A DNA stretch of 64,000 nt from Oscillatoriaceae cyanobacterium M7585_C2015_266. GTDB taxonomy: Bacteria > Cyanobacteriota > Cyanobacteriia > Cyanobacteriales > Oscillatoriaceae. The stretch covers positions 124,001-188,000 of the forward strand of contig DVEG01000005.1 of the NCBI GenBank assembly GCA_015295835.1. Reading direction: 5' to 3'. This document shows positions 1 through 64,000 of the stretch, piece by piece (within the stretch, counting starts at the first letter, position 1; each line of letters begins with the position of its first letter). The notes beneath the pieces were generated by a model that did no database searches, was not told where the DNA came from, and saw nothing but the letters and a program-made list of their open reading frames with translations. A program made the position numbers and the translations under genes.

Positions 1-523
1 TTGGACGGTCTCCACCCGTTAAAACCGGCTCTTTGGAATCTAGCAGGAGTTTATTACCTGCTCACCTATCAAGAACTAATTTATGGAATTTTTGAACTTC
101 TTGTTATTTAGAATAACACGTGATGCGTAGTTTTTGACACTGATTTAGAGTTCTTCTTAATAATTCTATACAATTCGCAAAAGTTACCAGGAGGAGAGCT
201 GTGGCCTTTTGTCCGGGGGCTGTGGTATCTACGTTTTGATTTAGTTTTGATTTAACCGAACGGACACTGCAATAATCAGAGAAGTGCCTAACAGCAAGCC
301 CAGCAATAAGAGGGGTGTGGCTGCCGTTTTGAATTGCACAAAATACTAAGTTTTAAATTTTCACTTTAAAAGTGATATTTTAAAATACAGATTTTAAAGT
401 GAGAAGTGAGAGAAAAAACCAACCAGAAATGATTTCAACAAAACTTTACAGTAGCAGGAGCATAGCTTAAAATAAAGAAGAAATATGTAAACTTTCGTAA
501 CTAACGCCTGAGTCGGCCTATCC
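1..523. other. Intergenic region upstream of sds
   Basis: No gene is recognised here. The plus strand is open from base 1 to a TAG at 109-111, so a 3' gene end cut by the window edge is possible, but the 36 residues match no family I know. A near-palindrome (TCACTTTAAAAGTGA, 361-375) followed by further AT-rich repeats of the same core lies about 150 bases before sds and could be part of its control region. Confidence 0.4.
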
Positions 524-1495
524 ATGACCTCAGCAATATCCCTCTTTTCCCCGGTTGAAGCAGATCTGCAGGTGTTAGCAGAGAACCTGAAAAAGCTGGT
601 GAGTGCCAAGCACCCCATACTGTACGCTGCGGCAGAACACCTATTTGGTGCCGCGGGAAAACGAGTGAGGCCAGCTATAGTCCTGCTGATTTCGCGGGCA
701 ACCATGCCAGATCGCGATATAACGCCCCGTCACCGAAGGCTGGCGGAAATTACAGAGATGATCCACACGGCAAGCTTAGTACACGACGATGTAGTGGACG
801 ATGCAGAAATCCGCCGAGGAATTGCCACAGTACATAGCTGTTTTGGCAACCGAGTAGCCGTATTGGCGGGCGATTTCTTGTTTGCTCAATCTTCCTGGTA
901 TTTGGCAAATTTAGATAATCTGGAAGTAGTCAAGCTTCTGTCAGAAGTGATTATGGATCTGGCAGAAGGAGAGATTCAACAAGGACTGAATCGATTTGAC
1001 AGCAGCTTGTCCTTACAAGCTTATTTACAGAAGAGCTACTATAAAACCGCCTCTTTGATTGCCAATAGTTGCAAAGCAGCAGGGATACTCAGCGAGGTAT
1101 CAGCAGAATTAGCTGCAGACTTGTACGGTTATGGGCGTCATTTGGGGCTGGCGTTCCAAGTTGTGGATGATATTTTGGACTTTACGGGATCTACAGAAGA
1201 GTTGGGCAAACCGGCGGGGTCGGACCTCAAAGGCGGTAATCTTACTGCACCGGTATTATATGCTTTGGAAGAAAAGCCTTATTTAGAGGTTTTGATCGAA
1301 AGGGAGTTTTCCCAAGAGGGAGATCTCGAACAGGCACTGGCTTTAATAGAAGAAAGTAAAGGGATCGAACGAGCGCGGGAATTGGCAGCAAACCACGCCC
1401 GCCAAGCAGTGGCTCACCTGCAGTCGCTGCCCCCTTCAGAGTCTCGTCAAGCGCTGATTGATTTGGCTGACTACGTTGTCAGCCGTATGTATTAG
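524..1495 (+). CDS. sds: Solanesyl (all-trans polyprenyl) diphosphate synthase
   Basis: Trans-prenyltransferase that extends an allylic diphosphate with isopentenyl diphosphate to make the long side chain, probably C45, of plastoquinone. The 323 residues are full length for the family. Both aspartate-rich metal-binding motifs are present: DDVVD at residues 88-92 and DDILD at 215-219, with the family GKRVRPA segment near residue 45. The ATG start at 524 gives the normal N-terminus. Final chain length cannot be read from sequence by eye; a shorter-chain product is possible. The gene stands alone on the plus strand, with a convergent unknown gene downstream. Confidence 0.9.
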   Translation: MTSAISLFSPVEADLQVLAENLKKLVSAKHPILYAAAEHLFGAAGKRVRPAIVLLISRATMPDRDITPRHRRLAEITEMIHTASLVHDDVVDDAEIRRGIATVHSCFGNRVAVLAGDFLFAQSSWYLANLDNLEVVKLLSEVIMDLAEGEIQQGLNRFDSSLSLQAYLQKSYYKTASLIANSCKAAGILSEVSAELAADLYGYGRHLGLAFQVVDDILDFTGSTEELGKPAGSDLKGGNLTAPVLYALEEKPYLEVLIEREFSQEGDLEQALALIEESKGIERARELAANHARQAVAHLQSLPPSESRQALIDLADYVVSRMY

Positions 1496-1581
1496 CTGGA
1501 GGCTGTCAGCTTTGAGCAGAAAGGCTGCTTACCTCAAAATATGGGAGGCGAAAATAGCTGACAGCTAAAATGGCTTTTCGC

Positions 1582-2067
1582 TCAGGCAATATCTGGGGGA
1601 AAGTTCTCTTTTGGCGATACAGGTACGATATATTGTTGCAGTTGGGACTGGATAAGATTTTGAACCTGTTCGCGCCGGACCTCAGTCCCTACTTGCATAT
1701 CGCCAGGGGTCTCGAAGAAAACCGTACTGTCGACGTTGTCGAGGGCTATCATTTGAAACAAAATGTGGGTGACAGGCACCGCCGAGGCAATGATTTGAGA
1801 ATTTCGGGGAGCAAAGGTTCCGGCAGCGGCGTCTTTGCGCGTGGGAAAAGCATAAATAACGCGTTTTTCGACCGTGGGTTGAGCGCGATTGCTCAAGATA
1901 GTAAGTACCCAATCGCGGTCGAGGGTTTGCAGAATGTAGTATTGCTTGTGGCGTAACTGACTGGCAAGTAGTTTTAGAGCGGGTGCGATCGCAGCCACAA
2001 TCTTCGGTGTGGTGCCATCTTGAGGGGCATTGTCAATTAGGGCTTGAATCTGTTGGTCTAAATCCAT
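1582..2067 (-). CDS. Conserved cyanobacterial protein of unknown function
   Basis: A 161-residue soluble protein with no signal peptide or membrane segment. It starts MDLDQQIQALIDNAP, then has a helical stretch and a mixed alpha/beta core (YILQTLDRDWVLTIL, RVIYAFPTRKDA). It looks like a conserved cyanobacterial hypothetical, but I cannot name a domain. It converges with sds and diverges from hetZ. An antisense frame of 128 codons on the plus strand is a shadow. Coding on this strand is supported by a sensible amino-acid composition and an ATG start facing the shared upstream region. Confidence 0.7.
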   Translation of the reverse strand: MDLDQQIQALIDNAPQDGTTPKIVAAIAPALKLLASQLRHKQYYILQTLDRDWVLTILSNRAQPTVEKRVIYAFPTRKDAAAGTFAPRNSQIIASAVPVTHILFQMIALDNVDSTVFFETPGDMQVGTEVRREQVQNLIQSQLQQYIVPVSPKENFPPDIA

Positions 2068-2155
2068 CTCAATTTTGAGGGACTCCTACACTTTGAGTGT
2101 AGCTGTCCCTGCACTCAGCTGCTTATAGAGTGTAGCGTGCCGTTGCGCGCGCCGC

Positions 2156-2188
2156 CACGAGCAGTAAGTGCAGTTTTACGTGCTCGTG
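2156..2188. promoter_or_regulatory. Inverted repeat in the hetZ upstream region
   Basis: Arms CACGAGCA (2156-2163) and TGCTCGTG (2181-2188) match perfectly. The inner bases GTAA and TTAC extend the pairing after a one-base bulge, leaving a loop of about 8 bases. It lies about 50 bases before the hetZ start, in the gap shared with the divergent unknown gene. No T-tract follows, so an operator or 5'-leader structure is more likely than a terminator. It does not resemble the published Anabaena HetR site. Confidence 0.35.
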
Positions 2189-2238
2189 CTGGGTTTTCCC
2201 CAGTAGTTAAAACTATCGAACGGGAGAGCTGCTAAGGC

Positions 2239-3378
2239 GTGGAAGCAATATTTCAGCTACTGTTTGTAGAACTCAAGCAGTCCACTCAGGCATCGGAGCG
2301 GAACTGCCAAGACGTTGCTAGACGAATCGCCGCAGAAGTAATCCGGATCTGCAACGAAAGTAAGCGGATTCAAGCGTCTGGAGAGGTAGAAGCTTGGGCA
2401 AAAACTTTAGCTCGACACCGCTTGCAGCAATGTCTTCATTATTACAAGCTCGGTTCGCGTCAGGGACGAATAGAATTGCACAGTACCCTCAGTGCTATTG
2501 TCTACCGTTACATTACCCCTACAGCCCAATCCAGCTATCAAGCACGACTAACTCTCATTGAAGATTTCCTGCAGGGATTTTATTTAGAAGCATTGAATGC
2601 TTTTCGTCGAGAAGCTCAATTACATCCAACGTTTAGTCCCAAGACTCTTTTAGAACTTGCAGAATATATGGCGTTTACTGAACGCTATGGAAAGCGACGC
2701 ATTCCTCTGCGCGGCAACCGTAGCCAACAACTAATAGTCTTACGCGCTCAAACCTTTTCTCAACAGCAACCCCCAGAAACAACTGTAGATATGGAAGAAG
2801 CTGCTGAAGGAGGCTCTGTAGATTCGGATCAGACTTGGAACGATACGTCGGTACAAGAAGTTCGGGAACGGATGGTTCTCGCCGAACCAGAAACTGTACT
2901 AGATGATCTGCGTCAAGAGGTTATTAAAGAATTAATGGCTTATTTAGAAGCAAACCAACAAAAAGATTGTGCTGATTATTTTGCCTTGCGTTTGCAAGAC
3001 TTGAATGCACAAGAAATCGAGGCGATTCTGGGGTTGACCCCCCGCAAGCGGGACTATTTGCAGCAGCGCTTCAAATACCATTTGATTCGATTTGCTCTCC
3101 GTCACCGTTGGGAACTTGTCCATCAGTGGTTGGAAGCAGATTTGGAAAACAATCTCGGTTTGACCCCCCAGCAGTGGCAAGAATTGAGAGTCAAAATAGG
3201 AGAAGGGCAGTTTGAATTGCTACGGTTGAAACAACAGGGACTGGCGGATGCAGCGATCGCCCAAGCGTTGGGCTGTACAGTCGCTCAGGTGCAAAAACGG
3301 TGGTTCAAGCTGCTCGAACAAGCCTGGGAAATTCGCAATCGTTTAGTATCCGGAGAGGGTTCATCTACCAATGAATAG
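2239..3378 (+). CDS. hetZ: HetZ-like developmental regulator
   Basis: 379 residues that I recognise as HetZ, the regulator acting with HetR early in heterocyst differentiation in Anabaena. Conserved HetZ blocks include the N-terminal AIFQLLFVELKQSTQASE, the central LLELAEYMAFTERYGKRRIP, and VDMEEAAEG. Residues about 215-375 carry two helix-turn-helix-like stretches (LNAQEIEAILGLTPRKRDYL and LADAAIAQALGCTVAQVQKRW), consistent with DNA binding. The start is GTG at 2239 with a GGGAGAG ribosome-binding site. The stop overlaps the next gene, patU, by 8 bases, so the two are translationally coupled. HetZ also occurs in filamentous cyanobacteria that make no heterocysts, where its job is unclear. 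Confidence 0.85.
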   Translation: MEAIFQLLFVELKQSTQASERNCQDVARRIAAEVIRICNESKRIQASGEVEAWAKTLARHRLQQCLHYYKLGSRQGRIELHSTLSAIVYRYITPTAQSSYQARLTLIEDFLQGFYLEALNAFRREAQLHPTFSPKTLLELAEYMAFTERYGKRRIPLRGNRSQQLIVLRAQTFSQQQPPETTVDMEEAAEGGSVDSDQTWNDTSVQEVRERMVLAEPETVLDDLRQEVIKELMAYLEANQQKDCADYFALRLQDLNAQEIEAILGLTPRKRDYLQQRFKYHLIRFALRHRWELVHQWLEADLENNLGLTPQQWQELRVKIGEGQFELLRLKQQGLADAAIAQALGCTVAQVQKRWFKLLEQAWEIRNRLVSGEGSSTNE

Positions 3379-4393
3379 CAACTCAGAAGCGCTACAAGAT
3401 TTGTTCGCTTGGCTTTTACAGGCTCCCCCAACAGATGCCTCTAATCCAGATGGAGAATCCTCCAGCCCGGGAAAAACTACAGGCAATGAGGGGATAGAAG
3501 ACCTGGAGTTGACTTACTCAGACCCCCTGGATTCGGAAGAGGTAAGCCGCCTATTTTCTAATTGCATTGCATCAGAAGGCATTCCCCTCGACGAACAAGG
3601 CGGTCAACAACTCAAATTGGGAGAAATACCTGCCGTGCAAGACCGTTTCTTCTCGCTGTTGAAGCGTCAACTGAAAACTGAAATCCAACGAACTCCACCA
3701 CTTTTTCCCTGGGAATCGGACGTCTTGGAGTATCCCGACTACTTAATCGAAGAACAGGTTCCCGAAAGGTTGTGGACTGCGCAGTTGCACAAACTCAATC
3801 TGCCAACGCGCCTTCCAGAAAATATCCTCACCCAACTCTTTGATCGCTGTGCCGAACTCGTAGATTCTGGACTGCGTGAAGGAGCAAAATTAGTCCGCGC
3901 TGTGGAGGCTCTGTTCCCAGATGATCTCCAGGCTCTTAATTACTGGGCAGATTTGGTACTCAGACCAGCTCCTCGCTCTCCTCGACCAGAAACCGATTTT
4001 CCTGAAGCTTATGAATCAGCTACCCCTACTCAACAAATGGTACTCTCGCTGATGGCGGCACGGGAAATTATCGGCAACCTAACTCTAAATGTTTCGCCCA
4101 GTCAGCACAAGCAGGAACGACAATGGCTGACTGCTGTTGGTATGCTAACGCTGGAAGTTGAGTACCGTCTGACTGAGCATTTCCCCAGCCTGCGCGTTGC
4201 AAGCCAGCTCCCCTGCGGCGGCAGCTTGGTGTTTCGCTGTGGTCAATCTCAAGCTACGGCGCAGCGTCCTGATCCAGGATATCTAAGTGTAGAGGTTTTC
4301 GATCCGCAACCGGGTCAGGTTTACTCCCTAGAAGTTCGTTTCCATAACCTGGATCAGAAACCTTTAATATTAGCGGTTTGCCCCACGAATTAG
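3371..4393 (+). CDS. patU: PatU-like protein
   Basis: 340 residues; identified as PatU from the N-terminal layout (SEALQDLFAWLLQAPP, then a low-complexity linker), the C-terminal half, and its position directly after hetZ. In Anabaena the gene is split into patU5 and patU3; here it is one open frame. Residues about 90-200 are a mixed helical region, and about 215-340 end in a beta-rich domain (SLVFRCGQ, YLSVEVFDPQPGQVYSLEV). PatU affects heterocyst pattern in Anabaena; the molecular activity is unknown. The ATG lies inside the end of hetZ, with an 8-base overlap. Confidence 0.75.
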   Translation: MNSNSEALQDLFAWLLQAPPTDASNPDGESSSPGKTTGNEGIEDLELTYSDPLDSEEVSRLFSNCIASEGIPLDEQGGQQLKLGEIPAVQDRFFSLLKRQLKTEIQRTPPLFPWESDVLEYPDYLIEEQVPERLWTAQLHKLNLPTRLPENILTQLFDRCAELVDSGLREGAKLVRAVEALFPDDLQALNYWADLVLRPAPRSPRPETDFPEAYESATPTQQMVLSLMAAREIIGNLTLNVSPSQHKQERQWLTAVGMLTLEVEYRLTEHFPSLRVASQLPCGGSLVFRCGQSQATAQRPDPGYLSVEVFDPQPGQVYSLEVRFHNLDQKPLILAVCPTN

Positions 4394-4460
4394 AGGTTTT
4401 TTTAATTGTGAGTTATGAATAAAAGAAATTCAAAACTCATTTTTTCAATTTCTCTTACCT

Positions 4461-6803
4461 ATGTCTAATTCGTCAGGGGCGCGCCGATTGCGCTCAAATC
4501 GACTGCTGGGGCAGCTATTCATGGAGGATTTGCCTCCGCCGGAGGCGGAAGATTCTATCTGGCTGCGGGTGCTTGTACAAGCTCTGGTGATCGTTGGAAT
4601 TGTCGCCACTGATATTGCGGCAGTAGATACGCAGTTGAGTCTGTGGGCTGTGCCGCTCTCGCTCGCAGGTGCGATTTGGAGTTGGTATCGACGCCGAAAT
4701 CGCAATATTGCTATGAAGTTCGCGCTCGCTATCGGTATGTTGGTGGCGCTTGCATTTTTTTTTCAGGAACTTTTTACGCAGCTTAATGATACACGGCTGG
4801 TTTTGGCTAAGCTGCTTATTTCTCTCCAAGTTCTCCATAGCTTCGATTTGCCTCGCCGCAAAGATTTGGGCTATTCTATGACTATTGGGCTTATTCTGTT
4901 GGGAGTGGCGGGTACTCTCTCAGAAACTCTAGCCTTTGGCCCAGTGTTACTGGTGTTTTTGGCGATCGCTCTACCTACTTTAGTTCTGGATTACCGCTCT
5001 CGCCTCAATCTCATAAAAACTGGCAACCAGAAAGCTTTTGTCAAGAAACACAAACAACTGAATTTCAAGCGCTTTAGCTTTTATTTTTTACTATTTGTCC
5101 TTACTCTTAGTTTGGGACTGGGCATTTTTGCCTTGCTGCCCCGCTTTCCTGGCTATCAGTTGCGGACTTTTCCAGTTAGTGAAGCTATTAACATACCTGC
5201 GGACTTTGATCCGCGCAGTATTAATAATCCGGGTTATGTTCGCAACTCCAATAACCGCAATGAAAGTGGCTCGGGAACTGGTGTTGGTGAACTAGACGAT
5301 ACTTTTTACTACGGTTTCAATACAGAAATTAACCAGAACCTGCGAGGCAAGCCCATGAAACCGAAGGTGGTAATGCGGGTGCGCTCGCAGGCTGAAGGAT
5401 TTTGGCGGGTGTTAGGCTTTGATTTCTACACTGGTCAGGGTTGGCGTATTTCTCGCAACGATGAAGTTGAAACCAGGGAACGACCTTTTTGGTCCTACCA
5501 ATATTTTCTTCCCTCACAACCAACTGCTAATCGCATCCGAGAGGTAATTCAGACTTATACGATTGTCTCGGAAATGCCTAACTTGATTCCTGTTCTTTTT
5601 CAACCGGTGCAACTTTTCTTTCCCACTCCAAAAATCGTTTTAGATGCAGAAGGCGGTTTGCGATCGCCGGTGAATTTGGGCGAGGGTATTACTTACACTG
5701 TAATTTCTCACGTTCCCTATCGCAACCGCTCTGTTTTGGGAAAAGCTGGTACAAAGTATCCCTCTTACATTCGGGATTATTATCTACAAATGCCCGATGC
5801 TAAAGTTTCTGAAAAAATTAGAAAACGCACTTTAGAAATTTTAGAAGAATACAATCAGCAGCGAATTTCTAAGTCTGGCGATAAAAAACTCGACAATCCC
5901 TACGAAATTACTCTCTATCTTGCTCAATACCTCAAGCAGCGATATAACATCAAGCTTGACTTGCCACCTTTGAAGGAAGGGGAAGATCTGGTGGAAGCTT
6001 TCCTGTTTAGAGATAAAGGAGGCTATCCGGATCATTTCGCTACTGTTTTAACAATTATGCTGCGCTCAATTGGTATTCCAGCACGACTGGTAGTAGGTTT
6101 TGATACGGGAGAATTCAATCCTTTTACAGGTTTCTACATTGTCAAAAATACTGACGCTCACGCAATGACGGAGGTATTTTTCCCAAAATATGGCTGGTTT
6201 ACATTTAATCCTATCCCAGGATATGATTTAATTCCTCCCTCAATTGATGATTATGAGCCATTCAGTGTAGTCAAACAGTTTTGGCGCTGGGTTGCTGGTT
6301 GGCTGCCGTCACCTTTAAGAAGTGGGTTTGGTGCAATATATACTGCGATCGCTTCTTTTATCGGAGTAATTATTGGTTGGTTATGGGGTTTGTTAGCTCG
6401 TGGTTGGTTTGGTTTATTTGCTAGTTTAATCTTAGCAATTTCTTTTGGCTTTTTCGTTTGGTTGGTTTGGAATCAGTGGCGTGCTTGGCGTTACCGTCGC
6501 TGGCTGGCAAAGTTACCAGCAATGGAAAGTATTTATCAGCAAATGCTCGCCATATTAAAAACTCAGGGCTTTCCCAAACACCCTGCTTTTACACCATTGG
6601 AATATGCGCATCAGATGCGCTCTCATCACTCACCGCCTATTGCAGAAACGATTGAAGAAATTTCTAAAGCTTACGTTCGCTGGCGGTATGGCGGTGAAGA
6701 AGTCAACCTTAACTACTTGCGCAATCGTCTGCGTGAATTAAAACCGCAAAAGCGGGAAAATCTATTTTATAAGTTGCACTTGCGCAAGCCAGGCAAGTTT
6801 TAA
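4461..6803 (+). CDS. TgpA-type membrane protein with inactive-looking transglutaminase domain
   Basis: 780 residues. The N-terminal third has several membrane spans (about residues 30-260). A periplasmic transglutaminase-like domain follows (about 460-600), then another membrane span near 630-680 and a cytoplasmic tail resembling DUF4129. This is the TgpA/DUF3488 architecture. In active family members the core reads GYC.HFA, then DAHAW.EV, then DP. Here the cysteine position is proline (GGYPDHFA, P523), the histidine is kept (DAHAMTEV, H567), and the aspartate is asparagine (FNPIPG, N583). It is therefore probably not a thiol protease or transglutaminase. It starts 67 bases after patU and may share its transcript. 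A terminator follows. Confidence 0.8.
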   Translation: MSNSSGARRLRSNRLLGQLFMEDLPPPEAEDSIWLRVLVQALVIVGIVATDIAAVDTQLSLWAVPLSLAGAIWSWYRRRNRNIAMKFALAIGMLVALAFFFQELFTQLNDTRLVLAKLLISLQVLHSFDLPRRKDLGYSMTIGLILLGVAGTLSETLAFGPVLLVFLAIALPTLVLDYRSRLNLIKTGNQKAFVKKHKQLNFKRFSFYFLLFVLTLSLGLGIFALLPRFPGYQLRTFPVSEAINIPADFDPRSINNPGYVRNSNNRNESGSGTGVGELDDTFYYGFNTEINQNLRGKPMKPKVVMRVRSQAEGFWRVLGFDFYTGQGWRISRNDEVETRERPFWSYQYFLPSQPTANRIREVIQTYTIVSEMPNLIPVLFQPVQLFFPTPKIVLDAEGGLRSPVNLGEGITYTVISHVPYRNRSVLGKAGTKYPSYIRDYYLQMPDAKVSEKIRKRTLEILEEYNQQRISKSGDKKLDNPYEITLYLAQYLKQRYNIKLDLPPLKEGEDLVEAFLFRDKGGYPDHFATVLTIMLRSIGIPARLVVGFDTGEFNPFTGFYIVKNTDAHAMTEVFFPKYGWFTFNPIPGYDLIPPSIDDYEPFSVVKQFWRWVAGWLPSPLRSGFGAIYTAIASFIGVIIGWLWGLLARGWFGLFASLILAISFGFFVWLVWNQWRAWRYRRWLAKLPAMESIYQQMLAILKTQGFPKHPAFTPLEYAHQMRSHHSPPIAETIEEISKAYVRWRYGGEEVNLNYLRNRLRELKPQKRENLFYKLHLRKPGKF

Positions 6804-6830
6804 ACTAACATAACTGTTTTGCTATACAAG

Positions 6831-6870
6831 GATAGCCCATCCGCACGGGCTATCTTTGCATATTTTTTTA
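6831..6870 (+). terminator. Intrinsic terminator after the TgpA-type gene
   Basis: GATAGCCC (6831-6838) pairs with GGGCTATC (6847-6854) around an 8-base loop and is followed by a T-rich run. It also lies between convergent genes, so it may stop transcription from both sides. Confidence 0.75.
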
Positions 6871-6962
6871 CTTTCCTAATATCTCACAGCCGGGGCTATT
6901 TATTATTGACTGCCTCTGCTGTAATATAATTTTAGCCTGGGGAAAATGCGCTATTGGCGTTT

Positions 6963-7475
6963 TTATTTGCTCCCAGCCTTGATGCACTTTTCTACCAATG
7001 GCATTACGGCATCTATATCTTTCCATCCCAGAATTTGGGTGACCTTTTTTTCTAAATTTTTGTAAGTTTTGAAAAATTCGGCGATTTCCTCAAGTCGGTG
7101 GGATGCTATGTCTTTTAGGGATTTTACGTCTACATAGCGCGGATCTTTGTCGGGAACGCAGAGTATTTTCTCATCGCGATCGCCGTCATCGATCATTTCT
7201 AGCATACCAATAGGCCTGCATGCAATTATACATCCCGGAAAGGTGGGCTGATCCATTATAACCATGCCGTCGAGTGGATCGCCGTCATCTGCAAGGGTGT
7301 TAGGTACAAACCCGTAGTCGTAGGGGTAGTAAACCGATGAATACAGCACTCGGTCTAGAGTAAAAGCTTGTAAGGTTTTATCAAATTCGTACTTATTTTT
7401 GCTTCCGGCGGGAATTTCAATCAAAAGGTTGAGCAAGCCCGGTTTTGGTTGAGCAGGTATGCGCGATAAATCCAC
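6963..7475 (-). CDS. ppa: Inorganic pyrophosphatase (family I)
   Basis: Soluble enzyme that hydrolyses pyrophosphate released by biosynthesis. Family I signatures are clear: [13 protein letters not shown], the metal-binding [11 protein letters not shown], and DKDPRY. I place the start at a GTG (7475), giving [13 protein letters not shown], the usual cyanobacterial N-terminus and a 170-residue protein. GGAG lies 9 bases upstream. The frame stays open to an ATG at 7523, which would add 16 residues with no family match. The enzyme is single copy in the window and convergent with the membrane protein gene. Confidence 0.92.
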
Positions 7476-7737
7476 GAGGAGTTTCTCCAAGCTAACAATA
7501 GCGAACGGGGGTATTTCAGACATGGTTCTAGTGACCTATTGCACGAGAACCCTCGCATTCCCCGAATAGCATTTTAGGGTAAGAGAGGCAAATAAGAACT
7601 CCGTGATTGCGATCATAATGTTAAAATTTTCAGATGAAGAGGCGATCGCCTTGCGTGGCGTGCCAGCCTGCAAGGGATTTCCGTGCCAATTTTTGCTGTA
7701 CAGTAATTGCCTCAATCTTAAATCAGCATGAATACCC

Positions 7738-7923
7738 TCATTTATGGGACACTGGCATTTTATAGGTAGAAGGTTGCGAAACTTGCGTTTCGCTGGAAGA
7801 ATAATAGGCGATGACAAATACAGGTAAGGTTAGGGTCAACAAGGCAATAAAAGTGCCCACAATGTCTGCCAGCCTAGGAGGAGGCTGCTCGGAAGCATTA
7901 GTGGACGGACTACCTGGTTCCAT
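7738..7923 (-). CDS. Small single-span membrane protein
   Basis: 61 residues: a proline-rich N-terminus (SEQPPPRLADIVG), one membrane span of about 20 residues (FIALLTLTLPVFVIAYYSS) and a short tail. I recognise the PPPRLAD..GT.IALLTLTLP pattern from small conserved cyanobacterial proteins of unknown function. Overlapping frames on both strands lack such a pattern and are taken as shadows. Confidence 0.65.
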   Translation of the reverse strand: MEPGSPSTNASEQPPPRLADIVGTFIALLTLTLPVFVIAYYSSSETQVSQPSTYKMPVSHK

Positions 7924-8352
7924 GATTGAATGTATTTTACAAGTCAGTTATTCAACTCTAACTAGAGGAGACTTCAGCCCCCTCTATGCTCTATTCTAAC
8001 GATTTACCCGCAGGAGATTGTTTACTAGCAAACAATCTCAACAAAATCTTCTTAATAAAATAAAAAATAAAAAATAAATAAATATTTTCTTCTTCTAGGG
8101 GTTCTGGAATGAGATGTTTTAATACAGAGTAAGCGGAGGACAGCCCTGCGAGCGCTTTTCCTAGCTCTTTAAACAGTTTTAAAAGGTTTAACAGCTTGTT
8201 TACACCCTCTTTGCACTTACGCGCCATGCAAGCCGTGCGAGTTGAATTGCTAATAAAAGAAATATTCAGTTGAAGGTCGGAGTAATTGCGACAAAGCAAC
8301 TAACCAATTACCCCGACAACTGACTTGCCAGCTTGGAAACATTTGCGGGATT
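7924..8352. other. Gap with a doubtful 102-codon frame and a hairpin
   Basis: The minus strand has an open frame at 7991-8299 (102 codons) with a C-terminal hydrophobic, lysine-rich part. I recognise no family and the composition is unremarkable, so it is not called as a gene. A perfect 10-base inverted repeat, GAGATTGTTT / AAACAATCTC (8014-8039), sits in it and could be a transcription or RNA-processing structure. Confidence 0.35.
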
Positions 8353-9213
8353 TCAGTTGGGAGTGAGCAGCCAAGAGCCGTCCCAGTCTTCGGGCGGCGG
8401 TGTTTTCAGCCAATGCTGACAGCGTTTTAATTGAATGGTAGAAGCGCGATCGTTGCTGTCAATTTCCCTGACGGTAGCAAATTCGCCAATCGCCAGAGCA
8501 AACTTACGATTCAGGTAATACTCGCGGCCTTTATAGTAATGATCTAAGACCCGCTGTTTTTGTTCAGAAATCGCATCGGAACGGAGTCCCAAAAATTCAT
8601 AGATTGTTATTGGCCCATTTGTCCCCTGTATACGAATCTTATCTAGTTCTCTTACCCATATACGTTCTGCACAGCTTTTATAAGTATTTTCGCTGATGAC
8701 TATGTTGCAGCCGTAGAGCTTACATACACCTTCTAGGCGATAGCTCATATTGACAGCGGCACCAATTGCCATAAAATCCATGCCTTTGTTGGCACTAATA
8801 TTGCTACTAAAAACGCTGTCGGAATTAATTCCGATGCCAATTCTGATTTCTGGCTGATTAGCGTTTTCCCGGCGGGCGTTTAAAAGAGCCAAATGTTCGT
8901 ACATTTGGCAAGCCGTTTGCAGTGCCATCCAGGCATGATCTTCTAGAGGTTTTGGCGAACCAAAAACCGCGACGATGCGATTGCCAATACAGGCTGATTG
9001 TATGTTTTCTTCGCGGCCTTGCTTGGACTTGAACAGGGCCTCTACCATTGACGCGAAATACTCGTTGAGCATGGAAGCGACTGAGTCGGCGTCCATTTTT
9101 TCGGTCAAGGTCATGTAACCGCCGATATCGGAAGACAATATCGATACTTCTTTGCGTTCGTCGGTTAACAGTGCCCCTGTGGACAAGTTTGCTGACTGGC
9201 TATCTAATTCCAT
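8353..9213 (-). CDS. Degenerate class III nucleotidyl cyclase paralogue
   Basis: 286 residues matching the cyclase domain and C-terminal tail of the neighbouring full-length cyclase, without its GAF and PAS domains. The first metal aspartate is kept (SSDIGGY, D29). The second is replaced: active cyclases have IGDA, this has IGNR (N78). The purine-region GDGVN is GAAVN. The VN...R pair for the transition state is retained. It is therefore unlikely to make cAMP alone and may be regulatory or a heterodimer partner. The tail has a TPR-like segment ending PPPEDWDGSW, shared with the neighbour. It lies 126 bases downstream of that gene on the same strand. Confidence 0.85.
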   Translation of the reverse strand: MELDSQSANLSTGALLTDERKEVSILSSDIGGYMTLTEKMDADSVASMLNEYFASMVEALFKSKQGREENIQSACIGNRIVAVFGSPKPLEDHAWMALQTACQMYEHLALLNARRENANQPEIRIGIGINSDSVFSSNISANKGMDFMAIGAAVNMSYRLEGVCKLYGCNIVISENTYKSCAERIWVRELDKIRIQGTNGPITIYEFLGLRSDAISEQKQRVLDHYYKGREYYLNRKFALAIGEFATVREIDSNDRASTIQLKRCQHWLKTPPPEDWDGSWLLTPN

Positions 9214-9298
9214 ATTCCATGCAAAATGTAAACCTACTTGCTTTTCACAGGCAGGAGTCAGAACTCAGTAGACAGTTTGGGGCAAAGCAGCTTAATCC

Positions 9299-9326
9299 TG
9301 AATTCTGAATTCTGAATTCTGAATTC
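9299..9326. repeat. Heptamer tandem repeat TGAATTC x4
   Basis: Four perfect copies of TGAATTC lie between the two cyclase genes. Each unit contains the self-complementary hexamer GAATTC, so the array can fold several ways. It is typical of the short tandemly repeated heptamers of filamentous cyanobacteria. Confidence 0.9.
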
Positions 9327-9339
9327 TCACTATAGTATA

Positions 9340-11994
9340 CTACTTTTCTGTGAGTTTCCAGACTCCATCCCAGTCATCTGGTGGTGGATTTTCCAGAAAA
9401 TGGTTACACCGCTCAATATGCAGGAGAGCTGCTTTATTGTGCGGATCAATTTCCTGAACTTTACTGAATTCCGCGAGTGCCTGCCCAAATCGACGCTGTA
9501 GATAGAGTTCGCGTCCTTTTTGATAATATTCAATGATCTTCATTTTATTATCGTCAATGGGTTCAGAACGGAGTCCTACCACCTCATAAATTTTTACCGG
9601 TTCGCTTTTTCCTTTAACGGTAATATAGTCAAGTTCTCTCACCCAAATGCGATCGGCACAAGGTTGATAAGTTTTCTCACTGATAACGATATCAGTGCCG
9701 TAAATTTTGCTAGTACCTTCCAAGCGAGAACCGAGGTTAACTCCGTCTCCGATGGAAGTCAGTTCCATGCGTTTAGTGGAACCGATATTGCCGCTCACCA
9801 CTTCGTCAGAGTGGATGCCGATGCCGATGCTAATTTCTCGTTTACCTGCTGCTGCCCGTTCTCGATTGAATTCAGCCAAGCGGTGCCGCATTTCCACTGC
9901 TGTTTGTACGGCGCACCACTGATGGTCTTCCAAGGGCAGGGGCGAACCGAAAACAGCCATGATTGCATCGCCAATGTATTTATCCAGGGTGCCTTTGTAC
10001 TTGAATACCGCATCCACCATGCGTTCAAAGTATTCGTTGAGCATTTCTACCACTTCTTCGGCAGTCATGCCTTCGCTCAAGGTGGTATAACTGCGGATAT
10101 CCGAGAAGAGTACGGAGACTTCTTTGCGCTTGCCGCCCAATGAGATTTCGCCACTAGCCAATAACTGTTCGGCCACTTCCTGGGTCATGTAGCGGTACAT
10201 TGTACTCTTGAGGCGCTTTTCATTGCTGATGTCTTCCATGACTACCAATACGCCATTCACGGTATTGGGATCGAGGGCGTCTACCATCGTAGTCAGGGTC
10301 AGGTTTATGCTATGTTGTTCCTTGCCAAATGAGATTAACGTTTGTTCGGGATAGTATTGTTGCCGGGCTTTTTCGTTTTTTCCGGCGAGGGCGTCAGCAA
10401 ACCACTTACTGAAATCGTTCTTTTCAAGTTTAATCAGTTCAAGAATTGGCTTGCCTTCGATGCGTTCTTCTTCGTTTAATCCCAGCAATTTTTTCGCTTT
10501 CTCATTTGCTGCCATCACATTACCGTTTTTGTCGGTAGATATGACGCCATTAGTCAAACTACGGAGAATATCGCGCTGCATCTGTTCTTGCTGTTTAACG
10601 GTTGCAAACAGGGAGGCATTTTGCAGGGCGACTCCGGCTTGAATGTTGAATGCTTGCATGAATTCTAGGTCGGCGCGGTTGAAGCTGGCCTTCCAACATT
10701 CCGGGGCCTTTGGCCAGTCTGCGGGATCGTAAGGTGGGAAATCGCCTTGTTTCTTTTTATTTATTAATTGCGTGACGCCTATTAATTCTTTATCGGCGTT
10801 GAATACGGGCATGCAGAGCATGCTACAGGTGCGATAGCCTGTTTTCTTATCAGTTTCTTTTGCTACTGTTGAGCGCGGGTCATCGTACAAGTCGAATGGA
10901 ATTATCAAAGGTTCTCCGGTTTCGGCAACGATGCCGGCAAAACCTGCATTTCTCGGTATGCGGATTTCTTTTAATACTCCGCCAATGGGGATTTTTGTCC
11001 ACAGTTCTCCTTTTTCTTTGTCCAGGAGCCACAATGTGCTGCGATCGGCATTCATCAGTTGTTTGGCCTCGTCCATTACTTTTTTGAGGGTGTCCTCTAA
11101 ATCTAGGGAGCTTTGGCTGAGCGAACTGATCGCCGACATGAGGGCGCTAGCCGCGCGCTGTTTCTGAGTGGCCTTGTAAAATGATCGGGAAGACTCTAGG
11201 ATCAGTCTAATTGATGGGGCAAAATCTGCAAAAACTGCTTCGTCTTCTTCTGTAAAGCCCCTTGTGTCTATTCGATCTGCAAGTGGAGCTTGTGGATCGT
11301 GGTGTTTTTTGAGTTTGTTGAGTAACTGTACGACGGCGACTAATTCTCCGTTTTCGTTCAATAAGGGCAAACAAAGCATTGTGTAGGTACGATACCCCGT
11401 TTTTTTGTATTGCAATTTCGACTGAGCTGAACGGGGATCGTCAAAGAAGTCGAAGGGGATATTTACTACTTTTTTAAACGTGGCTACTTCCCCGGCAATG
11501 CCCTTGTCTGCTGGAATCCTTATTTCTAAGGAGCCACCACCCTCACCTTTTGCAACTATAGACCAAAGTTCGTTTTTTTCTTCGTCTAATAAAAAAATAG
11601 TCGTGCGATCGGCATTTAATAGTTCGCCTATTTTTAGGGTGATGGAACGCAGCATCTCGTCGAGAATGGCGTCAAACCCTTGAGAGTCGAGCATACTGTC
11701 TAGCATCGACAGGGTTTGATTGACCACTCTGAGCTTTTCTTCTACATCTGTGACTACTTGTTTGAAGGTTTCTTTAGTCAGTGGAGCGAGAAAAGCTGAA
11801 AACGTTCCCTTTGTTGTAGTCAGGGCGCTGCTGGAATGAATTCCCCCTACGGCGTTGGCGGAAGCACCGATAGATGCACTGGAGGAAGATGCCGATTTGT
11901 TAGATTGAACTTTCTTGCCCTCTACTTGAGCAGTGACGTCTATCACGGGGCCAGTGTTGGGCAGAATAGTTTGATTCGGAGATGCAGCTGTCAT
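9340..11994 (-). CDS. cyaB: Adenylate cyclase with GAF-GAF-PAS sensor region
   Basis: 884 residues. Order: a serine/alanine-rich N-terminus, GAF-A (about 105-270), GAF-B (about 300-465), PAS (about 470-595), a class III cyclase domain (about 625-800), and a TPR-like tail. This is the architecture of Anabaena CyaB1 and CyaB2, whose GAF domains bind cAMP and activate the cyclase. Both metal aspartates are present (SDIRSYT, D632; YIGDAIM, D676), as are the lysine of TKRMELTSIGD and the N...R pair of GDGVNLGSRLEG. A threonine in the MELT segment fits the Lys-Thr purine pair described for CyaB1. It is probably soluble. The degenerate paralogue lies just downstream. Confidence 0.88.
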   Translation of the reverse strand: MTAASPNQTILPNTGPVIDVTAQVEGKKVQSNKSASSSSASIGASANAVGGIHSSSALTTTKGTFSAFLAPLTKETFKQVVTDVEEKLRVVNQTLSMLDSMLDSQGFDAILDEMLRSITLKIGELLNADRTTIFLLDEEKNELWSIVAKGEGGGSLEIRIPADKGIAGEVATFKKVVNIPFDFFDDPRSAQSKLQYKKTGYRTYTMLCLPLLNENGELVAVVQLLNKLKKHHDPQAPLADRIDTRGFTEEDEAVFADFAPSIRLILESSRSFYKATQKQRAASALMSAISSLSQSSLDLEDTLKKVMDEAKQLMNADRSTLWLLDKEKGELWTKIPIGGVLKEIRIPRNAGFAGIVAETGEPLIIPFDLYDDPRSTVAKETDKKTGYRTCSMLCMPVFNADKELIGVTQLINKKKQGDFPPYDPADWPKAPECWKASFNRADLEFMQAFNIQAGVALQNASLFATVKQQEQMQRDILRSLTNGVISTDKNGNVMAANEKAKKLLGLNEEERIEGKPILELIKLEKNDFSKWFADALAGKNEKARQQYYPEQTLISFGKEQHSINLTLTTMVDALDPNTVNGVLVVMEDISNEKRLKSTMYRYMTQEVAEQLLASGEISLGGKRKEVSVLFSDIRSYTTLSEGMTAEEVVEMLNEYFERMVDAVFKYKGTLDKYIGDAIMAVFGSPLPLEDHQWCAVQTAVEMRHRLAEFNRERAAAGKREISIGIGIHSDEVVSGNIGSTKRMELTSIGDGVNLGSRLEGTSKIYGTDIVISEKTYQPCADRIWVRELDYITVKGKSEPVKIYEVVGLRSEPIDDNKMKIIEYYQKGRELYLQRRFGQALAEFSKVQEIDPHNKAALLHIERCNHFLENPPPDDWDGVWKLTEK

Positions 11995-12740
11995 AGCTCT
12001 TTACTATTAAAAGATGCTTTGAGTCACAGAATGACTTTTATTGTATGAGTCTCCTGCGAAGCGATCCTGACGGATTGGTTGCGAGCGAGCAAGCCGATCC
12101 AAGACTACTACTCAGTTTACTCTGGGGGAGAAGGGAGGGCATTATCTCTAGACGATGTTGTTAAGTTAATATCATATCTTATGCGATTATATGCCCTGAC
12201 TGAACTGGCACTCCGTAGCTCGGAGACGGAATGCCATCCTGATTGTGACATTCTTGGCGAAAAATATGTGTGCCTATTTCTACTAATTGTTGCTCTGTCT
12301 ATGAATTTTTGTAAAGCCGGCGCTCGCGGCCACACTCAGGCTTTTGCTTTTTGGCCTCGGAAGCTGTTAGGACAATGGCCTGTTTGTAGTTATGGGGCAG
12401 ATATTCTATTTTAGATTACCCCTAATCAATCTAGAAATAGCAAGCTAAGGCGGTAAAAATACGAATTATTGGAATTATTGCCAAATAATCTCTGAGATTT
12501 TTTAGCATATTTTCATTTAAGGCATTTAAGGGATTTGAGAACGAAAAACATAAAGGCGAAACTGTGAAAATTAATTTAAAATTATAAAAAAATTAAAATT
12601 ATAATTTATTTTTGAGCGTCTTGTTTCAACTTGGAATAGCTTGTCTGAAATGTTCAGCTTTAATACAGAAATTATTAATTTTATTTTTAATTTTATTTAA
12701 AATATATAAAAAATGAAAAAATTAAATAAATGCACAATAA
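11995..12740. other. Long AT-rich gap between cyaB and recN
   Basis: No gene is supported. A 111-codon plus-strand frame at 12079-12414 has no recognisable family and looks random. From about 12420 the sequence is very AT-rich with runs of A and T. It contains the upstream control region of cyaB and lies after the recN stop. Confidence 0.5.
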
Positions 12741-14534
12741 CTACTGCTGAGCATTGTTAGAATCGCTTAAGTGAGAATCGGATAGTTGTATGGAATTGCG
12801 CATATTGGAGGCTTGTAGGAGCAAAGAATTAGCCCAGGCGATCGCGCTTGAGGCTTTCTGACCGCCGGCAAGGGTGGCAAGTTCTTCTCGTCGCTGTCGT
12901 TCGTCGAGTTGGGTGACTCTAACAACAGTTCTTTGGGAAGAATTAGGATAAAAATCGCCTGCTCTTACTAATTCCGATTCTTCAGAGACGACTTGTTTAA
13001 TAACGTGGAAGTGGCGATCTGCCATGGCAGCGATCATGGGCTGGTGGGTGACGCACAAGACTTGGTGGCGGTGAGAAAGTTGGTAAAGTTTTTGGGCGAT
13101 CGCCTGCGCCACTCGTCCAGACACGCCAGCGTCTATTTCGTCAAACACAAGAGATGCAGTATCATCCACCAAAGCAAAACAAGCTTTCAGGGCTAGCAGA
13201 AAACGGTTCATTTCTCCTCCAGAAGCTGTTTCAGAAAGCGCTTGCAGGGGTTCTCCTGGATTAGGGCTAAATTGAAAAATAATCTTGTCAGCGCCGACGC
13301 TAGTGGGAGGGGCGGGAGTAATTTCGACTCGAAACTGCACCTTTTCCATTGCCAAGGGCTTAAGTTCTGCAATCAGTCGCTCTTCTAGTTGGCGGGCGGC
13401 TGCAGTTCGCAGTTTGGTGAGTTCGGCGCAAGCATTTATTAATCTTGCTTGTGCTTCTTGCTCGGCTTTTTCCAAAATTTCTAGGGACTCGCCTTCTGTA
13501 GTCAACTGTTCAAGTTCGGTTTGGATGCGCTCGTAGTAGGCGATCGCATCTGGCAAGGATGGCCCGTATTTGCGACAGATGCGTTTCAATTCTCGGATGC
13601 GCTCCTCAACTTCTTGCAAGCGTTCAGGATCAGCTTCCAAACTAGAGGCGTAGCTTGACATTTGCCGTCCTGCTTCCATTACTTCTGTTAAAGCGCTACT
13701 GACTAGGTCGAGAATCGGTTGCAACTGGCTATCATACCTTACCATATTTCTTAAGGTTGCCTCTGCTTGTCCGAGCAAGTCGGCCGCCGCTTCGCCACCA
13801 GTTTCATTTTCATAAAGTGCCTGGTAAACTTGATAGCTCTGCTGTTGCAAATCTACGATATGACTGAGACGCTGTTGTTCTGCTTCTTGCTGTGCCAGTT
13901 CGTCGGGATCGCTAAGGTTGGCGGCACTTAGTTCTTTGACTTGATATTCTAATAAATCTAGCCTCTGCAGTCGCTGCTGTTCGGATTGACGACGCATTTT
14001 TAGAGCGTGTGATGCCTTTTGGTAGGCGGCAAAGGCTGCGGCTACGGCTTGTCGCTGTGCGCTTACACTACTGCCTGCGAAGGCGTCAAGCCATTCGCGC
14101 TGGCGGGCTGGTTGGCCCAGGATTACGGTTTGGCCTTGGGCGGTAATTTCCACAAGCCGCTCACGCAATTGCTCCATGATTTGTCTGTTGACGAGGATGC
14201 CGTTGAGGCGCGAGCGACTCCGCAAACCTGTAGGGCTTGCTACCAATTCTCGGCTGGCTACCAGCAATGAGCCGTCTAGTAAGTCAATTTCCTGCGCTCG
14301 TGCCCATTCTGCTACTGCAGAGTTTACTTCGAAGGTAGCTTCCACTAGCGCTCGCTCTTTTCCTGTACGGATTACGCGACTGCTGACTTTACCGCCGAGT
14401 GCGGCATCGAGGGCATCCAGGATTATGGACTTGCCTGCTCCTGTTTCTCCTGTCAAAACGTTTAGCCCGGGGCCAAATTCTAATTCTAAGGTATCTATGA
14501 GAGCAAAATTTTCAATTCGCAGTAATAGCAACAT
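12741..14534 (-). CDS. recN: DNA repair protein RecN
   Basis: SMC-like ATPase of recombinational double-strand break repair. The 597 residues have the N-terminal Walker A GETGAGKS (about residues 30-37), a long coiled coil in the middle, and the C-terminal signature TASGGEMNRFLLALK and Walker B SLVFDEIDAGVSG. The start is the ATG at 14534 (MLLLLRIENFALID), the usual RecN N-terminus. A TTG nine bases upstream is also in frame. The gene is isolated on the minus strand with long gaps on both sides. Confidence 0.93.
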   Translation of the reverse strand: MLLLLRIENFALIDTLELEFGPGLNVLTGETGAGKSIILDALDAALGGKVSSRVIRTGKERALVEATFEVNSAVAEWARAQEIDLLDGSLLVASRELVASPTGLRSRSRLNGILVNRQIMEQLRERLVEITAQGQTVILGQPARQREWLDAFAGSSVSAQRQAVAAAFAAYQKASHALKMRRQSEQQRLQRLDLLEYQVKELSAANLSDPDELAQQEAEQQRLSHIVDLQQQSYQVYQALYENETGGEAAADLLGQAEATLRNMVRYDSQLQPILDLVSSALTEVMEAGRQMSSYASSLEADPERLQEVEERIRELKRICRKYGPSLPDAIAYYERIQTELEQLTTEGESLEILEKAEQEAQARLINACAELTKLRTAAARQLEERLIAELKPLAMEKVQFRVEITPAPPTSVGADKIIFQFSPNPGEPLQALSETASGGEMNRFLLALKACFALVDDTASLVFDEIDAGVSGRVAQAIAQKLYQLSHRHQVLCVTHQPMIAAMADRHFHVIKQVVSEESELVRAGDFYPNSSQRTVVRVTQLDERQRREELATLAGGQKASSAIAWANSLLLQASNMRNSIQLSDSHLSDSNNAQQ

Positions 14535-14776
14535 GGGGCACAATAGAACTGCAATTTAGGCTGCATATACTTTTCATTTTAATTCGAGTCAGTAAGCGGC
14601 AGAAAAAACGTAGTAGATGTTCCTTTACCAGCTTATTAATATTATTTTTTACCCCAACCGTTGTTTGTCTTACGAATTCATTGCTTACAAAATAGCAGGT
14701 CTACATATTTTGAAATCAGCATCTGGCAAAATATATATAATATAGAACTAAAGACAATACTGACTTCAAAAATAAT

Positions 14777-16564
14777 TTAGGCTTTTGGCTTGTAGGTAGA
14801 GGCAACGTATAGCTCTTGCATTTGTTTGACATCTACCACAGCAGGAGCACCTGTCAGCAAACACCGTGCCTGCTGTGTTTTTGGAAATGCGATCACATCT
14901 CGAATCGATTCCTCACCTGCCAGCAACATTACTAAGCGATCTAAGCCGTAAGCAATTCCACCGTGTGGGGGAGTGCCGTACTCGAAAGCTTCTAGTAAGA
15001 ATCCAAATTTATTGTAGGCTTCCTCTTGAGACAAGCCGATAGTTTCAAAAACGCGCTCTTGTATTTCTCGCTGGTAAATCCGCAAACTGCCTCCTCCTAC
15101 TTCGTAGCCATTAAATACTAAATCATAGGCTTGTGCCCGCGCGGTTTTTAAATCGGCGATATCGTCTGGGGGAGGAGCGGTAAAAGGGTGATGTAGGGCT
15201 TCTAAGCGTTGCTCTTCGGAATTCCACTCGAACATGGGAAATTCTGTTATCCAGAGCAGGTTAATTTTGCTTTCGTCAATTAGCCCTAATTGACGGGCGA
15301 TTACTTGACGGAGGCGATCGAGGGTTTTATTAACGATATCGGTAGCTCCGGCGGCAAAGAGGAGCAAGTGGCCAGCAGTTGCGCCGGTGCGTCGGAGGAG
15401 TTCTTGTTTTTGCTGTTCTGTGAGATTGTCTTTGATTGCGCCGATGGTGTCAATTTCGCCGTTATCGCGTACGCGAATATAAGCGAGTCCTTTAGCTCCT
15501 GCATTGGTGGCTTCATTGAATAAATCGCCGCCGGGTTTGATGCGGACGTTGGAAATGCTGTCATTGCCGCCGGGGATGGGGAGGATTTTGACGATGCCGC
15601 CTGCTGCGATCGCTCCGGAAAACACCTTAAATCCAGATTCTTTCATTAAATCTGATACATCTACGAGTTCTAGCCCGTAGCGGGTATCTGGTTTATCACT
15701 GCCGTAGCGAGCCATTGCTTCTGCATAAGTCAGGCGCGGAAAAGGTCGGGGCAACTCGATTCCCTTAACAGTTTTGAAAATATGTGCTATTAGCGCTTCA
15801 TTTAGTTCGAGGACTTCTTCTAAAGACATGAAGCTCATCTCCATGTCCAACTGGGTAAATTCTGGCTGTCTGTCGGCGCGCAAATCTTCGTCTCGGAAGC
15901 AGCGAGCAATTTGGTAGTAGCGGTCAAATCCCGATACCATTAATAATTGCTTGAACAACTGTGGGGATTGCGGTAGGGCAAACCACTCGCCTGGGTTGAC
16001 ACGACTGGGCACTAAGTAGTCGCGAGCGCCTTCTGGGGTGGAGCGCGTAAGCACGGGGGTTTCTACTTCAACGAAGCCTTGTTCGTCTTCGAGAAAGTGG
16101 CGGATAGCTTTTACGACTTGGTGGCGCAAAAGTAGGTTGCGGGTCATACGTTCGCGCCGCAGGTCCAAATAGCGATATTTTAGCCGCAAGTCTTCTCGTA
16201 CTTGCTCTGTTTCTGCGACGGAAACTTGAAAAGGAAGTGGTTTGTGGACTTTGTTGAGCAGTTCGATTTGATCTGCGTAAATTTCTATTTCGCCTGTGGG
16301 GATTTTAGGATTGAGGGATTCTTCTGGGCGCTGTGTTACTCGTCCAGTTACTTTGATGACATATTCACTGCGTAAGGAGTCTGCTAGCTCGTAGGAGTTA
16401 GGGGTGCGCTGGGGATCGCTGACTACTTGGACGATGCCGGAGCGATCGCGCAAATCTAAGAAAATCACCCCCCCATGATCGCGGCGACGGTCTACCCATC
16501 CGTACAGGGTGACTGTTTCTCCATTGTGTTCTTTTCGGAGGTGGCCGCAATAGTGGGTTCGCAT
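14777..16564 (-). CDS. aspS: Aspartyl-tRNA synthetase
   Basis: Class IIb synthetase that charges tRNA-Asp (possibly tRNA-Asn as well in organisms without AsnRS). 595 residues, full length for the bacterial form: N-terminal OB-fold anticodon-binding domain (about 1-110), catalytic core with motif 2 ([16 protein letters not shown]), the bacterial insertion (GAD) domain around 285-420, and motif 3 ([13 protein letters not shown]). The ATG start gives MRTHYCGHL, typical of the family. It stands alone on the minus strand. Confidence 0.95.
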
Positions 16565-16778
16565 AGGTTTGGATTCAGAAGTCGATCTCGAAAAGTGCCA
16601 AAAAATGCCGCTTTTTTAGGATAGCAGGATTTTAGCTTTCCGATTATCTATCTTCAAAAAATAAAAAAATAAATAAGGGGCTTGGTGTACTGTGCCCCTG
16701 ATTCTAAAAAACAGTATTTAATCAGGCGCTCGCCTCTTTTAAAACAAATTTGCAGGCTATAGATTTCTTCTGGATGCC

Positions 16779-17657
16779 CTAAAACCTGCTTCCCGACATT
16801 CTGAGAATTTCTTGCTCCAACTTCAACAGCGCCTGAATGCGAGCTTCAGTAGAAGGGTGAGTCGAAAACAAGCTGGATAAAAATTGCTCTCCTGAAAAAC
16901 CATTGACAATTAACAAAGGCTCAAAAGCAGGGTTGCCTTCGATTGGCATCTGCCGCGCATTATTCTCCAAACGCTGGAGAGCGCGAGCCAGTGCACGGGG
17001 ATCGCCTGTTAATTTAGCAGCACCGGCATCGGCGGCAAATTCTCTCGTTCGAGAAATAGCCAGTTGAATGATGGAAGCAGCAATAGGAGCAAGTATTATT
17101 GTTAGAAGCATGACCAGGGGATGAGGGCTATTTCGCTCGTCCCGGTTGCCGCCAAAAAACCACATGCTGTAACTAGCCATTTGAGCTATGAAAGAAATTG
17201 CTCCTGCCACGGTTGCGGCTACTGCTTGGATAAGGGTATCGCGATTGTTAATGTGGCTTAGTTCATGAGCAATAACAGCTTCTAGTTCGTCTTCTGGCAG
17301 AATGTTCAAAATACCTTCAGTGACGGCAACGGCGGCATGTTCAGGATCGCGCCCGGTGGCGAAGGCATTGGCGGCTGGAGTGGGGACAATATAAATAGCG
17401 GGCATGGGCAAATTGCCGCGCTCGCACAGCCGCCGCACTATTCTGTAGAGACTGGGGGCTTCAGCTTCGCTGACTGGTTGGGCACCATAAGCAGCTAAGG
17501 CAATGCGATCAGAAAAATACCAAGAACCCAAATTGGTTACGGCGGCGAGGGCTATTCCTACAAACGCACCTGCTGCACCGCCTATAAGTTTGTAGCTAAT
17601 AATAATTAAAATAGCACTGAGCAGCCCTAATAGGGCAACAGTTTTGATTTGATTCAT
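16779..17657 (-). CDS. htpX: Membrane zinc metalloprotease HtpX (M48)
   Basis: Inner-membrane protease for quality control of membrane proteins. 292 residues: two N-terminal membrane spans, then the zinc motif HELSH, a further hydrophobic pair (AGAISFIAQMASYSMWFF and VMLLTIILAPIAASIIQLA) and the third-ligand region SRTREFAADAGAAKL. I start it at the ATG at 17657 (MNQIKTVALLG), preceded by AAGGA at good spacing. The frame continues upstream to 17750 but adds 31 residues with no HtpX character. Confidence 0.92.
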   Translation of the reverse strand: MNQIKTVALLGLLSAILIIISYKLIGGAAGAFVGIALAAVTNLGSWYFSDRIALAAYGAQPVSEAEAPSLYRIVRRLCERGNLPMPAIYIVPTPAANAFATGRDPEHAAVAVTEGILNILPEDELEAVIAHELSHINNRDTLIQAVAATVAGAISFIAQMASYSMWFFGGNRDERNSPHPLVMLLTIILAPIAASIIQLAISRTREFAADAGAAKLTGDPRALARALQRLENNARQMPIEGNPAFEPLLIVNGFSGEQFLSSLFSTHPSTEARIQALLKLEQEILRMSGSRF

Positions 17658-18238
17658 AATCCGTTTTCCTTGAATGATTTGGCAGCGCGAAAGTGTTTTG
17701 ATAAAGTCGCGCTCGCCTATCGCCGTTTTTTTTATTTTATCCCTCGCCATTTTTGTGGCAGGGCAGAAAACGCCTCCTCATTGGTACGGTTTCTCCGACA
17801 ATTGCGGTAATTTTAGGACTTTTGAGCATAAAGATTATCTCCGTGATTTCCCTGATAAATTTTTCGACAATCCCAATATTCAGGGTTTTCCGGCTTGTCA
17901 ACTCCGAATTTAAACAGTTAAAGTCATTTGTGGTGGGGATATCGATTGCAAGCTCTGGTGCTGTGCCGCCGGTTAGTCGCCATCACCGATGCAAATAGGT
18001 AGGAAGCCAAAGATTTTAAGGATTTGATCGCTTTTTACAAATATCTCTCTCACCTTATACATTTCGACGCTAGTAATACTGTGCTGCTGGCACAGGGGTG
18101 GGAGTAATAGAAGTTATAAAAAAGCGCGCTGCTGAAGCTGTTTGACAACCGCTTGCATCACATCCCCTCAATGATGACAATCACAGCTTCTTATCTAAAA
18201 TAATTTGAATCTTAATTTAGAGGGTTCTGTGAGTTCCT
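17658..18238. other. Divergent gap between htpX and an unknown gene
   Basis: Two overlapping plus-strand frames of about 80 codons (17674-17913 and 17753-17998) cover the same bases in different frames. Neither has a recognisable family, so neither is called. The gap must hold promoters for htpX and for the downstream plus-strand gene; I cannot place them with confidence. Confidence 0.4.
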
Positions 18239-18763
18239 ATGTCGGCTCTATTCCTCGTCCCCCAAACCGCTACCCACTCAACTCAGATTTTGCCGCTACT
18301 GAAAAGTGGTCATTTGCTGGCCATTGATCCTCAGTGCCGGGGCGGTTTGATTATTTGTAAAAACCACCATGCCGAATTAGCAGGACCTGGAGCTGCCGTC
18401 GGCGGGGCATTTGACCTCACCTGCCTGAAAGTTGTTCCGCTCGGCGATTGTCGCTTCATCTGTCCCAATTCCTATGAAGCGCGTCAGCAAGCTTATCGGT
18501 GTCGCCAAGAATGGCTCGAACGCACTCAACAGGCGATGCAGGATGCGGTGCCCCTGAGACGCGCTAAAGCAATTTTGGCCCTGATCGCGCAATATTTCGA
18601 TTCCCAAACAGCTGAGTCATTACCGGATGATATCTTGGCAATGTTAGTGGGGGTTTTCCCAAAGACGGTGCGAATGGCGCGTCAATTAGTTAATAAATCA
18701 GAAGAAAGCAACGTTAAAAAGCGACGTATTAATCCTACCGTGATAGCGGGAACTTCTAACTGA
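18239..18763 (+). CDS. Conserved protein of unknown function
   Basis: 174 residues without signal peptide or membrane span. The first half is glycine- and cysteine-rich (DPQCRGGLIICKNHHAEL, GPGAAVGGAFDL). The second half (about 80-150) is helical, and RAKAILALIAQYF followed by LPDDILAMLVGVFPKTVRMARQ resembles the C-terminal helix-turn-helix pattern of Crp-like regulators, but I would not call it on that alone. The ATG at 18239 has only a weak GAG upstream. The last 82 bases overlap the end of the opposite-strand alpha/beta hydrolase gene. Confidence 0.65.
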   Translation: MSALFLVPQTATHSTQILPLLKSGHLLAIDPQCRGGLIICKNHHAELAGPGAAVGGAFDLTCLKVVPLGDCRFICPNSYEARQQAYRCRQEWLERTQQAMQDAVPLRRAKAILALIAQYFDSQTAESLPDDILAMLVGVFPKTVRMARQLVNKSEESNVKKRRINPTVIAGTSN

Positions 18764-19599
18764 GGCGTAAGCCCTACATCTTCGAGGAGTTGAAAGTAGC
18801 GGATCGCTTGGGGATTAAGGTTGGCCAGCCGTCGTCCAATCTCTGGACCGGTAAATTCTGACTGCTGTCCCCAGATGATGGCGGTTGGCACGTTCAGTTG
18901 GGAAATGTATAGGGATAAATCAAAGCACAAGTCGCCCCGCACGAAGGCAAGGGCGGCGTATTCGGCGTTGGGTTGGAGAGCAGATTCGAGGTAGGCTTCT
19001 ACAATTTCTTCGCTGATGCGATTGGCGCGGGCAAATTGTCTGTTTTCGAGAAAGCTGCGAATCCCTACTCTGTTGGCTATGGCGGTAGTGTAGATGAAGC
19101 GATCAAGTAAGGGCGTTTTGGCAAGCTGGGCAAAAAAGCTGCGGCTATAGTCGTCTCCGAAGTCTGATAAACCGGCGGGGGTGGTGAGAATTAGAGATTT
19201 GAATAAGTCAGGACGAGCGCTCGCAGCACGAATAGTGAAGGCGGCAGTTAAGGAAGAGGCGATCGCTACTAGCGGTGACGAGCAGGTTTTTTCAATAAAC
19301 TCAATAATAGTAGTAATATAATCTTCTATTTTATAATTCCGCTCTGGATGATCCGAGCGTCCCCAGCCAATTAAATCGGGTGCTATGACTTTGTATTCTG
19401 CAGCAAAAGCCGGGTAAACCTTAGACCATTCGTAGGCAGACGACCCCCCACCGAAACCGTGTAGAAACAGTAACACGGGCAAGTTTTTTTCTTCTGCTTC
19501 TTTCCCTGTCAGCCACGGTTCGCCCAAATTGGTATAGTAAGCCATTGTGCCCAGAGAGGTTACAGCAAATTTCTGTACGAATCCAGTTGGTATAAACAT
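18682..19599 (-). CDS. Alpha/beta hydrolase-fold protein with altered triad
   Basis: 305 residues of alpha/beta hydrolase fold: oxyanion-hole motif FLHGFGGG (about 45-52), DLIGWGRSDHP, and the nucleophile elbow. The elbow reads IASSLTA (serine at 116) instead of G-x-S-x-G. Near the C-terminus the acidic residue is plausible (WGQQSEFT), but the segment that normally carries the catalytic histidine reads LEDVGLTPQLEVP with no histidine. Hydrolase activity is therefore uncertain; the substrate is unknown. The gene ends tail-to-tail with the unknown plus-strand gene, overlapping by 82 bases. Confidence 0.8.
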   Translation of the reverse strand: MFIPTGFVQKFAVTSLGTMAYYTNLGEPWLTGKEAEEKNLPVLLFLHGFGGGSSAYEWSKVYPAFAAEYKVIAPDLIGWGRSDHPERNYKIEDYITTIIEFIEKTCSSPLVAIASSLTAAFTIRAASARPDLFKSLILTTPAGLSDFGDDYSRSFFAQLAKTPLLDRFIYTTAIANRVGIRSFLENRQFARANRISEEIVEAYLESALQPNAEYAALAFVRGDLCFDLSLYISQLNVPTAIIWGQQSEFTGPEIGRRLANLNPQAIRYFQLLEDVGLTPQLEVPAITVGLIRRFLTLLSSDLLTN

Positions 19600-20169
19600 T
19601 AACTAGCCTCTTTAAACTTTAGTTAGATTTTAGGTTTTAGATTTTAGCTATTAAATTGGCCTGGCCAGTAATATTACTTTTTTGATTGCCACTCTCCTAC
19701 TTTCCCGGCTTATCTTGACAGATTTACTATTGTGTGATACTTACCTTCAACTTTAGCAAAGGTCAGTAAAAATGCGGATTTTGAGGGTGTTACTTTCAAA
19801 TAATTGTAAAAATTTATTCAGTTTTATAAAGATTTTATGAAAGCAGCTATTAGCGTCTCCTCTAGGGATTTTTGGGCTTGCAAGTAGTCCTGACGAAGCT
19901 TTAGGCAGCGTGAAGATAAATTTCCAAAAATTAGAGATAATATATTTTGATGGGTTTAACCCCTCACTCCTTTCTCGAGGCTGTAAGCGTCACGGGCTAG
20001 GGTAGACAGCGATTATCAGGTGCGATTGGGGAATAATCTAGGAACAATAATTTTAAATTGTAGAGTCTAGATTTGCGATTCTAATCCAAGCATCAAACTA
20101 TTGATGCCTACACACTCGGAAAGGAGGTAAATCAGTGAGTTCCTAATAGAACCTTTTCTTGAGGGTTTT
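19600..20169. other. Gap upstream of the orphan 192-residue gene
   Basis: No gene is recognised. The region is AT-rich and has a GGCCTGGCC palindrome near 19660. At about 20118-20125 there is a strong ribosome-binding-like AAAGGAGG followed by GTG-AGT-TCC-TAA, a frame of only three codons. Confidence 0.4.
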
Positions 20170-20748
20170 ATGTTAGACGGATGCAGTGTTCATTATAAAG
20201 GCTTTAAAAATGTGAATTCTCATCAACCAGAAATTAATTTCAATGATTTGCCTACGATAGTGGTACCTGCACACAGGCATCAGGGGAGGATAGAGGAGCG
20301 TGGATTGATTAATGGTTCGGTTTGTATACGTCTGGATTTAGAAGATTTGAAATGTTTTGAAGTGGTGGAGCGTCAGTTTGAGAAGTGGGGGGTCATTTTC
20401 TCGAATGCGATCGCCATTCAACCATCTAATCCAGCTTTCCCCCCCCGCTCTGGCAATATCGTATTACTAGGTTCTCCCAAGAACGGTTTTTTAGAAGCGA
20501 CTTTCCTGCAACCTGTTCAATATGTCAGCGGTTATGTTACCAGTTCACGCCGCGCCGTTCTCGCTGCCTATTCAATTGAAGGTCAGCCTATCGCCCATGA
20601 TGAGCTTCCAGAAGCAAATCTCGCTAATTCCAATTCCTCAATCCCTCCTAATGCACAACTATGTGTGACAGCGCCGAATATTCATCGGGTGACATTTTTT
20701 ACTTTTGACGGGCACATAACTTTGGATGATTTTACCTTTAGTTATTAA
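20170..20748 (+). CDS. Orphan protein of unknown function
   Basis: 192 residues, no signal peptide or membrane span. It is beta-rich, with NDLPTIVVPAHRHQGRIEE, SVCIRLDLEDL, and a C-terminal block ending NIHRVTFFTFDGHITLDDFTFSY. That block resembles the last strands of jelly-roll or PEP-CTERM-associated beta-sandwich domains in cyanobacteria, but I cannot assign a family. The start is ATG at 20170 with GAGGG 7 bases upstream. The gene is alone, with gaps of more than 500 bases on both sides and its own terminator. Confidence 0.6.
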   Translation: MLDGCSVHYKGFKNVNSHQPEINFNDLPTIVVPAHRHQGRIEERGLINGSVCIRLDLEDLKCFEVVERQFEKWGVIFSNAIAIQPSNPAFPPRSGNIVLLGSPKNGFLEATFLQPVQYVSGYVTSSRRAVLAAYSIEGQPIAHDELPEANLANSNSSIPPNAQLCVTAPNIHRVTFFTFDGHITLDDFTFSY

Positions 20749-20777
20749 GCGTGCTTGCCTCGAAAAAAATAAACAAA

Positions 20778-20819
20778 TAAAGCTAGATTCGCTTTTTTAA
20801 TAAAATCTAGCTTTTTAAT
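20778..20819 (+). terminator. Intrinsic terminator after the orphan gene
   Basis: AAAGCTAGATT and AATCTAGCTTT form an 11-base stem around a T-rich loop, followed by TTTT. Confidence 0.75.
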
Positions 20820-21380
20820 TTTTTTAATAAAAATTAATAAATAATTGAAAAATTTTAAAGTATAAACAATTGTTTAAAGGTAAAATACTTATTACTATGG
20901 TTATGCCGTTGCAAGAAATAACGGAAGTGCTGCCAAGGCTTGTTATTCCAAGCGATAGGTATGACATGCCCGTTTACGTTTCCAAGATTTTTACAATTTT
21001 TTTATAGTTACAAATTGTTGGCCCCTACAGGAAGCAGCGTTTTCTACGAGAAACGATAAATTTTGGAGGATATCCCTCTCTGGCAGGGGGCGGCAAATTT
21101 CAAAATTGTATTTAATTAGTACAACACAACTTTGCTTCTGCCTTCTGTCGCATCTTAAAATACTCTCAAGGAGTACTATACATTGGTAGAGGTGCTGTGG
21201 ATAATTAGTTTCCTTTAGGTATTATAAGTGGGATAGGTTGGGAGTAGTCGGAAGGAAGAAAAAGGTTTTGGAAAGTCTTATTGTGCTAACTGGTTTTGAC
21301 TAAAACCGCCACTCATCGGCAAGTAGTGGAGTGGTTGTTTGCTTGCAAAAACCTAGGATTTGGAGATTGGAGGAAGTGAA
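20820..21380. other. AT-rich gap upstream of the YeeE/YedE pair
   Basis: No gene is supported. An ATG frame of 36 codons at 20897-21007 lacks a ribosome-binding site. The last 30 bases carry a clear GGAGGA for the downstream transporter gene. Confidence 0.4.
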
Positions 21381-21809
21381 ATGACAGAGTTTAATTGGGT
21401 TGCTGGTTTGTTGGGGGGTTTGCTAATCGGTACAAGTGCTACTGTTTTATTGGCGTTTAATGGTAGGATTGCCGGAATTAGTGGAATTCTCAATCGAGCG
21501 ATCGCTTTTAATTCTAAAGATAGTTGGTGCTGGTTTTTTATTCTCGGAATGCTGATAGGCGGCGCGCTCTATGAATATATCCTCCCACTCCAACCAACGC
21601 CAACAGGAGCGAGCGCACCTTGGGCAATGCTAGGCGGCGGATTTCTCGTCGGTTTTGGTACACGTATGGGCAATGGCTGTACAAGTGGGCACGGAGTGTG
21701 CGGGCTTGGGCGGTTGTCACTGCGCTCGCTAGTAGCTGTTCTAACTTTTTTGTTCACTGCAATGCTGACTGTTTTTGTCATCCGCCATGTTTTGTTCTTG
21801 TCAATCTAA
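21381..21809 (+). CDS. YeeE/YedE family transporter, first half
   Basis: 142 residues with about four membrane spans. The hallmark [15 protein letters not shown] is present near residue 92. YeeE/YedE proteins carry thiosulfate or related sulfur species; in YeeE, cysteines line the path. Here the fold is split over two genes, each about half the length of single-chain YeeE. The ATG at 21381 has GGAGGA 6 bases upstream; an in-frame ATG at 21360 lacks one. The partner gene begins 23 bases downstream. Confidence 0.82.
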
Positions 21810-21832
21810 ACCGCTATTGAAGGAGGCTTACT

Positions 21833-22273
21833 GTGAAAACACTAACTGTGAAAACAAATCTAATTGCCTTGATTTCAGGTATTTTATTCGGTTTGGGTTT
21901 AGGGATTTCCCAGATGATTGATCGTAACCGGGTTCTCGGTTTTCTCGACATAACAGGTGTTTGGGATCCAACGCTTTTGTTTGTACTTGGCGGAGCCGTT
22001 GGCGTAACGCTAATTGCTTTCCGTTTCGTATTGCGTCTTTCCCATCCATTTTTTGATAACCAGTTTTACCTGCCCACACAGAAACAAATCGACGCACCGC
22101 TAGTTGTAGGAGCGGCTATTTTCGGGATAGGTTGGGGAATATCAGGCTACTGCCCAGGTCCTAGTTTAACGGCGCTGGTGCTGGGCAGTTGGAATCCTGT
22201 TTTGTTTTTAGTGGCTGCGATCGCTGGTTCTTTGACTTACAAATGGGTTTCCAGTTTACTTCAGAAAAAATAA
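21833..22273 (+). CDS. YeeE/YedE family transporter, second half (DUF6691-like)
   Basis: 146 residues with four predicted membrane spans. Family motifs are GLGISQMIDRNRVLGFLD near the N-terminus and WGISGYCPGPSLTAL near residue 100, which holds the conserved cysteine. The start is GTG at 21833 after GGAGG. It pairs with the previous gene; together they would make one transporter of sulfur compounds. No sulfur dioxygenase or regulator gene lies beside them, so the substrate stays open. Confidence 0.82.
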   Translation: MKTLTVKTNLIALISGILFGLGLGISQMIDRNRVLGFLDITGVWDPTLLFVLGGAVGVTLIAFRFVLRLSHPFFDNQFYLPTQKQIDAPLVVGAAIFGIGWGISGYCPGPSLTALVLGSWNPVLFLVAAIAGSLTYKWVSSLLQKK

Positions 22274-22487
22274 TTGCAGCCAACAAAAAACTATTAATTA
22301 TTATTGCCTCTCTCCAAAAATCAAAAATGTGCTGGTTTATAAATTAAATATGGTAATATCAGCCTATGCAGGTATAAAGGAGGGTGAGACCTGAAAAATT
22401 ATTTGTTGTAAAGATAAAGCTTGAAACAGAGCGCTGATAGAGATATAAGTATGGAAATCAGAGTATTAAAAAATACCTGCTAAGTTG

Positions 22488-22514
22488 AAAAAACCAGTCT
22501 GGATAGCAGACTGG
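22488..22514 (-). terminator. Intrinsic terminator of apcE
   Basis: On the minus strand, CCAGTCTG and CAGACTGG form a perfect 8-base stem with a 5-base loop and are followed by six T. It lies about 70 bases after the apcE stop. Confidence 0.85.
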
Positions 22515-22538
22515 GATGAGAATTATGAAACAAGAATC

Positions 22539-22570
22539 TGTAGGGGCAGGCTCAAAAACTCGCCCCTACA
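22539..22570. repeat. Palindromic TGTAGGGGC element
   Basis: TGTAGGGGC (22539-22547) and GCCCCTACA (22562-22570) are perfect 9-base inverted arms around a 14-base centre. Similar GTAGGGGC...GCCCCTAC palindromes are common dispersed elements in cyanobacterial genomes. It lies between the apcE stop and its terminator. Confidence 0.7.
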
Positions 22571-22581
22571 TAATAAAACTC

Positions 22582-26399
<3,818 letters not shown>

Positions 26400-27581
26400 A
26401 TGTCAGATTTTTACAAGATAAGCGCTGCTGTTAGTAAACTTTACGATACTTACCCCTTCCCCCCAGAACCCCTCCTCGACGAACCACCCCCAGGCTACAA
26501 CTGGCGCTGGAATTGGCAAGCAGCCTACAATTTTTGCACCGGTATGAAACCTCAAAAGCAAGATGTCCGTATTTTAGATGTCGGCTGTGGCACAGGTGTG
26601 GGCACGGAATATTTAGTTCACCTTAACCCACAAGCCTATGTTGTCGCAATTGATTTTAGTGCGGGGGCGCTTGCAGTAGCGAAAGAGCGCTGCCGTCGCT
26701 CTGGTGCTGCGCGTGTCGAGTTTCACCACCTCAGTTTGTACGATGTAGGAGAGCTGGAGGGAGAGTTTGACTATATTAATTGTGTGGGTGTGCTCCACCA
26801 TTTGCCTGAGCCAAAAAAGGGAATTCAGGCGCTCGCCAGCAAATTGGCCCCAGGTGGTTTGATGCATATTTTTGTTTATGCAGAGCTGGGGCGCTGGGAA
26901 ATCCGACTCATGCAAAAGGCGATCGCTCTGCTGCAAGGTGAAAAGCAGGGCGATTACCAAGACGGAGTTAAAGTAGGACGTCAGATTTTTGCTTCTTTAC
27001 CAGAAAATAATCGACTTGTGAAGCGGGAAAAACAACGCTGGAGTCTGGAAAATCAGCGGGATGCGAATTTTGCAGATATGTATGTACATCCCCAAGAGAT
27101 TGATTACAACGTTGAAACTCTGTTCGAGTTGATTGATGCGTCTGGGTTGGAGTTTTTGGGTTTCTCGAATCCGGGTTATTGGCAGTTGCAGCGTTTGCTC
27201 GGAAAAGCTCCAGATTTGATGCAGCGAGCTGAGCGTCTAAGAGAGCGCGCTCGCTACCGATTGATTGAACTATTAGATCCGGAAGTAACTCACTATGAAT
27301 TTTTCCTGGGGCGAGGACCTATCCAGAAAGCCGACTGGTCAAATGATACCGCTTTTTTAGCAGCAATACCAGAATTAAGCCCTTGCATTCACGGTTGGCC
27401 TAGTCGTGATTTATTTAATTATGACTACCAGCCTGTAAGTTTGAGCCAGGCGGAATATGAATTTATGAGTGCTTGCGGCACAGGGAAAACGGTAGGGGAG
27501 ATATTGGCACAAGTAAATTTAGGTCTCGATGGGGCGCGCTCGCTACAGCAGCAGCAATTAATCATGCTCACTCCCGCTTAA
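26400..27581 (+). CDS. Class I SAM-dependent methyltransferase
   Basis: 393 residues from the ATG at 26400 (a TTG three codons upstream is in frame). The first 20 residues (SKLYDTYPFPPEPLL) precede a Rossmann-type methyltransferase domain with SAM motif LDVGCGTGVG (about 60), acidic residue in VAIDFS, and post-motif GVLHHLPEP. The C-terminal 200 residues contain conserved blocks (FADMYVHPQEIDYNVETL) typical of a cyanobacterial methyltransferase group of unknown substrate. Small-molecule or protein targets are both possible. It is followed after about 100 bases by the ATP synthase operon. Confidence 0.82.
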   Translation: MSDFYKISAAVSKLYDTYPFPPEPLLDEPPPGYNWRWNWQAAYNFCTGMKPQKQDVRILDVGCGTGVGTEYLVHLNPQAYVVAIDFSAGALAVAKERCRRSGAARVEFHHLSLYDVGELEGEFDYINCVGVLHHLPEPKKGIQALASKLAPGGLMHIFVYAELGRWEIRLMQKAIALLQGEKQGDYQDGVKVGRQIFASLPENNRLVKREKQRWSLENQRDANFADMYVHPQEIDYNVETLFELIDASGLEFLGFSNPGYWQLQRLLGKAPDLMQRAERLRERARYRLIELLDPEVTHYEFFLGRGPIQKADWSNDTAFLAAIPELSPCIHGWPSRDLFNYDYQPVSLSQAEYEFMSACGTGKTVGEILAQVNLGLDGARSLQQQQLIMLTPA

Positions 27582-27686
27582 TCTTTAAAGGCGGGCAAAG
27601 CTTCCACTCCCCAAATCTTTTTTTTATCTTTAAGAATTGTTATCCTACCGTGATATGATTGGCAGTGGCCTGACACACAAGCCAGG

Positions 27687-28130
27687 GTGAACGTGCCCAA
27701 CGACTCTCTCGAATCCACTCCCTTAAAGGGAAATAACCCATCTTCTGGTTCTACAAAAACAGAACCTCACGCATCCATGCAAGAGTTTTACAAACTTCAA
27801 CAGGAGTTATTTGTAGAAACTCTTGCCTTGACAGGGATTATCTTTATCTCTGTCTGGATTACTTATTCTCTCAACATTGCTCTCAATTATTTGCTCGGAG
27901 CGTGCACAGGTGTGGTTTACTTGAGAATGTTGGCAAAAGACGTTGAGCGCCTCGGCAAACAAAAGCGGCGTCTGAGCAAGACGCGCTTTGCCTTATTCAT
28001 TGGGTTGATTATAGTAGCAACTCAATGGAAGGAGCTAAAGATTATCCCGATATTTCTGGGATTTCTGACATACAAAATCGCGCTCATCGTTTATATGTTG
28101 CGAACCGCACTTATGCCTGACCCTAAATAA
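27687..28130 (+). CDS. atp1: ATP synthase subunit I (Atp1)
   Basis: Small membrane protein encoded first in the cyanobacterial ATP synthase operon; related AtpI proteins help assemble the c-ring. 147 residues: a polar serine-rich N-terminus, then membrane spans around 45-85 ([25 protein letters not shown]) and 105-140. The start is GTG at 27687 with CAGGG upstream. It heads the plus-strand cluster atp1-a-c-b'-b-delta-alpha-gamma. Confidence 0.85.
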
Positions 28131-28193
28131 GTAAGTCGGGCAGCCTGTGAATCCTCCAACTTCTCGAGGGAAGGCACTACCTCCTGAATCGAC

Positions 28194-28943
28194 ATGCTGG
28201 ATGTTTTAAACACCATAAACTCTCTACCCCTCGCCGAATTGGAAGTTGGCAAACATTTCTACTGGCACATTGGCAACCTCAAAATTCACGGTCAGGTACT
28301 GATTACCTCCTGGTTTGTGATTGCCGTGCTAGTAATAGCATCGCTGCTGGCTTCCCGGAATGTGCAGCGAATTCCCAGCGGTATGCAAAACCTGATGGAA
28401 TATGCCCTGGAATTTATCCGGGACTTGGCCAAAGGCCAAATCGGCGAGAAAGAGTACCGCCCTTGGGTACCTTTTGTTGGCACACTGTTTTTGTTCATAT
28501 TTGTTTGCAACTGGTCTGGTGCTCTTGTTCCTTGGAAGTTGATTCATATTCCAGAAGGTGAACTTGCAGCCCCAACCAGCGATATCAATACCACCGTTGC
28601 ACTGGCATTGCTGACTTCCTTAGCATATTTTTACGCAGGCATCAGCAAACGCGGTTTGGAATACTTTTCTAAGTACGTCCAGCCAACGCCCATACTCCTG
28701 CCTATCAATATTTTGGAAGATTTTACCAAGCCTCTCTCCCTGAGCTTCCGTCTATTTGGAAACATTTTGGCGGATGAACTCGTAGTCGGCGTATTCGTGC
28801 TGTTGGTGCCCTTATTTGTCCCTTTACCGGTGATGATATTGGGGTTATTTACCAGTGCGATTCAAGCGCTGATTTTTGCTACCTTGGCTTCTGTCTACAT
28901 TGGTGAGGCAATGGAAGGGCACGGTGAAGAACATCACGAATGA
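28194..28943 (+). CDS. atpB: ATP synthase F0 subunit a
   Basis: Proton-channel stator subunit (called atpI in older cyanobacterial usage). 249 residues with five to six membrane spans. The essential arginine is in [17 protein letters not shown], and the conserved [20 protein letters not shown] block precedes it. ATG start, 63 bases after atp1. The C-terminus ends in a histidine-rich GHGEEHHE. Confidence 0.96.
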
Positions 28944-29002
28944 TGTACTCCCTGTAATGGTATCTTTCTAGAAGTGAAGATTTTCAGATACTAAAAATCT
29001 GA

Positions 29003-29311
<309 letters not shown>

Positions 29312-29380
29312 TAAAACCAGTTTTGATAGAGGCGGAAGCCGATGCTTCGCGTCTCTATCTGATGCCTGAAAATGAATTTT

Positions 29381-29457
29381 GGATTTTGGATAAGAGATTT
29401 TAAATTATACCGTAAAAATCTAAAATCTAAAATCTAAAATCCAAAATCTAAAAATCA
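29381..29457 (+). repeat. AAAATCT heptamer array and hairpin after atpE
   Basis: From about 29413 to 29453 the heptamer AAAATCT or a one-base variant is repeated about five to six times. Just upstream, TTTTGGAT and GAGATTTTA give complementary sequence, so the transcript can fold GATTTTA against TAAAAATC. The element sits in the atpE to b' gap. Confidence 0.7.
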
Positions 29458-29478
29458 ATGGGGCAATGAAGAAAAATT

Positions 29479-29979
29479 ATGACATACTCGACAATTCTAC
29501 TAGCCGTTGAAGCAGTGGCTGAAGCAACGGCGGAAAAAGGCGGGCTGTTTGATTTTGACGCCACTCTACCGATTATGGCGGTGCAGTTTCTCCTCCTGAC
29601 AGTTATTTTAAATGCTGTCTTTTACCAGCCTCTCGGTAAGGCAATAGACGAGCGTGATGAGTACATCCGCAATAATCAAAATCAGGCAAAAGAACGATTG
29701 AGCAAGGCGCAAATGCTGGCAGCTCAATATGAGCAACAGCTAGGAGAGGCTCGCAGACAGTCGAGGGCAATTATTGCTGAGGCTGAGGCGGCTGCTGAAA
29801 AGATAGCAGCGGAACAAATAGCCCAAGCTCAAAGAGAAGCGCAGCAAGCAAGAGAACAGGCGAGTGCGGAAATTGAACGGGAAAAACAGGAAGCTTTGCA
29901 AGCTCTTGAACAACAAGTAGATACCCTATCTCGCCAGATCTTAGAAAAACTCATCGGGCTTGAACTGGCTAACCGTTAG
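29479..29979 (+). CDS. atpF': ATP synthase F0 subunit b'
   Basis: Second peripheral-stalk subunit found in photosynthetic bacteria and chloroplasts (atpG in cyanobacterial usage). 166 residues: a short N-terminus containing [11 protein letters not shown], one membrane span ([17 protein letters not shown]), then a long alanine/glutamate-rich coiled coil reaching up the side of F1. ATG start. It is followed after 59 bases by subunit b. Confidence 0.94.
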
Positions 29980-30038
29980 AACCTACTTCTGACTTTTCAC
30001 TTGTTCTGGCTGAAAGCTGAAAATTGATTAACAGAGTT

Positions 30039-30602
30039 ATGGATTTTACGATGGGAAGTTTATTACTATTGGCAACAACAGCCAGTGAAGTTGAGTCGGA
30101 ATTGGCAAAAGCAGGTTTTGGTCTAAACTTAGACATTTTAGAAACTAATATTGTAAACCTGCTGATTGTCATTGGTATACTGTTTTATTTCGGACGCGGT
30201 TTCTTGGGGAATATTCTCAGCGAACGACGCGCCAAAATTGAAACAGCAATTCGAGAAGCAGAAGAGCGGGTAAAACAAGCGGAAGCAGCTCTTGCTGAAG
30301 GTGAGAAAAAATTAGCTCAAGCCCAAGAAGAAGCGAAGCGGATTTTGGCAGCGGCTGAAGAAAATGCTAAAGCAGCTAGAGAAGCTATATTAGCGCGGGC
30401 TGCTAAAGATATTGAAAAAATGCGGGCAGAAGCAGCCAGAGATATGGAATCGGAAAGAGAGCGCATCAGTAAAGAAATTCGCGCCCGCGTGGCAGCAATG
30501 GCTCTAGAAAAAGTTGAGTTGCAACTGAAAGAGCGCTTGGATGATTACGCTCAAAATAAATTAATTGAGCGCAGCATTGCGATGCTAGGAGGAAGCAAGT
30601 GA
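30039..30602 (+). CDS. atpF: ATP synthase F0 subunit b
   Basis: Peripheral-stalk subunit. 187 residues from the ATG at 30039 ([19 protein letters not shown]); a TTG at 30024 is in frame but less likely. A membrane span (about 37-55, [16 protein letters not shown]) precedes a long charged coiled coil. The stop overlaps the GTG of subunit delta by 4 bases, so the two are coupled in translation. Confidence 0.94.
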
Positions 30603-31153
30603 AAAGCAGTGTAGTCACGTCAGAAATTTTTGAGCCTTACGCACAAGCTCTGATGTCCCTTGCGCGCTCGCAAGATTTGGCTGAACGCATCGGAGAAGAC
30701 GTGCGCTCTTTGCTAGAAGCTTTGCAAAACTCTCCTGAACTCAAGCAATTTTTGGCTAATCCTTTTATCAAGAACGAGGATAAAAAAGCCGTGTTGCGGA
30801 GAATTGTAGGCGAAGAAATTCACCCATACACGCGCAACTTCTTATTGTTGTTAGTTGATCGCCGTCGCCTCCTATTTTTGGAGGGAATCCTCAAGCAGTA
30901 TCTAACTCTGCTGCGAGAACTAAAACAAACGGTTTTGGCAGAAGTAACTTCTGCTAGAGAACTCAATGAAGGGCAGAAACAAGCGGTGCGCGAAAAAATC
31001 CAAGCTATTACAGGCGCTGCAAGCGTGGAACTGGAAACCAAAATCGACCCAGATATAATAGGAGGCGTAATCATAAAAATCGGCTCTCAAATCATCGACG
31101 CCAGCTTACGCGGACAGTTGCGCCGAATTGGCCTTCGACTAGGTGCAGTGTAA
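30599..31153 (+). CDS. atpH: ATP synthase F1 subunit delta
   Basis: Links the peripheral stalk to the top of F1 (atpD in cyanobacterial usage). 184 residues; N-terminal helical domain and the C-terminal signature [29 protein letters not shown] start at 30599, overlapping atpF by 4 bases (GTGA). Confidence 0.95.
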
Positions 31154-31157
31154 ATTT

Positions 31158-31218
31158 GAGATTTGAAAGCGCTTACTATAAGTAGTGTAAGCGTCAATAT
31201 TTCTAAATCCAAAATCTC
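31158..31218 (+). repeat. Hairpin with AAATC-type arms before atpA
   Basis: CGCTTAC (31170-31176) pairs with GTAAGCG (31187-31193). Outside it GAGATTTG (31158-31165) and CAAAATCTC (31210-31218) are also complementary. The structure starts 5 bases after the delta stop. Confidence 0.65.
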
Positions 31219-31347
31219 AAAGAAAAATCAAAAAAGGCGCTCGCGAAAACCTGTGAACGAGCTAATTGAAGCTCTATCTTATTCATCTACTCCCTAGAGG
31301 AAACGGTAGTCGGTAATGGCAAAAACCAATTACCAATTATCAATTAA

Positions 31348-32898
<1,551 letters not shown>

Positions 32899-32983
32899 TT
32901 GATTAAAAATGGGCGGACACGGAAATCAACCCTGTGCTCCGCCAATTTGCATAAGGGATAAATAAGGGATAAAATATAAGATT

Positions 32984-33934
32984 ATGGCAAATTTAAAAGC
33001 AATTCGCGATCGCATCCAGTCGGTCAAAAACACTAAAAAAATCACCGAAGCCATGCGCCTGGTTGCTGCTGCCAAAGTGCGCCGGGCACAAGAACAGGTA
33101 ATCGCCACCCGCCCCTTTGCCGATCGGTTAGCGCAAGTACTCTACGGGCTACAAGCCCGCTTGCGGTTTGAAGATTTAGACTTGCCCCTACTCAAAAAAC
33201 GGGAAGTGCGCTGTGTTGGATTACTGGTCATTTCGGGCGATCGCGGTTTGTGCGGCGGCTATAACAGTAACATCATCAAACGAGCCGAAACCCGCGCTAA
33301 AGAAATAAAAGCAGAAGGACTCGACTACAAATTCGTGCTAGTCGGTCGCAAAGCCATCCAGTATTTCCAGCGGCGGAACCAGCCCATTGACGCCACCTAC
33401 AACGGCTTAGAACAAATTCCTACAGCCGCCGAAGCTTCGCAAATTGCTGACGAACTGCTGTCACTTTTCCTGTCAGAAAGTGTTGATCGCGTCGAGTTAA
33501 TTTATACTAAATTTGTCTCTTTGATTAGCTCTCGCCCGGTAGTGCAAACCCTGCTGCCACTAGATCCGCAAGGGCTAGAAACAACCGATGACGAAATCTT
33601 CCGCCTCACCACTCGCGGCGGCACTTTCCAAGTCGAACGGGAAAAAATAACTACCGAGGTAAAAAGCTTACCGCGAGACATGATTTTCGAGCAAGATCCT
33701 GCGCAAATTTTAGATGCATTGTTGCCACTGTATCTGAATAACCAATTGCTACGCGCTCTGCAAGAAGCGGCAGCAAGCGAACTGGCAGCACGGATGACTG
33801 CAATGAGCAACGCCAGTGATAACGCCAAAGAATTAATCAGCACCCTGACACTAACGTACAATAAAGCGCGTCAAGCAGCAATTACGCAGGAAATTCTCGA
33901 AGTTGTGGGCGGTGCCAATGCGCTACAAGGTTAA
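32984..33934 (+). CDS. atpG: ATP synthase F1 subunit gamma
   Basis: Central rotor shaft (atpC in cyanobacterial usage). 316 residues: N-terminal [24 protein letters not shown] and C-terminal coiled coil ([20 protein letters not shown]). Compared with bacterial gamma of about 286 residues it has the extra segment around 195-230 ([22 protein letters not shown]) seen in photosynthetic organisms. It is the last gene of the operon; beta and epsilon are encoded elsewhere, as is usual in cyanobacteria. Confidence 0.97.
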
Positions 33935-33981
33935 AATTTATTTTTGACAATTTATTCATTATTTTGTGATCATTGTGATCA

Positions 33982-34012
33982 GCGTCTGAGTGACATCAGG
34001 CGCATTTTTTTA
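33982..34012 (+). terminator. Terminator of the ATP synthase operon
   Basis: GCGTCTGA (33982-33989) pairs with TCAGGCGC (33996-34003), with one G-U pair and a 6-base loop, followed by seven T. Confidence 0.85.
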
Positions 34013-34063
34013 TTGTTATTGTATTGAAGCTGAGTAGAAAAAGTGGTGTGATTCCAGAAAACC

Positions 34064-34876
34064 TCAGCTATCCGGCTCAATTCCCAACTGCCGCAGTCTT
34101 TCTGCCAATTGAGCCGCTCTTTGCTCTGCAGCTTCCGCCCGCTGACGCTCTTGTTCAGCACGCAGGCGCTCTTGTTCAGCACGCAGGCGCTCTTGTTCAG
34201 CACGCAGGCGCTCTTGCTCTGCCCGTTCCTCTGGCCACAACAACAACTCCCCGGCGGCATTCCACCACCGTAACCAAGCACCAGTACGTTCGTTGCGCCT
34301 TCCCTGCCAGACACCTAAAAATAAGTCTAATCCGGGTATCCAGTAACGATCATTGGCGTCTGGGGTCTGAAGTTGGTAATGCTGCGATCGCAATCCATAA
34401 ACTTCAAGCAAGGCAGTCTCAGGTTGGAAAATTACATAAGTCGGTACCTTAATCACCTGTTCGTAAAAAAACCACTTACCGATACGCGGTTGAAACTGCA
34501 TCGAATACTCATCATTATCGCTAGTAGAAAGAAACTCCATTACCACAAGCGGCACTGGCCCTTGCGTGTGGGGAGTATAACTACGGCGTGGTCGGTAATG
34601 GGGCCAAGCTGGCACGGGACGTACATACATCCAGTCTAGGGCTTTGCAAATGGTGCGATTATTAACGCCAGCACAGAGGGCAAAATTAGTTGTAATCAAA
34701 GCATCTTGTAATAGCTCTGGTACAGCGCTCAAAGCGTCGTGCAAGGCGGCGGCTAAAGGATGATGTTCTGTATCTTCCACGGGGTCATCTGGCAGAATAA
34801 AATCATCTGGCAATACAGGCCAAGAAATTTCTAAATTGCGGATAGTAGATAAGCGAGTCTCAGTAGTGGCAGACAT
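34064..34876 (-). CDS. Uma2 family (DUF820) protein with repeat coiled coil
   Basis: 270 residues. The N-terminal 200 or so belong to the Uma2/DUF820 nuclease-like family, very common in cyanobacteria, with function mostly unknown; visible blocks are PLVVMEFLSTSDNDEY, YVIFQPETALLEVYGL and the C-terminal GLDLFLGVWQG. Residues about 222-262 are an AEQERLR heptad repeat forming a coiled coil, encoded by perfect 21-base repeats. The gene faces the ATP synthase operon tail-to-tail and follows ftsW on the same strand. Confidence 0.85.
   Translation of the reverse strand: MSATTETRLSTIRNLEISWPVLPDDFILPDDPVEDTEHHPLAAALHDALSAVPELLQDALITTNFALCAGVNNRTICKALDWMYVRPVPAWPHYRPRRSYTPHTQGPVPLVVMEFLSTSDNDEYSMQFQPRIGKWFFYEQVIKVPTYVIFQPETALLEVYGLRSQHYQLQTPDANDRYWIPGLDLFLGVWQGRRNERTGAWLRWWNAAGELLLWPEERAEQERLRAEQERLRAEQERLRAEQERQRAEAAEQRAAQLAERLRQLGIEPDS
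34146..34222. repeat. 21-base tandem repeat in the Uma2 gene
   Basis: Three perfect copies of a 21-base unit (34146-34208) plus a diverged fourth encode repeated AEQERLR heptads. The perfect identity suggests recent expansion, and copy number may vary among strains. Confidence 0.9.
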
Positions 34877-34955
34877 TAGTCACCTCGCACGACGCTCAGG
34901 CTGGGAATATTTTGCTTTTGATCTTATTTCGTTTGCAGAGAAAGAGCGATCGCTA

Positions 34956-36149
34956 CTACTTAGGGCGTCGCCTGCGATTTCCCCGCCTTGCCATACGACG
35001 CTCTGCCAGAGACAGCACCACAGCGCCGCTACTTTCCCGTGCCACCCGTATCAACAACGCTGCTATCAGCAAACTCGAAATCATCGAACTGCCCCCATAA
35101 CTAAACAACGGCAGTGGCAAACCCGTTGTCGGCAGAGCTCCCGTCGCCACGCCAATATTTAATAGCGATTGCCCAACCATCAAAACCATAGCCCCGATTG
35201 CCACTAATTGGTGAAAAATATTTTGCGCCCTTATTGCTACGCGCAGGGCGACTGTGCCGTAAGCACCGATAAGCCCCAGCAGTAGCAAGCAGCCGATTAA
35301 GCCAAACTCCTCTGCATACACCGAAAAAATAAAGTCGCTGTACTGAATTGGCAAATAAGCTAATTTTTGCTGAGACAACCCAAAACCCGTTCCCCAAAAA
35401 CCGCCGGAACCAACTGCCATCAAACTTTGGCTGAGTTGGTAACCATCTCCCATCGGATCAGCCCATGGATTTAAAAATGACATAATCCGCCGTCGCTGAT
35501 ATTCTCGGAAACTGACGCTTAACGTTGCCAACAGCATTCCCCCTAGTGCCGTTCCTGCTAGTTGAGAGAAAGGCAAACCAGCGGCTAGCGCTATTAACCA
35601 CAGCGTTATACCGCACAGGGAAGTTGTACTCAGGTTCGGCTGCATTAAAATTCCCAGCAGCACCAGAGCGAAAATCCCCAACCAAGTCAAGCGAACTCGC
35701 CAAGTCAAGTGATTCCACTGCCCAAAGATGCGGGCACTCTGTAGCACGAGAAAGGGTTTGATAAATTCTGAGGGCTGAAAAGGTATTGGCCCTAGGGACA
35801 GCCAGCGAGTTGCTCCATAAGCTGTGGTTCCCAACCCAGGCACGAATGTGAGAAAGATTAACCCCAGCATTAGCACTGTCAACCAACTTGCCATCCCTAA
35901 AATGTAGCGCAGGGGGGAGTGAACTACGATGTTGAAGAGTACTAAGCCGACGGCAACAGCTACCAGTTGTCGTTTGAAGTAGAATAGCCCGTCGCCGTGA
36001 GCGGCAAGCCCCCTGGGATATGATGAGGAGTAAAGTGCTATCAATCCCAGAAATAGCCACAGGAAGGTTAACCAACGCAATAGTCGGGCTTCCTTTGCCC
36101 ATTCTTCTACTGAGGGATCAAAAACGGGTATTAGCTGGCGGAGATTCAC
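34956..36149 (-). CDS. ftsW: FtsW/RodA-type lipid II polymerase
   Basis: SEDS glycosyltransferase that polymerises peptidoglycan at the septum. 397 residues with about ten membrane spans. SEDS blocks are LSLGPIPFQPSEFIKPFLVL, NPWADPMGDGYQLSQSLMAVGSGG and TGLPLPLFSYGGSSMI. The N-terminal start (MNLRQLIPVFDPSVEEWAKEARLLRWL) and this genomic setting suit cyanobacterial FtsW better than RodA. The C-terminus is arginine-rich (RRMARRGNRRRRPK). Confidence 0.88.
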   Translation of the reverse strand: MNLRQLIPVFDPSVEEWAKEARLLRWLTFLWLFLGLIALYSSSYPRGLAAHGDGLFYFKRQLVAVAVGLVLFNIVVHSPLRYILGMASWLTVLMLGLIFLTFVPGLGTTAYGATRWLSLGPIPFQPSEFIKPFLVLQSARIFGQWNHLTWRVRLTWLGIFALVLLGILMQPNLSTTSLCGITLWLIALAAGLPFSQLAGTALGGMLLATLSVSFREYQRRRIMSFLNPWADPMGDGYQLSQSLMAVGSGGFWGTGFGLSQQKLAYLPIQYSDFIFSVYAEEFGLIGCLLLLGLIGAYGTVALRVAIRAQNIFHQLVAIGAMVLMVGQSLLNIGVATGALPTTGLPLPLFSYGGSSMISSLLIAALLIRVARESSGAVVLSLAERRMARRGNRRRRPK

Positions 36150-36475
36150 GGTTTCTATACTATTTTGCTGTGAATTTGCATGAGAGGGCGAATTGCTTCC
36201 CCTGCTTAATAAGGGCTTTTTTCAGGAGAAGTGCCCTGGCACCCGGTGATATTGATTTTAGATTTACATAGAGGTTTTCATTCTTTGTGAGGTATAAAAA
36301 AACCCAGTTTTTTGAAAAAAACCGGGTTTCTACATGGTAATATAATTTTTGGAAAAACCGATTTTGTGGTTGCGATCGCCTACTCAATTAAAATTTTTCC
36401 TATTTTTTTGCTTTTAAAAATACTAGAGACGCTTTCTTTTGCGTCTCTAATATCTAGGTTATTATTACTAACAAA
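36150..36475. other. Gap between apcC and ftsW
   Basis: No gene. It holds the apcC terminator and a second inverted repeat (AAACCCAG...CCGGGTTT, about 36301-36331) with A/T runs, resembling common dispersed hairpins. Confidence 0.5.
36425..36448 (-). terminator. Terminator of the apcABC operon
   Basis: AGAGACGC and GCGTCTCT form a perfect 8-base stem with an 8-base loop 27 bases after apcC. On the minus strand AGTATTTTTAAAAG follows. Confidence 0.75.
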
Positions 36476-36679
36476 TTACAGCAAGCCCGTGTTAGTTCCT
36501 GGCTTGCCGGCGGCGAGTTCAACTTTGACAATTTTTCCACCCATTTTCATAATCCGCTGTTGTTCGCGGAACCAATTATCATAAGGCACCAATTTTGTAA
36601 AATAGGTGTTTTGCAATTCCCGCTGGGTGCGGATGCGAGTCTGGCTGGGAACGCAGGCGGTAATTTTAAACATGCGCAT
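36476..36679 (-). CDS. apcC: Phycobilisome small core linker LC
   Basis: 67-residue linker that caps allophycocyanin trimers in the core. MRMFKITACVPSQTRIR and the C-terminal GGKIVKVELAAGKPGTN are diagnostic. The ATG at 36679 follows AAGGAG at good spacing. The frame is open upstream to 36745 but the added 22 residues do not belong to ApcC. It lies 405 bases after apcB. Confidence 0.95.
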   Translation of the reverse strand: MRMFKITACVPSQTRIRTQRELQNTYFTKLVPYDNWFREQQRIMKMGGKIVKVELAAGKPGTNTGLL

Positions 36680-37009
36680 GGTGGTTTTTCTCCTTAATGG
36701 GTGGGGAAAATTTGGGTTTTGAATTTCAATATCTAAACTCTCCAAACACGCGACGCTTTCTTTTTATCGCTGCCGCGGATTCTGATTTCTGATCATGTAG
36801 CCTTGGCAACAGATGCCACAAAACTATTTAATTTTACAATATTGCGGCTCCCGCTTTCTTTCTTTTACTAGCGAGAAATTCTTGCCTGAATTTGAATTGA
36901 AGGTCGGGAATCAAAAGTCAATGTTAGACCGTTAAAACTCATCGACTGCCTTCAACAAGCCTTTTTCGGGCTAGCACTCACTCTTGACTTCCCAGACCTA
37001 ACAAATTAG

Positions 37010-37080
37010 GATTTTTGATTTTAGATTTTGGATTTTTGATTTCCGGGAAATCTCAAATCGCCAATCTCAAATCTTAAATC
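37010..37080 (-). repeat. Heptamer array and long hairpin after apcB
   Basis: GATTTTT, GATTTTA, GATTTTG, GATTTTT and GATTTCC follow each other in heptamer phase (37010-37044). They face CAAATCG, CCAATCT, CAAATCT and TAAATCC (about 37054-37080) in the opposite sense, so the minus-strand transcript can form a long imperfect hairpin starting a few bases after the apcB stop. Confidence 0.75.
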
Positions 37081-37084
37081 CGTC

Positions 37085-37570
37085 TTAGCTCAAACCAGAG
37101 CAGATGTAGTCGAAGTAGACGCCCATTTCCTTACCCGCTTCGGGACCTACTAAACTAGCGGTGACTTCTTTCATCGCTTGGATAGCTTGCACCGTTGCGC
37201 CGATGGGTACGCCCAGGGAGTTATAAGTTTCCTTCAAGCCGTTGAGTACCCGCTCATCGAGTATAGAAGGATCGCCTGCCAGCATAGCGTAGGTAGCATA
37301 GCGGAGGTAGTAATCCAAGTCGCGGATACAAGCGGCATAGCGACGGGTGGTATACATGTTACCACCGGGACGAGTGATATCCGAGTACAGCAGAGACTTA
37401 GCAACTGCTTCCTTTACGATGGTAGCGGCATTAGCGCTGATAGTAGTAGCGGCGCGAACGCGCAGTTCGCCGGTGGCGAAATAGGCTTTCAGCTTTTCGA
37501 GAGCAGCGTTATCCAGGTATTTGCCTTGGACGTCAGAGGCGTTGATAACAGCAGTAATTGCGTCTTGCAT
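37085..37570 (-). CDS. apcB: Allophycocyanin beta subunit
   Basis: 161-residue phycobiliprotein of the phycobilisome core. The bilin cysteine is C81 ([12 protein letters not shown]), and the asparagine that is N-methylated in this family is present at N71 (PGGNMY). It is translated after apcA, with a 62-base gap, and precedes apcC. Confidence 0.98.
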
Positions 37571-37632
37571 TGTTTCTGATTCCTTTTTGTCGTCGTGCGT
37601 GCGTTTGTTCTAATCCGACAGCAGGGTTTCCC

Positions 37633-38118
37633 CTATGCCATCGCACCAATCACGTAGTCGAAGTAAGAAGATGCTTCAGCTGCATCTTCGCCAGACAGCA
37701 AGGAAAGAGCTGCATTCTTCATTGCGCGAATTCCTTCGGCAACGGCGTCAATGGGGGTGCCCAGAGACTTGTACATTTCGCGAACCCCGACGATACCGAT
37801 TTCCTCGATGGGGGTGACGTCACCTGCAACGATTCCGTAGGTAATCAATCGCAGGTAGTAGTCCAAGTCGCGCAGGCAGGTGGCGGTCATTTCTTCGCCG
37901 TAGGCGTTGCCGCCGGGAGATACAACGTCAGGGCGCTTTTGGAACAGTTGTTCGCCAGCTTGCTTGACGATACGCTCGCGGGATTCGGTCAGGATTTGGG
38001 CTATGCGGACGCGACGTTCCCCTGTGGCGACGAAGCTTTTGATCCGATCTAGTTCGCCAGGGCTGAGGTAACGAGCTTCTGCATCTGCATTCACGATCGA
38101 TTTCGTGACGATACTCAT
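37633..38118 (-). CDS. apcA: Allophycocyanin alpha subunit
   Basis: 161-residue core phycobiliprotein, first gene of apcABC. The bilin cysteine is C81 ([13 protein letters not shown]). GGAGG stands before the ATG at 38118. The long leader upstream has no gene and probably contains the operon promoter. Confidence 0.98.
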
Positions 38119-38780
38119 TAATGATTTCCTCCGTATTTAGAGTTTGTCTGGCTTTTGCCAGTGAGTAACCTGGTTCGGGCGATTTTGCTGTGCTTTCCGC
38201 TTGTCGGTTAAGGATAACTTTTACCAGAAAGCCTAGTCATTTTCAATCTTTTGTTTGATTGCAATTGTTTGGCTTGCTGGTTTTGGCCTCGTCCTCGCCT
38301 GAAAGCGGGCCTCAGCTTCACCTTTTATCCAGTTAGTCTTGCGAAGTCTTTCGGCTTTCTCTAGGGTGTCTTCCCTTTCGACTTCCGTTAGCTTTCGCAA
38401 ATACGGATATTTTGCCGCATCATGTTTGCAATCTAGATCGTTACTTAATATTTTTTAATAATTTTCCTCATTTTTTCAGCCGTGGCCCAGCATGGCCAGG
38501 TGGCAGCAAGGCCTTTAAACTATATTTGCAATTTTTGATTAAAAATTTTTATTGAAATAAATAAAGATAGATGCAGCGCCACAACCAGCCCAGGCAAAAT
38601 CAACAAGACTTGCGCCGGCTGGATGGCAGCCGCACAACCTAAAATTGTAAAACCTGGCACAAGTGCCCGTATATAATTCAGAAACTTTTGCGCTCGCAAA
38701 AGCTGCAAACGCACTCGCCCTCAACATGCCAGAATGCAAGTCAAGGAGCGGTTCAAAAATTGCAATATTAATCTAACTAA
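38119..38780. other. apcA leader and a possible small membrane protein
   Basis: This gap contains the apcABC promoter and leader. A minus-strand frame at 38520-38714 (GTG start, 64 codons) encodes two hydrophobic stretches, LVPGFTILGCAAAIQ and VLLILPGLVVALHLSLFI, and could be a small membrane protein. It has no recognised family and only a weak GAGG upstream, so I leave it uncalled. Confidence 0.35.
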
Positions 38781-39239
38781 CTAATTATTAAAATCAGAAA
38801 TTCTATAATTTAACCATGTTTCAGTTACAATTTTATGAGCAGTTTCTTCTGAAAGCCCCATAGCTTGAGCGAGTTCATCCAGATAATTCGATTCTTTTTT
38901 TGAGACTTTGCCGTCAGCGATCGCAAATGCCACAGCAACCCCATACGCTTCTTCCAACATATCCTTGGGCAGAGCACTAATAGCCGCATTAAACAGTGCC
39001 GCCGTTCCTTGCTCATCCCAAATCTTATCTATTTTCTCAGAAATTTTCTGGAAATCTTTTTCCGAAAACCCTTTCATTGCGCCGCTTGCTATCAGACGCC
39101 GCAACAGTTCATCTTCTTTTGCAGCTCTTTTTCCATCTGCATAGACTACTATTAAAGTTATTGCAAACAAAGCTTCTAGGGGCGTTAGTTTCTCTGCATA
39201 TTTTGCATAAGTCTTAAAAATGTGGTCAAACTTGCTCAT
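38781..39239 (-). CDS. TerB-like protein
   Basis: 152 residues, helical, with the TerB/DjlA fold: acidic helix pairs in VVYADGKRAAKEDELL and IADGKVSKKESNYLDELA, each carrying the Asp/Glu pattern seen in TerB metal sites. TerB proteins are linked to tellurite resistance and membrane stress, but stand-alone copies like this are of unknown role. There is no ter gene cluster around it. Confidence 0.75.
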   Translation of the reverse strand: MSKFDHIFKTYAKYAEKLTPLEALFAITLIVVYADGKRAAKEDELLRRLIASGAMKGFSEKDFQKISEKIDKIWDEQGTAALFNAAISALPKDMLEEAYGVAVAFAIADGKVSKKESNYLDELAQAMGLSEETAHKIVTETWLNYRISDFNN

Positions 39240-39328
39240 AGTTTTAATCTCTAGTGGATAATGTAACTATCCTACCAGAAGACTCAACTATGTAAATTTC
39301 ATTACTTTAGTCATCACTAAAATATATA

Positions 39329-39940
39329 CTAAATCTCACATGGTAAGCTGGGTAATTTAGCAATAGTTTCTTGACAAGAATCAGGGAGAAAATGTTTATC
39401 GATGATAGTAGATATTTCGGAAGCGTCTACTCGGCTATAGCGCGCTTTTTCGGGCATGATAATAACAATCGGTCCTTCTTTACACTGTTTAAGGCAACCG
39501 GTTACTTTAATAGTAACTTGTTCTTGTAAACAGCGAGCGCGCAAATTTTTCTGCAAGGCTGCATAGACTTGCGCTCCCCCCCGCTTACAGCAATCCGAAT
39601 TTTGACAGACTAATATAGTAGCCTTAATTTTAGCAATTTCTAAAGATGCTGGGGCGGGGGTTGGAAGAAAGGTACTGCTTGCCATTGCTTGCAGATTGTA
39701 AGCTTTCAGTTTGACTTGGCCGCTTTTCTTAACCTTTTTTTCACCTTCCACCCGCACCCAGGTTCCGGGCATTAAGGAGCGATCAATTGTAACCCGCAGC
39801 GGTTTGGAAATTTTGAGGCAACTTTCCCCTTCTTCAGTTGCCACCTGGACATATTTAAGTTTATAGCCATTTTCAAAAACAAAACCGAGGAATTTTCCCT
39901 CAAGGATGAATTGTGAAATTTGCTTATCAGAGTGACTCAT
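39329..39940 (-). CDS. Thioredoxin-like [2Fe-2S] ferredoxin domain protein
   Basis: 203 residues. The N-terminal part (about 5-100) is a beta-rich OB-like domain (GTWVRVEGEKKVKKSGQVKLKAY). The C-terminal part (about 107-190) is a thioredoxin-fold [2Fe-2S] ferredoxin with cysteines in CQNSDC and GCLKQCKEGP. Such proteins occur across cyanobacteria as probable electron carriers; the partner is unknown. ATG start. Confidence 0.8.
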   Translation of the reverse strand: MSHSDKQISQFILEGKFLGFVFENGYKLKYVQVATEEGESCLKISKPLRVTIDRSLMPGTWVRVEGEKKVKKSGQVKLKAYNLQAMASSTFLPTPAPASLEIAKIKATILVCQNSDCCKRGGAQVYAALQKNLRARCLQEQVTIKVTGCLKQCKEGPIVIIMPEKARYSRVDASEISTIIDKHFLPDSCQETIAKLPSLPCEI

Positions 39941-40032
39941 TTTAATTACTTGCAGTTATTCACGATTATTAGCATTTGTTTGAATAGCGCTCGCCTAGCT
40001 AGGGGTTGCCGCAGCAATCCCCATAGTGCCGA

Positions 40033-40287
40033 TTAGCTTGCCAGCCAGCAGCGCTCTAACCACTGCACTAACTCTTGCCGAGAAGCGGTTAATTGCCCGA
40101 GAACACTCTGAAGCTGCACAGCAGTGATGGCTGTATTAATCACTACTCGTAATGGCTCGTCAGTGGCACACCAACAAGGGATATCAAGTTCTTGCAGCCG
40201 TCGGTACACTTGCCAGCGATCTAACCAATTAATCTCAACAATTTCACCGAATTTTGCCGCTTGCTCTGATTGGTTCATTCCTTCCAC
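40033..40287 (-). CDS. Small conserved cyanobacterial protein
   Basis: 84 residues with the block FGEIVEINWLDRWQVYRRLQELDIPC, and a C-terminus ending in TASRQELVQWLERCW, that I recognise from small conserved cyanobacterial hypotheticals. It is soluble with three cysteines. The start could be the GTG at 40287 or the ATG at 40278; GGAAGGA lies directly against the ATG, so neither is well placed. Confidence 0.65.
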   Translation of the reverse strand: MEGMNQSEQAAKFGEIVEINWLDRWQVYRRLQELDIPCWCATDEPLRVVINTAITAVQLQSVLGQLTASRQELVQWLERCWLAS

Positions 40288-40465
40288 AGGTTAATAAATA
40301 ATAGATGAAATATATTTGCACTAATTTTTCCCCTTTGCCTGTCCCCTTTCCGGGATTTGTTCTGGGTTAAGCCTCTTAGGTCAGCATATAAAAAATGAAA
40401 AAAATTATCAATAGATTTAAAAAATTTTTTCCTTCCTGGTAATCAATGTCAACTAGCGCTGATTA

Positions 40466-40492
40466 TTGACACATAAGCCGGTCAAGTATGCT
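40466..40492 (+). promoter_or_regulatory. Candidate dps promoter
   Basis: TTGACA (40466-40471) and TATGCT (40487-40492) with a 15-base spacer, about 75 bases before dps. The spacer is a little short. An alternative is TTGGAA (40493) with TAGACT near 40517. Confidence 0.35.
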
Positions 40493-40567
40493 TGGAATCC
40501 CAGAAAGGGTAGTGCTAGACTAAGCTCATTAGCAAAAAGCACTGCTTAATGAGAGGAGAACACGAAC

Positions 40568-41104
40568 ATGGCCGAAACACAGAGTGCATTGCGCCCCTAT
40601 GGCCACATTTCTGAAAATGTGGTTTTGCTGGATAATTCCGTGACTGCGCCAATATGCGAAGGCATGAACGCTGTCTTAGCAAGTTTTCAGGCGCTTTACC
40701 TGCAATATCAAAAGCATCATTTTGTAGTCGAGGGGGCGGAATTCTATTCTTTGCACGAGTTCTTTCAAAAAAACTACGAAGAAATACAGGAACACGTCCA
40801 CGACGTGGGAGAGCGCCTGAATGGTTTGGGCGGCATCCCGGTAGCTAGTTTCACCAAATTAGCACAGCTGTGCTGCTTTACACCAGAACCGGATGGCGTC
40901 TATTCCTGTCGTCAGATGTTGGAACACGATTTGCAAGCGGAGCAGGCGCTTATTCAGTTGCTGCGGCGTCAAGCTGCTCAGGCGGAAAGTTTGGGCGATC
41001 GCGCCACTCGCTTCCTATATGAAAAAATCCTGCTGAAAACTGAGGAGCGCGCTTATCATATCGCTCACTTCCTTGCCTCTGATACCCTGGTGCTCAATCG
41101 TTAA
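40568..41104 (+). CDS. dps: Dps ferritin-like protein, His-type
   Basis: Mini-ferritin that oxidises iron with peroxide and stores it, protecting DNA. 178 residues; dodecamer-forming four-helix bundle. Ferroxidase residues are seen in [19 protein letters not shown] and [14 protein letters not shown]. Aligned with E. coli Dps, the aspartate of HLDTMAER is histidine here (HVHDVGER), which matches the His-type ferroxidase centre described for Nostoc Dps4. AGGAG stands before the ATG, and a strong terminator follows, so it is a single-gene unit. Confidence 0.9.
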
Positions 41105-41138
41105 CGTCGCGGCTTTTTTATATAGATAGCTCCTCCTT

Positions 41139-41180
41139 AGGCACGGAAAAGCTGCTATTGCTTTCTGTGCCTTTGTTTTT
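41139..41180 (+). terminator. Terminator of dps
   Basis: AGGCACGGAAAAGC pairs with GCTTTCTGTGCCT across a 7-base loop, followed by a T-rich run. Confidence 0.85.
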
Positions 41181-41493
41181 ATTGCTGTACTCTAATAACA
41201 TTATATATTTATTGCTATATTTTGTCAACTACTATTTACCGCCTTTCCAGCGATCGCCGCTCGTAAAATCTTACTATTTTAAATTTTTTTATTAAATTTT
41301 TGAAATATAAAAGCAAAATTTATATGGACATAATTGAGAAAAATTATCATTTAATATATAGTGAAAGGAAAGCAGCCTGGCAGTTGGCTAAATCCGGCTC
41401 AAGTATACCGAGGGTAAGGAGAATTCCATGCCGGGATGAAGTCATGAAGTTAATTAATTGTTATTGGAACGTTATAGAAAGGTTAACAATAAT
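41181..41493. other. AT-rich gap between dps and the Crp gene
   Basis: No gene is supported. A 68-codon plus-strand frame (41300-41506) has no recognisable family. Confidence 0.4.
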
Positions 41494-41616
41494 ATGTCTC
41501 CACTAAAACCAGCCAAGATTAGGGAAAATGCGGCTACCGTGACGCGAGGAAGAGACTACAAGCAAAAAAACAGTATTAACCGAGTAGTACGTAATATTTC
41601 AAACCTAATAGAATAG
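41494..41616 (+). CDS. Possible 40-residue leader ORF before the Crp gene
   Basis: ATG at 41494 with AAAGG upstream, ending 11 bases before the Crp-family start. The peptide is basic and includes TVTRGRDYKQKNSINRVVRN, which faintly resembles the start of a SWIM zinc-finger domain but lacks its cysteines. It may be a real small gene, a leader peptide, or a remnant. Confidence 0.3.
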   Translation: MSPLKPAKIRENAATVTRGRDYKQKNSINRVVRNISNLIE

Positions 41617-41627
41617 GAGCAATCTTC

Positions 41628-42212
41628 ATGAAAGTACTAGAAAATCGCAATTTTAAATTTCTATCTGCCTCTACTGTGGATGTAAAGAAATATACTTTCG
41701 GTAGCCGCGATTGGATTCCCGTACGTCAGGGTTTTTTGTGGAAAATCGAAAGAGGTGCTGTGCGAACTTTAACATGGAACCAACAAGGGACGCCAGTTAC
41801 TTTAGGATTATGGGGAGCTGGAGATGTGGTAGGAGCGCCCCTGACTAGAGTCGAGCCTTATAAAATTGAAAGCTTGACTCCAGTGGAACTCAATCTCGTA
41901 CCTTTCCAGCCCTGGGAAGAGCTGTTTTTTTCTCTGATTTCTTACGTGCAACAATCGGAAGAATTGATAAGGATTATTCGCAGCGATCGCGTTCCCATGC
42001 GCTTGCACCAGTTTTTAATTTGGCTAGCGGAGAAATTTGGCACTCCAGTAGAAATAGGGCGGCGGATTGATTTGCGGTTGACTCATCAAGATATTGCAGA
42101 ATTCATTGGTACGTCGCGGGTAACGGTGACGCGGCTGATCAAATTATTCGAGCGAGAAGGTGTGATTGTTAGAGCTAGGCGACATCTGATTTTGTTAGAT
42201 ACAATTATGTGA
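41628..42212 (+). CDS. Crp/Fnr family transcription regulator
   Basis: 194 residues. An N-terminal double-stranded beta-helix sensor domain (about 15-95) is shorter than in Crp and lacks the clear cAMP-binding cassette (RS...). The C-terminal winged helix (about 120-190) carries the recognition helix in HQDIAEFIGTSRVTVTRLIKLFE. It resembles cyanobacterial Crp-like activators and is probably not NtcA. ATG with AGGAG upstream; a strong terminator follows. Target genes cannot be told from the sequence; dps and the kinase gene are its neighbours. Confidence 0.85.
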   Translation: MKVLENRNFKFLSASTVDVKKYTFGSRDWIPVRQGFLWKIERGAVRTLTWNQQGTPVTLGLWGAGDVVGAPLTRVEPYKIESLTPVELNLVPFQPWEELFFSLISYVQQSEELIRIIRSDRVPMRLHQFLIWLAEKFGTPVEIGRRIDLRLTHQDIAEFIGTSRVTVTRLIKLFEREGVIVRARRHLILLDTIM

Positions 42213-42261
42213 CAGAGCACAAAAGTGTCATTTGTAAATGTTTATATCTAAGTTCTATTTT

Positions 42262-42297
42262 AATCAGAGGTATGTATTATTCCTCTGATTTTTTTTG
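42262..42297 (+). terminator. Terminator of the Crp-family gene
   Basis: AATCAGAGG (42262-42270) and CCTCTGATT (42282-42290) form a perfect 9-base stem, followed by eight T. Confidence 0.9.
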
Positions 42298-42466
42298 ATT
42301 TTAGCTTATATTTACGCTGCCTTGTTTTTTCATGATTGCTGGCAGTCAAAAGTTGACATAGAAAAAGGCTTCAAAATATAGGGGCAGCTAATTTGTGCCT
42401 AAAGCAACAACTATTGAGCGCAATTTTTTGCTACGATTAGAGCTTATATACTGATGACTTGCCAGT

Positions 42467-44521
42467 ATGATTTACTGCCTCAACCCAAATTGCCACAATC
42501 CGCAGAACCCAACTGGCGCAAGGTTTTGCCAGACTTGTGGTTCTAAGCTGTGGTTAAAGAACCGATACCAGGCTATTAAACCAATTGGTGCCGGGAGTTT
42601 TGGCAGAACTTTTTTAGCAGAAGATCGCGATCGCCTAGGGGCTAAGTGCCTGATTAAGCAATTTTCTCCACCCCCTAGTATTTACACAAATCCTGAAAAA
42701 ATTATTAAGGCTACTGAACTGTTCGAGAGAGAAGCACAACAACTTCTGCAACTGGGAGAGCATCCACAAATTCCTACGCTCTATGCCTATTTTGAAGAAG
42801 ACAAGCAGCTATATCTGGTAGAAGAATTTATAGATGGAGAAGATTTAGGGCAAGATTTGGATAAAAGAAACGGAAAAAATCGTGGGAATGGGGAGGCAGA
42901 AATTCGCCATTTGTTGCAAAGTTTATTGCCCGTATTGCAATACATTCACTCACGCGGGGTAATTCACCGTGACATCAAGCCTGCTAATATCCTACGGCGC
43001 AGAAAACTTTTGTCTTTTCCAAGCGGTGCGAGGGCATGCCGGGCTTTATCGCCGGTACAAACAGGCGCAAAGGTTAAATTCGCTAGTTTTTTACCGGCAA
43101 GCGGGCAATTCTGGAGTAAGAGCCTTGCAGCAGAAACAGAAACAGAACTCGTATTGATTGATTTCGGAGTTTGCAAGCAACTAACAGGCTCCAATATTTC
43201 CGGAAAAGGATCGAGAGTTGGTACAGAAGGCTATGCGCCTCTAGAACAATGGCGTGGTGGCAAAGCTTACCCTGCAAGCGACATATACAGTTTGGGTGTA
43301 ACCTGCATTCAGCTGCTAGTGGGCACTTCCCTAGAAGAACTTTACGATCCTTTTGAGGGGCGGTGGGTGTGGCGCGCTCGCCTGCAGGCAGTTGGCAAAG
43401 ATGTCAGCCCTCAACTAGGTCAAATTTTAGACAAAATGATCAAAGATAGAGTTGGCGAGCGCTACCAAAAAGCAGAAGATGTTCTTAAAGATCTCAATTC
43501 AGGAACCCTTACCTTCAGCCGTCAACAACTAGCTACCAGTTTCAAGCTTCATATCCCATCCCCTCAACTTCTTTCACTCCCAACTACTAATGGGGCTCAA
43601 TGGCGCTGCGTGCAAACCCTAGTAGGTCACTTAGGTGAGGTGAATTCTCTCGCCATCAGCCCTGGTTCTCATATTCTCGCTTCTGGCAGTTGGGATAACA
43701 CAATCAAAGTGTGGCAACTTGCTAACGGCAAGCTAATTCACACTCTCAAGGGGCATTTGGGTTACGTCACTTCCATAGCTATTAGCCCAGATGGATATTT
43801 TTTGGCGAGCGGGAGTTGGGATAAAACTGTCAAAGTTTGGCACCTTGGCAGTGGGCGGTTGCTTCACACCCTCAAAGGGCATTCAGGTTATGTCAATTCA
43901 GTTGCCATCAGCCCCAATGGCGAAATTTTGGTGAGCGGGAGTTGGGATAAAACTATAAAAATTTGGCATATTGAAAGCGGCGAACTCCTAGGTACTCTTG
44001 TCACCCCCGATTGCGTTCGTTCGCTGGCTATTAGCCCCGATGGCAAAACTCTGGTTTCTGGCAGCGATGATCGCACAGTTAGAGTCTGGCAGCTTGACGC
44101 GGGCGCGTTACCGGATTCTCCTTTGTACTCTCTCAGTGGACATTCCCATTGTGTGCGCTCTGTCGCTATTAGTTCTGATGGTAAACTGCTGGCTTCTGGG
44201 AGTTGGGATAGCACGATTAAACTTTGGCGTCTTGATAAGAGCGGGCGGGTGAGCGCCTCTCCTACAGATACCCTCACCGGGCATTCTTGTTACGTTTACT
44301 CTGTCGCCTTCAGCCCTGACAGAAAGCTACTTGCTTCTGGCAGTCGCGACAGCACTATCAAACTTTGGCATCTTGACGCCTGCAATTCGCAACCCATTGC
44401 GCCTATGCAAACTCTGACGGCACATAGTGGTCCTGTTTATTCTGTTGCTTTTAGCCCTGATAGTCGGATTCTTGTTTCTGGTAGCGATGACGCTACTATT
44501 AAAGTTTGGCGTTGCGATTGA
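42467..44521 (+). CDS. Ser/Thr protein kinase with WD40 propeller and an insert in the kinase core
   Basis: 684 residues. A zinc-ribbon-like N-terminus (CLNPNCHNPQNP...CQTCG, residues 4-24) leads into a Hanks-type kinase (about 33-350): glycine loop GAGSFG (41-46), lysine K64, HRDIKPAN (167-174) and DFG (232-234). HRD and DFG are about 65 residues apart, against the usual 20 or so; the extra segment (about 179-224, SFPSGARACRALSP...) is basic and serine-rich. After a linker come seven WD40 repeats (about 385-684) that form a beta-propeller. This kinase-WD40 fusion is typical of filamentous cyanobacteria and probably acts in protein-interaction-based signalling. Confidence 0.88.
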   Translation: MIYCLNPNCHNPQNPTGARFCQTCGSKLWLKNRYQAIKPIGAGSFGRTFLAEDRDRLGAKCLIKQFSPPPSIYTNPEKIIKATELFEREAQQLLQLGEHPQIPTLYAYFEEDKQLYLVEEFIDGEDLGQDLDKRNGKNRGNGEAEIRHLLQSLLPVLQYIHSRGVIHRDIKPANILRRRKLLSFPSGARACRALSPVQTGAKVKFASFLPASGQFWSKSLAAETETELVLIDFGVCKQLTGSNISGKGSRVGTEGYAPLEQWRGGKAYPASDIYSLGVTCIQLLVGTSLEELYDPFEGRWVWRARLQAVGKDVSPQLGQILDKMIKDRVGERYQKAEDVLKDLNSGTLTFSRQQLATSFKLHIPSPQLLSLPTTNGAQWRCVQTLVGHLGEVNSLAISPGSHILASGSWDNTIKVWQLANGKLIHTLKGHLGYVTSIAISPDGYFLASGSWDKTVKVWHLGSGRLLHTLKGHSGYVNSVAISPNGEILVSGSWDKTIKIWHIESGELLGTLVTPDCVRSLAISPDGKTLVSGSDDRTVRVWQLDAGALPDSPLYSLSGHSHCVRSVAISSDGKLLASGSWDSTIKLWRLDKSGRVSASPTDTLTGHSCYVYSVAFSPDRKLLASGSRDSTIKLWHLDACNSQPIAPMQTLTAHSGPVYSVAFSPDSRILVSGSDDATIKVWRCD

Positions 44522-44948
44522 GCGGGCGATCGCTATCTCTCACCTACTTAACAATTTTTATAAAAAATCTAGCAATTTTCCCCCAACCCCTAATTTTTGG
44601 TGGAACTTGCCTACCCATTTCAGAAAACTAGCCTTTCTGCTAGCGCTTTATCTTTGCCTTTGGGCCATATTTATTTTTGTTTTTTGTTTGTTTTTTTATA
44701 AAAAAAATATCATAAATTTTTATAAAAAAGATTTTTAAGGTAATATATAAGAAATAAAGCGGGGGAAAATAGGCGAAAATTTATATGCGATTAAAAACGT
44801 GATTTTAAAGTATTAGCTATATATAGAAGCCATTTATTTTGCTGAAATAATGCTGTTAAAGACAACAAAAAGCGAAGCGATCGCCACAAACTTGCCGTGG
44901 CAGCAAATGAAAACCGGTTGAAAACAATCGTTAAGGAGAGAAAAGTTT
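44522..44948. other. AT-rich gap upstream of chlL
   Basis: No gene is recognised. Around 44680-44740 there are long A and T runs able to form AT hairpins, which may end the kinase transcript. The last bases hold AAGGAG for chlL. Confidence 0.45.
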
Positions 44949-45815
44949 GTGAAACTAGCAGTTTACGGAAAAGGCGGAATCGGCAAATCCACAACCAGTT
45001 GCAACATTTCCGTTGCCCTCGCGCGTCGCGGCAAAAAAGTCCTGCAAATCGGCTGCGATCCAAAACACGACAGCACCTTTACCCTTACAGGCTTTCTAAT
45101 TCCCACCATAATCGACACCTTGCAAGCAAAAAACTACCATTACGAAGATGTCTGGCCAGAAGATGTCATTTATAAAGGTTATGGCGGAGTTGATTGCGTC
45201 GAAGCGGGAGGCCCTCCTGCCGGTGCAGGCTGCGGGGGTTACGTAGTCGGCGAAACAGTGAAACTGCTGAAAGAACTCAACGCCTTCGACGAATACGACA
45301 TAATTCTTTTTGACGTACTAGGTGACGTCGTCTGCGGCGGTTTTGCAGCCCCCCTCAACTATGCTGATTACTGCATAATCGTCACCGATAACGGATTCGA
45401 CGCTTTATTTGCCGCCAACCGAATTGCTGCCTCTGTACGCGAAAAAGCCCGCACCCACCCGCTGCGTCTTGCCGGGCTAATCGGCAACCGCACCTCTAAA
45501 CGAGATTTGATCGACAAATACGTCGAATTAGTGCCCATGCCGGTACTAGAAGTCTTGCCACTAATCGAAGATATTCGCGTGTCTAGGGTTAAAGGTAAAA
45601 CCCTGTTTGAAATGGCGGAAACTGACCCCTCTCTCAACTATATCTGCGACTACTACCTGAATATCGCTGATCAAATCCTAGCTCGTCCCGAAGGAGTCGT
45701 GCCCAATGACGCCCGCGATCGCGAATTATTCTCCCTACTCTCCGACTTCTACCTCAATCCTACTCAAGTTAAGCTCAACAGCGAAGAAGAAGAACTTGAG
45801 CTGATGATGGTGTAG
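44949..45815 (+). CDS. chlL: Light-independent protochlorophyllide reductase, ATP-binding subunit L
   Basis: NifH-like homodimer that passes electrons, with ATP hydrolysis, to the ChlN-ChlB core in dark chlorophyll synthesis. 288 residues; P-loop GKGGIGKST (8-16) and the two [4Fe-4S] cysteines C95 (GAGCGGY) and C129 (VVCGG). GTG start with AAGGAG. It is the first gene of chlL-DUF5331-chlN; chlB is not in the window. The enzyme is oxygen-sensitive and works mainly in the dark or in low oxygen. Confidence 0.97.
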
Positions 45816-45951
45816 CAATAAGGCTGCTTTGTAAGTCTGGGGTAAAAACAATCTCAGGTTGCTGAATTGGTTAGTATGATTCAGGACGATACTGCGCGTC
45901 TTAAGAAGACATAAATCATGCTTTCTAGCAGCAACTCAGGGGAGAGAAACG

Positions 45952-46917
45952 ATGGCTTTTTTTGATGAGTTTACATCCGCTATTAAACAGAAGTGGTTGA
46001 GGTATTACCAAGAAAATCACGACTGGCTAATCCTGCACTTAAAGCAGGCATCCGTAAAAACCCCAGACGGTGGCCGCCGTCCACCTTCTTACTTCATATT
46101 GGGAGTAATGAATGCGCTGGAACCAAAACTAGCGCAGTTGATGTTGCCCTTTTCCAAACTTAATCCCGATGCAGAAATACTAATTGATGTTTTGGGTTTG
46201 AATTTTGATCCAGATATCGAGCTGGGTAATACTGCAGCGGTAGCAACTGCCCCCCTTCAGGCATCACCATCGCTTACCGCACCGCCAACACCCACACCTG
46301 CTGCAGAAGATCTTGAACAAGCAAAACCTGAAGAACCTGCTGCCCAATCGTCTGCGATGCCCCTAGTTGCAGCAGGAGTAGCAGCAGCCGCTGTCGGTGC
46401 TATTGGTGTAGCAGCAGCAGCTGATATGTTGGGCGATAAATCTGAGTCAGCAGAGGAGGAGTTGGCTGGATTAGCTCTGCAAGAGCAGGGAGAAGAAGAA
46501 GAAGAAGAAGAAGAAACCTCTGAAGCCGCCGCTGATTTTGAGCTAGAAACCTCTGAAGAAGGGGATTTCGGTGATATGGCTCTCGGCGAAATGGAGGAAG
46601 AATCATCCCTTGACTTGGAGCTGGAAACCTCCGACGAAGGGGATTCCGGTGATATGGATTTCGGCGATATTGGGGAAGAGTCTTCTGAAAAGACTACTCC
46701 TGAATTGGGTGTTGAAGAATCCGACGAGCTTGATGATATGGGGCTTAGCGGTTTGGATGAGGGAGATGCCGATGATTTTGGCGATATGGGAATAAGCGGT
46801 ATCGACGAGGAGGATTCCGAGGAAGAACTTAATGATGAAGATCTCGATTTGCTTTCTGACGATGCTTGGAATTCTGAAGATGACTCAGAAATTTCTGGTT
46901 TGCTAAAGGATTTGTAA
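45952..46917 (+). CDS. DUF5331 protein with acidic repeat tail
   Basis: 321 residues. The first 95 or so (MAFFDEFTSAIKQKWL, GGRRPPSYFILGVMNALEPKL) match the DUF5331 domain commonly found in the chlL-chlN neighbourhood of cyanobacteria. A proline/alanine linker and an alanine-rich hydrophobic patch (MPLVAAGVAAAAVGAIGVAAAADM) follow. The last 160 residues are almost only Asp, Glu, Ser and Gly, with an imperfect 78-base repeat (ELETSEEGDFGDM, then ELETSDEGDSGDM). Function unknown; position suggests a role in dark protochlorophyllide reduction. ATG start. Confidence 0.8.
   Translation: MAFFDEFTSAIKQKWLRYYQENHDWLILHLKQASVKTPDGGRRPPSYFILGVMNALEPKLAQLMLPFSKLNPDAEILIDVLGLNFDPDIELGNTAAVATAPLQASPSLTAPPTPTPAAEDLEQAKPEEPAAQSSAMPLVAAGVAAAAVGAIGVAAAADMLGDKSESAEEELAGLALQEQGEEEEEEEETSEAAADFELETSEEGDFGDMALGEMEEESSLDLELETSDEGDSGDMDFGDIGEESSEKTTPELGVEESDELDDMGLSGLDEGDADDFGDMGISGIDEEDSEEELNDEDLDLLSDDAWNSEDDSEISGLLKDL
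46540..46686. repeat. Imperfect 78-base duplication in the DUF5331 gene
   Basis: Bases 46540-46608 and 46618-46686 are similar (both encode E-L-E-T-S, an acidic stretch and GDM), offset by 78 bases and still in frame. Confidence 0.75.
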
Positions 46918-47069
46918 AAATATCAAGTCCTGTTAATTACCCATAATAAAAAAATGGTTCGCCGCGCCACGTGCTTGCGGAGTGAGAATGAAGTGAGAAA
47001 GCGTTTGCGGCGAACTTATACGGGTTATATAACGGATTTGATAGAGATTATTGACTGTTTTTTTGGTGA

Positions 47070-48491
<1,422 letters not shown>

Positions 48492-48688
48492 ATAGGATTT
48501 AAAGAAAGGGGCGATTGGAGAAAGTGCGATCGCTCCCATTCTATTTCAATTTAATCAACAATTTAAAAAAAATGCCGTCACCTGTGGCCTTCAGATTTGT
48601 CGTTAACTTCTCGCTTCTCCCCCTTGTCAAGGATCGCGCACAGTCAGACACTTGAGGTGAGAGTACGCCGACAGTCAGGAGGTTCCAA

Positions 48689-49978
48689 GTGAAACGAGTC
48701 TTAGCCATAATCCTCGGCGGTGGCGCTGGTACCCGCCTTTATCCTTTGACCAAGCTGCGGGCTAAACCTGCTGTGCCCATAGCAGGCAAGTACCGCTTGA
48801 TTGACATACCCGTTAGCAACTGCATTAATTCAGAAATCTTCAAAATCTATGTCCTCACCCAATACAACTCGGCGTCTCTAAATCGCCATATCGCCCGCAC
48901 TTACAGCCTTTCGGGCTTTACGGACGGATTTGTCGAGGTGCTGGCTGCCCAACAAACCCGAGAAAACCCCAACTGGTTTCAGGGTACAGCAGATGCAGTG
49001 CGCCAGTATCTCTGGCTGTTCCAAGAGTGGGACGTTGATGAATACCTGATTCTTTCAGGCGATCACCTCTATCGCATGGATTATCGCCATTTCGTTCAGC
49101 GTCACCGCGAAACCAAAGCTGATATCACTCTTTCGGTTTTACCAATCGACGAAAAACGCGCTTCCGATTTCGGCTTACTGAAAATTGATGAAAACGGGCG
49201 GGTAATAGCTTTCAGCGAAAAGCCTAAAGGAGAAGCCTTGCTCCAGATGCGGGTGGATACTACTACCTTGGGATTGACACCGGAAGCTGCCAAGAAAAAC
49301 CCCTATATCGCGTCGATGGGGATTTACGTTTTCAAAAGAGATACACTGATAAAGGTGTTGAACGACTCTCCCGAACGGACGGACTTTGGTAAGGAAATTA
49401 TTCCGGCTGCGGCGAAAAACTACAATGTTCAGGCTTATCTGTTTAATGGCTACTGGGAAGACATCGGAACGATTGAGTCTTTCTACGAAGCTAATCTGGC
49501 TTTAACCAAGCAACCTAAACCGCCTTTCAGTTTCTATGATGAAACGGCTCCAATTTATACTCGCCCCCGTTACTTGCCACCTACGAAGCTGTTAAATTGT
49601 CAGATTACGGAATCGATGATCGGGGAAGGCTGCATTCTCAAAGAATGCCGTATAAATCACTCGGTGTTGGGAGTGCGATCGCGGGTTGAATCCGGTTGCA
49701 TTATCGAAGATTCGTTGCTCATGGGTGCTGACTTCTACGAACCTTTCGCCGAACGCCAATCCAGTTTGCAAGCAGGTAAGATTCCTCTCGGTATCGGTGC
49801 TGAAACCCGGATTTGCCGCGCCATCATAGACAAAAATGCTCGCATTGGCAGCCAAGTCCAAATTATTAATAAAGACCGCATAGAAGAAGCTGATCGCGAA
49901 GAGCAGGGTTTCTACATCCGTAGCGGTATTGTTGTGGTTCTGAAAAACGCTACCATTCCCGATGGAACGATTATTTAA
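48689..49978 (+). CDS. glgC: Glucose-1-phosphate adenylyltransferase
   Basis: Makes ADP-glucose for glycogen; the cyanobacterial enzyme is activated by 3-phosphoglycerate and inhibited by phosphate. 429 residues: nucleotide-binding [20 protein letters not shown] (about 10-29), active-site FSEKP, and a C-terminal left-handed beta-helix with the activator lysine region near [12 protein letters not shown] start at 48689 with GGAGG upstream. Single gene between chlN and a P-loop kinase. Confidence 0.96.
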
Positions 49979-50070
49979 CAGTTAGTACTTAAGGATTAGT
50001 TGTTAGTTATTGCCTTAATTCTAAGTCTAATAACTAGCAGCTAATCAATAGGGTCTGGAACCAGGTAAAT

Positions 50071-50565
50071 ATGACCAGATTGATTTTGTTAATAGGGCTT
50101 CCAGGAAGTGGGAAATCGTTTTTAGCACGGCAGCTAGTTGCAGAATGCCCGTATCGGCAGTTAATTTCTACAGATGCTATCCGAGCTAAAATATTTGGTG
50201 ATGAAAGTGTTCAGGGACCTTGGGTTTTAGTTTGGCAGGAAGTGCAGCGCCAATTTCAGCAAGCGGCAAGGATAACAAGTGAGGCAATTTACGATGCTAC
50301 TAATGCGGAGCGTTCGGCGCGGCGAGAAGCAATCGCCCTGGCGCGAAAAACTGGCTTTGAGCGGCTATGCGGCGTGTGGCTGGATGTGCCAGTACACATT
50401 TGCCTAGAACGCAACCGACAGCGAGCGCGGCAGGTTCCGGATGAAGTCATCTGGCGTATGAATAAAAAACTCTCTTCATCCCCGCCTACACTTGCAGACG
50501 GGTTTGATGAGCTGTTTCGCTGTTCGCCAGTAGGATTGAGTACGGAAATTGCGATCGCTCCCTGA
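50071..50565 (+). CDS. P-loop kinase (AAA_33 / zeta-toxin-like)
   Basis: 164 residues with Walker A GLPGSGKS (about 9-16), DATNAERSARREAI as the second signature and an arginine-rich lid (RNRQRARQVPDEVI). This is the layout of polynucleotide-kinase-like and shikimate-kinase-like P-loop proteins; the substrate is unknown. It is soluble. It lies 92 bases after glgC in the same direction and could be co-transcribed. Confidence 0.78.
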   Translation: MTRLILLIGLPGSGKSFLARQLVAECPYRQLISTDAIRAKIFGDESVQGPWVLVWQEVQRQFQQAARITSEAIYDATNAERSARREAIALARKTGFERLCGVWLDVPVHICLERNRQRARQVPDEVIWRMNKKLSSSPPTLADGFDELFRCSPVGLSTEIAIAP

Positions 50566-50836
50566 GAAATAACCGAACTTCGCCCCCCCTGTAACTTCGG
50601 CTACCCTGAAGATAGCAGCCTAAAAAAATGGCGGCAAATATGTCAACTGAGGGTTGCCCGCTACTAACCGACTGTAACAACCCCAGTACACTGGCCGTCA
50701 AAGCAGTACGGCAAACGCATATTTGGCCACTAAACCTCAGTCTTTGAATCGCCTGCAGTCAGCCCGTTGCGGCAGCCTCTCGACTACACGAAAAAAATTT
50801 TTTCAACTTAATCCTAAAAACAGAGGAGAATAATTA

Positions 50837-51862
50837 ATGGTTGCGACCGATTTTAAAGATTATTACGCAATTCTGGGAGTAAGCAAAACAGCCACAGCGG
50901 AAGAAATAAAAAAAGCCTTCCGCAAATTGGCGCGCAAGTATCACCCTGACGTCAACCCCGGCAACCGAGAGGCTGAAGCTCGCTTCAAAGAAATCAACGA
51001 AGCCTACGAAGTTTTGTCCGATCCTGAAAAGCGTCGCAAGTACGATCAGTTCGGTCAATACTGGAAACACGCAGGCTCAACTCCAGGCGGTTGGACATCA
51101 AGTCCCGGCGTCGATTTTGGCGGCTTTGACTTCAGTAATTTCGCAAGCTTTGATGAGTTTATTAACGAATTACTGGGTCGCGCTTCCGGTTTCGGTACAA
51201 GTAGTAGCCGCAGTGGACGCTGGAATTACTCCTACCGCACTAGCCACTCCGGAACAAGTGGATTTGGGGGCTTCAGTAATTTTGAGGATTTTGCTAGTGG
51301 TTTCGGGGATGCAAAATCCAGCGCTTCTCTTGACAAAGAAGGAACAATTACCCTCACCTTTGCCGAAGCCTTTAAAGGCGCTCAGAAGCGCTTGAACATC
51401 GGTAGCGAAATCATAGATGTTCGCATCCCCGCTGGGGCTAAGCCTGGGAGCCGTATTCGCGTCAAGGGTAAAGGGAATATTAACCCATTCAATCAACAGC
51501 GGGGCGATTTATATTTAGTTGTGGAAATTCAGCCACACCCCTTCTTCCAATTTGAAGGGGAAAATCTTGTCTGCGAAGTCCCGATCACTCCCGACGAAGC
51601 GGTTTTAGGAGCACAAATCGAAGTGCCCACGCCCGATGGCAATGTGACGGTGAAAGTTCCTGCCGGTATCCGTTCGGGACAGTCCCTTCGGCTGGCAGGC
51701 AAGGGATGGCCGAAACCCAAGGGCGGACGCGGCGATCAGTTGGTGCGGATTGTTATTGTGGCTCCAAAAGAAATCAGCCCTATCGAGCGGGAATTGTACG
51801 AAAAAATTCGCGCCCATCGCATTTTCAATCCCCGCAGTCACTTGCATTCCGTTCGCTTGTAA
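50837..51862 (+). CDS. DnaJ/CbpA-type co-chaperone
   Basis: 341 residues. J domain at about 6-72 with the HPD motif (YHPDVNPG), a glycine/serine/phenylalanine-rich linker (about 75-165), and the two C-terminal substrate-binding beta domains (about 170-335). There is no cysteine-rich zinc domain, so it is the type II (CbpA-like) class that stimulates DnaK. ATG with GAGGAG. A terminator follows. Confidence 0.92.
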
Positions 51863-51879
51863 TGTTTTTCGTTTTTCTT

Positions 51880-51915
51880 GTTCCCAGTCTCAACCTGGGA
51901 ACTTATTATTTTATG
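51880..51915 (+). terminator. Terminator of the DnaJ-type gene
   Basis: GTTCCCAG (51880-51887) and CTGGGAAC (51895-51902) form a perfect 8-base stem with a 7-base loop, followed by a T/A-rich run. Confidence 0.75.
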
Positions 51916-52109
51916 ATTCTATGTGAATCTGCCAATGAAATAACTTGCGCTATCGCTCCTAATATTTGCTCCTATATTTATTTAGACTCCCCTCTTGACA
52001 AATTCAATTTTTATGATTGGATATAAATAATGGAAAAATGTGCATACCTATAAGGAGCAAATATAATATAATATAGTAAAATAAATTAAAATTAAATAAA
52101 ATAGATATA

Positions 52110-52655
52110 TTATTGCAGTGAATCCAATACAGCAAGCAATTTTTCCACACTGGCATTTGCCTCTAAAAATGAAAACAAATGCTTATAACGCAACTTTCCT
52201 TGTATATCGAGAACAAACTGTGCCGGTAAGGGAGCACCTAACGCTTGCCCTGTTGAGTAACGGCGAAAAACGCCGCAGTTAGGATCGCTAAGCAGAGGCA
52301 TTTTTAACCCCAAATCTCTGACAACGATTTTACTTTGTCTCTCATCGGTACTGGTTATCATTAAAACTTCCGCTCCCCTTTCTACAAATTGCTCGTAGGC
52401 TTCGTTGATTGCTTTGATATGGGAAAAGCAAAGAGGGCAGTATTGCTTTTCCGTGAAAATTCGCGTAAAATTAAGAACTACGGGTTGCTTTTTACGGTAA
52501 TCTGAGAGTTTAACTTTTCTGCCATTGGTAATATCTGGTAATTCAAAATCTGGCGGGCAAACTTCCGTATAAAATTTGTTAGTGGCTGGTACAGGTAAGA
52601 AGTTTTGGAAAAACCGTTGATTGATTAAACCGCTAAAATCTGTTGAAGTCAGCAT
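52110..52655 (-). CDS. Redoxin-domain (AhpC/TSA-like) protein
   Basis: 181 residues of thioredoxin-peroxiredoxin fold (about 30-180). The active-site region reads FTEKQYCPLCFSHI, a C-x-x-C pair, rather than the T-x-x-C of typical peroxiredoxins. A second conserved region is LLSDPNCGVFRRYS, and the C-terminus fits the fold (GAPLPAQFVLDIQGKLRY). It may be a thiol peroxidase or disulfide reductase. It lies downstream of the 2-Cys peroxiredoxin gene on the same strand, with a terminator between. Confidence 0.8.
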   Translation of the reverse strand: MLTSTDFSGLINQRFFQNFLPVPATNKFYTEVCPPDFELPDITNGRKVKLSDYRKKQPVVLNFTRIFTEKQYCPLCFSHIKAINEAYEQFVERGAEVLMITSTDERQSKIVVRDLGLKMPLLSDPNCGVFRRYSTGQALGAPLPAQFVLDIQGKLRYKHLFSFLEANASVEKLLAVLDSLQ

Positions 52656-52694
52656 ACAAATACGATAAATAATCGGAAATGGAAATGGAAAAAC

Positions 52695-52733
52695 GGGAAT
52701 GGGTTAAAGGAGTGCATCCTCTTACCCATTTCC
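52695..52733 (-). terminator. Terminator of the 2-Cys peroxiredoxin gene
   Basis: GGGAATGGGT and ACCCATTTCC, plus the inner AGGA/TCCT, pair into one long stem. On the minus strand the stem is followed by GTTTTTCC. Confidence 0.7.
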
Positions 52734-52747
52734 GCTATTTATTTATA

Positions 52748-53347
52748 TTAAACAGCCGCGAAGTATTCCTTCGACTTGACAGGATCAGGAATCATGGTTT
52801 TCTCCCCAGGCTTCCAACCAGCGGGGCAAACTTCATCCGGGTGGCTCTGAACGTATTGGATGGCTTGCAGGGTGCGCAGGGTTTCATCGACGTTACGCCC
52901 AAAGGCTAAATTATTTATAGTGGCGTGCTGGATAATCCCCTCTTTGTCGATGATGAATAAACCGCGCAGGGCAATTCCGGCTTCCGGATCGAGAACGTTG
53001 TAGGCAGCACTGATTTCTTTCTTGATATCGGAAACCAGAGGATAATTGAGATCTCCCACGCCGCCCGACTTGCGATCAGTCTGAATCCACGCCAAGTGGG
53101 AAAATTCACTGTCAACGGAGACGCCGAGAATTTCGGTGTTGAGCTTGCTAAATTCTTCGTAGCGATCGCTGAAGGCGGTAATCTCCGTCGGGCAGACAAA
53201 GGTAAAGTCTAGGGGATAGAAAAACAAGACTACATACTTGCCGCGATAATCCGACAGTTTGATCGTCTTGAATTCCTGATCAATTACAGCCGTTGCAGTA
53301 AAATCGGGAGCCGGTTGGCCAACTCGTATACATTCGTGATGAGTCAT
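52748..53347 (-). CDS. Typical 2-Cys peroxiredoxin
   Basis: Thioredoxin-dependent peroxidase that reduces H2O2 and alkyl hydroperoxides. 199 residues; peroxidatic cysteine in [10 protein letters not shown] (about residue 51) and resolving cysteine in DEVCPAGW (about 173). The [10 protein letters not shown] segment matches the GGLG motif of over-oxidation-sensitive forms, and a YF motif lies at the C-terminus. ATG start. The divergent WD40 gene lies upstream. Confidence 0.95.
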
Positions 53348-53893
53348 ACAATCGTTCGTTCTCCTGAATCTATCTTGTTTTTATTCGCGTTCTAGCCCAA
53401 GTAAGATAACTATGGCTTAACCGCACAGGCGGCTGCAATTACTATATCATACTCATAACGATTTTGAGTAAAAAATCGTCAGCGGCAGCAGGTGAGTGCT
53501 TGATGCTTAGCAAAATGCGGCGGTAATTATACCACAGTTTTATTATTTTGTCAAAAAAAATAGAAAAATAGTCAATATAGGCGAGCGGTAAGAGCTGGGA
53601 AAAAATTTTAAATTGGCAATCTTGTATATTTATCATTTAATTAAAAAAAACAGTGTCAATCTTAAAATTTACATTGGCAAAATTACCGCTCCGGAATATT
53701 AATATAAGATTTTGTGACATCAAACAAATTTTGTAAACGTCATCTGCCAAGGAAAGCGATATTGACAAAAAGAATAAACAACAAAAGGCAGCAAGAGCAG
53801 AGCTTGGAGCCGTTGCCTACAGATAAAACTCAAAAAAAATTTGCTAAATTAGCATTATTGTAATATTTATTATCCATATTAAGAGGGAAAAAA
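53348..53893. other. Divergent gap: peroxiredoxin and WD40 promoters
   Basis: No gene is supported. A perfect inverted repeat ACGATTTT / AAAATCGT (53458-53479) lies about 110 bases before the peroxiredoxin start and could be a regulator site. The right half is very AT-rich. Confidence 0.4.
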
Positions 53894-56110
53894 ATGCTAG
53901 CTCACCAAAATAAACCCCGTTTATCAGATGCTGTCAGGGGTGGAGAATCTTCCCCCCTGGTTGTGTTGGGGGGAATAGAGGGGTTGAAAATGCGACTAAA
54001 CAATGAGTCATTAAACGTAAAAATAGCGGCCCTCAAAGATGCCAGTAAGTATGGCAGAGAAGGCTTGCAGCTGCTGAGCGAGATTTTTCAAAGAGAAACA
54101 GGGATGCTCAAGTGGGTAGCCTACAGCCTGCTGAAACAAAGTGCAACTAATACAGAAAAAAAAGAGGAGCAAAAATATTTTTTTAAAAGCACTTTACCGG
54201 AATTAACTGTGCGGGGAATGGTGCGACAAATAGGGCGTGGTAAAATAAGAAATTTAAGTTTATTAAATGAAGAGTTGTTAATAGCATGTGCTAGTGGTAG
54301 CACAGTTATTTTTAATATTATAAATGGGGAAGTACTTTGGGAAATAGACTGCCCTGCGTGGAGTTTTGCTCTCAGTCTGGATAGAAATTTGCTAGCCTTG
54401 GGCAGTACAAAAGCAATTTATTTGTGGGATTTGCGAGCGGGGCAGCTCAGCAGACAATTGCTTGGACATAGTGGGGAAGTAACGAGCGTCGCCTTCAGTT
54501 TTGACGGAAGATTAATAGCATCGGGCAGCAATGATAAAACGGCTAGAATTTGGGATGCGATCGCGGGCACAGAATTGCGGGTGCTTGCTCACTGCTATGC
54601 CGTAACTTGTCTTGCATTTACTCCCAACAGCCATCTTTTAGCATCGGGAAGTATCGACGGGAAAGTGCGATTGTGGGATATCTATACCGGTACTGAAGTC
54701 AAAAATTTTTCTAACTGTCTGGCTTACCCGTTTATAGAATACCGGGAAATTCCAGCTTCTTATTCTCACCAAGAAGTGCAGCAAATGCTAGAACCAAAAA
54801 ACCCCGTAACCAGCCTAGCTTTTTCTCCAGATGGGAAAATACTAGCATCGGGAAATAGCGATAAAACAATTAATTTATGGGATCTAAAAAACGGTGGTAA
54901 ATTGCGACAACTTTCCCATGGGGATGCAGTCAAAAGTATTGCTTTTTCTCCCGACGGGCATTTACTAGCATCAGGAAGTGGGGATAAAAAAGTTCGCCTG
55001 TGGGATATAGAAACCGGAGAAGAAGTGCTAAAAATGAATGCACATTCAGATTCAGTAATAAGCGTTGCTTTTTCTCCCGATGGCAAACTGCTAGCATCAG
55101 CAAGCGATTATTTCACTATAATGCTGTGGGAGATACCGTCTGGAAAAGAACTGCAAAAATTAGTAAGTTACAGCTACCCGTCGCGGAGTATGGCTTTTAG
55201 TCCAAATGGTGAAACTCTGGCATTGGGAAGTTGGGATAAGCTCATACATTTGTTAGATATTAAAACAGGAAAAAAAATAAAACAGTTGCATGGGCATGCG
55301 GCTTATATAAATAGCATTGCCTTCAGCTTTGATGGCGAGTTATTGGCATCGGGAAGCGAAGATAAAACGGTGCTACTGTGGGAGGTAGCAACGGGGAAAC
55401 AACTGCAAAAATTGAGCGGGCATACAGGTGAAGTTACGAGCGTTGCTTTCAGCCCAGATTGCCAGTTAATTGCATCCAGCAGTCGCGATCGCACAGCCCG
55501 GTTATGGGAAGTAGCGAGTGGTAGAGAAATAGGGCAATTACTTGGGCATAAATATGCAGTCAACAGCCTCGCCTTTTCTCCAGACGGAAAGTTAATTGTA
55601 TCGGGAAGCGAAGATGGTACAATTCGGTTGTGGGAAGTAGCTACGAGAAAAGAACTGCGGCAATTGCTAGCAAATCGAACTGTTAAAAGTGTTGCCATCT
55701 CTGCAGATGGAAAATTAATCGGCTCCGGGGGGGAGAGCGTGGTGCAATTATGGGAGGTGGAAACAGGGAGACAAATGCGAGAATTAGGGAGACTTAGTTA
55801 TTCGGTAAATAGCGTTGTTTTTAGTAGCGCTCGCCAATTAATCGCCGCAGCTACTCGCGACAATATATTATATCTTTGGGATGCGACATCAGACATGGAG
55901 CTCCTGCAATTGCCCGGATATGGAAGCAGGAGCTACAGCGTGGCTTTTTCACCCGACAGTAAATTTATGGCACTGGCTAGTACAGATGGCGTAATACGAT
56001 TGTGGCAAATTCCTTCTAGGAAGACAGTAAATTTTGCCGGAGATGTTGCGGATGGATTTAATGGAAACAGATTTTTGCAGCGAGTTTTGAAATGGCAAAA
56101 TACGGATTAA
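53894..56110 (+). CDS. WD40-repeat protein with N-terminal HEAT-like segment
   Basis: 738 residues. Residues about 25-85 (GIEGLKMRLNNESLNVKIAALKDASKYG) are the HEAT-like segment that starts many cyanobacterial WD40 and GUN4-type proteins. From about 130 to the end come roughly a dozen WD40 repeats (VAFSPDGKLLASGSEDKTV-type units), enough for two propellers. No enzyme domain is present, so it is a scaffold. ATG with GAGGG. It ends only 3 bases before cbiA, so the two are probably co-transcribed. Confidence 0.85.
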   Translation: MLAHQNKPRLSDAVRGGESSPLVVLGGIEGLKMRLNNESLNVKIAALKDASKYGREGLQLLSEIFQRETGMLKWVAYSLLKQSATNTEKKEEQKYFFKSTLPELTVRGMVRQIGRGKIRNLSLLNEELLIACASGSTVIFNIINGEVLWEIDCPAWSFALSLDRNLLALGSTKAIYLWDLRAGQLSRQLLGHSGEVTSVAFSFDGRLIASGSNDKTARIWDAIAGTELRVLAHCYAVTCLAFTPNSHLLASGSIDGKVRLWDIYTGTEVKNFSNCLAYPFIEYREIPASYSHQEVQQMLEPKNPVTSLAFSPDGKILASGNSDKTINLWDLKNGGKLRQLSHGDAVKSIAFSPDGHLLASGSGDKKVRLWDIETGEEVLKMNAHSDSVISVAFSPDGKLLASASDYFTIMLWEIPSGKELQKLVSYSYPSRSMAFSPNGETLALGSWDKLIHLLDIKTGKKIKQLHGHAAYINSIAFSFDGELLASGSEDKTVLLWEVATGKQLQKLSGHTGEVTSVAFSPDCQLIASSSRDRTARLWEVASGREIGQLLGHKYAVNSLAFSPDGKLIVSGSEDGTIRLWEVATRKELRQLLANRTVKSVAISADGKLIGSGGESVVQLWEVETGRQMRELGRLSYSVNSVVFSSARQLIAAATRDNILYLWDATSDMELLQLPGYGSRSYSVAFSPDSKFMALASTDGVIRLWQIPSRKTVNFAGDVADGFNGNRFLQRVLKWQNTD

Positions 56111-56113
56111 AAA

Positions 56114-57544
56114 ATGGCATTAGTGATAGCAGGCGATCGCAGTGAGACAGGAAAAACAACCATTACCCTAGCGCTCCTTGCTTATTTAAAACAGCGGGGT
56201 TTTTCCGTACAATCTTTTAAAGTTGGCCCGGATTACATCGATCCGATGTTTCACCATTATATCACAGCTCGCCCTTGTCGGAATTTAGATCCGCTGCTGA
56301 CTTCTGAAAAATACATACAGGAGTGTTTCGCCCGTCACGCGGCAGAGGCAGAATTTGCCCTGGTGGAAGGAGTAATGGGATTATTTGATGGCGTTTCCAA
56401 TAAAACCTTTTATCCAGAATCAGAAGCGCGCTTGCAGTTAAAGACTGATTTTGCCAGTACCGCCCACGTTGCTAGATTACTAAATTTGCCGGTTGTCTTA
56501 GTAATAGATTGCAGTCGATTATCGGGTTCCGTAGCGGCGATCGCAAGCGGATATAGTTCGCTAGACCCCACAATTAACTTGGCGGGTGTGGTGTTAAACC
56601 GAGTGGGGAGCGCTCGCCACCGAGAACTCCTTTTAGAAGCCCTTGAACCCTTACAGTTACCTGTATTAGGGGTTCTGCGGCGTCAAGATAATATTACCAT
56701 TCCCAACCGACATTTAGGATTAATTCCGACAGCAGAACTACCGAATCTGAAGGAATTACTTGACAAACTGGCTTGTATAGCGGCTGAGTGTTTTGATTGG
56801 CAGCGCTTACTACCGCTATTGCGAATAGGAACCTTGCCAAAACTGCCGCAAACAGAAGAAGAGGAATTGCAAAAAAAAGGCGACACCATCCGAATTGCGA
56901 TCGCCCGTGACGCTGCCTTCAATTTTTACTATCAAGACAATCTCGACGCTCTCGAATCCCTGGGTGCAGAATTAATCTTTTGGAGTCCACTAACAGATAC
57001 CCATCTTCCCGAAAACGTGCAAGGATTGTATTTCGGTGGAGGTTTCCCGGAAATTTTCGCAGCAGAGCTCAGTAACAATATAGCCGCTCGTAGTGCAGTG
57101 CACTCTGCCATTCAAGCCGGAATGCCCACCTATGCAGAATGCGGCGGATTAATGTACTTGTGCGAAAAGCTAGTAGATTTTCAGGGGCAAGTACATGCTA
57201 TGACTGGTATTCTGCCCACCACTGCCGTTATGAGCGATCGCCTCATTTTAGGATATAGACAAGCAACTGCCCTGCAAAACACTCCCCTACTTCTCTCAGG
57301 AACAACAATTTGGGGACATGAATTTCACCGCTCCCATTTGACTAAATCCCCGCCAAACCCCCTCTATCAAACCTGGGGGCTAGCTAAACAAAACTCACCC
57401 ATAGGCGAAGGATGGCAATTGTACCAACTGCACGCCTCTTACATTCACCTACACTGGGGAGCGCGCTTAGAAATTCCTGCCCGTTTTTTACAGCACTGTG
57501 CCGATTTTCACACTTCATCAAAAAACCATTCTATGATAAACTAG
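56114..57544 (+). CDS. cbiA: Cobyrinate a,c-diamide synthase
   Basis: Uses ATP and glutamine to amidate cobyrinic acid on side chains a and c in cobalamin synthesis. 476 residues: P-loop-like DRSETGKTTI (about 8-17), VEGVMGLFDG, and a C-terminal type I glutamine amidotransferase domain (about 255-470) with nucleophile cysteine in TYAECGGLMYL. ATG start 3 bases after the WD40 gene. No cobalamin riboswitch is visible upstream. Confidence 0.95.
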   Translation: MALVIAGDRSETGKTTITLALLAYLKQRGFSVQSFKVGPDYIDPMFHHYITARPCRNLDPLLTSEKYIQECFARHAAEAEFALVEGVMGLFDGVSNKTFYPESEARLQLKTDFASTAHVARLLNLPVVLVIDCSRLSGSVAAIASGYSSLDPTINLAGVVLNRVGSARHRELLLEALEPLQLPVLGVLRRQDNITIPNRHLGLIPTAELPNLKELLDKLACIAAECFDWQRLLPLLRIGTLPKLPQTEEEELQKKGDTIRIAIARDAAFNFYYQDNLDALESLGAELIFWSPLTDTHLPENVQGLYFGGGFPEIFAAELSNNIAARSAVHSAIQAGMPTYAECGGLMYLCEKLVDFQGQVHAMTGILPTTAVMSDRLILGYRQATALQNTPLLLSGTTIWGHEFHRSHLTKSPPNPLYQTWGLAKQNSPIGEGWQLYQLHASYIHLHWGARLEIPARFLQHCADFHTSSKNHSMIN

Positions 57545-57570
57545 TATAGATATTCATTCAGAGGTGTGCT

Positions 57571-57924
57571 GTGGCTGCTGTATCCGTGCAATTTATTCAA
57601 GGATTAGACGAGGAAATAAGCTCGATTAGCCTGCGCAAGCGCCAAAATTCCTCAACCAAAATATTCGTTTTATTTTTTGAAAACCTGCAAGCTTTGCAAA
57701 AAGGACGCAGCTTTACCAATCAAATTGATAAATTGTGGCTGCGAGATGAAGAAGGAGATATCCAAGTTACTCCCAGCGGCATGAGATTTACCTTTGTCGA
57801 TGACGATCAACTTTCAAAAGCTGAATGTTCTTTTGAGGTAGATTCTGAAGCTGCTTTTGAACGAGTAATGCGTTTCTTTAACCGCTATGCCGAAGCAAAT
57901 GGCTTTGAATTTCAGAAGAAATAG
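57571..57924 (+). CDS. psb28: Psb28-type photosystem II factor (Psb28-2-like)
   Basis: 117 residues of the Psb28 family, assembly factors that bind CP47-containing photosystem II intermediates. Family blocks are VQFIQGLDEEIS near the N-terminus and RVMRFFNRYAEANGFEF at the C-terminus. The middle differs from typical Psb28 (STKIFVLFFENLQAL, then VTPSGMRFTFVDDDQ), which suggests the Psb28-2 branch. GTG start at 57571 with AGAGG. It follows cbiA by 26 bases. Confidence 0.85.
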   Translation: MAAVSVQFIQGLDEEISSISLRKRQNSSTKIFVLFFENLQALQKGRSFTNQIDKLWLRDEEGDIQVTPSGMRFTFVDDDQLSKAECSFEVDSEAAFERVMRFFNRYAEANGFEFQKK

Positions 57925-57932
57925 TAGAAAGC

Positions 57933-58313
57933 CTAAAAAATAGAGCGATTCTCATTATCAAATATATTTAATCGCTCTACAAACGCCAGATGTTCTGAGG
58001 AATTCAAACCATCTTGCAAAACTGCCAGCACTTCAGCCAAATTTCCTGCTAATAGTGCTGGTACAGCCAACCACAGCCCCGGAAAAACCTGACTGCGCAG
58101 CCTGCCGCATCGGATTCTAGAGAAATGTATTCGCCATCAAGTAATCTATACCAATTTAATTTATTTTCGTAAACTACCCATACAATATATTCTTGCACCT
58201 GATTGCGGCGGTAAGCCCTTAATAAGTTATGCTTTTTTGACATTAGGCAGAGCTGTAAAGCGCCGCTCGAATTCATAGCGAATTAAGCGCTCGCCATTTT
58301 CTAAGGGTGGTAA
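57933..58313 (-). pseudogene. Broken Uma2 (DUF820) gene
   Basis: Pieces of one Uma2 protein lie in different frames. The N-terminal piece (LPPLENGERLIRYEFERRF, with ALPNVKKA and then a stop) comes first. After a large internal deletion a second frame gives LLRAYRRNQVQEYIVW and LNWYRLLDGEYISL. Near 58105 the frame shifts again, and QVFPGLWLAVPALLAGNLA, then EVLAVLQDGL, continues to a TAG at 57933-57935. The core of the domain is missing, so the gene is dead. Uma2 genes are frequently duplicated and lost in cyanobacteria. Confidence 0.8.
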
Positions 58314-58356
58314 TTTTTTTTATTTTATCTTTTGCCAAGAAAAACAGAAAAAAAGC

Positions 58357-59637
58357 TTAGGATTTTGCTGCATTTATTTGGCGACGTATTTCTTCTATTT
58401 TTTCTAACAAATCAGTTTGAGCGATCGCACTTTGTTTTCCTGTATTCAGCCACTTCAACTGTACAGTTTTATTAGCCGCCTCTTCATCGCCCAAAACCAA
58501 ACACGCCGCAGCTCCAGAGCGATCGCCCCGTTTGAATTGCTTACTAAAGGCGCTACCGCTCAAATCCAACTCCACACTAAAGCCAGCACGCCGTAATTGC
58601 TGCGCTAACACCAATGCTTGTGCTTCTGCCTCACTACCTTTAGAGACTACATAAAAATCGAGATTGTATTTTGGTGGAGCGTTTAACTTTTGCAGCAAAA
58701 GTATTAGCCTTTCTAACCCGATAGCCCACCCCACTGCTGGGGTTTCTGGCCCTCCCAATTCTGCCACTAATCCATCATAGCGACCCCCGCCACAAACTGT
58801 GGCTTGAGCGCCCAAGTCGTCTGATTGAATTTCAAAGGCGGTGTGGGTGTAGTAATCCAATCCCCGCACCAATCGTGGGTTAATTCTATAAGCAATTCCC
58901 AAATTCCTCAATAATTGCTGCACCCGCTGGAAGTGTTGGCGGGAATTTTCTCCTAGATAATCCAAAATACTTGGTGCATTTTTGGTTATTTCCTGAGTGC
59001 GCTTGTCTTTGCTATCCAAAATCCGCAGGGGGTTGCGCGTCAACCGCTCTTGAGAGTCGGGATCTAAATCTTGTTTGTACGGCGTCAAGTAATCTATTAA
59101 AGCTTGACGATATTTGAGCCTATCTTCGCGCTCGCCCACTGAGTTTATATCCAAGTTTAAGTTTTTCAACCCCAGGGTTTGCAGTAAATCTGTAGCGAGC
59201 GCGATTACTTCTGCATCTGCTCTTGCATCAGCGGTACCTAGCAATTCTACGCCAATTTGGTGAAATTGGCGCTGCCGCCCTGCTTGTGGGCGCTCGTAGC
59301 GAAACATTGGTCCAATATACCATAGGCGTTGTATTCCGCCTGCTGCGTACAACTTGTGTTCGATAAACGCCCGCACTGCTCCTGCTGTTCCTTCTGGGCG
59401 CAACGTCAGCGAGCGCTCTCCTTTATCCAGAAAAGTATACATTTCCTTGCCTACGACATCGGTTGCTTCCCCGATGCCCCGCTCGAACAGTGCTGTTTCT
59501 TCAAATATTGGCGTTCGAATTTCCCGGTATGCCGCTTTGGCCAAAATTTCTCTTGCTGTTGCTTCTACCCACTGCCAATAGCCTATTTCTTCTGGCAGTA
59601 TATCTCGCGTTCCTCTTGTTGCTTGAATTGTGCTCAT
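58357..59637 (-). CDS. hisS: Histidyl-tRNA synthetase
   Basis: Class II synthetase. 426 residues, full length: N-terminal [11 protein letters not shown], motif 2 ([19 protein letters not shown]), histidine motifs ([15 protein letters not shown] and GGGRYDGL), and a C-terminal anticodon-binding domain (about 325-425). ATG start. It lies downstream of the PedR-like pair on the same strand. Confidence 0.96.
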
Positions 59638-59706
59638 TAAATTATTAGAGAAAAAATAAACCCCTGAGACTGGTATTGAATCCTACAGCCGCGCTCGCCG
59701 CCCTGG

Positions 59707-60033
59707 TTAGCCAATATCCGAACCTTCTGCTGCCGAGTCGCAGATTTCCAATACCCCGTAAAGTTGATTATAGTAAGCCAAAATCATATCTACCTTCTGC
59801 CTAGCGGCTGAGTCAACCCCTTCGGCGTATTCTATCCACAGCCCGCCTACTTGACTTTGTTCATAATCAAACTGCTGTGATTTTTGGGGTATCAAGCCGC
59901 TTGCCACTCCGTCTACTTGACGCAAATGGGCTGCTATTTCTCTATACACTGCCAAGGGTAATTTCGGCCATTTAAATTCATAGCGCCGCCGGTTTTCCCC
60001 CGACGTCCGCACTGTGTTTTCAAATGTACTCAC
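59707..60033 (-). CDS. Conserved cyanobacterial protein coupled to the PedR-like gene
   Basis: 108 residues, soluble. It contains RRRYEFKWPKLPLAVYREIAAHL and a C-terminal helical block; the pattern looks like a conserved cyanobacterial family, but I know no function. The GTG start (60033) overlaps the stop of the upstream LuxR-type gene by 4 bases (GTGA), so the two are translated together. Confidence 0.75.
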   Translation of the reverse strand: MSTFENTVRTSGENRRRYEFKWPKLPLAVYREIAAHLRQVDGVASGLIPQKSQQFDYEQSQVGGLWIEYAEGVDSAARQKVDMILAYYNQLYGVLEICDSAAEGSDIG

Positions 60034-60329
60034 TCTGTTTTCTCTTCTTTTATCTGTTCTGGTATATTTTTGTTGGCTTCAGGAAGCATGCAGCAGTTGA
60101 CGTCATTGATGCACACTTTTCCTGACTGCAATGCCCAGCGTACCAAAGCCACACGGTTATGTGTTGCTGTTTTGGTCAAGATATTGCTGATGTGATTGTC
60201 CACTGTGCGTTTGCTTATCTCTAGTCGTTCGGCAATTTCCTGGTTAGTCAAGCCTGCTGCTACCAGTTCAACGACTTGCAATTCTCTTAGGGAAAGGTTC
60301 GCTTGGGGAAGAGATTCGCCTCCAGCCAT
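60030..60329 (-). CDS. pedR: PedR-like LuxR-type regulator
   Basis: 99 residues: a stand-alone LuxR helix-turn-helix (about 11-75; LTNQEIAERLEISKRTVDNHISNIL) without a receiver domain. The C-terminal extension carries CINDVNCCMLPE. Small LuxR proteins of this type with C-terminal cysteines are PedR, whose activity in Synechocystis is controlled by thioredoxin according to photosynthetic electron flow. The same redox control is inferred here from the cysteines. ATG start. It is coupled with the downstream unknown gene. Confidence 0.75.
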   Translation of the reverse strand: MAGGESLPQANLSLRELQVVELVAAGLTNQEIAERLEISKRTVDNHISNILTKTATHNRVALVRWALQSGKVCINDVNCCMLPEANKNIPEQIKEEKTE

Positions 60330-61246
60330 AACGCATTCCTATCTCTGTAGATTTACCTAACATTGTAATATTTACCTAAGATTGTAATATCTTTGCTTCA
60401 AGATCAGCAAAAACTTATCTTTAGGGAGTTGACAATCATTTGGTGGAGCGATCGCTACACCCAACCATGGGAGAAATCGGAGTATAAATTTTTTCAAAAA
60501 GCAGGTTTTAAACCCGGCTAGAGTACTTACAATTGTTGAGTCTGGCCAATACTGAACTCAAATAGCGCCCCTGCCGAAACAAAAAAACCCCGGAGCGACT
60601 GGTTGCCTGAGCCTATGAAAATAACGCTCTATTTGCATTTTGCTGTTGAGCATTGCTCTTTTTAAATCCAGGAGTCTACCGTGTTTTTAGAAAGCGTGGC
60701 GTTGATTTGTTGAATGACAAGATTTTTGGCATTTTGACAAAGTTTAGTGGTTTTTTAAGCAGGCAGTTTTACACTTAGCCTAAGATTCATTTTAAACTAA
60801 GTTAGCTGTACCACGCCACGCTACGGAGTGCATCAGTTATAGTGCCAGGAATAATTCTACTACCTCACACCTAAAAGACTTAGTTTATGCGTCTTTGTAA
60901 TAATCCACGGGAACAGCGCTACGGGCAGTATTGCTATTCCAAGACAGGAAAGCGTAGCCAATGATTCAATGATTCTATAAAAAACATTTCAGGAGCGGAA
61001 TCCCTGAAAACGCAGTTATTTGCACCGGCTACTTCTGATAGCAGCCAAAATAGGCAAACTTAGGCTAATCGAGACGTAAGCAGGAATGCTGTAGTTCCCG
61101 ATTTTGCTGAGGCTCGCAAGTTTGCCGATGAGCAAGGGCACTCCCAGGGGGTTCTCGATATATTTTACTTAGCTGCTGGGTAAGATTGTTAGTCGAGTTG
61201 GTAAAAAATTTGCAGTTACAACCAATGCCTAAATATAATGCAGACT
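60330..61246. other. Long gap, probably decayed coding sequence
   Basis: No intact gene. Some stretches read like old coding sequence on the plus strand: MRLCNNPREQRYGQYCYSK from about 60886, SLKTQLFAPATSDSSQNRQ near 61000-61060, and RNAVVPDFAEARKFADEQG at about 61090-61150, each ended by stops. They could be remains of the same gene as the M23 fragment that follows. Confidence 0.35.
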
Positions 61247-61480
61247 ATGGCTATTTTCACAGGCTATATCTGGCTAGTTTAGTGTATTTTGACTTCGGGG
61301 TATGGCTGGCGTTGGGGAAGGATGCACAAAGGTACTGATATTGCTGACGGCGGCTATGGTTTGCTTGTGGAAATTGAACATCCTGACGGCAGTATTACCC
61401 GCTATGCCCATAATAACCGGATTTTGGTACGCGAAGGCTAACAATTCGAACAAGGTGAGCAAATTTCTGAAGGCGAGGGC
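61247..61480 (+). pseudogene. Remnant of an M23 peptidase gene
   Basis: The plus-strand frame reads MAIFTGYIWLV, a TAG at 61280-61282, then LTSGYGWRWGRMHKGTDIA, the start of an M23 (LytM) peptidase domain. The usual 20 or so residues after GTDIA are deleted, and GGYGLLVEIEHPDGSITRYA and LVREG follow. A TAA comes next, then QFEQGEQISE. The GPHLHFE zinc-ligand motif is absent. One deletion, two stops and a lost 3' end mean it cannot make an enzyme. It faces polA tail-to-tail. Confidence 0.75.
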
Positions 61481-61558
61481 TATTTTGCTACCTACCGACA
61501 GTTTGGGCTTTGGGTAAGGTGGGCGTTAGAATTAATTGGGTTTTGGCTATACAAAAAG

Positions 61559-64000
61559 TTATTTCGCATCCATCCAATTTTGCCCTGCCCGCACATCTAC
61601 CAAAAGTGGTACGCTCAGTGGCAAGGCTGTTTCCATTACTGATTTTATTTTTAACTGCAATTCTTCCCACTCACAAGGTGGCATTTCAAACACTAATTCG
61701 TCGTGTACTTGCAGTAGCAGACGCGCTTGATAATTTTGCAGTATTTCGTGCAGTCTCACCATTGCTATTTTGATGATGTCGGCGCTGGATCCTTGTATAG
61801 GGGCGTTGGCTGCTGCTCGCAGCAGTTGCGCGTCGAATTGGGTGAGTTTAAGACTTTTGAGATTGATTTCTTCTGGCTGTTTACCTTTTAATTTTTGCAA
61901 TTCTTTCCCTTCAAATTTGAAATAGCGGCGCCGCCCTATTATTGTTTCTACATACCCTAGAGCGATCGCTTCTTTTTTCTTCATCTCCAAATATTCAAAT
62001 ACTTTCGGATAACGCTTATAAAACCGCTCAATAAACACTTTCCCTTCTGCTGTTGTTTTGCCTAGCGCGCGTGCAAACCGTGCTGAACCCATTCCATATA
62101 TTACGCCGAAATTAATAGTTTTCCCCAATCTTCTTTCTTCTGACGTCACTGTTTCTTTCTCAAACAACAGTTGTGCTGTTACACTATGCACATCTCGATT
62201 ATTTTGGTATGCTTCTATCAACACTGGCTCCTGACTCAGGTGTGCCAAAATTCGCAACTCGATTTGTGAATAGTCTGCCGACACCATTAACCATCCTGTT
62301 TCCGGCAGAAATGCCTTACGAATTTGCCGTGAAAATTCTGTGCCTATGGGAATATTCTGTAAATTAGGATCGGAAGACGATAGCCGCCCTGTTTCTGTAA
62401 AAGTCTGATTAAATTCTGTATGCAAACGCTGAGTATCGGCACGCATCCGCTGTAATATTCCTTCTACATAAGTCGAGTAAAGTTTGTGCAGCATGCGGTA
62501 TTCTAACAAAGCGTCAATAATCGGATGGTTGCCTTGCAGGTTTTCTAATACAGTGACGTCGGTTGAGTAAATACCTGTTTTTGTTTTGCGAGACTTTTTT
62601 TTGTTAAGTTTAAGTATTTCAAACAGTAGCTCGCTCAACTGTGCTGGGGAGTTCAAATTTACGAGCTCACTAACTGTTGCTGTGTCTATTTTTTCTTTAT
62701 TCTCTGCTAAATTTTTTTTTGTATTTTTCGAGATCTTTTTCAGATAAGCTTTTAAAATTGCACTGGGTACACTGTCGAAATCTTGTTTGGCTATAGCTCC
62801 CCAATTCCCCTCTATATTTTGCCATATTTTTTCTATATAATCCTTTAAATAAACCCTAGGTATAGCGTCAATTGCTTGCTTTTCACTCGCTGCTAATTGC
62901 GGTTTTATATGTTGCTCAGATAATTCTTTCAGATAGTCAGTATCGATGCGAATACCTGTATATTCCATTTCAGCCAATACCGGCTCTAGACGCATTTCTA
63001 TCTCAAACACTTGCCGTAGTTTCGGCGCTTCTTCTAATTTCTTTTGCAGTTTCGGCAGCAGCAGGAAAGTTGCATAGACATCCATTCCGCAATAATCTGC
63101 TACTGTCAGTATATCTAAATCGGCAATAGTTTTTCCCTTCGGTATATTTAAAGACTTATAGTTCTTTGAAACACCTTCTTTTTTAAGGTATTTATTGGAT
63201 AAATCGCTGAGGTTGTGTTTTTCTTCTGGATTGATTACGTAGCTGGCTAGCATCGTATCGAATACGACGCCTTTCAGTTTAACCTCTTGACATAATAGCA
63301 CAAGTCTGTCAAATTTTGTATTATGCAATACTTTGCAATAACAATCTCCTTCAAGAATTGGGCGCAAAGTTTCTAAAACTGTTTTTAAATCTAATTGCTT
63401 TCCTTTTGTATGTGCGATGGGAATATAGGCAACATCTTCTGCGCCTGTACCCCAACAGCAGCCAATACCTACTAATTTAGCGTCTCGTGGCTCTAAATCG
63501 GTTGTTTCTGTATCCCAAGCTACAGGGTTATCGGGATTAGTAAAGTTTTGTAAATGTTTTACTAGCTTTGTTAGTTTTTCCGGGGTGTCGATAATTTGGG
63601 GTTTTATGGGTACAGCTTCTTTTACAGTGGTTTCTGCGGTTTTTTCGGTTTGAGGTTGGTTAAATAATGACAGTTGCAAGCCTTCTGTTTCTTTTTCTTC
63701 TTTTTGCGATTTATCAATCCCGCCGCCAAACTGCTGCTGTAGTTGTTCGAGTTGTTTTAAATATTTTTGAAACTCTAATTTTCTAAAAATGGGTTCGATC
63801 ACAGTATGATCGAACCCTTGTAACTTGCAGTCTGCTAAATCTATTTCTAACGGCACGTCTAGTACAATTTGTGCGAGGTGCCGTGAGTGGTAAGCTGCGT
63901 CTTTTCCCTCTGCTAGTTTTTTCTGAGTCGTACCTTTAATCTGGGGTAGTGCGGCATAAATTCCGTCGAGGGAGCCGTATTCTGTGAGTAATTTTACTGC
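61559..64000 (-). CDS. polA: DNA polymerase I (5' end beyond the window)
   Basis: Replication and repair polymerase. The frame is open to the right edge, so the N-terminal 5'-nuclease domain lies mostly outside; 813 codons plus stop are visible. Its end is seen in the last bases (AVKLLTEYGSLDGIY). The 3'-5' exonuclease domain follows with an intact DTETTD site, so proofreading is expected. The polymerase domain has motif A DYSQIELRIL, the O-helix RRLGKTINFGVIYG and motif C QVHDELV. Between the exonuclease and polymerase parts is an extra segment of about 60 residues (nucleotides about 62690-62870) with two similar modules. Confidence 0.95.
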   Translation of the reverse strand, partial: AVKLLTEYGSLDGIYAALPQIKGTTQKKLAEGKDAAYHSRHLAQIVLDVPLEIDLADCKLQGFDHTVIEPIFRKLEFQKYLKQLEQLQQQFGGGIDKSQKEEKETEGLQLSLFNQPQTEKTAETTVKEAVPIKPQIIDTPEKLTKLVKHLQNFTNPDNPVAWDTETTDLEPRDAKLVGIGCCWGTGAEDVAYIPIAHTKGKQLDLKTVLETLRPILEGDCYCKVLHNTKFDRLVLLCQEVKLKGVVFDTMLASYVINPEEKHNLSDLSNKYLKKEGVSKNYKSLNIPKGKTIADLDILTVADYCGMDVYATFLLLPKLQKKLEEAPKLRQVFEIEMRLEPVLAEMEYTGIRIDTDYLKELSEQHIKPQLAASEKQAIDAIPRVYLKDYIEKIWQNIEGNWGAIAKQDFDSVPSAILKAYLKKISKNTKKNLAENKEKIDTATVSELVNLNSPAQLSELLFEILKLNKKKSRKTKTGIYSTDVTVLENLQGNHPIIDALLEYRMLHKLYSTYVEGILQRMRADTQRLHTEFNQTFTETGRLSSSDPNLQNIPIGTEFSRQIRKAFLPETGWLMVSADYSQIELRILAHLSQEPVLIEAYQNNRDVHSVTAQLLFEKETVTSEERRLGKTINFGVIYGMGSARFARALGKTTAEGKVFIERFYKRYPKVFEYLEMKKKEAIALGYVETIIGRRRYFKFEGKELQKLKGKQPEEINLKSLKLTQFDAQLLRAAANAPIQGSSADIIKIAMVRLHEILQNYQARLLLQVHDELVFEMPPCEWEELQLKIKSVMETALPLSVPLLVDVRAGQNWMDAK

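Follow-up and report, generated by a model that had tools for sequence, protein, structure and literature searches.

The kinase gene and its insert

The window, i.e. the whole stretch of 64,000 nucleotides analysed here, carries a gene encoding a Hanks-type Ser/Thr kinase, flanked on one side by a Crp-like regulator and on the other by a putative chlL gene. The features of the locus are the following.

41628-42212: Crp-like regulator, on the other flank of the kinase
42467..44521, + strand: Ser/Thr (Hanks-type) kinase of 684 aa with an N-terminal four-Cys motif and C-terminal WD40 repeats (PF00069, PF00400, four-Cys pattern)
42965..42988, + strand: HRDIKPAN catalytic loop, residues 167-174 (sequence)
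42989..43000, + strand: predicted strand beta7, ILRR, residues 175-178 (sequence and AlphaFold model)
43001..43144, + strand: insert within the beta7-beta8 turn (48 codons against 3 in L009/L010; residues 190-224 predicted as coil, pLDDT below 50)
43145..43168, + strand: ELVLIDFG, residues 227-234, predicted strand beta8 (E228-230 in the model) and DFG motif (sequence and AlphaFold model)
44949..45815, + strand: putative chlL (NifH/frxC family), downstream neighbour of the kinase (Pfam match; same order in the relative G003, L152)

In Pfam searches PF00069 covers residues 34-334 of the kinase (E 8e-31) and PF00400 (WD40) is found in seven stretches C-terminal to the kinase domain. A kinase domain with its catalytic residues, followed by WD40 repeats, places the protein on sequence grounds among the Hanks-type kinases with WD40 domains; among proteins of solved structure, the one closest to it in sequence is the bacterial kinase StkP. 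All the catalytic motifs (GAGSFG, KCLIKQF, HRD, N174, DFG and APLEQ) are present, and E89, H167, D169, K171, N174, D232, G234, E260 and D272 are invariant in an alignment of 28 rows, so that the catalytic residues are intact, as an initial annotation of this DNA had stated. The name chlL for 44949-45815 is our reading of the Pfam match and of the cyanobacterial setting. Elsewhere in the window, another protein, of 702 aa and encoded at 53894-55999 (+), matches the WD40 part of kinases from the relatives.

Cyanobacterial Hanks-type Ser/Thr kinases with an additional WD40 domain are known from a 2007 survey (PMC2176072). As far as the accessible part of that survey goes, the window kinase resembles them in its catalytic motifs, which include the HrDikPxN form, and in its WD40 C-terminus, but it differs from them in 45 additional residues between subdomains VIb and VII; the same part of the text mentions domain insertion and shuffling, and no such loop was found in it.

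HRDIKPAN (residues 167-174) and DFG (residues 232-234, nt 43160-43168) lie exactly where the initial annotation had placed them, and the linker between them is 57 aa long, against 12-13 aa in close relatives free of the insert, which leaves a surplus of about 45 aa. In L009 and L010, the full-length insert-free kinases, the linker is 12 aa and the site reads ILRRHNGELVLIDFG; compared with these the window kinase has 45 aa more, and the inserted stretch (about nt 43001-43144) comprises 48 codons where they have three: RKLLSFPSGARACRALSPVQTGAKVKFASFLPASGQFWSKSLAAETET. The insertion falls exactly in the beta7-beta8 turn (ILRR^...^ELVLIDFG), its reading frame is open and in frame with the gene, and its GC content is 0.49 versus 0.47 for the gene. 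The description of this segment as about 45 residues too long, basic and resembling an element inserted in frame is borne out relative to the close relatives, the basic character being mild: the first 46 residues hold 7 K/R versus 1 acidic residue, together with 7 Ser.

A structure predicted by AlphaFold2 from 28 aligned sequences reached a mean pLDDT of 85.2 and a pTM of 0.84, and it supersedes a prediction from only 4 sequences with a pLDDT of 55. In the later model pLDDT falls below 50 at residues 190-224, and also at 242-245, and residues 179-226 are assigned no secondary structure, being flanked by beta7 (175-178) and beta8 (228-230). Most of the surplus is, in this prediction, coil modelled with low confidence on a kinase core of high confidence, and the loop is probably disordered. 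In the kinase fold the beta7-beta8 turn faces away from both the ATP and the substrate sites.

The beta7-beta8 turn in related kinases

The kinase was searched for in 40 genomes, its own and 39 relatives, all of the relatives belonging to other genera. In a tree built without the loop, it groups with L009 and L010 (linker 12) and with L101 of the relative G003 (linker 21), with support 100/94; next to these, with weaker support, stands L032 of Phormidium sp. LEGE 05292, with a linker of 13. L101 adjoins chlL upstream as the window kinase does (L152) and is on this ground taken as its syntenic orthologue; the kinase-chlL order is common to the window and G003, and the two chlL genes are 92% identical. 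Within the 10 kb fetched around L009 and L010, the closest full-length kinases, no chlL match was found (L151, L153). Had the segment been present in all homologues, it would be a normal loop of the subfamily, as the initial annotation pointed out; the alignment shows that it is not common to them, and this explanation falls away.

Loci for a wider survey (30 taken automatically and 60 chosen) were fetched out of all the places listed by the kinase search. The resulting set of 110 kinases omits those cut short or with motifs that the pattern did not recognise, e.g. L106 (linker 27), and one of its linkers was set by hand to 56, where the pattern had stopped early; the loop-free tree comprises 107 kinases, three distant rows (L033-L035) being excluded. 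Over the 110 kinases the linker is 12 aa long in 17, 13 in 65 and of another length in 28 (14, 15, 16, 18, 19, 21-25, 27, 31, 33, 37, 39, 40, 56, 57 and 59), and it exceeds 13 by at least 10 aa in 16. Among the 107 related kinases the linker measures 12 or 13 aa in 80, and a single kinase, with 59, exceeds the 57 of the window kinase. A linker of at least 18 at the HRD-DFG site is found in 24 of the 107, which is no unbiased frequency, because the kinases surveyed were mostly found as matches of the window kinase. The own genome yields 42 matches to the kinase domain, some of which are parts of a single gene; 31 of its loci were taken and 25 entered the linker counts, and 3 of these 25 recognised kinases have a linker of at least 18. 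Long linkers occur in 24/96 kinases with the four-Cys motif versus 0/11 of those without it, so that a restriction to the former is not significant (Fisher p 0.12).

Across the 110 aligned kinase domains, inserted residues are more numerous in the beta7-beta8 turn than at any other position. Of the 14 positions listed, two adjacent columns of this turn have 13 and 3 inserts of at least 10 aa, and two other places have one each. By parsimony on the 107-kinase tree the 24 long-linker rows require at least 17 changes, 15 of them forced by well-supported branches; the count does not separate gains from losses, and since the short form is the commoner one, repeated gain is the simpler reading. The long-linker label is also clustered on the tree, partly through near-copies: shuffled labels need 21.9 changes on average and none of 500 shuffles is as low as 17.

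Where closely related kinases can be compared, the loop changes quickly. In genus g2, L006 and L125, which belong to a group of three rows with support 100/99, have linkers of 40 and 24 aa and loops that are dissimilar (differences at 12 of 16 aligned residues), and their cores differ in 23 of 274 residues (8%); in genus g5, L004 has a linker of 59 and L005 one of 39, with 19/274 differences between the cores. In four pairs of equal length, loops differ at 13/78 residues and cores at 79/1095, i.e. the loop changes about 2.3 times faster, a rate that derives from few, short loops, stretches so short that dN/dS is unreliable.

Source of the inserted DNA

The DNA of the insert has one place only in its own genome (98.48% complete), the 14 other matches at E<=10 spanning 14-24 bp each; there is no match at E<=0.001 in the 39 relatives among the matches listed, and scans of the window for patterns of the insert, allowing as many as 3 mismatches, return the gene itself only. 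The suggestion, made together with the first description of the segment, that a small repeat was recently inserted here is not supported for the window insert, because no second copy is found. Neither strand of the insert folds better than shuffled sequences (z -1.02 on the + and -0.77 on the - strand), and it is not predicted to form the strong RNA or palindromic fold of a palindromic element. It contains an imperfect 11-nt inverted repeat (43051-43061 and 43088-43098), and in a direct-repeat scan of 42900-43250 no listed pair brackets it.

A protein origin was sought with Pfam for the frame of the gene and for two other open frames, and nothing credible was obtained, the best match being zf-LSD1, whose 12.6 bits (E 0.13) stay below the cut-off of 20.2. 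A search with the insert peptide gives matches at E<=10 in 23 of the 40 genomes, the self-match counted, the best of the others having an E of 0.009. Four of these matches were realigned. One, L228 in G001, extends over 34 residues at 44% identity, with an E of 3e-6 calculated against that 3-kb locus alone; it is taken as a chance match because its DNA occurs just once in each genus g2 genome (in two parts in G006) and is absent from the genome of the window by DNA search, and because a stop was counted inside. The other three, two of which represent one locus type, also have stops inside and were rejected.

At the same site of a relative the source of extra sequence can be recognised. In L006, a genus g2 kinase, the insert holds two repeated segments (query 73-114 and 16-46). 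Its matches, with self and orthologue counted, number at least 51 in G001, at least 49 in G006, at least 20 in G004 and 3 in G003; the first segment provides the bulk of these matches and the second at least 10 rows, and neither has a match in the genome of the window. No repeat copies were found for the inserts of L003 (second kinase), L004 and, among the matches listed, L087, for which the three matches obtained in G004 and G006 fall nearly entirely within the part of the kinase that follows the loop (the loop being query 18-104). Capture of a repeat at the beta7-beta8 turn is shown for one orthologous group of the five tested.

Small mobile repeats of cyanobacteria were reportedly treated by Elhai in 2008. 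The coding gene of L006 acquired short repetitive DNA, like genes in Rickettsia, for which the accessible part of the literature describes in-frame capture of short mobile repeats, namely palindromic elements and other MITEs (PMC10969869); unlike these elements, the window insert has no further copies among the matches listed. In the genus g2 genomes, GC-rich palindromic dispersed repeats lie within kinase coding sequence at L006:2009-2124 and in L007.

In a comparison of loops, from which pairs without the window loop that scored under 22 were skipped, short C/G-rich stretches are common to some loops of different clades: 18 pairs are involved, and 0/200 shuffles, which did not preserve runs, are as good. 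Beyond these 18 there are 5 orthologous pairs. The shared stretches may indicate that more loops derive from repeats, or may merely be common C/G runs.

Interpretation of the loop

The reading that we favour, with a probability of about 0.72, is that the insert is a tolerated, lineage-specific, in-frame addition at the beta7-beta8 turn, a recurrent insertion hot spot of this cyanobacterial kinase subfamily. Since this turn faces away from the ATP and substrate sites, DNA landing there in frame would leave the kinase working; in some lineages the inserted DNA would come from small dispersed repeats, and the loop would afterwards drift fast until its origin is unreadable, as in the window gene.

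A functional regulatory or docking element at this place has a precedent in eukaryotes: according to the accessible part of a study of these kinases (PMC2667211), the CLK beta7/8 hairpin covers the alphaD-alphaE groove and blocks a docking site, and SRPK1 carries an insert of about 250 residues there. The insert of the window kinase lies likewise between beta7 and beta8, its mildly basic character and its seven Ser would suit such a role, and because the CLK and SRPK inserts occupy the same place a function of the window loop is possible, though unsupported. The CLK hairpin, as that text describes it, is ordered (with a partly disordered tip) and has positions that are conserved across the CLK family; in contrast, loops of the window type vary in length and sequence between relatives, here of other genera, they can differ completely within one genus, and no fold is predicted for residues 179-226. 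Moreover, the best similarity of the window loop to any of the 23 other long loops is equalled by 12 of 200 shuffles, i.e. it is at chance level, and the regulation by the insert that had been suggested from the sequence finds no support in it. We consider a functional element of this kind unlikely, and a tolerated hot spot with fast turnover, rather than a conserved regulatory element, most likely.

Alternatively, a small mobile repeat of the own genome could have inserted here recently, comparable to the Rickettsia palindromic elements or to cyanobacterial small dispersed repeats; the repeat segments of L006 at the same site and the inverted repeat inside the insert agree with this, but the results on copies, folding and bracketing repeats reported above largely refute it for intact copies, and it appears quite improbable. 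That the subfamily had a long loop from the start, which most members then shortened, is very improbable: the change counts fit loss as well as gain, and some loops of different clades share stretches, but the short form is spread over the tree, no long alignable loops were seen in its deep branches, and the shared stretches are short C/G runs, which include the dispersed repeat of L006 and which the shuffles broke. In viral-contig kinases, a rough outgroup of which 27 of 73 loci were read and 25 had the motif, linkers are moreover 11-16 aa long in 25/25.

Under the hot-spot reading, this is the one turn of the kinase fold at which a large family of bacterial kinases puts up with additional sequence, or makes use of it, and dispersed repeats are one source that can be demonstrated. 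A comparison of orthologues that have a loop with those that lack one provides a natural test of what the inserts do. The window insert is one case of this recurrent site and by itself otherwise unremarkable. A bolder proposal, which we hold to be unlikely, is that the turn is a standing acceptor, capturing selfish or random DNA in frame again and again and giving private, fast-changing loops that maybe rewire partner binding, and so a repeat-driven diversification of kinases. In the titles and abstract openings of the papers listed by literature searches no beta7-beta8 hot spot of bacterial kinases was found, which is no proof of its absence.

At L003 two four-Cys kinases are adjacent (184-1437 and 1462-3462), and their beta7-beta8 linkers, of 31 and 56 aa, are both long but different. 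In L068 of the own genome (C23:311259-312062), a kinase whose linker is 21 aa long, DFS replaces DFG; the accessible part of the cyanobacterial survey reports a Gly-to-Ser change in 30 kinases of family III (PMC2176072).
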